Source: Clostridiales bacterium
Lineage (GTDB): Bacteria > Actinomycetota > Coriobacteriia > Anaerosomatales > SLCP01
Direction of reading: 5' to 3'
Assembly: GCA_018333995.1 (NCBI GenBank)
Contig: JAGXSG010000012.1
Coordinates: 1-43,559 of the forward strand
Length of the DNA: 43,559 nt
Shown here: in pieces, positions 1 through 43,559 of the stretch
How the letters are laid out: every line of letters begins with the position of its first letter
Position numbering within the stretch: the first letter of the stretch is position 1
Notes under the pieces: generated by a model
What the model was told of the DNA's origin: nothing
What the model saw: only the letters and a program-made list of their open reading frames with translations
Database searches by the model: none
Translations under genes and position numbers: made by a program

Positions 1-2
1 GC

Positions 3-290
3 TGTCGTCGCTGCGAGTGGGCGTGTCCGTACGGTGCCATGGTGCTTCAACCGGACACCAAGAAAATGGATAAGTGTGACGCATGCGCTGGGTTTAGCGT
101 TGCTGCGGGCGTGCCATCTGGCCCTCGTTGCGTTGAGGCGTGTCATGCGAAAGCGCTTGCCTGGGTTGACAAGGGCAGTGATTTTACAGTGGACGCAGCG
201 GAGCTACGGGTGGGCGGTGAGCACCTTGTGGCGAGGAGCGTGCTGACCAAGCCCAGTGTCAAGTTCATCAAAGTTCCAGGAGTTGACTGA
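3..290 (+). CDS. 4Fe-4S ferredoxin-type electron-transfer subunit (5' end outside window)
   Basis: This is the C-terminal 95 residues of an iron-sulfur protein that enters the window already in frame. The first visible residues form a CxxCxxxCP cluster motif ending in CPYGA. A KCDAC motif follows, then a proline-flanked CVEAC motif. This spacing is typical of the multi-cluster subunits (NrfC/DmsB/PsrB/TtrB type) that carry electrons between a molybdopterin oxidoreductase and a membrane quinone subunit. The stop is TGA at 288-290, and a long hairpin follows. The catalytic partner should lie upstream of the window, so the exact enzyme cannot be told. The subunit family is fairly sure; the substrate is unknown. 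Confidence 0.75.
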   Translation, partial: CRRCEWACPYGAMVLQPDTKKMDKCDACAGFSVAAGVPSGPRCVEACHAKALAWVDKGSDFTVDAAELRVGGEHLVARSVLTKPSVKFIKVPGVD

Positions 291-309
291 TCTCGATAGG
301 TCAGCGGCA

Positions 310-352
310 CGGGTACACCCGGTTGGCAGAACCTGCGGGCCGGGTGTACCCG
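310..352 (+). terminator. Long perfect hairpin after the ferredoxin gene
   Basis: A 13-bp perfect stem (310-322 with 340-352) encloses a 17-base loop that can itself fold a small GCAG/CTGC stem. It lies 20 bases past the stop of the ferredoxin subunit and about 60 bases before the next gene. No T-run follows, so it could be a weak or factor-dependent terminator, or an RNA-processing or stabilising hairpin inside the operon. Confidence 0.45.
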
Positions 353-410
353 CTCCCGTCACTGATCGGATAGGCGGAATGTTCGGTTGATCTGGAAGAG
401 CACCGACATA

Positions 411-1631
411 ATGTCACGAACCTTCGATCAGGCATCGATGCGGATCGATCGTTCTCGGTGCCTGAATCTTGGTTCCCGTGTGGAGTGCATGCGCTGCAGA
501 GACGCATGTGTCGAGGGGCTCCCCGATCCTCAATCGCTAGAGATCGTCGGCGAGCACCATAGGGCACGGTGCGACAGATGCGGTGCGTGCGCTTCTGAGT
601 GCCCGACGGGAGTCATAGAGCTACCGGATGATGGGTATGCTCGACGGTTGCCTCGATTGTCGCGATCTCTCATGCAGTGCTTGAGCGGAGATGGGGACGG
701 AAACGACACGCCGCTGATTGTCTCGTGTGGCGAATCGAGTTCGAGCGGGGAGCCTGGCGCTCACGGGGGATGCGTCTCATGGCTCGATCGGTCAGCTCTG
801 CTGCACCTGCTTGCGACCGTCGGCCGTCCGCTTCGCGTTGAGATTGGAGCCTGCGCCGAGGTTCAAGGCGTGAGGGCACGTGCGTGTGCTGAGAGGCTTA
901 CGCGGTATGCGGATTCGTGCAACACCCTGATGGAATCAATCGGGGTCCGATCAAGAATCACGGTGTCCCAAGGCGTGTTCTCGGCCCACTCACCGGCAGT
1001 TGATCTCGGAGAACGCCTGGATCGCGCCACGGCCATCCGTGAGGTGTTGCGGTGGGGTGTGACTGTACTGGACTGGAGAGGCGATCGCGATCAACTCACG
1101 AGCGCGCTGGGGGACGGGCATCGCGGGTCTGACAAGGTGAATAGACGGTTTGTCGCTGTGCTGGCCGTACGAAACCTGCTCGAACGAACAGGCGGGAGGG
1201 TCGCAACGGGTGATGGCCGTGAGGAATCCTCCGTCGGAGTGCTTTCCACCAGGGGGCCAAGAATCAACAGTGAGTGTTGTGTGGCCTGTGGTGCGTGTTC
1301 CCTTCTCTGTCCCACCGGCGCCTTACGCAGGATCGAAACAGAGGGTGACGCTGCGAGCGACTGGATGCTCACGCTTGATGTGAGGCAGTGTGTAGGCTGT
1401 GGTATTTGTGAGAAACAATGCGAGACTCCCGGCGCGATACGTCTGGCGGATCGTGGGACATCTGGAATGTGGAGAGATAGACCCATCATCTTGATTCGAC
1501 GCGATCGCGTTGTCTGCGACACTTGTGGTAGCGCGTTTCCGATCAGCCATGCGCCAGTAGACTCACCCGCCAAGGCAGCCCGATGTCCATCGTGTAGTGC
1601 GCGGGAGTCTCGGTTCAATGGATTTTACTAG
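411..1631 (+). CDS. Cysteine-rich multi-[4Fe-4S] protein with C-terminal zinc-ribbon-like motif
   Basis: The 406-residue protein is probably soluble: no signal peptide or membrane segment is evident. It has two ferredoxin-like regions. The first has C17, C26, C29 and C33 plus C54, C57, C60 and C64, the last set followed by PTG. The second has C290, C293, C296 and C300 plus C327, C330, C333 and C337. Between them (about residues 100-270) is a domain with scattered cysteines that I do not recognise. The tail has CxxC pairs near residues 369-372 and 393-396, resembling a zinc ribbon. ATG 411 follows a GGAAGAG 10 bases upstream; an in-frame TTG at 387 is the alternative start. It sits between a respiratory ferredoxin subunit and cytochrome genes, so cytoplasmic electron transfer or maturation of the redox enzyme is plausible. 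No named family is assigned. Confidence 0.7.
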   Translation: MSRTFDQASMRIDRSRCLNLGSRVECMRCRDACVEGLPDPQSLEIVGEHHRARCDRCGACASECPTGVIELPDDGYARRLPRLSRSLMQCLSGDGDGNDTPLIVSCGESSSSGEPGAHGGCVSWLDRSALLHLLATVGRPLRVEIGACAEVQGVRARACAERLTRYADSCNTLMESIGVRSRITVSQGVFSAHSPAVDLGERLDRATAIREVLRWGVTVLDWRGDRDQLTSALGDGHRGSDKVNRRFVAVLAVRNLLERTGGRVATGDGREESSVGVLSTRGPRINSECCVACGACSLLCPTGALRRIETEGDAASDWMLTLDVRQCVGCGICEKQCETPGAIRLADRGTSGMWRDRPIILIRRDRVVCDTCGSAFPISHAPVDSPAKAARCPSCSARESRFNGFY

Positions 1632-1674
1632 TCGAGCGCGCGAACGTTCTCGCGCACGTTTCACGGAGCGGGGC

Positions 1675-2337
1675 ATGGAAGCGAGACAAAAACATGGCCG
1701 CACATATGCGCTTTCGAGCACGTCATCGAAGGTGGCGGCGGTTCTGCTTGTGCTGATAGCGCTGAACGCGGCTCTCCTAGCCTGGCGTTGGGCGTCGGAA
1801 GCCAATCTGCCGCCCGGAAGCTACCATGAGTTTCACATCTCCGAGTGGCAACAAGCCAGCATCGCACGTCCCGACGATCCGATAGTCTGGTCAACATTGG
1901 GCGGCCTTTATGCAGCCGCTGGTCAACCGAGTAAGGCGCGGGCTGCGTTCACCAGGGCGGTGGAGCTTGACCATCGGAATTCGGCGGCGCAGATGTACCT
2001 GGCAGAGGTCGACATGCAAAACGAGGACTACGAGAGCGCACGTACTCGTCTACTGATTGCGGCCGAAGCTTTGCCTGATGGGGGCGCTCACCTGGCGTAC
2101 TATCGACTGGGAGAGCTCGAAGAAGCGACCGGAGACTTCGAGAAGGCGCTCGAACACTATGAGGCATCCATCTCGCAAAGTTCCACATACTGGAACGCGC
2201 ACTTCCGGGTAGCTGTGCTTCATGAGAGGGCCGGCAGGGAATCTGAGGCATTGGAGTCTGCGCAAAGAGCCGCACGTCTGGTACCGGACAATGACGAAGT
2301 GCGTGAGATGCTGTCCCGACTTCGAACAACCCCGTGA
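1675..2337 (+). CDS. Membrane-anchored TPR protein
   Basis: The 220-residue protein has one N-terminal membrane segment (about residues 18-38). About three to four tetratricopeptide repeats follow, visible as recurring A-G-x-A-x-A-x-x-x-Y/F patterns and the W/Y...LG...Y pattern. These would form a helical protein-binding scaffold outside the membrane. ATG 1675 is preceded by GGAG at a 6-base spacing. An ATG at 1618, overlapping the preceding stop, is an alternative that would add 19 mostly Arg/Ser-rich residues. TPR proteins of this form (NrfG-like) assist cytochrome c assembly in some respiratory operons, and the cytochrome genes downstream make such a role attractive. That role is inferred from context only. 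Confidence 0.72.
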   Translation: MEARQKHGRTYALSSTSSKVAAVLLVLIALNAALLAWRWASEANLPPGSYHEFHISEWQQASIARPDDPIVWSTLGGLYAAAGQPSKARAAFTRAVELDHRNSAAQMYLAEVDMQNEDYESARTRLLIAAEALPDGGAHLAYYRLGELEEATGDFEKALEHYEASISQSSTYWNAHFRVAVLHERAGRESEALESAQRAARLVPDNDEVREMLSRLRTTP

Positions 2338-2375
2338 TGCATTCGATGGGCGGCCGACACCGATCAGGAGACTGA

Positions 2376-3461
2376 ATGAGTACTGAGGATCAAGCCGACA
2401 TACAAAAACGGCCGGAAGCTGCACTTCAGGACTCACGCCAATCACGGAAACGCGCACGTGGCTGGATCATCGTCTTGCTGCTACTGCTGTTGCTGCTCAC
2501 TTGCGTGTTTATGCAACTCTTGTTTCCTAGCAGACGCGGGCCGCTGGTGACCACGCCCGCCGAGGGACTCGTCCCGGTCTTCAGCATCTATGGACTCAAC
2601 GAACCCAGAGGAGTCGCATCGTTGCCGGACGGACGGGTCTTGATATCTGATACTGGAGCCCAGCGGGCGTATATCTACGACTCAAACGGAGTGCTTGTGA
2701 CACGCCTGGGAGGAGAGCTTCCGGCAAATCGTGTCTTCTCGGTCACGGGGTCGATGTATCAAGACGGCGTGGCGTACATATGCGACTGGGGTCTCAGGCG
2801 GGTATGGATGTTCGCAGAGGATGGCTCTGTAATCGGACACTTTCCGGAAGACCCATTGGCATCCGTCTATGGCGAAGGGGGATTCTTTCCCTATGACATC
2901 GATCGCATGGGCGATGAGTATCTCGTCGCCACTAGGACAGGGGTATTCCGGTTCGACCAGGCTGGAGCGTTGATCGGAAGATTCGACAGGGGCGAAGTGG
3001 ATGGCTTCGCTCCGAGACACATCACTGGACTGGAAGTCGATCCGCACGGGGAGTACGTGTGGGTCGCTGATTCGTTCAACAGGCGAGTGATCGCGTATGA
3101 CCGTTCTGGAAATCCGGTGTGGTCGCTGGGTCGTCCGGACGTTGACGGGGAGATCGTCAGCTTCTTCGGTCTACCCCGCGACGTAGCGTACACAGACAGG
3201 GGACTTCTCGTAGCCGACGCGTTCCGGCACGAGCTTTATCTGTTCGACAGAGCGGGTTCCCTCATCGGCGTATATGGTAGACGGGGGACGGCGGACGCAG
3301 AATTCAACTTCCCGGAATCGATCTCGATTGCGTACGACGGTTTGCTGAACGTCGCTGATCGTGCCAACGATAGGGTACAGGTGTTGAGGCTAGGTGACCC
3401 GCTCGTTCCTGGGTCCGAGCTGGTCGAGAAGTGGAAACAGGGAATCACCCGGTATGAATGA
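2376..3461 (+). CDS. Membrane-anchored NHL-repeat beta-propeller protein
   Basis: The 361-residue protein starts with a charged, Arg/Lys-rich cytoplasmic stretch and a leucine-rich membrane segment (about residues 28-48). Then come about six NHL-type blades, seen as repeated G-V/I-A...G-x-L/V-x-V-A/S-D-x...N-x-R-V-x-x-Y/F patterns with aromatic strand ends. The propeller would lie outside the membrane. ATG 2376 has CAGGAG five bases upstream. NHL propellers are frequent neighbours of multiheme cytochromes in metal-reducing bacteria, where they are thought to serve as structural or docking parts. That role is inferred here. The next gene starts within its last codons, which indicates translational coupling. 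Confidence 0.8.
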   Translation: MSTEDQADIQKRPEAALQDSRQSRKRARGWIIVLLLLLLLLTCVFMQLLFPSRRGPLVTTPAEGLVPVFSIYGLNEPRGVASLPDGRVLISDTGAQRAYIYDSNGVLVTRLGGELPANRVFSVTGSMYQDGVAYICDWGLRRVWMFAEDGSVIGHFPEDPLASVYGEGGFFPYDIDRMGDEYLVATRTGVFRFDQAGALIGRFDRGEVDGFAPRHITGLEVDPHGEYVWVADSFNRRVIAYDRSGNPVWSLGRPDVDGEIVSFFGLPRDVAYTDRGLLVADAFRHELYLFDRAGSLIGVYGRRGTADAEFNFPESISIAYDGLLNVADRANDRVQVLRLGDPLVPGSELVEKWKQGITRYE

Positions 3462-4002
3462 GCCGCGGAAGCGTTTGGGTACCAACAGGCGGGGCACGCA
3501 TCCATGGCTGAGGACGCTGCTGGTCTTGTTGGTGGTCTTGCTTGTGACGTCCTGCGGTTTGGCGCTGTTGTGGCCTGTCCCGGTAGAGATGCAGGCCGAT
3601 AGACGTGGTGAAGCGCGTCCGATCGCAGGCACCGGAACTGTGAGCATCGTCGAAGCACAGGTGCGAATCGCGGAAGAGGTCCCGCTCAGCAGCCGAGCGC
3701 TTCCGCTTGCGGTGTCAGTAAGGCTCAACAATGCTGGCGCGGTTCGCGCCTTCGACTCCAACTGGGTTCGAATCGAGATTGATGGCACGACGTTGCTCCC
3801 GCTCTCGGAGGGCCGGGACGGAGTCTCCCTGGTTGCTCGGGTGCCATCTAGCCTGAAGGAGGGCGTGTCCGAGGCGATCACCGTGGTGTTTGCGGTTCCC
3901 GCAGGTTCCACCGAAGCAACCGTCGTCGTGCAGCCAGGGGAAGTGCGGCAGGCCGATGCGAGTAGAGTCGCTGTGAGCATTGTGGCGGTGACCGGGCGAT
4001 GA
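3454..4002 (+). CDS. Small membrane-anchored or lipoprotein of unknown function
   Basis: The 182-residue protein has a basic N-terminus, a hydrophobic segment (about residues 21-41) and a VTSC stretch that could be a lipobox. The residues after that Cys stay hydrophobic, so a plain membrane anchor is equally likely. The rest is a predicted beta-rich extracytoplasmic domain (about 70-180) with an N-N-A-G turn and alternating hydrophobic residues, possibly an Ig-like or DUF4352-like fold. I do not recognise a family. Its ATG overlaps the end of the NHL gene by 8 bases and its stop overlaps the first cytochrome start by 4, so it is made together with the cytochromes and probably belongs to the same complex. 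Confidence 0.65.
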   Translation: MNEPRKRLGTNRRGTHPWLRTLLVLLVVLLVTSCGLALLWPVPVEMQADRRGEARPIAGTGTVSIVEAQVRIAEEVPLSSRALPLAVSVRLNNAGAVRAFDSNWVRIEIDGTTLLPLSEGRDGVSLVARVPSSLKEGVSEAITVVFAVPAGSTEATVVVQPGEVRQADASRVAVSIVAVTGR

Positions 4003-4493
4003 GCGTGATAACGGTTAGGGCCCTGTCCGCCACAGTCTGGGCTGCGATTGGCATTGCGGCGGTCGCATCGCTGGTCGTCACCTCTTGGTATGCGGTGGCC
4101 GAACAGCGTCCCGAGAACCATACGTCGCAGTGGCAGTGGCTTCATGGTCGAGAGGCCGTTCGAAATCTGGAAAGCTGTAACACGTGCCACGATTGGTTCT
4201 CGTGTCAGACATGCCACTTGGCGCAGTGGCCACACGAAGAGGACTGGCAGGAGGTGCACGGACCGGAGGCGCAAAGGCTCGAAGGGCGAGGCTGCTACAT
4301 GTGCCACAGGGAGTCGTACTGCAACCCGTGTCACGGCGGGGTGAGAATGCCTCATCCCGACTCTTTCCTCAGCACACACCCGGATTCCGGCTATCCCGAA
4401 CAGGCGTGTCAAGTCTGTCATCTCCAGCGGGAGTGCGAAACATGCCATCGGGAGCATGACGCGCATCGTTCAGGGGGCGTGAAAGGACCATGA
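3999..4493 (+). CDS. Membrane-anchored hexaheme c-type cytochrome
   Basis: The 164-residue protein has an N-terminal membrane anchor (about residues 9-30) and six CxxCH haem-attachment motifs at C60, C69, C99, C108, C137 and C146. They form three tandem pairs, each with exactly four residues between the His of one motif and the first Cys of the next. Extra His residues (for example H41, H49, H87, H119, H127, H153, H156) can serve as distal ligands for bis-His haems. It should face outside the membrane and carry electrons. It is coupled by ATGA overlaps to the gene before and to the nonahaem cytochrome after it. It is short for a NapC/NrfH quinol dehydrogenase and does not show that family's layout, so its redox partner is unknown. 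Confidence 0.88.
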   Translation: MSVITVRALSATVWAAIGIAAVASLVVTSWYAVAEQRPENHTSQWQWLHGREAVRNLESCNTCHDWFSCQTCHLAQWPHEEDWQEVHGPEAQRLEGRGCYMCHRESYCNPCHGGVRMPHPDSFLSTHPDSGYPEQACQVCHLQRECETCHREHDAHRSGGVKGP

Positions 4494-5329
4494 GCCAAGG
4501 GCGTACGAGGACCCTATACGCAGTGGCCGGGATACTGGGGCTCTTCGCGCTCATTCTCGGTGTTGCCCTGGCTATGGCCATCGCGTATCCGAAGGCATCC
4601 CGAGCATTGTTCGCTGAGGCCGTGGCGATTCACCCATCGCTCACGTTGGCCGTCGCGAGGGTGAATGAAATTGGAGACGCGCTACTCCTGCGGGCACAAG
4701 AAGGATGGGAGTACAGGTTCGTTGGAACATATCGGAGCGTGATTGGCGTGCCGGTGACGGTGATAGACGAACAAGAGCCGCACGATACATTCCCGGAACA
4801 GGAGTGTCTTGAGTGCCACCCGTACTTTCGTGAGCGCCCATTGTTCTCCGTGGTCTACTTCTCCCACGAGTCTCACGCTCCCGGCGGATCGCGTTGTACG
4901 AGCTGCCACGTTCTTGACGGCCCGTTGCGCTGTGTTCCTCCAAAGATGTCTGGTTGCGGCGAATGTCATATCGAGGTCTCAGACGGGGAGTCGTGCAACA
5001 CGTGTCATCCGTACGGCAGTCTCTTCCATGGAGCTGCGCTGGCGGGAGACCGAGAGATCGGCACGCAGTGCGTGACGTGCCATCTTCCGGCTCGGCTGGT
5101 GGACGGTGCCCGAGAGATGGGTCTGCCCGCGCTCGATGCGCCCCAGGAGTCCTGCCGCCACTGCCATCAGTCCGCCTTCTGTGGCAGTTGTCATCCCTCA
5201 GGTCACCAGAGGACATACGCAAGAAGTCACGCCGCGGAGATGCGCGAGGGTGAAACGACTCCTACGCAGTGCTACGGGTGTCACTCGCCGAGAGGCTGCG
5301 TGAGTTGTCACTCTGGGATCAGACGGTGA
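4490..5329 (+). CDS. Membrane-anchored nonaheme c-type cytochrome
   Basis: The 279-residue protein has a single N-terminal membrane segment (about residues 10-32) and about 70 residues of haem-free extracytoplasmic sequence. Nine CxxCH motifs follow (CLECH, CTSCH, CGECH, CNTCH, CVTCH, CRHCH, CGSCH, CYGCH, CVSCH). The last four form two pairs with the same four-residue spacing seen in the adjacent hexahaem protein, suggesting that the two share an ancestral module. A YFSHESH segment gives candidate distal His ligands. The ATG overlaps the previous stop (ATGA). Together the two cytochromes would hold 15 haems outside the membrane, enough for a nanometre-scale wire. Electron transfer is clear; donor and acceptor are inferred. 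Confidence 0.88.
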   Translation: MSQGRTRTLYAVAGILGLFALILGVALAMAIAYPKASRALFAEAVAIHPSLTLAVARVNEIGDALLLRAQEGWEYRFVGTYRSVIGVPVTVIDEQEPHDTFPEQECLECHPYFRERPLFSVVYFSHESHAPGGSRCTSCHVLDGPLRCVPPKMSGCGECHIEVSDGESCNTCHPYGSLFHGAALAGDREIGTQCVTCHLPARLVDGAREMGLPALDAPQESCRHCHQSAFCGSCHPSGHQRTYARSHAAEMREGETTPTQCYGCHSPRGCVSCHSGIRR

Positions 5330-5372
5330 TGTTTTACTTGGTTTGCACGGTTATGACAGGGAGCGATAAGTG

Positions 5373-6155
5373 ATGCGACAGTCGTGTGGACGTGGATTAC
5401 TCAACCGGCCGATTCTGTACGCGGGTCTGGTGTTGCTCTTTCTGGGCGGCCTTGGGGTGGGATGGCTGGTGTTCTGGAATGCAGACGAGAGGGCGACGGA
5501 CGGTTTGACACGCGAGGGGGGGCTTGCCGAGGGGAATCAGGCGAACCGTGTGCAGGGCTCGGAAGGTGGGCCCGATGAGCCACCAGATCGCGGCGCGGCG
5601 GCCACCGGTACTACTGAGGAGACGCCGCAGGGTTCGGCGACAGGCGCCCCCGCTGAGGTGTCGAGTGACCAGGAGCAGGCAGCTGAGCCTCCGGCCGGAG
5701 GCGGCAGTCCCCGGCGGCCAGCTCCGTCTGGCTTCTTGCAGACGGGGTTCGGACCTGCCGCGGCGCAGTCGAACCTTGCGGGGGCGACTCGCATTGGCGA
5801 GGTGTCGGTCGATGGCGACACGCTGACTGCGGAGTACTCTGGGGGAGAGGCGGTAGGATTCGACATGCTGTTCTTATCGGTGAAACGAACCGCTTCGGCG
5901 GCTGACGCATCGTCCGAAGCAGAGACGCTCATCCACTCGTTTCCGGTGAAACAGCTGTCATATACGTGGGGAGGCAGGAAGATTCGCCAGGCCATGAATG
6001 ACGAAGGAAGACCGACCCAGTTTCCGCCGCTGGTCTGTTTCGTGTGGACTGAAGGGCGCTTCGCAATCAGGGTGGTCGTTGCGCCACTCGCGCCGGATCG
6101 GGTCGTCGACGCACGGCAATCCGCCCTAAAGTTCATCGACGCGTTGCCGTACTAG
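5373..6155 (+). CDS. Anchored protein with low-complexity stalk and unknown C-terminal domain
   Basis: The 260-residue protein has a membrane segment (about residues 14-34). A Gly/Ala/Pro/Glu/Thr-rich linker follows (about 35-120) of the kind that spans a cell wall. A C-terminal domain of about 140 residues contains an exposed-looking TWGG turn, a single Cys and a beta-strand-rich end. No family is recognised; a DUF4367-like fold is only a guess. GGGAG lies nine bases before ATG 5373, and an in-frame GTG at 5370 would add one residue. The gene lies between the 9-haem cytochrome and the CWB2 propeller protein, so a structural role between membrane and wall is plausible. Confidence 0.65.
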   Translation: MRQSCGRGLLNRPILYAGLVLLFLGGLGVGWLVFWNADERATDGLTREGGLAEGNQANRVQGSEGGPDEPPDRGAAATGTTEETPQGSATGAPAEVSSDQEQAAEPPAGGGSPRRPAPSGFLQTGFGPAAAQSNLAGATRIGEVSVDGDTLTAEYSGGEAVGFDMLFLSVKRTASAADASSEAETLIHSFPVKQLSYTWGGRKIRQAMNDEGRPTQFPPLVCFVWTEGRFAIRVVVAPLAPDRVVDARQSALKFIDALPY

Positions 6156-6159
6156 GGAG

Positions 6160-8226
6160 GTGAGAGGGCTGATTTCTCAGCGGTTTCCCAAGGCGTACAG
6201 CGTTGCGCGGATCACCCTTGCTTTGGCTCTCGCTACTCTGCTGCAAGTAATACTAGTGCCTGAGTCAACATATGCGTTTCTGGCCGAACCAACAGTGACC
6301 CCGCTTCTCAATCAGCAGACTAATCCGGTGCTCGGCGACGGATTCATACTATTCGAGCAGCGGATACGCTCCGATGAGCCCGCCGATCTTTGGGCGCTAT
6401 GGCCCGCAACAGGGGTTCGCGCTGTCGTCGCGGACGGCCCCGGAAGTCAATATGCGGCGACCGCGTTCGATCGCTACGTCGTGTTCATCGATGAGCAACA
6501 AGTCGGTCAAACCAACACGTTTCGGCTCAATATTGTCGATATGACGAACCGGTCACGCCGGGCTACGATCGTATCGGCAACTACCACGCCCTTGTGGACC
6601 CCTTCGATCAGCGAGGGCATTCTGACGTGGGCGCAGGGTCCATTGGGAAGCCGAGCGATCTATGGCTTGCGGCTCGATCTGGATGGGAACGGGGTTCCTG
6701 ACGTACTGGAGGGTGGTCCCGTATCCACCGCCGTCGTGTTGGCGGCCGATCCCGGCGCCGATGTTTTTTCTCCGGTCCTCGGGCCAGGCCGCTTGGTGTT
6801 CGCAAGTCGACTGAGCGTAGGAAGCGCGAGGATCATCAGCATGTCGGTCAGCGCGGATTCGACGCGGATTGTCGATCCGGGTGGTACCGCTACGCTATCC
6901 GAGGACACAGCCAACAGGGATCCCGACCCCGCGACTGCAGGTGTTCTTGCGGTTTGGAGGCACTCGGCTGATAGGGTTCGCATCTATGATTTTGTTGCCG
7001 GTACGAGCGTCGACGCGACATCGGGGCCTGGATGGAGCATCGTGGTCTCCCCTTCGACCGACGGCGTTCACGTGGCATGGCAAGCGTTCGGCCTTCCTCC
7101 AGGCAGTCAGGGCGACCCGATCCACCAGGTTTTCATGCGCGACACTACCGGCGCGATCTTCAGGGCGTCTCCTGTGCTCGCTAGTCAGCACGCTCCGGCT
7201 CTTGGTCGCGGAATACTGGCCTGGGGCGACTCGCGTCAGACGCACACGGGGCAGACCCCGAACCTTGCATTTGTATCTCTTGCCTCACGCAGGGTTCAAG
7301 GAGCCGACAGATTCGAGACGGCGGCGCGCTCCTCGGAGCTCGCCTTTCCGCAAGGTTCTGAGCACGTGCTCATAGCCACTGGACACAACTGGCCGGACGC
7401 GCTTGGCGGCTCAGCCCTGGCGGGGGTGCTCGACGCACCCATTCTCTTGGTGGAACGGGACTCGGTTCCAGCGGCAACCAGGGCCGAGATTGCTCGACTG
7501 GGTGCGAGGAGAGCATTGATCCTTGGAGGGACAGGAGCGGTTGGCGCTCGGGTTCAGTCCCAACTTGAGGGGATGGGTGTGGTCGTCGATCGCCTTGGAG
7601 GCGACAATCGCTATCAGACCGCCGAGAGAATCGCCACACGGGTGATCTCCCTCCTGGGAACTCGGCATGACGGCACTTTGTTCCTGGCCACAGGGCGTGA
7701 TTTTCCCGATGCGCTTTCGGCCGCTCCGATTGCGGTTAGGCAGCGATGGCCCGTGGTGCTTGTCGATCCAGGGGCGACTCGGCTTGGCGATGGTGTAAGA
7801 GGGCTCGTGAGGGACTCTAGCTTGGTCATCGTCCTTGGTGGACTCGGCGCTGTGCCCACGAGTGTCGAGGATGAGGTCCGTGCACTTGGCGTGCCGGATG
7901 TCGTTCGGCTGGAAGGCCCCGACCGTTACGACACCGCGGTCGCCATCGCCAGGTTCGCCACCACACACACTGCCGTGAGAGAGAGGCATCGATGGGATCG
8001 TGTCGGGATCTCTACAGGCACGCGCTTTCCAGATGCGCTTAGTGGGGGGGTGCTTCAGGGCAGGACCGGCAGCGTCATGATGCTCACCCGTCCCGACGTA
8101 TTGCCCGAGTCGGTTGCGGTGACTCTGAGAGACAATGCGCTCGCGATTGACACCGTTGTCTTTTTCGGGGGCACGGTTGCTGTGAATCAGAATGTTCGCG
8201 ATTCGGTCTTGGGCAACGTGCGCTAA
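6160..8226 (+). CDS. Secreted TolB-like propeller protein with three CWB2 repeats
   Basis: The roughly 688-residue protein has an N-terminal signal segment (about residues 17-40). A predicted beta-propeller region (about 45-370) has repeated W/F-x-x-S/D...G...L/I-x-W motifs. Three cell-wall-binding type 2 repeats (about 375-688) each open with R-x-x-G-x-D/N-R-F/Y-x-T-A and contain a W/F-P-D-A-L segment and an I/V-x-G-G-x-G-A-V turn. CWB2 repeats hold surface proteins non-covalently to secondary wall polymers, so this is a surface or S-layer-like protein. The start is uncertain: GTG 6160 sits inside a GGGAGG that would be the ribosome site, while CTG 6169 has better spacing (8 bases). It closes the cytochrome cluster and has that cluster's codon style. 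Confidence 0.82.
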   Translation: MRGLISQRFPKAYSVARITLALALATLLQVILVPESTYAFLAEPTVTPLLNQQTNPVLGDGFILFEQRIRSDEPADLWALWPATGVRAVVADGPGSQYAATAFDRYVVFIDEQQVGQTNTFRLNIVDMTNRSRRATIVSATTTPLWTPSISEGILTWAQGPLGSRAIYGLRLDLDGNGVPDVLEGGPVSTAVVLAADPGADVFSPVLGPGRLVFASRLSVGSARIISMSVSADSTRIVDPGGTATLSEDTANRDPDPATAGVLAVWRHSADRVRIYDFVAGTSVDATSGPGWSIVVSPSTDGVHVAWQAFGLPPGSQGDPIHQVFMRDTTGAIFRASPVLASQHAPALGRGILAWGDSRQTHTGQTPNLAFVSLASRRVQGADRFETAARSSELAFPQGSEHVLIATGHNWPDALGGSALAGVLDAPILLVERDSVPAATRAEIARLGARRALILGGTGAVGARVQSQLEGMGVVVDRLGGDNRYQTAERIATRVISLLGTRHDGTLFLATGRDFPDALSAAPIAVRQRWPVVLVDPGATRLGDGVRGLVRDSSLVIVLGGLGAVPTSVEDEVRALGVPDVVRLEGPDRYDTAVAIARFATTHTAVRERHRWDRVGISTGTRFPDALSGGVLQGRTGSVMMLTRPDVLPESVAVTLRDNALAIDTVVFFGGTVAVNQNVRDSVLGNVR

Positions 8227-8285
8227 CATTCAGGGTGAGTATCCGGCGGCCATCGCGCTCGCCGTCCCTGATGAAAGGTATTCCC

Positions 8286-8801
8286 ATGGAGTTCACGGAA
8301 GTCATCGCGTCCAGACGCAGCGTGCGGCATTTCTCCAACCGCCTGGCCGTCAAAGACGAGGACATCCGCGCACTGCTTCTCGCGGCGATCAGCGCCCCCA
8401 CAGCGGGAAACATCCAGCCGTGGCGCTTTACCGTGGTGCGTAGCGCGAACGCGCGGGAGCGTCTTGCTGCCGCGCTCGCGCAGCGGTGGGCCGCGGCGGC
8501 GCCTGTGGTGATCGTTGTCTCTGTCGATCCGCGGCCGTGCGCGGCGCGCTACGGTGATCGGGGCGAGATGCTCTACTCTATCCAGGACACTGCTGCGGCT
8601 GTGCAAAATATGTTGCTTGCCGCGGTCGACAGGGGACTTGCCTCATGCTGGATCGGCGCGTTTGACGAGCGCGCGGTTCGCGCCGCACTTGACATTCCTG
8701 ACGCGATCACGCCGGTGGCCATCTTGCCGATCGGCCACTGTGCCGAGTCAGGTGCGCGCCCCAAAAGGCGTCCCTTAGAAGAGGTCACCACGTGGCTGTG
8801 A
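8286..8801 (+). CDS. Nitroreductase-family FMN oxidoreductase
   Basis: The 171-residue protein opens with E-V-I-x-x-R-R-S-V-R-x-F, the usual start of the nitroreductase fold, where the Arg/Ser residues bind the FMN phosphate. S-A-P-T-A-G-N-x-Q-P-W follows, the second FMN motif. Near residue 115 it has L-A-S-C-W-I-G-A-F, matching the family's third conserved block. Such enzymes use NAD(P)H to reduce nitro compounds, quinones or flavins in the cytoplasm; the substrate here cannot be told. AAAGG seven bases before ATG 8286 supports this start over the in-frame ATG at 8271. It overlaps the next gene by 10 bases, so it is co-translated with the DNA glycosylase. Confidence 0.85.
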
Positions 8802-9400
8802 GCCGTTTTGCAGCGCTGGCCGAGCTCCGCGAGCATATCGGAGAGTGCCGCCGCTGTCCGCTCGGCGAGACACGCACGCACATCGTATTCGGGGTGGGCC
8901 GAGAAGACGCCGACGTGATGCTCATCGGTGAGGCGCCGGGGCGAAACGAAGACCTCAAGGGTGAACCGTTCGTCGGTGCCGCGGGCAGAGTGCTCGACGA
9001 GCTGCTTGCCTCGATTGGCATGAGGCGCGCCGATGTCTACATCGCCAACATTCTCAAATGTCGGCCTCCGGGCAATCGCGATCCCCTGTCAGACGAGATC
9101 GAGACGTGCACGCCATTCCTGCGCGACCAGGTCCGGCTCGTTGAGCCACGCGTGATCGTCCCCCTGGGCAACTTCGCGACGCGATTCGTGCTGCGGACCG
9201 AGGAGGGCATCACCGGACTGAGGGGCACGGTGCGCCACGCGGGCGGCTTCACGGTGTTGCCGATCTTCCATCCGGCAGCGGCGCTCTACGATGGCTCCAA
9301 GCATGAAGCGCTTACGGCCGATTTCGCGCTTCTCGGCCGGCTCCTTGCCGAGAATCCCGGCGAGATACCCGCACCGCCAGCACGAGCGACACCGCCGTGA
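8792..9400 (+). CDS. Family 4 uracil-DNA glycosylase (Fe-S)
   Basis: The 202-residue protein shows the features of type 4 uracil-DNA glycosylases, which excise uracil from DNA in base-excision repair. C19 and C22, then C90 and C106, are placed like the four ligands of the family's [4Fe-4S] cluster. G-E-A-P-G (46-50) and the following G-x-P-F-V-G-x-A-G-x-x-L-D form the catalytic and uracil pocket. A C-terminal H-P-A-A matches the conserved motif. GTG 8792 lies seven bases after GAGG and overlaps the nitroreductase. The 3' end overlaps tsaE by four bases. The assignment is secure. Confidence 0.93.
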
Positions 9401-9906
9401 GCGGCATCATCGACAGCGCGGGTTCGAACGCGACGCGAGCGGCTGGTGAGGCGTTGGGGAGAGTAGTCTCGCCAGGCGACGTGATCGTGCTCACCGGCGA
9501 CCTGGGAGCCGGCAAGACAGTGCTCGCCAAAGGCGTGGCCGACGGACTTGGCGTGGCCGAGGAGGTCACGAGCCCCACATTCAACATCCTGATCGTGCAC
9601 CGCGGTCGGCTCGAACTCGCGCACTTCGATCTCTACCGGCTCGAGCGGGAGGACCAGCTTGAAGATCTGGACTTCTGGGGAGTGCTCGAGAGTGGCGCGG
9701 TATGTCTCATCGAGTGGGGAGACCGTTTTCCGCAGGCGCTCCCCGCTGATGTGCTTTCGGTGGCGCTTCACATCAGTGGTGATGAGTCACGCACGATCAG
9801 TGTCACGCCATCGGGTCCGGTGAGCGCGGCGCGCGCTTCAAAGTGGCTCGCGGCGTGCGACGCGATAGCCAGTCTCGTGGTTGTCGGCGGCAAGGGAGGG
9901 CGGTGA
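9397..9906 (+). CDS. tsaE: tRNA t6A-synthesis ATPase TsaE
   Basis: TsaE is the small ATPase that works with TsaB and TsaD to put threonylcarbamoyl on A37 of ANN-decoding tRNAs. The 169-residue protein has a Walker A G-D-L-G-A-G-K-T at residues 34-41. It also has the family motifs S-P-T-F-x-x-x and H-F-D-L-Y-R, with I-E-W-G-D near residue 107. The GTG start overlaps the glycosylase stop (GTGA) and its own stop overlaps the tsaB region. The length exceeds the typical 150 or so by a poorly conserved tail. The order tsaE-tsaB-rimI-tsaD is the classical arrangement. Confidence 0.93.
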   Translation: MSGIIDSAGSNATRAAGEALGRVVSPGDVIVLTGDLGAGKTVLAKGVADGLGVAEEVTSPTFNILIVHRGRLELAHFDLYRLEREDQLEDLDFWGVLESGAVCLIEWGDRFPQALPADVLSVALHISGDESRTISVTPSGPVSAARASKWLAACDAIASLVVVGGKGGR

Positions 9907-9908
9907 CG

Positions 9909-10682
9909 GTGGCGTTCGTGCTCGGCATCGACACCGCAACTGAGCGGACCGTGATCGCGCTCGGCGAGCGGGAGCGTGACGGCGCGCGGATCGACATGCG
10001 CGCCGCTGCCGACATCGACGCGCCGCGCGCCGCGCTCGGCCGCCTGCTTCCGGCGTGCGACGAGATGCTGCGCCGGGAAGGGCTTGCGGTGAGCGACATC
10101 ACGGAGGTCGTCGTCGGACGAGGACCGGGCTCGTTTACCGGGGTGCGCATCGGTGTCGCTACGGCGAAAGGGCTCGCGCACGGGCTCGGCGTCCCGCTGT
10201 ACGGCGTGGGCACGCTCGATGTTGTCGCGTGGGGATACGCACGCGCCCCGAGCGCCTACGTGGCGGATGAAACTTCGCACGGCGGGCTGCTTGGCGTGGT
10301 GGGCGATGCCATGCGCGGTGAGGTCTACGTCGCGCTCTTCGAGGTGGTTGAGGGAGCTGTCTCGCGCCTCGAGCCGGACCGGGTCACGACGCCAGCTGAG
10401 GCGGCCTGCGAGTGGGCTTCGCTCGGACGGCCGGTCACACTCGCTGGTGACGGGCTCGCCAAGCACGGAGCGGTGTTCGCCGAGGCGTTCGGTCCGCGCC
10501 TGCGGCTATCCGCCGAGTCACACTGGCTCCCGGCGGCATCCGGCCTGCTCGCCGCCTTCGAGCACGCGTGGGCGGCAGGGGAGGCTGGCAGCGGCGACGT
10601 CGGCGCCCTGCTGCCGACATATCCGCGCCTCTCCGACGCCGAGGAGGCCGAGCGGGCACGAGGGGAGGCTCCGCCGCGATGA
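9909..10682 (+). CDS. tsaB: tRNA t6A-synthesis subunit TsaB
   Basis: TsaB is the ASKHA-fold partner that dimerises with TsaD in the t6A synthase. The 257-residue protein begins V-L-G-I-D-T-A-T, the first ASKHA strand. It contains G-R-G-P-G-S-F-T-G-x-R-I-G, the glycine-rich family signature, near residues 70-82. GTG 9909 is chosen because the AGGGAGGG ribosome site ends eight bases upstream. GTG 9903, which overlaps the tsaE stop, would leave only two bases. The gene ends in an ATGA overlap with the rimI-tsaD fusion. Confidence 0.9.
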   Translation: MAFVLGIDTATERTVIALGERERDGARIDMRAAADIDAPRAALGRLLPACDEMLRREGLAVSDITEVVVGRGPGSFTGVRIGVATAKGLAHGLGVPLYGVGTLDVVAWGYARAPSAYVADETSHGGLLGVVGDAMRGEVYVALFEVVEGAVSRLEPDRVTTPAEAACEWASLGRPVTLAGDGLAKHGAVFAEAFGPRLRLSAESHWLPAASGLLAAFEHAWAAGEAGSGDVGALLPTYPRLSDAEEAERARGEAPPR

Positions 10683-12196
10683 GCGTCACGGTCCGCGCGA
10701 TGGCCCACCGTGATCTCGATGCGGTATGCGCGCTCGAGGAGGCGACGTTCCCGCGACCCTGGTCGCGAGCGTCCTTCGCCGGTGAGCTCGCCAGGCCGGG
10801 GTCGCGAGGTTGGTTCGTCGCCGAGGAGGGCGGCGCGTTCGCTGGTTCAGGTGGCGTGATGGTCGTGGGCACCGAGGCCCACGTGATGAATCTTGCGGTC
10901 GCCGAGGAGTACCGTCGTACCGGAGTGGCGTCGGCGCTCATGGCGGCGATAGTTGAGCGCGCCGTGGCACTCGGGGCATACACGCTCAAGCTTGAGGTGC
11001 GGGAAACGAGTGGAGAGGCGGTCGCGTTTTACCGGGCGCTCGGTCTTGTGGTGACCGGCCGCCGGGTCGACTACTACGGTCCAGGAGAAGACGCGATCAT
11101 CATGTCCGCGCCGCTTGCGGACGTGGAGCGCGTGCTCACACAGCGCGCAGCGGCACGTACGGCGAATGGTCCGTGGCCGCGCGGCACAAACGAGATCGTG
11201 CTTGCCATCGAGACCTCATGCGATGAGACAGCCGCCGCTGTCATGCGCGGCGGTACCGAGTTGCTCTCGAACGTGGTCGCAAGCCAGGTTGATTTCCACT
11301 CGCGCTTTGGCGGTGTCGTGCCCGAGATTGCGTCGCGCAAGCACATCGAGGCAATCGTGGGAGTCGTCGAAGAGGCGCTCGACCGCGCGCAGGTGACCGT
11401 GCGCGATCTTGACGCGATCGCGGTCACGTACGGCCCCGGGCTTATCGGCGCGCTCGTGGTGGGAGTCGCGTACGCCAAGGGGCTCGCGATGGCCACCGGG
11501 GCGCCTCTCGTGGGCGTCAATCACCTCGAAGGCCACATCTTCGCCGCCGTACTCGATGATCCCGCTGTGGCACCGCCGATCATCGCGCTTGTCGTCTCGG
11601 GCGGGCACACCTCCCTCGTGCACGTACCAGAGTGGGGTGTCTACCGAACGCTCGGCCAGACGCTCGACGACGCGGCCGGCGAAGCGTTCGACAAGGTCGC
11701 CAAGGTGCTCGGCCTCGGCTATCCTGGCGGCCCGGCCATCTCGAAGCTCGCCGCCACCGGAGATCCGGCCGCCATCGACTTCCCTCGCGCGATGATGCGA
11801 TCCGGTGACTACCGCTTCTCGCTCTCCGGTCTCAAGACCGCGGTCATCAACCACATTCGTCACGAGCGTGAAGCGGGTCGCGAGATCGACGTGCCTGATC
11901 TCGCCGCGTCGTTCCAGGCGGCCGTGATAGACGTGCAGGTCGCCAAGACCGTCCGTGCCGCCGAGGAGTACGGTGTGCGCACCGTCTGTCTGGCTGGCGG
12001 TGTGGCCGCGAACCCGTCGCTGCGCGAGTCGCTTCGCTCCGCGCTTGACGAGAAGGGCATTGCGCTTGCGGTACCCGCACCTGCGCTGTGTACCGACAAC
12101 GCCGCAATGATCGCGGTCGCTGGCACCTGGCTGCTAAGGCGCGGCGATCGGCTCGGGCTTGCCGCGGAAGCGGTCGCTGACCTGACGCTCGGCTGA
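10679..12196 (+). CDS. tsaD: RimI-TsaD fusion: N-acetyltransferase joined to t6A transferase
   Basis: One 505-residue frame encodes two enzymes usually made separately. Residues 1-150 form a GNAT acetyltransferase of the RimI type (ribosomal protein S18 N-terminal acetylation). Its acetyl-CoA loop is R-R-T-G-V-A-S, and an F-Y-x-x-L-G-F-like end is seen as F-Y-R-A-L-G-L. After a linker of about 20 residues, TsaD runs from about 172 to 505. It has I-E-T-S-C-D-E-T at its start, N-H-L-E-G-H metal-ligand histidines, V-S-G-G-H-T, and a late C-T-D-N-A-A-M-I-A motif with the metal-binding Asp. Known partners TsaE and TsaB are encoded just upstream. Such fusions occur in some Actinobacteria; TsaC is not in this window. 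Confidence 0.93.
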   Translation: MSVTVRAMAHRDLDAVCALEEATFPRPWSRASFAGELARPGSRGWFVAEEGGAFAGSGGVMVVGTEAHVMNLAVAEEYRRTGVASALMAAIVERAVALGAYTLKLEVRETSGEAVAFYRALGLVVTGRRVDYYGPGEDAIIMSAPLADVERVLTQRAAARTANGPWPRGTNEIVLAIETSCDETAAAVMRGGTELLSNVVASQVDFHSRFGGVVPEIASRKHIEAIVGVVEEALDRAQVTVRDLDAIAVTYGPGLIGALVVGVAYAKGLAMATGAPLVGVNHLEGHIFAAVLDDPAVAPPIIALVVSGGHTSLVHVPEWGVYRTLGQTLDDAAGEAFDKVAKVLGLGYPGGPAISKLAATGDPAAIDFPRAMMRSGDYRFSLSGLKTAVINHIRHEREAGREIDVPDLAASFQAAVIDVQVAKTVRAAEEYGVRTVCLAGGVAANPSLRESLRSALDEKGIALAVPAPALCTDNAAMIAVAGTWLLRRGDRLGLAAEAVADLTLG

Positions 12197-12369
12197 TTTG
12201 CGCGGTACGCACTCTCCCGTTTTATGGAGCACCCCTCGAGGGCGATCCGGTTGTGTCCGTTTATCCGCGATGGGGAATATCCCGTTTTGGCACGCGCGTG
12301 TCAGTAGCGGGCTTTGCACCGGTTGGGAACGGGGAGTATGCCCGCGTAGATGAGAGGAGTGTGGAGCAT

Positions 12370-13911
12370 ATGAGGGGCAGACAACGGTGGGCAAGGACAT
12401 CGCTCGTTGTGATGTTAGCGGTGTTCATGCTCGCGAGTATGCCGGGGCTCGGTGCGGCCGGGGGTACGAAGGACGGAGGTGCGACCATCCAGCCGCAGGC
12501 CGCGGTCGTGTACGCGGATGCCTACGAACCTGACGACACGTTCGCCACAGCGTACGAATTCGATCCGGCACTCGACGGGAACACGTACTCTTCGTACCGC
12601 TCGTTCCACGGCATGAACGAATCGGAAGACCAGTGGGATACCGTCAAGGTGACGATCGATGAGACAGGGACCCCGATCTGGGTGGAGGCCGTGTACGCCT
12701 CCGGGTTCTCAGACACTGAGATCTATCTCTACGACAGCGAGGGGACTTTTCTCAGGTACGCTGACGACAACGATTTCTGGAACAGCGGGTACTCGGACTC
12801 GATGTATTATCGCGCGCCCTCTCCGGGGATCTACTACATCCAGATCGGCGGCCGTGGTCATCTGTGCGAGTATGAGCTCCACATCACCTTAGGCGACGCT
12901 CGTCGCGTGTGGGGCGAGAACCGGTTTGCGACAGCCGCTGAGGTTTCGCGGCTGCAGTGGGATGACACACAGAACCCAGTTCCCGGGACGGGCATCGGCC
13001 CCTCAGACATCGTGATCGTGAATGGGAGCAATCCCGCTGACGCCTTAGCTGGCGGCCCGATGGCGACTCAGCTCGGCGGCGTGTTGCTTCTCACGCACAA
13101 GGATCACCTGCCGTATGAGACGTGGGACGAGATATGGCGTGTGACTGAGTCGAGGTACTGGGACGAGGACGACGTCAAGATCTGGGTGCTCGGCGGCGAA
13201 TCCGCGGTGAGCGAGGAGGTCTTCGACGAGCTTGCGAACATCCGCAATATCTCTGAGATCGAGCGCATCGCTGGGGCCGATCGCTTCGAGACGGCGGCCG
13301 CTGTTGCGACCGCGACAGCCGAGGCGGGACACATAGGCGGCACGGCGTTCATCGTGAACGGCCACTCGTGGGCGGACGGCCTGGCGGCTGCGCCGGTCGC
13401 GGCCAACGAGCGGAGCCCTGTGCTCATGACCCACAAGGACCATGTGCCTCAAGTCACCATGGACTGGCTCATGGGTAACGCGATCACCAACGTCGTAGTG
13501 GTCGGCGGCGAGGGTGCCGTCAGCTCAGCGGTCTTTGATGAGCTCGCCACTGAGTTTGTTGTCGAGCGTGTGGCGGGTGCCAACAGGTATGAGACCGCGC
13601 TTGCTGTCGCGCGGTGGGGGGTGGCCAATGCGGGCATGAGCCCGCATCTCGCGACCGTCGTGTCGGGCGAGAACTTCCCCGACGCGCTTGCGGCGGCTCC
13701 GATCAGCTGGTGGACGGGCGCACCCGTGCTGTTCACATCGAAGAATTCGTTGCATCAAACGGTAGTCGACTACTTCCACACAAACGGAGCTATCGGTAGC
13801 ATTATAGGGGACGGGATCGGTTGCTACCTGATCGGCGGCCCAGGCGCGATCAGCGAAGCTGTCTACGAGGCGTTCCGCGACCTTTGGCAGACGATTCCTC
13901 CACCGGATTAG
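12370..13911 (+). CDS. Secreted PPC-domain protein with three CWB2 repeats
   Basis: The 513-residue protein has a signal peptide (about residues 8-33). A beta-sandwich like the bacterial pre-peptidase C-terminal (PPC) domain follows (about 50-170), opening with D-A-Y-E-P-D-D-T-F and containing L-Y-D-S-E-G and Y-Y-I-Q-I. Three CWB2 repeats (about 175-510) then begin at W-G-E-N-R-F, A-G-A-D-R-F and A-G-A-N-R-Y, each with an A-D-A/G-L-A segment and a V-x-G-G-E/P-x-A-V/I turn. It should be held on the cell surface by secondary wall polymers; no enzymatic domain is visible. ATG 12370 is preferred (GAGGAG ends 10 bases before). The 173-base gap upstream separates it from tsaD. Confidence 0.85.
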   Translation: MRGRQRWARTSLVVMLAVFMLASMPGLGAAGGTKDGGATIQPQAAVVYADAYEPDDTFATAYEFDPALDGNTYSSYRSFHGMNESEDQWDTVKVTIDETGTPIWVEAVYASGFSDTEIYLYDSEGTFLRYADDNDFWNSGYSDSMYYRAPSPGIYYIQIGGRGHLCEYELHITLGDARRVWGENRFATAAEVSRLQWDDTQNPVPGTGIGPSDIVIVNGSNPADALAGGPMATQLGGVLLLTHKDHLPYETWDEIWRVTESRYWDEDDVKIWVLGGESAVSEEVFDELANIRNISEIERIAGADRFETAAAVATATAEAGHIGGTAFIVNGHSWADGLAAAPVAANERSPVLMTHKDHVPQVTMDWLMGNAITNVVVVGGEGAVSSAVFDELATEFVVERVAGANRYETALAVARWGVANAGMSPHLATVVSGENFPDALAAAPISWWTGAPVLFTSKNSLHQTVVDYFHTNGAIGSIIGDGIGCYLIGGPGAISEAVYEAFRDLWQTIPPPD

Positions 13912-13939
13912 CGGCCCGTAGTCTCATTCTTGCGCCGTT

Positions 13940-13968
13940 CGAGGGCCGGGCCAACTGTCCGGCCCTCG
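13940..13968 (+). terminator. Probable terminator after the PPC-CWB2 gene
   Basis: A perfect 10-bp GC-rich inverted repeat (13940-13949 with 13959-13968) has a 9-base loop and lies 29 bases past the stop. Only a weak T-containing stretch follows, so termination strength is uncertain. It separates the CWB2 gene from the groESL promoter. Confidence 0.6.
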
Positions 13969-14044
13969 TCGCGCTTCCTGGTATACGTTTTTGACCTATG
14001 CGGCCCGCACTCACGTGCGTCGGTAAAATGCCTGTGAAACGGGG

Positions 14045-14073
14045 TTGAAAGCCGAGAGCGGGAGGGATAGAAT
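14045..14073 (+). promoter_or_regulatory. Housekeeping-type promoter of groESL
   Basis: The -35 box TTGAAA (14045-14050) and the -10 box TAGAAT (14068-14073) are separated by 17 bases. Each matches the vegetative consensus at five of six positions. Transcription would start near 14080, just before the CIRCE operator, which is the usual geometry for HrcA repression. Confidence 0.75.
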
Positions 14074-14082
14074 CCCTACGTG

Positions 14083-14109
14083 TTGGCACTCGGATAAGGA
14101 GAGTGCTAG
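14083..14109 (+). promoter_or_regulatory. CIRCE operator (HrcA binding site)
   Basis: The inverted repeat TTGGCACTC-N9-GAGTGCTAG is a near-perfect match to CIRCE (TTAGCACTC-N9-GAGTGCTAA), with one change in each arm. It lies just after the predicted start point of the groESL promoter, so binding by HrcA would block transcription and RNA would also carry the repeat. hrcA itself is not in the window. Heat-shock control of groESL by HrcA follows from established knowledge of CIRCE. Confidence 0.92.
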
Positions 14110-14250
14110 CAGGCGGCATATCCGGCTGCGAAGTGGGGTACATACCTGTTCGCGGTTCGCCGCGCGATGGGGTGCTGCATCAAGCGTCGTAATCCCGTCA
14201 GCACAGTAGGAAGTAAGTCATGCCGGTTCGATAACACAGGAGGGCAGCAC
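14110..14250 (+). other. Long structured 5' leader of groES
   Basis: The gap between the CWB2 gene and groES is 339 bases. It holds the terminator, promoter and CIRCE listed separately, then this untranslated leader of about 140 bases. The leader can fold GCGAA/TTCGC (14128-14132 with 14149-14153) and GTGCTG/CAGCAC (14172-14177 with 14199-14204). It ends in AGGAGGG six bases before the groES ATG. I see no known riboswitch or thermosensor motif and no convincing small gene. Confidence 0.4.
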
Positions 14251-14538
14251 ATGAAGCTCAAGCCGCTGGGCGACCGAGTGGTCGTCAAGGCCGCCGAGGC
14301 CGAGGAGCAGACCAAGAGCGGTCTGTACATTCCCGACACCGCCAAGGAAAAGCCGCAGAAGGGTACCGTCATCGCGGTGGGAGAAGGTCGTTTCGAAGAC
14401 GGCGCGCGCGTGCCGCTCGACGTCAAAGAGGGCGACACCATCATCTACAGCAAGTACGGCGGTACTGAGATCAAGCTTGATGGCGAGGAGTACATGATTC
14501 TTTCCGAGCGCGATATCCTCGCGGTCGTCGAGGGTTAG
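14251..14538 (+). CDS. groES: Co-chaperonin GroES
   Basis: GroES is the 10-kDa lid of the GroEL folding chamber. The 95-residue length and the opening [11 protein letters not shown] are diagnostic. The mobile loop (about residues 17-32) contains the conserved S-G-L-Y-I-P-D, and the dome region has the expected G-T-V-I-A-V-G-x-G. The protein ends I-L-A-V-V-E-G. AGGAGGG six bases upstream fixes ATG 14251. groEL follows after 57 bases, forming the usual HrcA-regulated operon. Confidence 0.98.
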
Positions 14539-14595
14539 TCGCAAACGCAAAGCCCCCGCCAGTCCACCCACCGATCCAAGGAGGAGATATCTTAG

Positions 14596-16221
<1,626 letters not shown>

Positions 16222-16253
16222 GCTCCGCACGTTTCCCACGCAGTGCACTTGAT

Positions 16254-16297
16254 GACGGGGTCCCGGGCTACCAAGCTCGGGACACCGTCCTTTTCTT
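16254..16297 (+). terminator. Strong rho-independent terminator of groESL
   Basis: A 16-position stem (16254-16269 with 16274-16289) has one G-A mismatch, one G-T wobble and an ACCA tetraloop. A T-rich run (16291-16297) follows at once. It lies 32 bases past the groEL stop. Confidence 0.88.
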
Positions 16298-16373
16298 GCC
16301 TTTCTGCCTCTCTAGCCGGCGGGGTCCCGGTCCGATACAGTAAGCGAGACCACCCCGGACCTGGAGGGATCCG

Positions 16374-16709
16374 ATGAATGCGGAGTTCATGCGTGAGTGG
16401 ACGCGACTGAAGTCCGAGCACACGCACGATCGAGACCCGGCCAACAACTATGGCTGTTTCAACGTGGAGGCGTGCCGGAACTGTAACTACGTCTACAACT
16501 CCCGGGCGTGCATCAGCTGTCACAACAGCGATTCGATAATCGAGTGCGTGCAATGCGTCGACTGCCGGGATTGCGCATTTTGCGTGGGACTCAATGGCGC
16601 GCGCTTCCACATCCTCAACAAGGAGTACTCCGAGGCTGAGTACTACGCGAAGCTCGCCGAGTACGGCATCGACTGGAACGTCGAAGCGTTTGACGATTTT
16701 GCGATGTAG
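16374..16709 (+). CDS. Small cysteine-rich protein of unknown function
   Basis: The 111-residue protein has a central block (about residues 28-72) of closely spaced cysteines in repeated C-x2-C steps: CRNC, CISC, then C-x2-C pairs about every three to five residues. A conserved-looking G-L-N...I-L-N-K-E-Y-S-E-A-E-Y-Y tail follows. There is no signal peptide, so despite one CISCH motif it is unlikely to carry haem. The pattern resembles a widespread uncharacterised Cys-rich repeat family ending in N-K-x-Y-S/T-x-E-E-Y; metal binding is likely but unproven. GGAGGG precedes ATG 16374. It stands alone between the groEL terminator and a convergent glycosyltransferase. Confidence 0.75.
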   Translation: MNAEFMREWTRLKSEHTHDRDPANNYGCFNVEACRNCNYVYNSRACISCHNSDSIIECVQCVDCRDCAFCVGLNGARFHILNKEYSEAEYYAKLAEYGIDWNVEAFDDFAM

Positions 16710-16715
16710 AGTGAA

Positions 16716-17882
16716 TTAGCCGAGAGCGACTCGGGAACGCGCACGTCGCGCGTCGATGATTTCCCTGTACAGGTCGAGCGTTATATCGGCGGCCAGCGTG
16801 ATGTCGTAGCTGGCGGCCGCGTCTTTCGCTTGCTCGCTCAGCCGCAGACGGAGCACCTCGTCGCTTGCCATTCTTTCGATGCAGTCGGCGAGTGCGGGAG
16901 CACTATCATCGCTGAGCAGCCCGGTTGAGCCGTCAACGACGACGTCGCCGACGCCGGGCGACCGGACGCCCGCCACAGGCAGACCGGCGGCGGCGGCCTC
17001 GAGAACGACGAGCGGGTACGTCTCAGATGTCGACGCCGTGACGAAGAAATCACACGCGGCAAGGTACCCGGGGACCAGCTCGTACGGTGTCTCACCGACG
17101 AAGTTCGCTCGATGGGCAAGACCGCGCTCCGCGAGCGTCCTTTCGGCGCTGCCTCGTTCCGGCCCTTCACCAAGCAAAAGCACGTGAAGCTCCGGGCAGC
17201 GCTTAGCCGCGATTGCAAACGCCTCGATCAGGGTCTCGATACTCTTCTCCTTGCCCATGCGGCCGAGATAGACCATCACCGTCGCGTGTTCAGGGAAGCC
17301 GAGCTCAGTCTTAGTGCGAGGATCGCTCGGCTGGGAAAACGGGCGCGTGTCGATAGCGTTATGAACGATGACCGCTTGATTCGTGACGCCAAAATCGGCG
17401 AGCCAATCAGCCAAGCCCTTTGACGGGGCGAACACGCCGTCTGTCTTCTCGGCGAACCAAGAGAGGTAGCGCCTGAGGTAGGCCATCCTGACGGTACGGG
17501 GAACAAACCCCGCGTACGCGTCCGAGTAAAGGTCGTAGCGTGTGTGATTGGTGAACACCACCGGTACACCAGCGGGTGAGCAGTACTTAAGGGCGAGACG
17601 TCCGCTCACGAACGGGTGGTGCGCATGGGCGATGTCGAGAGTAGGGATCAGCCGCTTGATGTCGGAGCTGTGGTCGACACCGAACTGGTAGCCGGTATCA
17701 CCGAACGCGAGGCCCCATGAGCGCATGACGTTAGGCTCGTCGTCGTGGTGATCACGGTTGCCGAAGGTGATGACGAACACCTCGTGCCCGCACTCCTCAA
17801 GTCGGCGCTTGTGAAGTGCGATGCAGTTGGTGACGCCGCTGATGTGCGGCTTGTACATGTCAGCGAACATGCCGATACGCAC
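16716..17882 (-). CDS. GT4-family glycosyltransferase
   Basis: The 388-residue protein has the two Rossmann halves of GT-B glycosyltransferases. The N-terminal half opens R-I-G-M-F-A-D-M-Y-K-P and has H-A-H-H-P-F. The C-terminal half has V-Y-L-G-R-M-G-K-E-K-S and an E-x7-E-type donor site around S-T-S-E-T-Y-P-L-V-V-L-E-A. This form is closest to GT4 enzymes that transfer a hexose to diacylglycerol or phosphatidylinositol lipids at the inner face of the membrane; the acceptor is not provable here. GTG 17882 has an AGAGGA ribosome site; longer forms lack it and a family-like start. It lies downstream of the amidase gene on the same strand. Confidence 0.87.
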   Translation of the reverse strand: MRIGMFADMYKPHISGVTNCIALHKRRLEECGHEVFVITFGNRDHHDDEPNVMRSWGLAFGDTGYQFGVDHSSDIKRLIPTLDIAHAHHPFVSGRLALKYCSPAGVPVVFTNHTRYDLYSDAYAGFVPRTVRMAYLRRYLSWFAEKTDGVFAPSKGLADWLADFGVTNQAVIVHNAIDTRPFSQPSDPRTKTELGFPEHATVMVYLGRMGKEKSIETLIEAFAIAAKRCPELHVLLLGEGPERGSAERTLAERGLAHRANFVGETPYELVPGYLAACDFFVTASTSETYPLVVLEAAAAGLPVAGVRSPGVGDVVVDGSTGLLSDDSAPALADCIERMASDEVLRLRLSEQAKDAAASYDITLAADITLDLYREIIDARRARSRVALG

Positions 17883-17926
17883 GAATCGGTCCTCTTCGTG
17901 TGTGGCGGCGGCGAGCGCCGTCCAGT

Positions 17927-17954
17927 AGAGTACGTACGGTGTTTCCCCCGGCAA
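17927..17954 (-). promoter_or_regulatory. Candidate promoter for the glycosyltransferase gene
   Basis: On the minus strand TTGCCG (17954-17949) and TACTCT (17932-17927) are spaced 16 bases apart, 45 bases before the GTG start. Each box is only a partial consensus match, so this is tentative. Confidence 0.35.
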
Positions 17955-18056
17955 CTCTATCAGTATCAATCCGAGGAGTCATCCCGTGTCGCGGCGAACT
18001 ACCCCTTCGCTACCATCGAGCCCAATGTCGGGGTCGTGCCGATCGCAGGCGCGCGC

Positions 18057-19727
18057 TCACCGTTCGAGGGACTTGCGGATCATCCAGTCGGTCTGATGCG
18101 CGATGCTCGCGGGTCCGCCCACAACAGTAGGATCTGCGACGCGCGCGGCGTTGTTGACAAGGAAGCGCCGCGTATGGGGCGAGATCAGGCGATCCCCCAC
18201 AAGTAGGAGCGGGCGGCGTTGTGTGGCGGCGAGCGCACCGGCTGTAAGCGCGTCGGGGAAGAGCTGGCCTGTCGCCACGAGCGGGTTTAGCGATCCTGCA
18301 CCGGCGTAGCGCTCCACCACGCGGACGTTCGTCGCCCAGCGGTCGGTGCCGGCGACGCGAATGACCTGCGCGGTCTGACCGAGTTCGGTGGCGACGGCAG
18401 CGCTCACGGCGCCTGTGCCGCCGATGATTTCGAACCGGGTGATCCGTGCGGCGTTCTCGGTGATGAATTGCCTGGTGGCTTCAGGCACCGCGCTGGTTTC
18501 GACGAGGAGTATCGGCATGCCGGCCATTCCCGCAAACGGGGCGATCGAGAGCGCGTCGGCGTAGCCCTGGCCCGACGCTATGATCACGCGTCCATCAGCT
18601 GGCACGCCCACCTGGCGGGCTATGGCGGCCGCGGTCTCGTAGCGCGTCTGGCCAGCGATGCGGTCGACTGTGACGTCAGCCGGCTCGCGACCGGTCGCTT
18701 CCACGGCGCTCGCCACCGCTGTCGTGCTAACCGCCGCCTCCCCTCCGAGCACCACGATGCGCGTGGGTGCTTGAGCGGCGATTCTCGTGCGTGCGCTGGG
18801 GTGGAGGTCTTCTGGCGTGGTCAGCAAGACGGGCGCGCCCAGCCTTCGCGAAAGGGGGACGCCTGATAGCGCGTCGGGCCACGACGTGCCCGACGTGAGA
18901 ATGACGGTGTTCGTGCTGAGGGGCCACCCGGCATCGGCTATCGCGCGCGCCGTGTCAAAGCGGTTCTCTCCGGCGATGCGTGGATAGACGCGGGTGAACG
19001 GTTCAGAGGCCAAGAACAGTTCGATGCCGCGTGCGATGCCGCGTGCGGCGCGGCGCTGGAACGCGGGATCCCTGAGACGCTTGAGGTCACTTGAGTTGCT
19101 CATGAAACCGGTCTCGACAAGAATGGCTGGCATGTTCGACCAGCGCAATACGTAGAACTGCGCGGTCTTGACCCCTCGGCTTGCGAGTCCCGTCTCCGCG
19201 ATGTACTCCCGCTGCACGAACTCTGCGAGCCGGGCCGAGAGGAGCCGGTCGGTTGTGCTCTGGTTGCGCCAGAACGTCTCCGCGCCGTTGGCCGAGGTCG
19301 CTACCGCCGCGTTCGCGTGGATCGACACGAAGACGTCAGCACCCCAGCGGTTGGCCGTGTCGCAGCGTGCCTGCAAGTCGTCGAAGACGTTGAATACGCC
19401 GTTCGTCGCGTAGACGAGGCGCGAGTCCTCCGTGCGCCACGTGGGGATGTCTGCGCGCGTCGTGTTGACATCAGCGGTGCGGCTCAGAGCGGTTTGGTGT
19501 CCGCTCTGACGCAGGATCGTGTCGAGTTCGCGCGCGATCGCAAGGTTGATGTTCGCCTCGGTGACGCCGCCGTAGACCGCGCCCGGGAACGAGCCGCCGT
19601 GACCCGGATCGATGAAGACGCGCCCAGCCCAGGCGAGATCAGCGGCACCGAACAGGGCACCGGCAGAGAGCGCCACGACGCAGAGCGCCCGCGTTAGACG
19701 GCCGAGTTGCTGTGACATTGGCTGCAT
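18057..19727 (-). CDS. N-acetylmuramoyl-L-alanine amidase with three CWB2 repeats
   Basis: This secreted wall hydrolase cuts the bond between MurNAc and the peptide stem. The 556-residue protein has a signal peptide (about residues 10-34, ending A-W-A). An Amidase_3 domain (about 36-245) has the zinc ligands H43 in D-P-G-H-G-G and E57 in V-T-E-A-N, then S-I-H-A-N-A, with the catalytic Glu in L-V-E-T-G-F. Three CWB2 repeats (about 250-555) begin at A-G-E-N-R-F, A-G-Q-T-R-Y and A-G-T-D-R-W and would hold it to the wall. The start could also be the ATG at 19718; GGAG lies 2 or 11 bases upstream of the two choices. It is divergent from guaB3. Confidence 0.93.
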   Translation of the reverse strand: MQPMSQQLGRLTRALCVVALSAGALFGAADLAWAGRVFIDPGHGGSFPGAVYGGVTEANINLAIARELDTILRQSGHQTALSRTADVNTTRADIPTWRTEDSRLVYATNGVFNVFDDLQARCDTANRWGADVFVSIHANAAVATSANGAETFWRNQSTTDRLLSARLAEFVQREYIAETGLASRGVKTAQFYVLRWSNMPAILVETGFMSNSSDLKRLRDPAFQRRAARGIARGIELFLASEPFTRVYPRIAGENRFDTARAIADAGWPLSTNTVILTSGTSWPDALSGVPLSRRLGAPVLLTTPEDLHPSARTRIAAQAPTRIVVLGGEAAVSTTAVASAVEATGREPADVTVDRIAGQTRYETAAAIARQVGVPADGRVIIASGQGYADALSIAPFAGMAGMPILLVETSAVPEATRQFITENAARITRFEIIGGTGAVSAAVATELGQTAQVIRVAGTDRWATNVRVVERYAGAGSLNPLVATGQLFPDALTAGALAATQRRPLLLVGDRLISPHTRRFLVNNAARVADPTVVGGPASIAHQTDWMIRKSLER

Positions 19728-19813
19728 GGCTCCGGTCGTCTGGTTCTCGGAAGGTGTCCGCTTGTCCCGCTGGGCGGCACACGAACGCCTCCGGCCGAAA
19801 AGGTTCAGCTTCT

Positions 19814-19842
19814 ATTTTGCAGCGGTTCACGCGCGCGGTCAA
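19814..19842 (-). promoter_or_regulatory. Candidate promoter for the amidase gene
   Basis: On the minus strand TTGACC (19842-19837) and CAAAAT (19819-19814) are 17 bases apart. It lies about 90 bases before the amidase start and physically overlaps the guaB3 promoter candidate on the other strand. Confidence 0.45.
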
Positions 19843-19854
19843 ACCGCATAGAAT
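19826..19854 (+). promoter_or_regulatory. Candidate promoter for guaB3-guaA
   Basis: TTCACG (19826-19831) and TAGAAT (19849-19854) are spaced by 17 bases. Transcription would start near 19861, about 64 bases before the guaB3 ATG. Confidence 0.45.
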
Positions 19855-19924
19855 ACAGGGACTCCCGAGCCAGAAGAATCCGGGGCATACGCGTACACGT
19901 GACACGAGAAGGCGGCGAGAGCTC

Positions 19925-21100
19925 ATGGAGATCGAGATCGGACGTGGCAAGACTGCCCGCAGGGCGTACGGATTCGATGACGTGGCCATCGTGCCTTCCC
20001 GTCGTACGCGTGATCCGCGTGACGTCGACATCTCGTGGACGTTTACCTTCCGCGGCGCCGACTACTCGTTCCCGCTTCCGGTGCTCGCCTCTGCGATGGA
20101 TGGCGTCGTCGACCCCGCGTTCGCGGTCGCGATGGGCAAGCTCGGCGGACTTGCGGTGCTGAATCTCGAAGGTATCCAGACCCGCTACGAGGACCCCGCG
20201 CCGCAGCTCGACGCGATCGCGTCTTTCGATGACGAGGTCGCGACCGCCAAGATGCAAGACATCTACGCCGCCGAGCAGGTCAAGCCGGAGCTCATCACCC
20301 AACGTGTCAAGGAGATCAAGGACGGCGGAGTCATTGCCGCCGCCTCACTCACCCCGCAAAACGTCGAGCGCTACATTGAGCCCGCGCTCGCCGGCGGTCT
20401 TGACATCCTTGTCATTCAGGGCACGGTCGTCTCGGCGGAACACAAGTCGAGCTACGATGAGCCACTCGACCTGAACACGTTCGTGCGCGACCTCGGCATT
20501 CCGTCCATCATCGGGGGGTGTTGCAGCTACCAGGGCGCGCTTCACCTCATGCGCGCGGGTGCCGTCGGAGTCCTCGTGGGTGTAGGCCCGGGTCACGCGT
20601 GCACGTCCCGGCGGGTACTCGGTATCGGGGTTCCGCAGTGCACCGCAATCGCGGATGCCGCCGCTGCCCGGATGCGCCACCTCGACGAGACGGGCGTCTA
20701 CAGCCACGTCATTGCGGACGGGGGGATGCGTACCGGCGGCGATCTCGCCAAGGCGATCGCTGTGGGCGCGGACGCGGTCATGATCGGCTCGCCGCTCGCC
20801 GCGGCCACCGAGGCTCCCGGCCGGGGTTACCACTGGGGGATGGCGACGTTCCACCCGGATCTGCCGCGCGGTACTCGCGTGTACGCTGGCGAGAAAGGCA
20901 CGCTGCAAGAGGTTCTGCTAGGCCCAGCGCGTCAGAATGACGGCACGTTGAACCTGCTCGGGGGCTTGCGCACTTCCATGGCGACGACCGGATACGAGAA
21001 CCTCAAGACGTTCCAGAAGGCCGAGGTCATGGTGGCGCCGGCGCTTCAGACCGAGGGTAAGGCCCTCCAGCACTCTCAGCGCGTGGGTATGGGCCGGTAG
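19925..21100 (+). CDS. guaB3: GuaB3-family IMP dehydrogenase
   Basis: The 391-residue protein has the IMP dehydrogenase barrel without the CBS pair that normally interrupts it, the mark of the GuaB3 subfamily. The catalytic loop keeps Cys226 in G-P-G-H-A-C-T-S-R, followed by V-L-G-I-G-V-P-Q. An A-D-G-G-M-R-T-G-G-D phosphate-binding motif and an A-G-E-K-G flap-like segment are present. IMP dehydrogenase makes XMP from IMP with NAD+, the first committed step to GMP; guaA, the next step, follows after 9 bases. The start is the ATG at 19925, since upstream residues are not family-like. Actinobacterial members have often been called IMPDH-related, so the activity is likely but not certain. Confidence 0.9.
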   Translation: MEIEIGRGKTARRAYGFDDVAIVPSRRTRDPRDVDISWTFTFRGADYSFPLPVLASAMDGVVDPAFAVAMGKLGGLAVLNLEGIQTRYEDPAPQLDAIASFDDEVATAKMQDIYAAEQVKPELITQRVKEIKDGGVIAAASLTPQNVERYIEPALAGGLDILVIQGTVVSAEHKSSYDEPLDLNTFVRDLGIPSIIGGCCSYQGALHLMRAGAVGVLVGVGPGHACTSRRVLGIGVPQCTAIADAAAARMRHLDETGVYSHVIADGGMRTGGDLAKAIAVGADAVMIGSPLAAATEAPGRGYHWGMATFHPDLPRGTRVYAGEKGTLQEVLLGPARQNDGTLNLLGGLRTSMATTGYENLKTFQKAEVMVAPALQTEGKALQHSQRVGMGR

Positions 21101-21109
21101 GCGAGACGC

Positions 21110-22663
21110 GTGACAGCCACCTACCATGAGCGCCAACCCACCGTCATCGTGCTCGACTTCGGGGCCCAGTACGCGCAGCTGATTGCACGTCGCGTGCGTG
21201 AAGCCCGCGTTTTCAGCGAGATACTCCCGTACGACATCTCCGCCGAGGAGGTCGCGCGGCGCGCACCTGCGGCGATCATCCTTTCGGGCGGGCCGGCGAG
21301 TGTGTACGCCGAGAACGCTCCGCACATGGACCCACGCGTGCTCGAGCTCGGAATCCCGGTGCTCGGCTTTTGCTATGGCATCCAGGAGATGGCGCTGCAT
21401 CTCGGCGGCGATATCCCGCTCACCGGCGTCGGCGAGTACGGGTTTGCTGAGCTTGAGGTGCTCGAGTCGGCGAGCCGTCTGCTTGCGGGCGTGCCGGCTC
21501 GCAGCCAGGTATGGATGAGTCACCGCGACAGCGTGGGCGAGGTGCCCGCGGGCTTCTCGGTCACGGCACGGACCGCAACGACCGCCGTGGCCGCTATGGA
21601 GGATCCGGAACGCAACCTCTACGCCACCCAGTTTCATCCCGAGGTCGCGCACACCGAGTATGGCCAGCGAATCATCAAGACCTTCCTTTACGAAATCGCG
21701 GGTATCCCACCGGTTTGGACGATGGTCAACATCATCGACGAGACGGTCGAGCGGGTGCGCGAGATGGTCGGGAGTGACCGCGTCATTTGCGGGCTTTCCG
21801 GCGGCGTGGATTCTAGCGTGGTCGCCGCGCTGCTGCATCGCGCGATCGGTGATCAGCTCACGTGCGTCTTTGTCGACCACGGCCTGCTGCGCTTGAACGA
21901 GGCCAACGAGGTCGCACACGTCTTTCGCGATCAGTTCCACATCGACCTCGTGCATGTCGAAGCCGAGCAACGTTACCTTGCCGCGCTCGCCAACGTGACC
22001 GATCCAGAGGAAAAGCGCCGCATCATCGGCGAGGAGTTCTGGAAGGTATTCTTCGAGGAAGCCGAGCGGCTTGAGGGCGTCAAATGGCTCGCGCAGGGTA
22101 CGCTCTACCCTGACGTCATCGAATCCGGCTCGAAGACCGCAGCCAAGATCAAGAGTCACCACAACCTCATCCCGTTTCCGGAAGGCGTGCACTTCGACCT
22201 CATCGAGCCGCTCAAGGCGCTCTTCAAAGACGAGGTGCGCGCGGTGGGCGCCGAACTTGGCCTGCCCGACGAGATAGTCCACAGGCAGCCGTTCCCAGGT
22301 CCGGGCCTTGCGGTTCGCATCATCGGTGAGGTCACGTACGATAAGCTTGAGCTGTTACGTGCGGCTGACGCGATCGTGCGCGAGGAGATCCTCGCGTGGG
22401 ACCGTGACCGTGAGGTCTGGCAGTACTTCGCCGTGCTGCCCGATATCCGCAGCGTGGGCGTCATGGGCGACGAGCGCACCTACGGGCACCCCATAATCGT
22501 GCGCGCGGTCGCCTCGGCAGATGCGATGACCGCGGACTGGGCGCGACTGCCGCACGACCTGCTCGCGCGCATCTCCAACCGCGTCATCAACGAGGTCGAC
22601 GGCATCAATCGCGTCGCTTACGACATCACGAGCAAGCCGCCCGGCACCATCGAGTGGGAGTAG
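21110..22663 (+). CDS. guaA: GMP synthase (glutamine-hydrolysing)
   Basis: GuaA converts XMP to GMP using ATP and glutamine. The 517-residue protein has an N-terminal class I amidotransferase domain: D-F-G-A-Q-Y at the start, nucleophile C88 in G-F-C-Y-G-I-Q, and H-P-E-V near 175. An ATP-pyrophosphatase domain with the P-loop S-G-G-V-D-S-S follows, then the C-terminal dimerisation domain ending K-P-P-G-T-I-E-W-E. It starts at GTG 21110, nine bases after guaB3; the ribosome site is weak, consistent with translational coupling. Confidence 0.98.
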
Positions 22664-22709
22664 GCCGGGCGGGCGTGCCATCTCCGCAGGACGGACAGGT
22701 GAGACAGGG

Positions 22710-23750
22710 ATGAAGATCGGGCTCGTCGGCTTCGCCGGCTCGGGCAAGACCACAGTGTTCAACACGATGACCGGCTTCGACGTGCCGGTCGGGTACGGCG
22801 GCGAGGTGCGCCTCGGCACCGTGCGTGTGCCCGACGAGCGGATCGACCGGCTCTCAGCGATGTTCAGTCCTAAGAAGACCACGTACGCCGAGATGACCTT
22901 CTGCGACATCCCCGGCGAGCACGGAGCGGAGCGTGCGGGTCTCTCGACGCGCGCGCTCACGACCATCCGTGAGCAGGAGGCCCTCGCGCTCGTGCTCCGC
23001 GACTTCGACAACCCGGCGGTCGAGGGTCACGCCGACCCGCTGCGGGACCTGAACGCGTTCTCCGACGAGTGCATCCTCGCGGACCTCGGGATCGTCGAGG
23101 GGCTGCTCGTTCGGGCGCGCAAGGAGAATCTGTCGCAGACCGACCGCGACCGCCTCGAGCGAATGCAGGGCGTGCTCGAAGACGGCAGGCCGCTGCGTAC
23201 CCTCTCGGCCAGCGAGCTCGATCGCGGCCAGCTCAAGGGGTACCAGTTGCTCACGGACCGACCGCTGCTCGTGGTTGTGAACCGGGACGAGGACCGCGCC
23301 GCCGAGCCGCTGCCGGGCGACCTGGAGCCGCGCATCGACGAGTTGGGTGCTGCCGGCCTCGCACTCTCGGCGAGCGTGGAGGCGGAGATCGCCGCGCTCG
23401 ACCCCGGCGATCAGGCCGCCTTCCTCGAGGATCTCGGCCTTGCCGAGCCAGCGCTCGCTCGCTTCATTCGGACCGCGTACGGGCTCCTCGACCTCATCAG
23501 CTTCTTCACGGTAGGCGAGGACGAGGTGCGCGCCTGGACGATAGCGCGCGGCATGACTGCCCGCGCAGCCGCCGGCAAGATCCACTCCGACCTTGAGCGG
23601 GGCTTTATCCGGGCCGAGGTCATGCCCTACGACGTGTTCATCGCCCACGGGAGTGAGCACGCCGTCAAAGAGGCGGGGTTGCTGCGCGTCGAGGGCAAGG
23701 ACTACATCGTCGCGGACGGCGATATCCTTCACGTGCGCTTTAACGTGTGA
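22710..23750 (+). CDS. Divergent YchF/OBG-like P-loop NTPase
   Basis: The 346-residue protein opens with the P-loop G-F-A-G-S-G-K-T-T (residues 7-15), in place of the YchF signature G-x-P-N-V-G-K-S. Switch II is D-I-P-G-E-H-G. The base-specificity motif is N-R-D-E (near 190), matching the N-x-x-E that gives YchF/OLA1 proteins their ATP preference. A coiled-coil insert (about 110-175) and a C-terminal TGS-like domain (about 265-346, ending D-G-D-I-L-H-V-R-F) complete the family layout. It is a sequence-divergent relative rather than canonical ychF, which presumably lies elsewhere. YchF proteins associate with ribosomes and translation stress; the role here is inferred. Confidence 0.75.
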   Translation: MKIGLVGFAGSGKTTVFNTMTGFDVPVGYGGEVRLGTVRVPDERIDRLSAMFSPKKTTYAEMTFCDIPGEHGAERAGLSTRALTTIREQEALALVLRDFDNPAVEGHADPLRDLNAFSDECILADLGIVEGLLVRARKENLSQTDRDRLERMQGVLEDGRPLRTLSASELDRGQLKGYQLLTDRPLLVVVNRDEDRAAEPLPGDLEPRIDELGAAGLALSASVEAEIAALDPGDQAAFLEDLGLAEPALARFIRTAYGLLDLISFFTVGEDEVRAWTIARGMTARAAAGKIHSDLERGFIRAEVMPYDVFIAHGSEHAVKEAGLLRVEGKDYIVADGDILHVRFNV

Positions 23751-23820
23751 GACACCCTGGTCCAGAGGTAAGAGGGCGGCACCGATTGCGGATCGCGTGC
23801 TGGTGAAGGAGCGGTCATCC

Positions 23821-23862
23821 GGCCCCGACTACGCGATTAGTGAGTGTATCGTAGTCGCGGCC
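23821..23862 (+). repeat. Inverted repeat in the leader of the chorismate mutase-DAHP synthase genes
   Basis: An 8-bp perfect stem (23826-23833 with 23850-23857) is extended by a C-C mismatch and a further four pairs (23821-23824 with 23859-23862), with a 16-base loop. No T-run follows. It sits 70 bases after the YchF-like stop and before a candidate promoter, so it may end the upstream transcript or bind a regulator. The 206-base gap otherwise shows only the promoter candidate. Confidence 0.4.
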
Positions 23863-23896
23863 AGGTCAACGCTGCGACATGCGCCGTGCTTCGTCG

Positions 23897-23902
23897 TACA
23901 AT
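23897..23902 (+). promoter_or_regulatory. Candidate -10 box for aroQ-aroF
   Basis: TACAAT matches the -10 consensus at five of six positions and would give a start near 23909, about 48 bases before the chorismate mutase ATG. No good -35 box is seen at 16-18 bases. Confidence 0.35.
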
Positions 23903-23956
23903 ACCCAGACACCGCAAGCCCGCGGTACGGTTCGACCACGCAAGGGGGAACCCGAG

Positions 23957-24244
23957 ATGACCGACCAGCCATCGGCCGAGGCCACCGAGCAGATCGCGCA
24001 ACACCGTGAGCGCATCGACGCGATCGACTGCCAGATCGTGCGGCTCTTAAACGAGCGTGCCACTGAGGCACTTGCCATTCGCAGCCTCAAGCCCCACGTG
24101 CACTGGAGCTTGTACGACCCCAAGCGCGAAGAGGAGATCTTTGCCAACCTCGCGCGCTGCAACGAGGGCCCTCTTTATGGCGAGAACCTTCGCGAGATCT
24201 ACGAGGCGATACTTCACGTGATGAAGGAGTTGAGGGACCGATGA
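23957..24244 (+). CDS. AroQ-type chorismate mutase
   Basis: Chorismate mutase turns chorismate into prephenate for phenylalanine and tyrosine. The 95-residue, all-helical protein has the AroQ pattern: R-x-x-I-D-x-I-D-x-Q-I-V-x-L-L-N-E-R-A in helix 1, a basic K-R-E-E-E-I-F segment in the middle, and Y-E-A-I-L at the end. ATG 23957 follows a G-rich ribosome site. Its stop overlaps the DAHP synthase start (ATGA), so the two are made together. In several bacteria chorismate mutase and DAHP synthase bind each other so that aromatic amino acids control both; that is inferred here. Confidence 0.88.
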
Positions 24245-25050
24245 TCGCCGAGGAGGCTCCAGGACTCGCGCGCGCAGTAGGCGCGATCGCTCGAGATAGG
24301 GGCATGACGATCATTGCCGGCCCGTGCTCAGTGGAGAGCCGCGAGCAGATGCGCGAGGTAGCCTCGACGCTCATGGAGCTCGGCGTGCGGGTGATGCGCG
24401 GTGGCGCGTACAAACCGCGCACGTCGCCCTTCTCGTTCCAGGGCCTTGAGGAAAAGGGCCTAGAGCTCATGCGTGAGGCCGCCGATGAGTTTGGCTTGCT
24501 CGTGGTGACAGAGGTCGTGGACTCGGCGCACATCGAGATCGTAGACGCGTACGCTGATATCCTTCAGGTGGGCACGCGAAACATGGCGAATTTCTCACTC
24601 CTCAAAAAGATCGGTGAGGTGACCGCGGAGTCGCGCAAGCCGGTAGTGTTCAAGCGCGGCATGGCGGCGACGATCGAGGAGTGGCTCCAAGCGAGCAACT
24701 ACATCACGATGAGCGGCAACGAAAACGTGATCCTGTGCGAGCGGGGAATCCGCACGTTTGAGACGGCGACCCGCTTCACGCTTGACATAAGCGCGGTTCC
24801 GGTGGTCAAGAAGCTCTCGCTCCTGCCGATCATCGTGGATGTGTCACACCCTACCGGCTCTGCTGATCTCGTGCCAGCGGTCTCCCGTGCTTCGGTAGCG
24901 GTGGGGGCCGACGGCATAATGGTCGAGGCGCACCCCAACCCGCGCGAAGCGCTCTGTGACGGTCCGCAATCGCTCGACATGGCGGGACTTCGCGCACTCG
25001 TGGATGATCTTGCTGGTATCGCGAACGCGGTTGGCAAGGCGCTCACTTAG
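24241..25050 (+). CDS. aroF: DAHP synthase (type I beta)
   Basis: This enzyme condenses phosphoenolpyruvate and erythrose 4-phosphate, the first step of the shikimate pathway. The 269-residue TIM barrel has A-G-P-C-S-V-E (metal-binding Cys), [11 protein letters not shown]-x-x-F-Q-G, Q-V-G-T-R-N-M-N-like residues, F-K-R-G-M and D-V-S-H-P-T-G. It matches the short beta class without an N-terminal ferredoxin-like extension, so it lacks its own regulatory domain. The coupled chorismate mutase upstream could supply feedback control. Confidence 0.95.
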
Positions 25051-25121
25051 TTGAGTTTGGCCGCCGTGGCGTCCATGCGTTCGCGGCAGGATGGCGCGTG
25101 CGACTCGGGAGCTGAAGCGTG

Positions 25122-25322
25122 ATGGCAAGCGGCACCGCGAGGTTCTGCGCGCACTGCGGCGCGGTAGGTGCGCGGCGGTGCGGCGCGTGTCATGTGTGCG
25201 GGCTGTCCGTGTGCGACCGGTGCGGCAACATCCAGTTCACCAAGGGTGAGAGACGCCCCGTGCATGACTCGTGCCTCAAGGAGACCAGCGACTCGTTCTC
25301 GATGATCAAATTCGTGAAGTAG
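25122..25322 (+). CDS. Small zinc-ribbon protein
   Basis: The 66-residue protein is dominated by C-x2-C pairs (C-A-H-C, C-G-A-C, C-G-L-S-V-C, C-D-R-C) that would bind one or two zinc ions. A short charged tail ends F-S-M-I-K-F-V-K. It has no signal peptide. GGGAG lies 10 bases before ATG 25122; GTG 25119 is an alternative adding one residue. Function is unknown. It lies between aroF and uvrD. Confidence 0.6.
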   Translation: MASGTARFCAHCGAVGARRCGACHVCGLSVCDRCGNIQFTKGERRPVHDSCLKETSDSFSMIKFVK

Positions 25323-25392
25323 CGAGCGCGGTGCGTGGAAGCCCATCGCACAATGGCGTACGGCAGCCCTTCCGTGCCTCACCTCTACCCGC

Positions 25393-25398
25393 TACACT
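25393..25398 (+). promoter_or_regulatory. Candidate -10 box close to the uvrD start
   Basis: TACACT lies only nine bases before ATG 25408. Transcription would then begin at or just before the start codon, giving a leaderless mRNA. No Shine-Dalgarno sequence is visible before this ATG, which agrees with that reading. The -35 region is weak. Confidence 0.35.
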
Positions 25399-25407
25399 GG
25401 CTCTCCC

Positions 25408-27675
25408 ATGACCATCGATCTTCTCACTCTCAACCCTGCCCAGCGTGACGCGGCGCTCACGACGGAAGGCCCCCTTCTCGTGCTGGCCGGCGCTGGCTCG
25501 GGAAAGACGCGCGTGCTCACGCATCGCATCGCGCGCCTCGTCGGAGAACTCGGCGTCTCAGCTGCCGAGATCCTCGCCATCACTTTCACCAACAAGGCAG
25601 CCGAGGAGATGCGTTCGCGCCTGGGCGCGCTCTGCGGTCCGTGCGTGCGGGCAATGTGGGTACTCACGTTCCACGCGATGTGTGTGCGGATGCTGCGCGC
25701 GGATGCCGCACGGGTGGGCCTCATTCGCACGTTCACCATCTACGACACTGACGACGCGAAGCGCATGATCGCGGCCGTGATGGCCGAGCTTTCCTACGAT
25801 CCCAAGCGGTACCCCGCCAACGCGATCATGAACCGAATCTCGGCCGCGAAAAGCGAACTTATCGAGCCCGCACAGTTCGCCCAGGCGGCGGTGAGCCCGC
25901 TTGACAAGGCGGCGGCGAAGGTCTTCCCGCTCTACCGCGCGCGAATGCGCGAGGCAAACGCGCTCGACTTTGACGACCTGCTCGTCGAGGCGCACCGTCT
26001 CCTCGCCGAGCACCCTGATGTTCTCTCGGCGTACCAGAAGCGCTTCCGCTACCTCCACGTCGACGAGTACCAGGACACCAATCACGCGCAGTATCGCATC
26101 GTGAACCTGCTCGCGGCGCGCCATCGCAATCTCATGGTGGTCGGCGACGACGACCAGTCGATCTACGGTTGGCGAGGTGCGGATATCGGCAACATTCTCG
26201 ATTTCGAGCGCGACTACCCGGAAGCGACCGTCGTCAAGCTCGAGCAGAACTATCGTTCGACGGCGACGATCCTCGCCGCGGCCAACGCGGTAGTCGCCAA
26301 CAACGCTGGGCGCAAACCCAAGACGCTGTGGACCGCGAACGTCGGCGGGGAGTCGATTAGCCGCTACCACGCGAGCGATGAGCGCGATGAGGCCCGTTTC
26401 GTCGCGACCGAAATCGAGCGCTTGCTGCGCGAAGACGGCCGCTCCTACGCCGATGCGGCCGTCTTCTATCGCACGAACGCCCAATCGCGCGTGCTCGAGG
26501 ACACGTTCCTGCGCGCCGGCGTACCCTACCAGATCGTGGGCGGTACACGATTCTTCGACCGCGCCGAGATCCGGGATGTCATGGCGTACGTGCGCGCGGT
26601 GGTGAATCCCGCCGACGAGGTTGCGCTCAAGCGCGTCGTGAACAAGCCCAAACGCGGCATTGGGGCGTCGACGATAGACAAGATCGAGTACGAGCGGATA
26701 CGCACCGGCATGGGGTTTGAAGACGCGATGCGCACCGCGGTGACCGCCGAGTGGCTCGGAACCGGTCCGCGCAGCAAGCTCGCGGCATTCATCGAGCTCA
26801 TCGAAGGGATGCGTGCGCTTGTGGCCGACGGCGGCGACCTGCGCGACTTAGTCGAGGCGATCATCGAGCGTTCCGCGCTCATCGGCGCGCTGGAGGCGGA
26901 GCGCACTATCGAAGCCGAGGGACGTATCGAAAACATCCGCGAGTTCTTTGGGGTGGTAGGAGAGTTTGCCGAGGCTCACCACGAAGCCGACTTGGCAGCC
27001 TTCATGGAGTGGGTCGCGCTGCGCACAGACATCGACACGCTCGTCGACGGCGAACGGGCGGTCACGATGATGACGATCCACTCGGCCAAAGGCCTTGAGT
27101 TCCCGGTGGTGTTCATCGTGGGCCTCGAGGACCAGATCTTCCCGCACGCCAACTCCATGCATGACGCTTCCGGTCTCGAAGAGGAGCGACGTCTCGCATA
27201 CGTGGGCATCACGCGTGCCCGCGAGCGTCTCTACCTCACCCACGCGTACGCGCGTAACCTCTACGGTGCCACGCAGCACAACCCGCCGAGCCGCTTCATC
27301 GCCGAGATACCCGAGGAGCACGTAACCGCAAGCGGGCTCGGCTCTGCGGGCTTGAGTGGGGCCGGGTACGGACGCCGGGGCGCGGGCTCGCGCGGTTCCG
27401 GGCATGGCTTCGGGCCATCTGGCGCTTCTCGCGGGCTTGGTGCGGGCGAGGCCGGAGGCGGTCGTGTCTTCGGGAGCGGTCATTCCGTGCGTGCTGAGGC
27501 CGCTGCCGCGAACCCCGCGGAGTCCTTCGAGCCCGGTACCACCGTCGAGCACAAGATATTCGGACTCGGCCGCATCATCTCAGTCGACGGCGACAAGCTC
27601 ACGATCGCCTTCGAAAAAGCGGGTACCAAGAAGTTACTTGCTGGTTTCGCGCCGCTGCGCAACGTGCGAGACTAG
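25408..27675 (+). CDS. pcrA: UvrD/PcrA-type ATP-dependent DNA helicase
   Basis: This SF1A 3'-5' helicase unwinds DNA in excision repair and removes recombination proteins. The 755-residue protein has all helicase motifs: Q-motif L-N-x-x-Q at the start, Walker A G-A-G-S-G-K-T (28-34), T-F-T-N-K-A-A-x-E-M, Walker B D-E-Y-Q-D-T, G-D-D-D-Q-S-I-Y-G-W-R-G, Q-N-Y-R-S, T-I-H-S-A-K-G-L-E-F, and V-G-I-T-R-A-R. A Gly/Ser/Arg-rich linker (about 640-700) leads to a C-terminal Tudor-like domain (V-x-H-x-x-F-G-x-G), as in PcrA, which binds RNA polymerase. The UvrD/PcrA class is certain; the PcrA name fits Gram-positive usage. Confidence 0.95.
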   Translation: MTIDLLTLNPAQRDAALTTEGPLLVLAGAGSGKTRVLTHRIARLVGELGVSAAEILAITFTNKAAEEMRSRLGALCGPCVRAMWVLTFHAMCVRMLRADAARVGLIRTFTIYDTDDAKRMIAAVMAELSYDPKRYPANAIMNRISAAKSELIEPAQFAQAAVSPLDKAAAKVFPLYRARMREANALDFDDLLVEAHRLLAEHPDVLSAYQKRFRYLHVDEYQDTNHAQYRIVNLLAARHRNLMVVGDDDQSIYGWRGADIGNILDFERDYPEATVVKLEQNYRSTATILAAANAVVANNAGRKPKTLWTANVGGESISRYHASDERDEARFVATEIERLLREDGRSYADAAVFYRTNAQSRVLEDTFLRAGVPYQIVGGTRFFDRAEIRDVMAYVRAVVNPADEVALKRVVNKPKRGIGASTIDKIEYERIRTGMGFEDAMRTAVTAEWLGTGPRSKLAAFIELIEGMRALVADGGDLRDLVEAIIERSALIGALEAERTIEAEGRIENIREFFGVVGEFAEAHHEADLAAFMEWVALRTDIDTLVDGERAVTMMTIHSAKGLEFPVVFIVGLEDQIFPHANSMHDASGLEEERRLAYVGITRARERLYLTHAYARNLYGATQHNPPSRFIAEIPEEHVTASGLGSAGLSGAGYGRRGAGSRGSGHGFGPSGASRGLGAGEAGGGRVFGSGHSVRAEAAAANPAESFEPGTTVEHKIFGLGRIISVDGDKLTIAFEKAGTKKLLAGFAPLRNVRD

Positions 27676-27712
27676 ACCCCACGACCGCATCAGATCGGAG
27701 GTAGACTGACCG

Positions 27713-29338
27713 ATGGGTCCCGTGCTTGTCTTTGGCCACAAGAACCCAGACAACGACTCCATTTGCTCGGCGGTCGCGTATGCACACCTGAAGAACCTCA
27801 CCGACGCGCACAACGTTTACGTCCCGGTGCGCCTCGGGGCGGTGGCCCCGGAAACGGAGTGGGTGTTCGCGCGCTTTGGTGTGGCGCTGCCCGAGGAGAT
27901 CATCCACGTGCGTACCCGCGTTCGTGACGTCATGACCACGGATGTCGTCACGGTCGGCGCGGACACGACGATGCTCGACGTCGGCCGCATCATGCGCGAG
28001 CACAATGTCCGTGCGTTGCCGGTGGTGGAGGACGGAGTCGTCCGCGGCCTCGTCAATCAGCGGATCCTCGCGGAAGCGTACCTCAGCGAGACCGAGATGC
28101 GCGGCTTCGCGGATGTGTCCGTGACCGTGGGCCACCTCGTCGATGTACTCGATGGCGAGTTGCTTGCAGGTGATGCCGCAGCGACCCTTTCGGGCAACGT
28201 GCTGATCGGGGCCATGGAGCCGGAGACGATGCGCGGATACATCAGCCCTGGCGACACCATCATCGTGGGAGACCGTCGCCGCACCCAGCCTATGGCTCTC
28301 CAAGCGGGCATTGCATGCCTCATCGTGAGCGGGGGCCACAGGCCTGCCGCCGACGTGCTCACCCTCGCCGCCGAGAAGGGCGCGGCCGTCATCGCAACGC
28401 ACCACGACACGTTTGGTACCGCCCGGCTCGTCAATCTCTCGCACACCGTCGCCGACATCATGGACACCGACATCCTCACCTTCCATCCCGACACACTCCT
28501 CGCCGAGGCGGTCGAGGATTTGTTTGGCTCGACGCATCGCGAGGCCCTCGTGCTCGACACGGAGCGCCGTGTCGCCGGCATTCTGACGCGCACTAACGTT
28601 GTGCGGGGCGATCGCCGGCGTGTGGTGCTTGTCGATCACAATGAAGTCGCGCAGTCGGCGCCTGGGGTCGAGGAGGCGGCGGTCATCGAGGTCGTCGATC
28701 ACCACCGGATCGGTGACATCCAGACGACCGGCCCCATCCTGTTCCTCAACATCCCGGTGGGGGCGACCGCGACGATCGTCGCGCTGCGCTACGAGGAACT
28801 CGGCGTGAGCATACCGGTCGCTATGGCCGGGATCCTGCTCGCCGCCGTTCTCACCGATACGGTCCTGCTCAAATCACCCACCACCACCGATACAGATCGT
28901 GCTGTGGCCGAACGGCTCGCGCGCAGGGTCGGGGTTGACGCGGCGGAGTTTGGGATGGAGATGTTTCGCGCTCGGGGGGCCGGGCGGGCGTTTTCCGCAG
29001 AGCGCGTGGTGAAGGCCGATCTCAAGGAGTATCGTGCCGGCGACAATCTGACGGCGATCGGCCAGATCGAGACGGTCGACATCGCCGAGGTGATGGAGCA
29101 CGTAGGTGAGGTCAGGCGCGTGATGGAGTCACTTCGCGAGGCGCGCGGATACGACCTCGTACTGCTCATGGTGACCGATGTGGTGCGCGAGGGTAGCGAG
29201 ATCATTGCGGCCGGGAATATCCGGCTAGCCGAGCGCGCGCTCGGCATCTCGCTCGATGGCGGCTCCGCATGGATGGAGGGCGTGCTCTCCCGGAAGAAGC
29301 AGGTCGCGGCCCGGCTCGTCGACGCCGCCGGAGCGTAG
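27713..29338 (+). CDS. Manganese-dependent inorganic pyrophosphatase with CBS and DRTGG domains
   Basis: This family II pyrophosphatase hydrolyses pyrophosphate in the cytoplasm, pulling biosynthetic reactions forward. The 541-residue protein has the DHH-type catalytic domain split by regulatory domains. G-H-x-N-P-D-N-D-S (residues 8-16) is followed by a CBS domain (about 66-125), a DRTGG domain (about 130-245), a second CBS (about 246-300), then V-D-H-N-E and V-D-H-H-R-I-G-D and the C-terminal DHHA2 lobe. CBS pairs in such enzymes bind adenine nucleotides (inhibitory AMP/ADP, activating ApnA), so activity should follow energy state. GGAGG precedes ATG 27713. Confidence 0.95.
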   Translation: MGPVLVFGHKNPDNDSICSAVAYAHLKNLTDAHNVYVPVRLGAVAPETEWVFARFGVALPEEIIHVRTRVRDVMTTDVVTVGADTTMLDVGRIMREHNVRALPVVEDGVVRGLVNQRILAEAYLSETEMRGFADVSVTVGHLVDVLDGELLAGDAAATLSGNVLIGAMEPETMRGYISPGDTIIVGDRRRTQPMALQAGIACLIVSGGHRPAADVLTLAAEKGAAVIATHHDTFGTARLVNLSHTVADIMDTDILTFHPDTLLAEAVEDLFGSTHREALVLDTERRVAGILTRTNVVRGDRRRVVLVDHNEVAQSAPGVEEAAVIEVVDHHRIGDIQTTGPILFLNIPVGATATIVALRYEELGVSIPVAMAGILLAAVLTDTVLLKSPTTTDTDRAVAERLARRVGVDAAEFGMEMFRARGAGRAFSAERVVKADLKEYRAGDNLTAIGQIETVDIAEVMEHVGEVRRVMESLREARGYDLVLLMVTDVVREGSEIIAAGNIRLAERALGISLDGGSAWMEGVLSRKKQVAARLVDAAGA

Positions 29339-29347
29339 GAGGCTACG

Positions 29348-30034
29348 ATGAACGGTCGTCCGCGCTCACTCAAGGGAGTCAACCCGTGGAGTCGCGACCT
29401 GGGGCCGGGCTTGGCCGTCGTGGCGGCTGGCGTGGCGTTAGTGCTTTTCCTTGGGCTGACTGCGGCGATTCTGCTATTTCCCGCATTCCAACAGACCGAT
29501 CAGCGCATCTCGGCGGCAGTGCGCGACGTGCAGGTGCCGGGGCTCATCGCGTTTGCGGAGTTGCTCACCACGCTCGGGGACGTTGTGGTGATGGTGTTGC
29601 TCACTGTCGTGGGAGTGTTGCTCCTGCTGCTGAAACGATGGCGAGCGGAGGCTGTGTTGCTCGCGGTGACGATGGCCGTAGGCATGGCGGCTGGCACGGT
29701 GCTCAAGGAGGTTGTTGAGCGCGCCCGGCCGGGCATCGAAATCGCACGGATACCAGTGCCGGAGTGCTACTCGTTTCCCTCGGGGCACGCGCTCGCGGCG
29801 ATTCTGTTCTTCGGAGTGATCGCCTTTGTTGTGTTCGTGCGTGCGGAGCGGGTCAGCGTCAAGTTCGGCGGAATCATCGCGTGCACCCTGCTCGCGGTCG
29901 GCGTGGCACTCTCGCGCGTCTACTTAGGCGTGCATTATCTCGGCGACATCGTCGCGTCGTGGTTGCTCGGTTCAGCGTTCCTCACGGTGTTTGTGGCCGG
30001 GTATGTCTGGCGGGTTACCGCGCGCGACCGATGA
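29348..30034 (+). CDS. PAP2-family membrane phosphatase
   Basis: The 228-residue protein has five to six predicted membrane segments and the three PAP2 motifs: K-E-V-V-E-R-A-R-P, F-P-S-G-H-A and S-R-V-Y-L-G-V-H-Y-L-G-D. The two histidines and the arginine form the catalytic site for removing phosphate from lipids such as undecaprenyl pyrophosphate or phosphatidic acid at the outer face of the membrane. The exact lipid cannot be read from sequence. It begins nine bases after the pyrophosphatase stop, so the two are probably co-transcribed. It converges with phoR. Confidence 0.9.
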   Translation: MNGRPRSLKGVNPWSRDLGPGLAVVAAGVALVLFLGLTAAILLFPAFQQTDQRISAAVRDVQVPGLIAFAELLTTLGDVVVMVLLTVVGVLLLLLKRWRAEAVLLAVTMAVGMAAGTVLKEVVERARPGIEIARIPVPECYSFPSGHALAAILFFGVIAFVVFVRAERVSVKFGGIIACTLLAVGVALSRVYLGVHYLGDIVASWLLGSAFLTVFVAGYVWRVTARDR

Positions 30035-30085
30035 TAGTGGCGGAGGCCTCGGGCGCGAAGGCGGCTGTGCCGACCGCCGCGGCCC

Positions 30086-31462
30086 TCATCGTGCCCGCAG
30101 CAAGGTGAGGGTGAACGCCGATCCCTGGTCCGGCTCGGAGGCGACCTCTACCGATCCCGTCGAGCGTTCCGCCACGTGGCGGACGAGCGCGAGCCCGAGT
30201 CCGGTGCCGCCGCTGTTGCGCGAGCGAGCCCGATCCACGCGGTAGAAGCGTTCGAAGATTCGCGGCACGTCCTCGGAAGGAATTCCGATCCCGGTGTCTG
30301 TCACCGTCAGCCGTACGACGTCGGCGTCAGCTCCGATCGACACAGTAACCGAGCCGCTCTCTGTGTAGGTGATCGCGTTATCGAGCAGGTTGTCGAGCGC
30401 GACCGCGACGTCGGTTGGATCCGCTTTCGCGAACACGCCCTCATCACTCACCTCGGTGTCGTCGACGAGAAGCGCGAGACCCCGCTCGCTCGATGCCGCG
30501 CGGTGCCCGGCAATGGCGTTATCGACGACCGCACGGATGTCGGTCACGCTTTCCGGGGCGGGGGTAGATTCGAGCCGGGAGAGGTCGAGGAGGTCGGTCA
30601 CCAGGCGGCTGAGACGGGCTGACTCCTGTTCGATCCGGCTCGCAAACGTGAGCGCCTGGTCGGTATCGCCATCCTCGGCGGCGTGCATCGCGGATTCGGC
30701 GAGCAGGTGAATCGCCGCCACGGGGGTCTTGAGCTCGTGACTTGCGTTTGCCACGAAGTCGCGGCGTACGCGCTCGAGCCGCGTGCGCTCCGTCGTGTCG
30801 CTCACGACCACGAGGGTTCGGCCGTGGCGCTCGGTGGGATTGAGGGGCATCACGACTACTCGCACGGTGCGGCCGGAAGGGTCGGGCAGGCATTCCTCGG
30901 TGGTCGCCTCGGTCGAATCGAGGTGGCCCAAGATGATGCCGCGCACGGGTGCCGGGAGCTCAGTTTCGGAAAGCTGGCGGTCACGCCATCCTCGAGCAGG
31001 CGGCCGGAACATGAGGCTCGTCGCGTTGTTCGCAAACACGATGCGATCGTCGTGGAGCAGGAGCACGGCGTCGGTAAGGCCGTCGAGGACGGCTCGAAGG
31101 TTGGCTTGCTCGGCTTCTGACTCGGCCAAACGGTCGCGCATCTGGGTTCTCAGGTCTGTGAGCGCGTCCGCGAGTTCGGCGAGTCCACCGCCGTCGAGCG
31201 GTACCGCGACCCGGAGGTTTCCCTCGGCAATCGAACGTGCTGCGGCAGAGAGGCGTTCGACGGGACTCGCCGCTCGTGCGGAAAGCCGGATCGTGAGCGC
31301 GAGCGCGCAGACGAGGGCCGTTGCGAACACGAGCCAGAAGTGTCGCGGGGACGTGACGGTCGTCAACACCCAGCCCGATACGAGCACACCCGCGACCGCG
31401 AGGATGCCGGCCGTCAGACGCGCCCGGTACGAGCCGATACGGCGGCGCACAGTGGTGATCAC
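30086..31462 (-). CDS. phoR: PhoR-like sensor histidine kinase
   Basis: The 458-residue protein has two membrane segments close together (about residues 10-28 and 34-52) with almost no outside loop. A HAMP-like linker, a PAS domain (about 125-225), a HisKA domain with phospho-acceptor H242 in S-H-E-L-K-T-P, and an HATPase domain with N-L-L-D-N-A and D-T-G-I-G-I-P follow. The lack of an extracellular sensor is typical of PhoR, which senses phosphate through the Pst transporter. Its position beside phoB and opposite pstS supports this. GTG 31462 overlaps the phoB stop (GTGA), but a GGAGG abuts it, so the GTG at 31450 remains possible. Confidence 0.88.
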   Translation of the reverse strand: MITTVRRRIGSYRARLTAGILAVAGVLVSGWVLTTVTSPRHFWLVFATALVCALALTIRLSARAASPVERLSAAARSIAEGNLRVAVPLDGGGLAELADALTDLRTQMRDRLAESEAEQANLRAVLDGLTDAVLLLHDDRIVFANNATSLMFRPPARGWRDRQLSETELPAPVRGIILGHLDSTEATTEECLPDPSGRTVRVVVMPLNPTERHGRTLVVVSDTTERTRLERVRRDFVANASHELKTPVAAIHLLAESAMHAAEDGDTDQALTFASRIEQESARLSRLVTDLLDLSRLESTPAPESVTDIRAVVDNAIAGHRAASSERGLALLVDDTEVSDEGVFAKADPTDVAVALDNLLDNAITYTESGSVTVSIGADADVVRLTVTDTGIGIPSEDVPRIFERFYRVDRARSRNSGGTGLGLALVRHVAERSTGSVEVASEPDQGSAFTLTLLRAR

Positions 31463-32187
31463 CCTCCGGCGTCGATTGCGTCCGTGGAGACGTCTCCTTT
31501 GGGAACCGGGTCGAATCGGTATCCCATACCATGGACGGTGTGGATGTAGTCGTACGCGCTCGGTTCCTCGACCGCTTGGCGGAGTCTGCGGATATGTACG
31601 TCGATCGTGCGCGAAGAGGGCAGGAATTCGTAGCCCCATACGTGCCGCGCCAGCCTCTCCCTTGTCTGCAACGTGCCTTCGTTACGGGCGAGCGCTACGA
31701 GCAGTTGGAACTCTTTCAACCGTAGCCTGGCGGGCTTTCCTGCCACGCTTACGCGAAGCTCGCTCGGCTCGATGTAGAGGTCCCCTGTCGCGATGGGCTC
31801 GTCGGCTGTCAGGACGGCGCGCTCGCGGACGCGGCGAAGGTTTGCCCGGACACGGGCGAGAAGCTCTTCCATCGAGAACGGCTTGGTCATGTAGTCGTCA
31901 GCTCCCGCGTCGAGACCGCGAACCTTGTCGCGTTCCTGGTCGAGCGCGGTGACCATTATGATCGCCGTCTGCGAGTCGACTTTACGGAACTGCTCGGCGA
32001 AGGAGTAGCCGTCTGTGCCGGGCAACATGATGTCGAGGATGATTACGTCAGGTGGCTCCTCGCGGGCGATCTGCAACGCTTGATAACCGTCGGGGCAAAG
32101 GGTGGCGTCGAACCCCGCGCGCCGCAATGCGTACTCGACCGTCTGGCCGATGATGGGATCGTCTTCAACGACGAGGACTCGTGCCAT
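31459..32187 (-). CDS. phoB: PhoB-like response regulator
   Basis: The 242-residue OmpR-family regulator has a receiver domain with acidic pocket E8-D9-D10, phosphorylated D52 in I-L-D-I-M-L-P, and M-T-K-P-F. A C-terminal winged helix follows, with the S-S-R-T-I-D-V-H-I-R-R-L-R-Q recognition helix. When phosphorylated by PhoR it should activate phosphate-starvation genes. It is divergent from pstS; the repeats between them are likely its binding sites. ATG 32187 is the family-like start; an upstream in-frame extension lacks homology-like sequence. Confidence 0.92.
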   Translation of the reverse strand: MARVLVVEDDPIIGQTVEYALRRAGFDATLCPDGYQALQIAREEPPDVIILDIMLPGTDGYSFAEQFRKVDSQTAIIMVTALDQERDKVRGLDAGADDYMTKPFSMEELLARVRANLRRVRERAVLTADEPIATGDLYIEPSELRVSVAGKPARLRLKEFQLLVALARNEGTLQTRERLARHVWGYEFLPSSRTIDVHIRRLRQAVEEPSAYDYIHTVHGMGYRFDPVPKGDVSTDAIDAGG

Positions 32188-32258
32188 GCTCTGGTCGGTC
32201 CTTCCGGTAGGGGGCGGACACGCACATCTTTGCACGGCTTGCGCACGATACAATCCAG

Positions 32259-32296
32259 TGTAACAATAGTTTTACTCATTGCTTACCGGAGTTTAC
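32259..32296 (+). promoter_or_regulatory. PHO-box-like tandem direct repeats upstream of pstS
   Basis: Four hexamers ending in AC recur in helical phase: TGTAAC (32259), TTTTAC (32270), GCTTAC (32281) and GTTTAC (32291), at 11-, 11- and 10-base steps. Tandem repeats with 11-base period are how PhoB/PhoP-type regulators bind DNA, and the GTTTAC(C) core recalls the GTTCACC unit of actinobacterial PHO boxes. The block lies between phoB and pstS, so it may serve both directions. Confidence 0.6.
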
Positions 32297-32343
32297 AAAG
32301 GTGCAACCAAACCACCCCTCTTTTCACCATAGCATTCATGTAA

Positions 32344-32364
32344 CCGCCGGACCGATTCCGGTGG
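32344..32364 (+). repeat. Small hairpin in the pstS leader
   Basis: A 7-bp stem, including one G-T wobble, pairs 32344-32350 with 32358-32364 around a 7-base loop, 36 bases before the pstS start. It could stabilise the message or bind a regulator; nothing more can be said. Confidence 0.3.
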
Positions 32365-32399
32365 GGTGCGTGGCATACTACGGTAAGGAGAGGTATTAA

Positions 32400-33284
32400 G
32401 TGAAAGCGAAGAAGCTATTTTCGTTCGCGCTTGTCGCGGTGCTCTCACTCGGAGTGATGGGCCTCGCGGGGTGTGGCACTGGCACTACGAATGAGCCCGC
32501 AGGAGACACTTCGGCCGAGGAACTCACCGGCTCGATCACCGTGGGCGGCTCGGACACGATGGTAAACCTTGCTCAGGCACTCGCCGAGGTCTTCATGGAT
32601 GAGAACGCTGGTGTCGACATCTCGGTAACCGGTGGCGGCACCGGTACGGGTATCGCCGCGCTTATCAACGGCACCGTTGATTTCGCGAATGGCTCCCGCC
32701 CGATGAAGGACGAGGAGAAGGTCGAGGCCGAGGCCGCCAATGGTAGCGCGCCGGTCGAGTACACCGTGGCCTACGATGGTATCGCCGTGATTGTGAACCC
32801 CGCGCTCGGTGTCGACGGTCTCACCCTCGCTCAGCTCGGCGCGATCTACCGCGGCGAGATCGTCAACTGGAGCGAGGTGGGCGGTCCCGATAAGGAAATC
32901 GTGGTGCTCTCGCGTGATAGCGCGTCAGGCACGTATGAATTCTTCCTCGAGACGGTCGTACAGGCCGAAGACGAGGAAGCCCTATACGCCACGACCGCGC
33001 GCCTCCTGCCCTCCACGCAGGCTATCGTCGATGAGACCGTCGCCAACGACGGCGCTATCGGATACGTGGGACTTGGCTACGTTGTTCCGGAGGTGGAGGT
33101 GCTCGAGATCGATGGTGTCGCGGCGAGCGCCGGCGTTGTCAAAGACGGTAGCTACACGATTGCCCGTCCGCTGTTCATGTATGCCGCCGTCGAACCGGAT
33201 GGCGCGGCGCAGGTGTTCATCGAGTGGATCCTCGGTGATGGTCAGGCGGTCGTTGAGGAGCTCGGCTTTGTGACGGTCCAGTAA
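32400..33284 (+). CDS. pstS: Phosphate-binding lipoprotein PstS
   Basis: PstS captures phosphate outside the membrane for the Pst ABC transporter. The 294-residue precursor has a lipoprotein signal with the lipobox L-A-G-C (Cys at about 25). The ligand-binding fold has G-S-D-T-M and G-G-G-T-G-T-G-I near the start, the A-N-G-S-R-P-M segment, and R-D-S-A-S-G-T-Y, the classical phosphate-binding residues. AAGGAGAGG six bases before GTG 32400 gives a strong ribosome site. It is the first gene of pstSCAB, under probable PhoB control. Confidence 0.96.
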   Translation: MKAKKLFSFALVAVLSLGVMGLAGCGTGTTNEPAGDTSAEELTGSITVGGSDTMVNLAQALAEVFMDENAGVDISVTGGGTGTGIAALINGTVDFANGSRPMKDEEKVEAEAANGSAPVEYTVAYDGIAVIVNPALGVDGLTLAQLGAIYRGEIVNWSEVGGPDKEIVVLSRDSASGTYEFFLETVVQAEDEEALYATTARLLPSTQAIVDETVANDGAIGYVGLGYVVPEVEVLEIDGVAASAGVVKDGSYTIARPLFMYAAVEPDGAAQVFIEWILGDGQAVVEELGFVTVQ

Positions 33285-33287
33285 CTG

Positions 33288-34220
33288 ATGAAATCGCCCT
33301 TCTTCGAGAAGCGGCGCGGCGGCCGTGTCGGCCGTCCGGTTTCAAGCCGGGCGGCCGACGGGCTTGTCAAGCGCTTGATTGTAATAAACGGGTGGGTTGC
33401 GATCGTCATCCTCGCCGCGATATTCGTATTCCTCGCCTTAAACTCGCAGCGGGCTCTTGGCGAGACGGGTTTTCTCACGATGATTACCGGGACGCAGTGG
33501 TTTCCGACCATAGACGTACCCCGATTCGGTTTTGTACCTTTGATCGCGGGCTCGGCGCTGGTGACCTTTACCGCGCTTTTCCTGTCCGTGCCAGTGAGTC
33601 TTGCGGCCGCGGTGTACATCTCGGAGTTCGCGCCCGGCACCGTAAAAGAGGTCGCAAAGGCGATAACTGAGTTCATGGCGGCGGTGCCCTCAGTCGTCTA
33701 CGGGTTCATCGGCCTTGCGGTTGTTGTTCCGTGGGTCAAGGAGACGTTCGAGCTCGCCAGCGGGTTTTCCGCGCTTTCCGCAGGCATCGTGCTCGCCTTC
33801 ATGATCGCACCCACGATCGTGTCGATATCGGAAGACGCGCTGCACGCGGTCCCCGATTCCCTTAGGCAAGGTTCGCTTGCGCTCGGCAACACACGCTGGC
33901 AGACGACGTACAAGGTTGTGCTACCCTCGGCGTCTTCCGGAGTGCTCGCCGCCGTGATGCTCGGCATGGGCCGCGCTATCGGCGAGACGATGGCGGTTCT
34001 CATGCTCACCGGAAACGCGGCCGTGATTCCGGGTTCGGTGTTTGACTCGGTGCGCACCATCACCGGTACGATCGCCGCCGAGATGGGCAACGCCGTTCAG
34101 GGCGGTCTTCATCAATCGGCACTCTTCAACCTCGGCCTCGTGCTGTTCTCGATGACGTTCGTGATCAACCTCATCGCCGACCTGGTGCTTGAGAAGCAGC
34201 GCAGGAGGTGGCAGCGGTGA
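33288..34220 (+). CDS. pstC: Phosphate ABC transporter permease PstC
   Basis: The 310-residue protein has six predicted membrane segments. The ABC permease loop E-x3-A-x-x-x-G, here around E-D-A-L-H-A-V-P-D-S-L-R-Q-G-S-L-A-L-G, contacts the ATPase PstB. With PstA it forms the channel for phosphate. ATG 33288 lies three bases after the pstS stop. The stop overlaps the pstA start by four bases. Confidence 0.95.
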   Translation: MKSPFFEKRRGGRVGRPVSSRAADGLVKRLIVINGWVAIVILAAIFVFLALNSQRALGETGFLTMITGTQWFPTIDVPRFGFVPLIAGSALVTFTALFLSVPVSLAAAVYISEFAPGTVKEVAKAITEFMAAVPSVVYGFIGLAVVVPWVKETFELASGFSALSAGIVLAFMIAPTIVSISEDALHAVPDSLRQGSLALGNTRWQTTYKVVLPSASSGVLAAVMLGMGRAIGETMAVLMLTGNAAVIPGSVFDSVRTITGTIAAEMGNAVQGGLHQSALFNLGLVLFSMTFVINLIADLVLEKQRRRWQR

Positions 34221-35080
34221 GGAGTGAACGGATCAGGAACGCCCGCATCATCCAGACGCTCGCTATCGGGATTACGGGGGCGGCCGCGGCGTTCATCGTG
34301 GGCGCCGCACTCTTTCTCCTTGTGACCATCATCATGCGAGGTGCTCCGGCTATCAGCTGGGAGTTTCTCACCGAGGCCCCCAGGGGGCAGATGAAGGAAG
34401 GCGGCATCTTCCCGGTCATCGTGGGGACGCTCGCACTCACCCTCGGGACCGCGGCGATCAGCCTCCCGATTGGGATATCGGCAGGGATATTCCTGTCCGA
34501 GTACGCCGGGCGCGGGAAAACCACGCGGCTCGTCCGCCTGGCGATCAGCAACATGGCCGGCGTGCCGTCGATTGTCTACGGTTTGTTTGGCCTTGCGCTC
34601 TTTGTCAACCTCGCCGGCCTCGGCAAGTCAATCATCGCCGGTGCCCTGACCCTTGCCTGTCTCACGCTCCCGGTCATCATCACCGCGACTGAGGAGGCGC
34701 TCAGGCAGGTACCGTCGGACTTGCGCCAGGCATCGCTCGCGCTCGGTGCGACCCGGTGGCGTACCATCTACAGGATCGTGCTTCCCGCCGCCGCGCCTGG
34801 TATTGTGACTGGCTCGATACTTGGGCTGTCACGTGCCGCGGGGGAGACGGCACCGATCCTGTTCACCGCTGTGGCATATTACAAGCGGCAGTTGCCCGAA
34901 ACGATCTTCACCGACGTGATGGCGTTGCCGTATCACATCTTCATACTGGCTACCCAGGTGACCGGCCGACCGGTCGACATCGTGTGGGGCACCGCTCTGG
35001 TGCTCGTGGCGGGCGTGACGGCGGTCAGTGTCGTGGCGGCAGTGTGGCGCTCCAATCAGCGAAGAAGGGTGAGATGGTGA
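34217..35080 (+). CDS. pstA: Phosphate ABC transporter permease PstA
   Basis: The 287-residue second permease has six membrane segments and the [19 protein letters not shown] coupling loop. It pairs with PstC. GTG 34217 is chosen because AGGAGG ends eight bases before it; the GTG at 34208 lies inside that ribosome site. GTG 34217 overlaps the pstC stop (GTGA). The 3' end overlaps pstB. Confidence 0.94.
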
Positions 35081-35877
35081 CCGATTCCCCACGAAACGAC
35101 GCGCGCGCGGGCAGTTTCGAACTGTCGGACGTGTCCGTCACGTACGGTCGCGAGACGGCGATCGCGGGTGTGACGATGCACATTTCGCCACGGGCGGTCA
35201 CCGCGCTCATCGGTCCGTCTGGATGTGGCAAGTCGACACTTCTGCGATGCCTCAATCGCATGAACGACGAGATCAGTAGCGCCTTGGTGGATGGCGTCAT
35301 CTTGCTCGATGGCAATAACATCTACGCCAAAGAGATGGATCCGGTGGAGCTCCGGACTCGCGTGGGCCAGGTTTTTCAGAAGCCCAACCCGTTTCCGATG
35401 AACATCTACGACAATGTCGCGTATGGTCCGCGGACGCAGGGTATTCGCAAGCGTTCAGAGCTTGACGAGGTGGTCGAGCGGTCGCTTGTGCGCGCGGCGC
35501 TCTGGGGCGAAGTGAAGAAGGACCTCCGCAAGCATGCGTTCGAGCTCTCTGGAGGGCAACAGCAGCGCTTGTGCATCGCGCGGGCACTTGCGACGCAACC
35601 CGATGTGATCTTGATGGACGAACCGGCGTCATCGCTCGATCCGATCTCGACTCAACAGGTTGAAGACACCATCGAAGAGCTCAAGACGTCGGTCACGATC
35701 GTCATCGTCACGCATAACATGCAGCAAGCGGCGCGTATCTCGGACAAGACAGCGTTCATGCTCAGGGAGAGCATGGACGAGCCCGCGCAACTTGTTGAGA
35801 TCGGCGACACGCGCGCGATGTTCACGAACCCTGGCGACAAGAGGACCGAGGCGTACATCACCGGACGCTTTGGCTGA
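35074..35877 (+). CDS. pstB: Phosphate ABC transporter ATPase PstB
   Basis: The 267-residue ATPase powers phosphate import. It has Walker [10 protein letters not shown], the PstB-specific R-x-x-N-R-M-N-D after it, Q-K-P-N-P-F-P-M, signature L-S-G-G-Q-Q-Q-R, Walker B V-I-L-M-D-E-P and the switch H in [11 protein letters not shown] 35074 overlaps the pstA stop and follows GAAGG. No phoU follows within the window; a bidirectional hairpin closes the operon. Confidence 0.96.
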
Positions 35878-35902
35878 TCTGAAGTCACTTTCCAAAACGA
35901 CA

Positions 35903-35936
35903 ACAGGACGCGCCGAGGGGGGAAGGCGCGTCCTGT
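35903..35936. terminator. Bidirectional terminator between pstB and the SDR gene
   Basis: A perfect 12-bp stem (35903-35914 with 35925-35936) with a 10-base loop lies 25 bases past pstB, in the gap shared with the convergent SDR gene. On the minus strand it is followed by a T-containing stretch, on the plus strand only weakly. It probably serves both transcripts. Confidence 0.65.
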
Positions 35937-36046
35937 CATGTCGTGAGCCGCGTTGCCCGCCTCCGAGGGGGGGAGGAGGAGACGGGTCGCAGTGCTCTGA
36001 ACGTACGATACAGCAAAGTATGTGCCGGTTCAAAAGTTCGCGTGAG

Positions 36047-36811
36047 TTACAGAGCCGTGAATCCGCCATCAACCGTGAGCACCGAGCCGGTCACGAACGA
36101 TGCCTCGTCTGAAAGGAGCCAACTGACCGCGTGAGCGATCTCCTCGGGCGTGCCGAGGCGGTTCAACGCATGCTTGGCCGCGACGAATGAGTGTGCTTCG
36201 GATCCGGGCATGACACCGGCGTGCGCTAGCATGTCGCTGCCCACGAAGCCGGGGCTGACAGCGTTCACGCGGATGCCGTGCGCCGCGTACTCAACCGCGG
36301 CAGCCCGTGTCACACCGATGACCCCATGCTTTGCTGCCACGTACGCCGGCGCCTGAGGTATCGCCACGAGCCCGAGCACTGAGGACAGGTTCACGATCGC
36401 GCCGCCGCCAGCCGCGACCATCGCGGGGAGTTCGTAACGCATGCAGTGAAAGACGCCGTCCAAGTTCACGCTCAGCACCCTGCGCCACTCCTCAGGGTCA
36501 TACTCACCCGTGATCCCCGCGCTGCCAGGGATACCGTGGTTGTTGACCGCCAGGTGCAGCGTCCCAAACGCCCCGACTGTCGCCGCAACTAGGGTTTCGC
36601 ACTCCTCGGCGACAGAGACGTCGCACCGGGTGAAAGCGGCGGTGCCACCAGAGTCCAGGATCTCGCGCACCGTCCGCTCGCCACCTGGCTCGTCGACATC
36701 GGCGAGCATCACGATCGCGCCTCGCGAGGCGATCTCGAGCGCGACCGCTCGTCCGATGCCGATTGCCGCTCCGGTGACGAGGCCGACCTTACCTTCGAGG
36801 GAAGCGCTCAT
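36047..36811 (-). CDS. Short-chain dehydrogenase/reductase (SDR)
   Basis: The 254-residue classical SDR has the cofactor loop T-G-A-A-I-G-I-G, N-N-H-G in place of N-N-A-G, the catalytic S-S-V and Y-V-A-A-K (Tyr and Lys) and V-S-P-G-F-V. An Asp at the end of strand 2 (L-A-D-V-D) favours NAD(H) over NADP(H). It resembles the FabG or 3-hydroxy-dehydrogenase group; the substrate is unknown. GGAGGG lies six bases before ATG 36811. It is divergent from the amidohydrolase trio and may share regulation, but a link to that system is only a guess. Confidence 0.88.
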   Translation of the reverse strand: MSASLEGKVGLVTGAAIGIGRAVALEIASRGAIVMLADVDEPGGERTVREILDSGGTAAFTRCDVSVAEECETLVAATVGAFGTLHLAVNNHGIPGSAGITGEYDPEEWRRVLSVNLDGVFHCMRYELPAMVAAGGGAIVNLSSVLGLVAIPQAPAYVAAKHGVIGVTRAAAVEYAAHGIRVNAVSPGFVGSDMLAHAGVMPGSEAHSFVAAKHALNRLGTPEEIAHAVSWLLSDEASFVTGSVLTVDGGFTAL

Positions 36812-36903
36812 GGTTGTCCCTCCCAGAGTTTGCGCGAAACGTGTTGAGACCGACACCCGCCCGATGCGGACAACGAGCGACCGGTGAGGAGTATCATCGC
36901 ACT

Positions 36904-37704
36904 ATGGGTCGATTCACGCACTCTCTCGTAACGGATGGCTACGTAACGGTCGACGTCGCGCGCGGGCCTGTGGTTGCGTGCGCGATTCACGCCGGACAGT
37001 CGCTGCGTCCGTCGCTGCGTCCCTATGTCGCACTCGACCCCGCCGATCGGCTTCGCGAAGAGGACCCGCACACCGATACGATCGCACGTATCGGGGTTAC
37101 GCGCGTAGTCGCCCGGCACTCCCGGTTCGAGGTCGATCTCAACCGGCCGCGTGCGGGCGCGGTCTATCGCACGCCCGAAGAAGCGTGGGGGCTCACGGTG
37201 TGGAGCGAGTCGCTCCCGGAGACCGAGATCGACCGCTCGCTGCAGCTCTACGACCGCTTCTACGACCTCATGGGGGCCCTTCTCGGCGGGATAGTGGCGC
37301 GCCACGGTGCCGCCGTCGTCTTCGACGTGCACTCGTACAACCACCGCCGAGAAGGGCCGGGGGCACCTGTCGACAGCCCGGAGTTTAACCCAGAGGTCAA
37401 CATTGGGACGGGTTCGCTCGACACAGCGCGCTGGGGTCCTCTCGTAGAGGCGGTGACGAAGCGCTTTGCCGCGCGCGGCCACGACGTGCGCGAGAACGTT
37501 AGATTTCGCGGAGGGCACTTCTCGGCGTGGGCGCACGAGATCTTTCGAGGGGACGTGGCCGTTCTCGCGTTTGAGTTCAAGAAGGTGTTCATGGACGAGT
37601 GGAGCGGCGTTTGTGACCCCGCGGCCATCGAGCGAACACGCGCTTCGCTCGCTGAATGCGTCGAGTGCGCCGAGCGAGCGGTGACGGGCGGGAATGCCAC
37701 GTGA
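36904..37704 (+). CDS. N-formylglutamate amidohydrolase-like hydrolase
   Basis: The 266-residue protein fits the FGase family (zinc amidohydrolases related to carboxypeptidases). It has A-I-H-A-G-Q (H29), E-E-D-P-H-T-D-T, S-R-F-E-V-D-L-N-R-P, F-D-V-H-S-Y-N and N-I-G-T-G in the expected order, which supply the metal and substrate contacts. No signal peptide is seen, so it acts in the cytoplasm. It does not sit with histidine-degradation genes but leads a trio with a metallopeptidase and an ATP-grasp ligase, so its substrate is probably an N-acyl-glutamate-type or peptide amide made or trimmed by that system. GAGGAG lies 12 bases before ATG 36904. Confidence 0.85.
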   Translation: MGRFTHSLVTDGYVTVDVARGPVVACAIHAGQSLRPSLRPYVALDPADRLREEDPHTDTIARIGVTRVVARHSRFEVDLNRPRAGAVYRTPEEAWGLTVWSESLPETEIDRSLQLYDRFYDLMGALLGGIVARHGAAVVFDVHSYNHRREGPGAPVDSPEFNPEVNIGTGSLDTARWGPLVEAVTKRFAARGHDVRENVRFRGGHFSAWAHEIFRGDVAVLAFEFKKVFMDEWSGVCDPAAIERTRASLAECVECAERAVTGGNAT

Positions 37705-39596
37705 GGAGGCCGCGGGAGCTCGGGGGGGAACGGATCGCGCAGATCGTCTCACGCCTCGCCTCTGAATCGCCGGTGCGCCGCTCGCTGCCGGGCTGGGGCC
37801 GTGTGCACATCGACAGGCAGCTGCCGTTTCTTGTTGTCTACCGCAAGCCGCACGATCGTCCCGACCCTGGTACGGCCCGTCTCGTGGTCGGCGGCGGGTC
37901 GTTTCTCCAGGCGAGCGGTTCACCTGCCGAGCGAGAGACGGTCGCGCAGCTCGCCGAGGCGATCGCCGCGCTCATGGGCGACATCTTCGACGCGTTCCTT
38001 ATCGTTGAGGTATGGGCCGCGTCCGAGGGCGGAACGCCACCGGGAGACACGCCCGAGCCCGCGTATCGCGTCATGCATTCCGGCTCAGGCGCGCTTGATC
38101 CCACGGTCGAAGAACTCGCATCCGCACTGCGCGAGTCCCGCATCGGCCGCCGCGCTCCTGATGTCGCCACGCAGGTCCGCCGTGCTATCGCGCCACCGGG
38201 CATGCGGCCGCTCCTCGACGCGGCCGCGCTGCGCCGTGCGCGCGCGAGCATCCTCGGCCTCCAGGTCGCGCCGGTCTACCGTGCGCCTGAGGGTGGCGAC
38301 CTGTACCCAGCGCTCGTCCGCCAGGTCGCTCGGCGAGTCACCGTCTCGACCGATCGCGCGGCGTACCGGTTCACCCGGACGTGCACCACCGCGCGCCCCG
38401 TGCACTATCACCAACTCGGCAGACGCGCGGTCGTCAAAGCGGTGTTCGACGTCGACGCCCGCCTCGCGGCGGTAGGCGAGAGGTTCGACGTGCTACTGCA
38501 GGTTACGCCGGTCGACACTGAGCGCGCGTTCGCCGAGTTCAAGCGTGTGCGCTTCGAGCGGGCTCCGTCCTTTCACTACCGGCCGCTTCCCGTGGACCCG
38601 GGGCGGCTCAAACACCAGTTGTGGTCGGTCCGCCCGGAACGTGTCGAGGATCCGACACTCATGCACCTGTTTCGTCGCAAGCAGATCGAGATCGACCGTC
38701 AGATCACGCTCCTCGCTGACGTAGGCAGACCCGAGTTCTTGCCGGGCAGTCTCCAACTCTACGGTGGCGTCGAGCCGGGCCTCTTCGCGCTCGCCGAGCG
38801 GCTGCTTGGTTTGCTTCCTCCCGGCCGCAAAAGGCGGGGACCGTTTCTTTCCGCCGCGGAATTCTGCGGTCTCGCCACCGCCGAGGTCCTTGCGTACCGG
38901 AGACAGACGCCCGGTTTCGGCGTGATGCCGGTCGTGCGCGACGACATCTACGCCGGACTTCTCGTGAGCAAGGGCAAGCTGCTCGTGGGTGCGGGAGCGC
39001 GCGTGCCGGTGTCGCGGGCCGACGCGCTCATCCAGCACGAGATCGGCACTCACATGGTCACCTATCACAACGGACGCGCTCAGCCGTTCAAGATGCTCTC
39101 GATCGGGCTTCCCGGCTACGAGGGATTGCAGGAAGGGTTGGCGGTCCTCGGCGAGTACCTGTGCGGAGGGCTTGACCGCGACCGGATGCGGGTACTTGCG
39201 GCCCGCGTCGTCGCGGTGCGAGCCATGGTTGATGGTGCCGGGTTCGTAGAGACGTTCCGTCTCCTGCGCGGCCACGGATTCACCCAGCGGGCCTCCTTCA
39301 CGATCGCGACGCGAGTTTTTCGGGGCGGAGGGCTTACCAAGGATGCGGCGTATTTGAGGGGACTCGCGGGGATACTCGACCATATCGCGGAGGGTCGTGA
39401 TCTCGATCGGTTGTTCCTCGGCAAGGTGGCCGAAGATCACCTTCCGATTATTGATGAGTTGTTACTGAGAAAAGTACTCGCACCGACGGCCATTCTACCG
39501 CGATACTTACACAGGCCGGACGTACAGACGCGGCTGGCGGACGCCGGTCGCGGAGTGACCGTGATCGACCTCGTGAAAGGGCAGAACCTCAGATGA
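37701..39596 (+). CDS. DUF1704/MATCAP-family zinc metallopeptidase (QEGLA protein)
   Basis: The 631-residue protein carries the zinc motif H446-E447-I-G-T-H451 and, 26 residues on, Q477-E478-G-L-A, which together define the DUF1704 family (also named flavohemoglobin expression-modulating QEGLA motif proteins). Animal members (MATCAP) are carboxypeptidases that remove the last tyrosine of tubulin, so this protein is predicted to cut a C-terminal residue from a peptide or protein. The N-terminal 330 residues are a poorly known extension. GTG 37701 overlaps the hydrolase stop (GTGA) and the stop overlaps the ATP-grasp ATG. Cytoplasmic location is inferred from the lack of a signal peptide. Confidence 0.88.
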   Translation: MRRPRELGGERIAQIVSRLASESPVRRSLPGWGRVHIDRQLPFLVVYRKPHDRPDPGTARLVVGGGSFLQASGSPAERETVAQLAEAIAALMGDIFDAFLIVEVWAASEGGTPPGDTPEPAYRVMHSGSGALDPTVEELASALRESRIGRRAPDVATQVRRAIAPPGMRPLLDAAALRRARASILGLQVAPVYRAPEGGDLYPALVRQVARRVTVSTDRAAYRFTRTCTTARPVHYHQLGRRAVVKAVFDVDARLAAVGERFDVLLQVTPVDTERAFAEFKRVRFERAPSFHYRPLPVDPGRLKHQLWSVRPERVEDPTLMHLFRRKQIEIDRQITLLADVGRPEFLPGSLQLYGGVEPGLFALAERLLGLLPPGRKRRGPFLSAAEFCGLATAEVLAYRRQTPGFGVMPVVRDDIYAGLLVSKGKLLVGAGARVPVSRADALIQHEIGTHMVTYHNGRAQPFKMLSIGLPGYEGLQEGLAVLGEYLCGGLDRDRMRVLAARVVAVRAMVDGAGFVETFRLLRGHGFTQRASFTIATRVFRGGGLTKDAAYLRGLAGILDHIAEGRDLDRLFLGKVAEDHLPIIDELLLRKVLAPTAILPRYLHRPDVQTRLADAGRGVTVIDLVKGQNLR

Positions 39597-40636
39597 AGAT
39601 CGGCTTCCTCGTCAACGACATAGAGACCGAGCAGGCGGGGTACACGACCACGCGCATGGCGATGGCCGCGATCAATCGCGGGTGCGAGGCGTGGATCATG
39701 ACGCCGGGAGACTTCGCGTACGATCCCGATGAGAAGATCAGGGCGCGCGCGAAGCACGCTCCAAAAGACAAGTACAAGTCTGGGGCCGCGTATCTGTCAG
39801 GACTCAGGGGTCCCAAGGCGCGTACCCGCCGTATCACCGTTGATGATCTCGACGTGCTCATGCTGCGAAACGACCCGGCGCAAGACGTTGCGGCTGGTTG
39901 GAGGCAGGGGGCGGGGATCGACTTCGGTCGGGTCGCGCTTCGCAACGGGGTCATCGTGCTCAACGACCCCAACGGCCTGGCGAAAGCCGCGAACAAGATG
40001 TACTTCCAGCTCTTTCCCGAAGAGGTCAGACCGCGCACTCTGATCACTCGGGACCGGGACGAGATCAAAGGGTTCATCAAGGAGGAGGGTGGCAGGGCGG
40101 TCATCAAGCCGCTGCAGGGCTCCGGCGGGCAAGGGGTGTTCCTGGTCGACCACGCTTCCGCCAAGAACGTGAACCAGATGGTTGACGCGCTCACTCGTGA
40201 CGGCTACGTGATCGTGCAGGAGTACCTTGAGCAAGCCGAGGAGGGCGACACGCGACTGTTCATGATGAACGGCCAGCCGATGCGCTACAAAGGCAAGTAT
40301 GCGGCGTTCCAGCGCATCCGGCAGGGCGATGACATCCGCTCCAACGTTCACGCGGGTGGACAGATCGCTCCGGCGCGTATCACCGAGGCGCACCTGCGCA
40401 TTGCCGAGATCGTGCGCCCGAAGCTCGTCGCTGACGGCATGTTCCTCGTGGGCCTCGACATCGTGGGCGACAAGCTCATGGAGATCAATGTCTTTTCTCC
40501 GGGCGGGTTTGGCAGCGCGATGAAGTTCGAGAAGGTGAACTTTGCCGCGGCGATCATAGACGCGCTCGAGCGAAAGGTCGACTACATGAGCTTTTACCGT
40601 CGCCGGTTCTCCAACATCCAGATGGCGACGTTGTAA
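39593..40636 (+). CDS. Glutathione-synthetase-like ATP-grasp ligase
   Basis: The 347-residue protein has a pre-ATP-grasp N-domain (about 1-120) and a GshB-like ATP-grasp fold. A-V-I-K-P-L-Q-G-S-G-G-Q-G-V carries the ATP-lysine and glycine loop. I-V-Q-E-Y-L and E-G-D-T-R-L-F bind adenine and magnesium, and M-E-I-N-V-F-S-P-G-G supplies the metal-binding Glu/Asn and substrate loop. Such enzymes join a carboxylate to an amine through an acyl phosphate. It is the last gene of the trio and overlaps the metallopeptidase stop (ATGA). True glutathione synthesis is unlikely without gshA nearby; a different amide or peptide bond is more probable. Confidence 0.87.
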   Translation: MKIGFLVNDIETEQAGYTTTRMAMAAINRGCEAWIMTPGDFAYDPDEKIRARAKHAPKDKYKSGAAYLSGLRGPKARTRRITVDDLDVLMLRNDPAQDVAAGWRQGAGIDFGRVALRNGVIVLNDPNGLAKAANKMYFQLFPEEVRPRTLITRDRDEIKGFIKEEGGRAVIKPLQGSGGQGVFLVDHASAKNVNQMVDALTRDGYVIVQEYLEQAEEGDTRLFMMNGQPMRYKGKYAAFQRIRQGDDIRSNVHAGGQIAPARITEAHLRIAEIVRPKLVADGMFLVGLDIVGDKLMEINVFSPGGFGSAMKFEKVNFAAAIIDALERKVDYMSFYRRRFSNIQMATL

Positions 40637-40648
40637 GACGCTTGGCCG

Positions 40649-43466
<2,818 letters not shown>

Positions 43467-43506
43467 GGGTGGTGATGCGGGAGCGCCGGTTTTCCAGGTG
43501 GTGGCG

Positions 43507-43559
43507 CTAGCCGAGCCACTCACTAATCGCGCGCTCGATGCCTTCGCGGCTCGCGTCGA
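43507..43559 (-). CDS. 3' end of an unidentified minus-strand gene
   Basis: Reading the minus strand in from the window edge gives 16 sense codons ending E-R-A-I-S-E-W-L-G and a TAG stop at 43509-43507. The amphipathic, family-like C-terminus and the convergent position after glnA make a real gene end likely, but the fragment is too short to name. A 6-bp inverted repeat (43482-43487 with 43503-43508) lies across its stop and may act as a weak terminator. Confidence 0.4.
   Translation of the reverse strand, partial: DASREGIERAISEWLG

Follow-up and report, generated by a model that had tools for sequence, protein, structure and literature searches.

A candidate horizontally acquired respiratory module with four multihaem cytochromes and a molybdoenzyme in an Actinomycetota-type bacterium

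Introduction

The passage of respiratory electrons through the thick wall of single-membrane bacteria is poorly understood. The window of the present study, a stretch of 43,559 nucleotides, opens with a cluster of Fe-S, multihaem cytochrome, scaffold and wall-binding protein genes, all on one strand (+), and this raises the question of where the electrons carried by its haems would be delivered. A previous sequence-only reading regarded the cluster as a candidate conduit leading from a quinone-linked oxidoreductase, encoded upstream, through 15 anchored haems toward a surface lattice.

Results

Extent of the island

The start of the window was found to be the back half of a block of approximately 17 kb and 16 genes, about twice as long as the window shows, with eight of the 16 genes located wholly or partly on another contig. 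This second contig of the same genome (C1) shares an exact 183-bp overlap with the window start, and the join is backed by both flanks of the island being adjacent in the genomes G001, G003, and G006. The missing half supplied by C1 comprises a sensor trio (a PhnD-like binding protein, a histidine kinase, and a LytTR regulator), two further multihaem cytochromes, a TorD chaperone, and a molybdoenzyme, the last being the catalytic subunit that had been predicted to lie upstream. Besides the trio, TorD, and the molybdoenzyme, the full set includes four c-type cytochromes that are all multihaem (6, 4-5, 6, and 9 motifs; 25+ altogether), a DmsB-type Fe-S subunit and a second polyferredoxin (FeS2), as well as CWB2, TPR, and NHL proteins and two small membrane proteins. 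The CWB2 gene is the last of the island, and it is followed by the gene that flanks the empty site described below on the right. Neither a tRNA nor an Rfam family was matched within the window, and, thus, no tRNA-linked insertion site was seen in it.

Genes in the window

Motifs and profile matches recovered the 6- and 9-haem cytochromes, NHL, TPR, two Fe-S proteins, membrane proteins, and CWB2 propeller protein at the positions at which the sequence-only reading had placed them (Table 1). The NrfC/PsrB-like subunit that it named is present as an Fe-S subunit, of which the window holds only the C-terminal half because the contig begins inside the gene.

Table 1. Genes of the island that lie in the window, with percentage identities to the copies in genomes G013 and G002
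Feature	Position	Strand	Evidence	G013	G002
C-terminal half of NrfC/DmsB-like Fe-S subunit (183 aa)	1..290	+	N-terminal half on C1:2-445; DmsB-type profile matches	81	68
FeS2, second polyferredoxin (414 aa)	387..1631	+	three CX2CX2CX3C motifs, further Cys motifs, C-terminal CxxC...CxxC	50	
TPR protein, N-terminal membrane anchor	1675..2337	+	TPR_2 E 6.6e-21; hydropathy	72	45
NHL beta-propeller, N-terminal membrane anchor	2376..3461	+	NHL E 2.6e-13; hydropathy	75	57
X, membrane-anchored (182 aa)	3454..4002	+	overlaps NHL gene by 8 bases	60	34
6-haem c-type cytochrome (cyt6), exported	3999..4493	+	three CXXCH pairs	72	53
9-haem c-type cytochrome (cyt9), N-terminal membrane anchor	4490..5329	+	motifs and hydropathy	62	44
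Stalked membrane protein	5370..6155	+	hydropathy	57	
CWB2 wall-binding protein, N-terminal propeller-like repeats	6160..8226	+	CW_binding_2 x3, E 1.4e-49	61	

The gene overlaps, put at 4-8 bases by the earlier reading, measured 8 (NHL/X), 4 (X/cyt6), and 4 (cyt6/cyt9) bases and were the same in G013, while ATG 1675 is likely the start codon of the TPR gene. Hydropathy revealed an N-terminal hydrophobic segment in the TPR, NHL, X, cyt6, cyt9, stalked, and CWB2 proteins, and the domain profile search returned no family match for X or the stalked protein. No signal peptide was seen in FeS2, which may resemble a polyferredoxin family found with other molybdoenzymes.

The CXXCH counts are 6 and 9, whereas shuffled-residue controls averaged 0.07 and never exceeded 2. 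All six motifs of the 6-haem protein are kept in two other genomes, and the 9-haem protein of G002 retains eight of the nine, plus one CX3CH. The proposal of 15 anchored haems holds for the 9-haem protein with its N-terminal anchor; in the 6-haem protein, the hydrophobic segment is followed by AVA|E (kept in G013), which looks like a cleavable signal and renders anchoring uncertain. A scan of genome contigs with the 9-haem protein gave a single weak match (22%), and the AlphaFold models of FeS2 and this cytochrome (mean pLDDT 35 and 38, respectively) were too poor for use.

The molybdoenzyme and its partners

The island molybdoenzyme (911 aa, Molybdopterin and Molydop_binding domains) is Tat-exported, with the Tat motif SRRSFTK. 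Its best NCBIfam score was to PhsA (201 bits), followed by ArrA (95 bits), and its PDB profile scores were 138 bits for PsrA and 120 bits for ArrA; it is on the PsrA/PhsA-ArrA branch, yet below every equivalog cut-off (694 bits for PhsA and 1600 bits for ArrA), and score does not make it a member of either PsrA/PhsA or ArrA. Identity to plasmid PhsA is approximately 26-28% over half the length, and in the alignment with ArrA, the Cys of SHQSTC, the putative Mo ligand, falls on that of SHSSVC. The partner Fe-S subunit is DmsB-type by profile, and the chaperone was recognized as TorD at E 1.9e-11. The earlier reading had named a known soluble-acceptor reductase upstream as the finding that would speak against a conduit; half of this was seen, in that an enzyme does lie there, but it belongs to no characterised family.

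A quinone subunit had been expected beside the catalytic one, but neither NrfD/PsrC nor NapC/NrfH is encoded in the cluster: no multi-span membrane protein, such as an NrfD-type PsrC/PhsC, is encoded among the genes from the A/B genes to either flank, and NapC-type cytochromes are encoded elsewhere in the genome. Cultured members of apparently the same order have no detectable quinones (PMC9686372). A menaquinone-free reading was not adopted for the present genome, which encodes UbiA-type prenyltransferases and has an MqnA/D-type gene besides its NapC-type genes. Among 398 genomes of the class, the only other homologue of the molybdoenzyme (47% identity) occurs in a member of another family (G075), with hydrogenase genes nearby, and adjoins a NapC/NirT-family haem protein, which suggests a flow from quinol to the enzyme.

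The sensor trio

In the PDB, the PhnD-like sensor (C1:5793-6713; Phosphonate-bd, E 9.7e-29) matched only the arsenate sensor ArrX (E 1e-12), which also leads the matches of the G002 copy. The binding protein, kinase, and regulator adjoin the molybdoenzyme cluster in an XSR-like layout, and XSR trios beside molybdoenzymes are known to sense arsenic oxyanions (PMC5908839). The pocket Cys is absent, the ArrX Cys, which probably corresponds to AioX C106, being aligned to Ser in both the island sensor (G000) and the G002 copy, and the regulator, being of the LytTR type, differs from AioR, ArxR, and ArrR; therefore, the ligand of the sensor may not be an oxyanion. In G002, the trio is located downstream of cyt9, while the contig of G013 ends before that region.

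Conservation and horizontal transfer

The gene order of the island, for which a search in other genomes had been proposed, recurs in G013, from a second family of the same order. The molybdoenzyme is 91% identical to that of this second family, whereas housekeeping TsaD is only 67% identical, and an empty site is present in three sister genomes (G001, G003, and G006). These empty sites indicate a horizontally acquired module of approximately 17 kb that moved as a block, apparently from another lineage. Ancestry of the island in its own family was rejected because of the empty sites and the conflict of the identities with TsaD. A third genome, G002, carries a shorter version in which the FeS2, stalk, and CWB2 genes were not found and which ends in an apparent fusion of a glycine-rich domain with a related haem protein. 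On this comparison, the molybdoenzyme, DmsB-type subunit, TPR, NHL, X, and two cytochromes would be core genes, and FeS2, stalk, and CWB2 accessory ones.

Discussion

We hold with about even confidence that the island is a respiratory module, acquired horizontally by a single-membrane bacterium of the Actinomycetota type, and that its haems feed a wall-linked oxyanion-type reductase, as a counterpart of the Shewanella DmsEFABGH system. A NapC/NrfH-type cytochrome, encoded at another place in the genome, would draw electrons from the menaquinol pool; these would hop over anchored and wall-linked haems and pass through the Fe-S subunit to the molybdoenzyme, which may be located at the wall and would reduce an oxyanion-type acceptor, dissolved or bound to particles, on the outer side of the membrane, while the sensor trio would switch on the operon when the acceptor compound is present. 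No porin family was matched among the island proteins scanned, the host presumably being of the single-membrane type, and the wall-binding and scaffold proteins would stand in for the outer-membrane porin of Shewanella. This explanation is limited by the direction of electron flow, which is not fixed by sequence, by the sensor pocket without Cys and the LytTR-type regulator, by the FeS2, stalk, and CWB2 genes not found in the G002 cluster, and by the negative quinone result in cultured relatives.

The earlier proposal of a true extracellular conduit, in which the haem chain would end at minerals, humics, or other cells while the molybdoenzyme would be auxiliary or ferric-reductase-like, now appears improbable, but retains several points in its favour. 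Similar ideas have been put forward for Pyrodictium and Parvivirga. Among Gram-positive bacteria, iron-reduction clusters come with sets of NHL, TPR, and multihaem genes (PMC10376724), Pyrodictium molybdoenzymes rise on ferrihydrite (PMC8105010), and a long path fits both the wall-binding protein and the number of haem motifs. The apparent glycine-rich/haem-protein fusion that closes the G002 cluster also counts in its favour. However, the dedicated sensor trio, Tat molybdoenzyme, and TorD share the inserted block with the cytochromes, which fits a specific soluble acceptor, and the other, larger multihaem clusters of the genome (20-, 13-, and 11-haem) suit minerals better. Since a molybdoenzyme of the terminal type and a sensor of the oxyanion type are part of the cluster, its haems more likely feed this enzyme than a mineral or lattice; CWB2 supports binding to the wall but not a surface lattice.

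In a reverse flow, which we regard as quite unlikely, the molybdoenzyme would oxidise an external donor in an Arx-like manner and the haems would carry electrons on to the quinone pool or an outside acceptor. With an extra polyferredoxin next to the A and B subunits and a trio of the XSR type, the island has a layout similar to arxB'AB/arxXSR (PMC5908839), and ArxA and ArrA, both of this branch, catalyse opposite reactions. Nevertheless, there is no ArxC-type membrane subunit, the G002 cluster lacks FeS2, whose likeness to ArxB' is one of gene layout, and the G075 homologue adjoins a cytochrome of the quinol-oxidising type. The least probable alternative, by a shade, is a reductase for an organic acceptor, e.g. 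of the catechol or cinnamate type, for which the Coriobacteriia offer a class-level precedent in organic respiration and G075 a homologue with NapC-type cytochrome and hydrogenase genes nearby; a PhnD/ArrX-type sensor and an enzyme closest to PsrA and ArrA argue against it.

Taken in the context of the preferred reading, the whole set appears as a 17-kb unit of transfer that includes a sensor and a terminal-type enzyme, and sisters retain empty sites for it; this provides a parts list, separates core from accessory genes, and, through its sensor, makes the acceptor directly testable. A broader view, which we put forward as a rather doubtful possibility, is that single-membrane bacteria possess a new class of wall-bound respiratory molybdoenzyme that moves horizontally, and that a MopB family outside the characterised ones is joined with four cytochromes (25+ haem motifs), NHL/TPR scaffolds, and a wall-binding propeller in a single extracellular respiratory complex.

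Comparison with known systems

The earlier reading recognised no described complex with this set, and our literature search, of limited reach, likewise found no published match. The Parvivirga hydrogeniphila cluster MCL4079376-90, from apparently the same order, also combines multihaem cytochromes with a molybdopterin oxidoreductase (PMC9686372); however, the genome apparently matching that strain (G030) lacks the island molybdoenzyme. Its only such enzyme is encoded with an in-frame TGA that is read through, appears to be a selenocysteine formate dehydrogenase, and has its counterpart on contig C21 of the source genome; identity of the island with the published cluster was, thus, rejected. 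In Dethiobacter alkaliphilus, NHL and TPR proteins are encoded with multihaem cytochromes, as they are in the island and in paralogous sets elsewhere in the same genome, but that organism has no sulfur-respiration-type molybdopterin oxidoreductases, and no sensor trio or CWB2 was seen in the description of its clusters (PMC10376724).

The aio/arx/arr clusters with XSR (PMC5908839) share the PhnD-like protein, kinase, and regulator by a molybdoenzyme and a polyferredoxin layout like that of ArxB', whereas the island has a LytTR regulator, no pocket Cys, an enzyme outside ArrA, no C subunit, and many cytochromes. The PsrABC/PhsABC polysulfide/thiosulfate reductases contain the nearest characterised catalytic relative, with a Cys at the Mo-ligand position and a DmsB-type B subunit; the island differs in lacking PsrC/NrfD and in its multihaem partners. 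In the extracellular DMSO/iodate reductase DmsEFABGH of Shewanella oneidensis, a molybdoenzyme, Fe-S subunit, TorD-type chaperone, and multihaem cytochrome are similarly united in one operon, and the dedicated multihaem cytochrome feeds the enzyme from a quinol-oxidising cytochrome (PMC11302344). In contrast to this system, the island has no DmsF/MtrB porin, its molybdoenzyme is nearer to PsrA/ArrA than to DmsA, and it has four cytochromes, NHL, TPR, CWB2, a second polyferredoxin, and the sensor trio.

Reconstruction and Anatomy of the Island

The window occupies the start of C12, one of the contigs of its genome (G000), and the gene for the NrfC-like Fe-S subunit, FeS1, is already under way at its first base. 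The likely upstream content is indicated by the homologous cluster in G013, a genome of another family in the same order (locus L025), in which two multihaem cytochromes, TorD, a 911-aa molybdoenzyme, and a complete NrfC-like gene are present. The G013-type molybdoenzyme sits at the extreme end of another G000 contig, C1. Since the reversed C1 end and the window start overlap exactly over 183 bp, and the far-side genes of C1 and C12 adjoin each other in sister genomes, the two contigs join. The sequence-only reading was right in predicting a catalytic subunit upstream, namely the molybdoenzyme on C1.

The genes listed by that reading at window 1-8226 are all present on the + strand, and spacing in the island is operon-like (gaps of -8 to 96 bases). 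The six and nine CXXCH motifs of cyt6 and cyt9 far exceed the shuffled expectation and are kept in relatives, and the NHL/X/cyt6/cyt9 overlaps of 8, 4, and 4 bases are identical in a genome of another family. The unit seen in that reading is real and conserved, and in place of a conduit toward a surface lattice the island is now best read as a mobile, wall-linked molybdoenzyme respiration module. Its anatomy, contig join, conservation, and transfer are demonstrated, and we infer its electron direction, substrate, assembly, and wall location.

Features of the island (C1 coordinates first, then window coordinates) and of other loci
Feature	Location	Strand	Remark
LytTR regulator	C1 8282-9037		points away from cytochrome/enzyme genes
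Histidine kinase	C1 6710-8278		points away, as above
PhnD-like binding protein	C1 5793-6713		points away, as above
6-haem cytochrome	C1 4561-5367		doubled CXXCH
Tetrahaem protein	C1 3966-4535		one additional CX4CH
TorD	C1 3239-3940
Molybdoenzyme	C1 502-3237		911 aa in G013 homologue
FeS1, NrfC-like	C1 2-445 to window 290		split across contigs
FeS2, second polyferredoxin	window 387-1631	+
TPR	window 1675-2337	+
NHL	window 2376-3461	+
X, anchored protein	window 3454-4002	+
cyt6	window 3999-4493	+
cyt9	window 4490-5329	+
Stalk	window 5370-6155	+
CWB2	window 6160-8226	+
CWB2 wall-binding protein	window 12253-13911		outside island; weak PPC domain match
Cys-rich protein, 111 aa	window 16374-16709		tightly spaced CxxC motifs; no Pfam match
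Tandem pair of upstream 6-haem cytochrome	G013 L025 1-525, 819-1625		first copy cut by contig end
Glycine-rich protein	G002 L026 8056-9378		tail at contig end

Conservation and Horizontal Acquisition

The island is conserved and has been transferred. Three genomes of this family, G001, G003, and G006, have the genes that flank it in G000 (one for a 116-aa protein, the other for a nitroreductase) ~100 bp apart, with the same order of genes from V-ATPase to TsaD around them and no island between. A shorter version in G002, also of this family, is on a contig without these flanks, in the order molybdoenzyme C-terminus, FeS1, TPR, NHL, X, cyt6, cyt9, and sensor trio. The TsaD of G000 is 81% identical to that of G002 and 67% to that of G013, whereas every island protein common to the three genomes is nearer G013 than G002 (FeS1, 81 vs. 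68%; NHL, 75 vs. 57%; cyt9, 62 vs. 44%). GC content is 59.9% in the island vs. 62.5 and 64.3% alongside. Between G000 and G013, the upstream half is far more conserved (molybdoenzyme, 91%; cytochromes, 82-85%) than the downstream half (FeS2, 50%; stalk, 57%), and so the two may differ in history or constraint. Among 398 genomes of the class, the molybdoenzyme was found at E <= 1e-100 only in G000, in G013, and, as a 47% homologue, in G075; of the G002 copy, just the last ~44 codons lie on a contig.

The glycine-rich G002 protein may be a surface domain fused with a haem protein, since its tail and the first part of the upstream 6-haem cytochrome are almost the same in sequence.

Molybdoenzyme and Sensor Trio

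The molybdoenzyme carries a Tat motif and, at its N-terminus, an Fe4S4 domain, and Cys occupies its Mo-ligand position. It scored below all three NCBIfam cut-offs (PhsA, 201 bits against 694; ArrA, 95 against 1600; DmsA, 94 against 777.7), and PDB profiles gave 138 bits for PsrA and 120 for ArrA, with which it shares the motifs RTNP.KG..DP.FV.IS and SHxSxC. Its sequence places it within the PsrA/PhsA-ArrA branch, near which unassigned Cys-ligand lineages have been reported, and outside every characterised equivalog; the working criterion that MopB families retain at least 40% identity would make it a family of its own (PMC10100899).

Arsenic oxyanions are sensed by AioX/ArxX/ArrX-S-R trios adjoining molybdoenzymes (PMC5908839). 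The island binding protein matches Phosphonate-bd (E 9.7e-29), and among PDB entries only ArrX (E 1e-12) matches it at E <= 0.01; ArrX is also the best match of the G002 counterpart. In the island protein, Ser stands where that family has its pocket Cys, so its ligand is probably a different one.

Electron Route and Comparison With Known Systems

The quinone subunits also expected from an upstream extension were not found, no NrfD- or NapC/NrfH-type gene being recognised within the island. Several NapC-type cytochromes elsewhere in G000 (C15 and C3), an MqnA/D-type gene, and UbiA-type prenyltransferases make menaquinol a plausible electron source; the finding that quinones were undetected in two cultured isolates, apparently of the same order, counts against it (PMC9686372). 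In G075, the 47% homologue comes immediately after a haem protein of the NapC/NirT family (E 3.9e-13), with a DmsB-type subunit and TorD following, an order that supports quinol-to-enzyme flow. A hydrogenase-linked route is also possible: on C3 (L037), genes resembling those for the large and small subunits of hydrogenase directly adjoin an NHL/TPR/20-haem set.

A multihaem/molybdopterin cluster of Parvivirga hydrogeniphila has been linked to Fe(III) reduction (PMC9686372). The island is a distinct system because G030, which we infer to be the genome of the strain described, lacks the island molybdoenzyme, and in its single PF00384 gene the reading frame continues through a TGA, as in selenocysteine formate dehydrogenases. 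That gene sits among multihaem genes, including a 20-haem one, and resembles a second G000 cluster on C21 (L038), which looks like the counterpart of the published one and comprises an in-frame-TGA molybdoenzyme, probably a selenocysteine formate dehydrogenase, with an Fe-S subunit, NHL, TPR, and 20- and 13-haem cytochromes. NHL/TPR/multihaem sets are already known in Gram-positive iron reducers (PMC10376724). The nearest working parallel to the island is DmsEFABGH of Shewanella, in which electrons pass from CymA through DmsE to surface DmsAB (PMC11302344).
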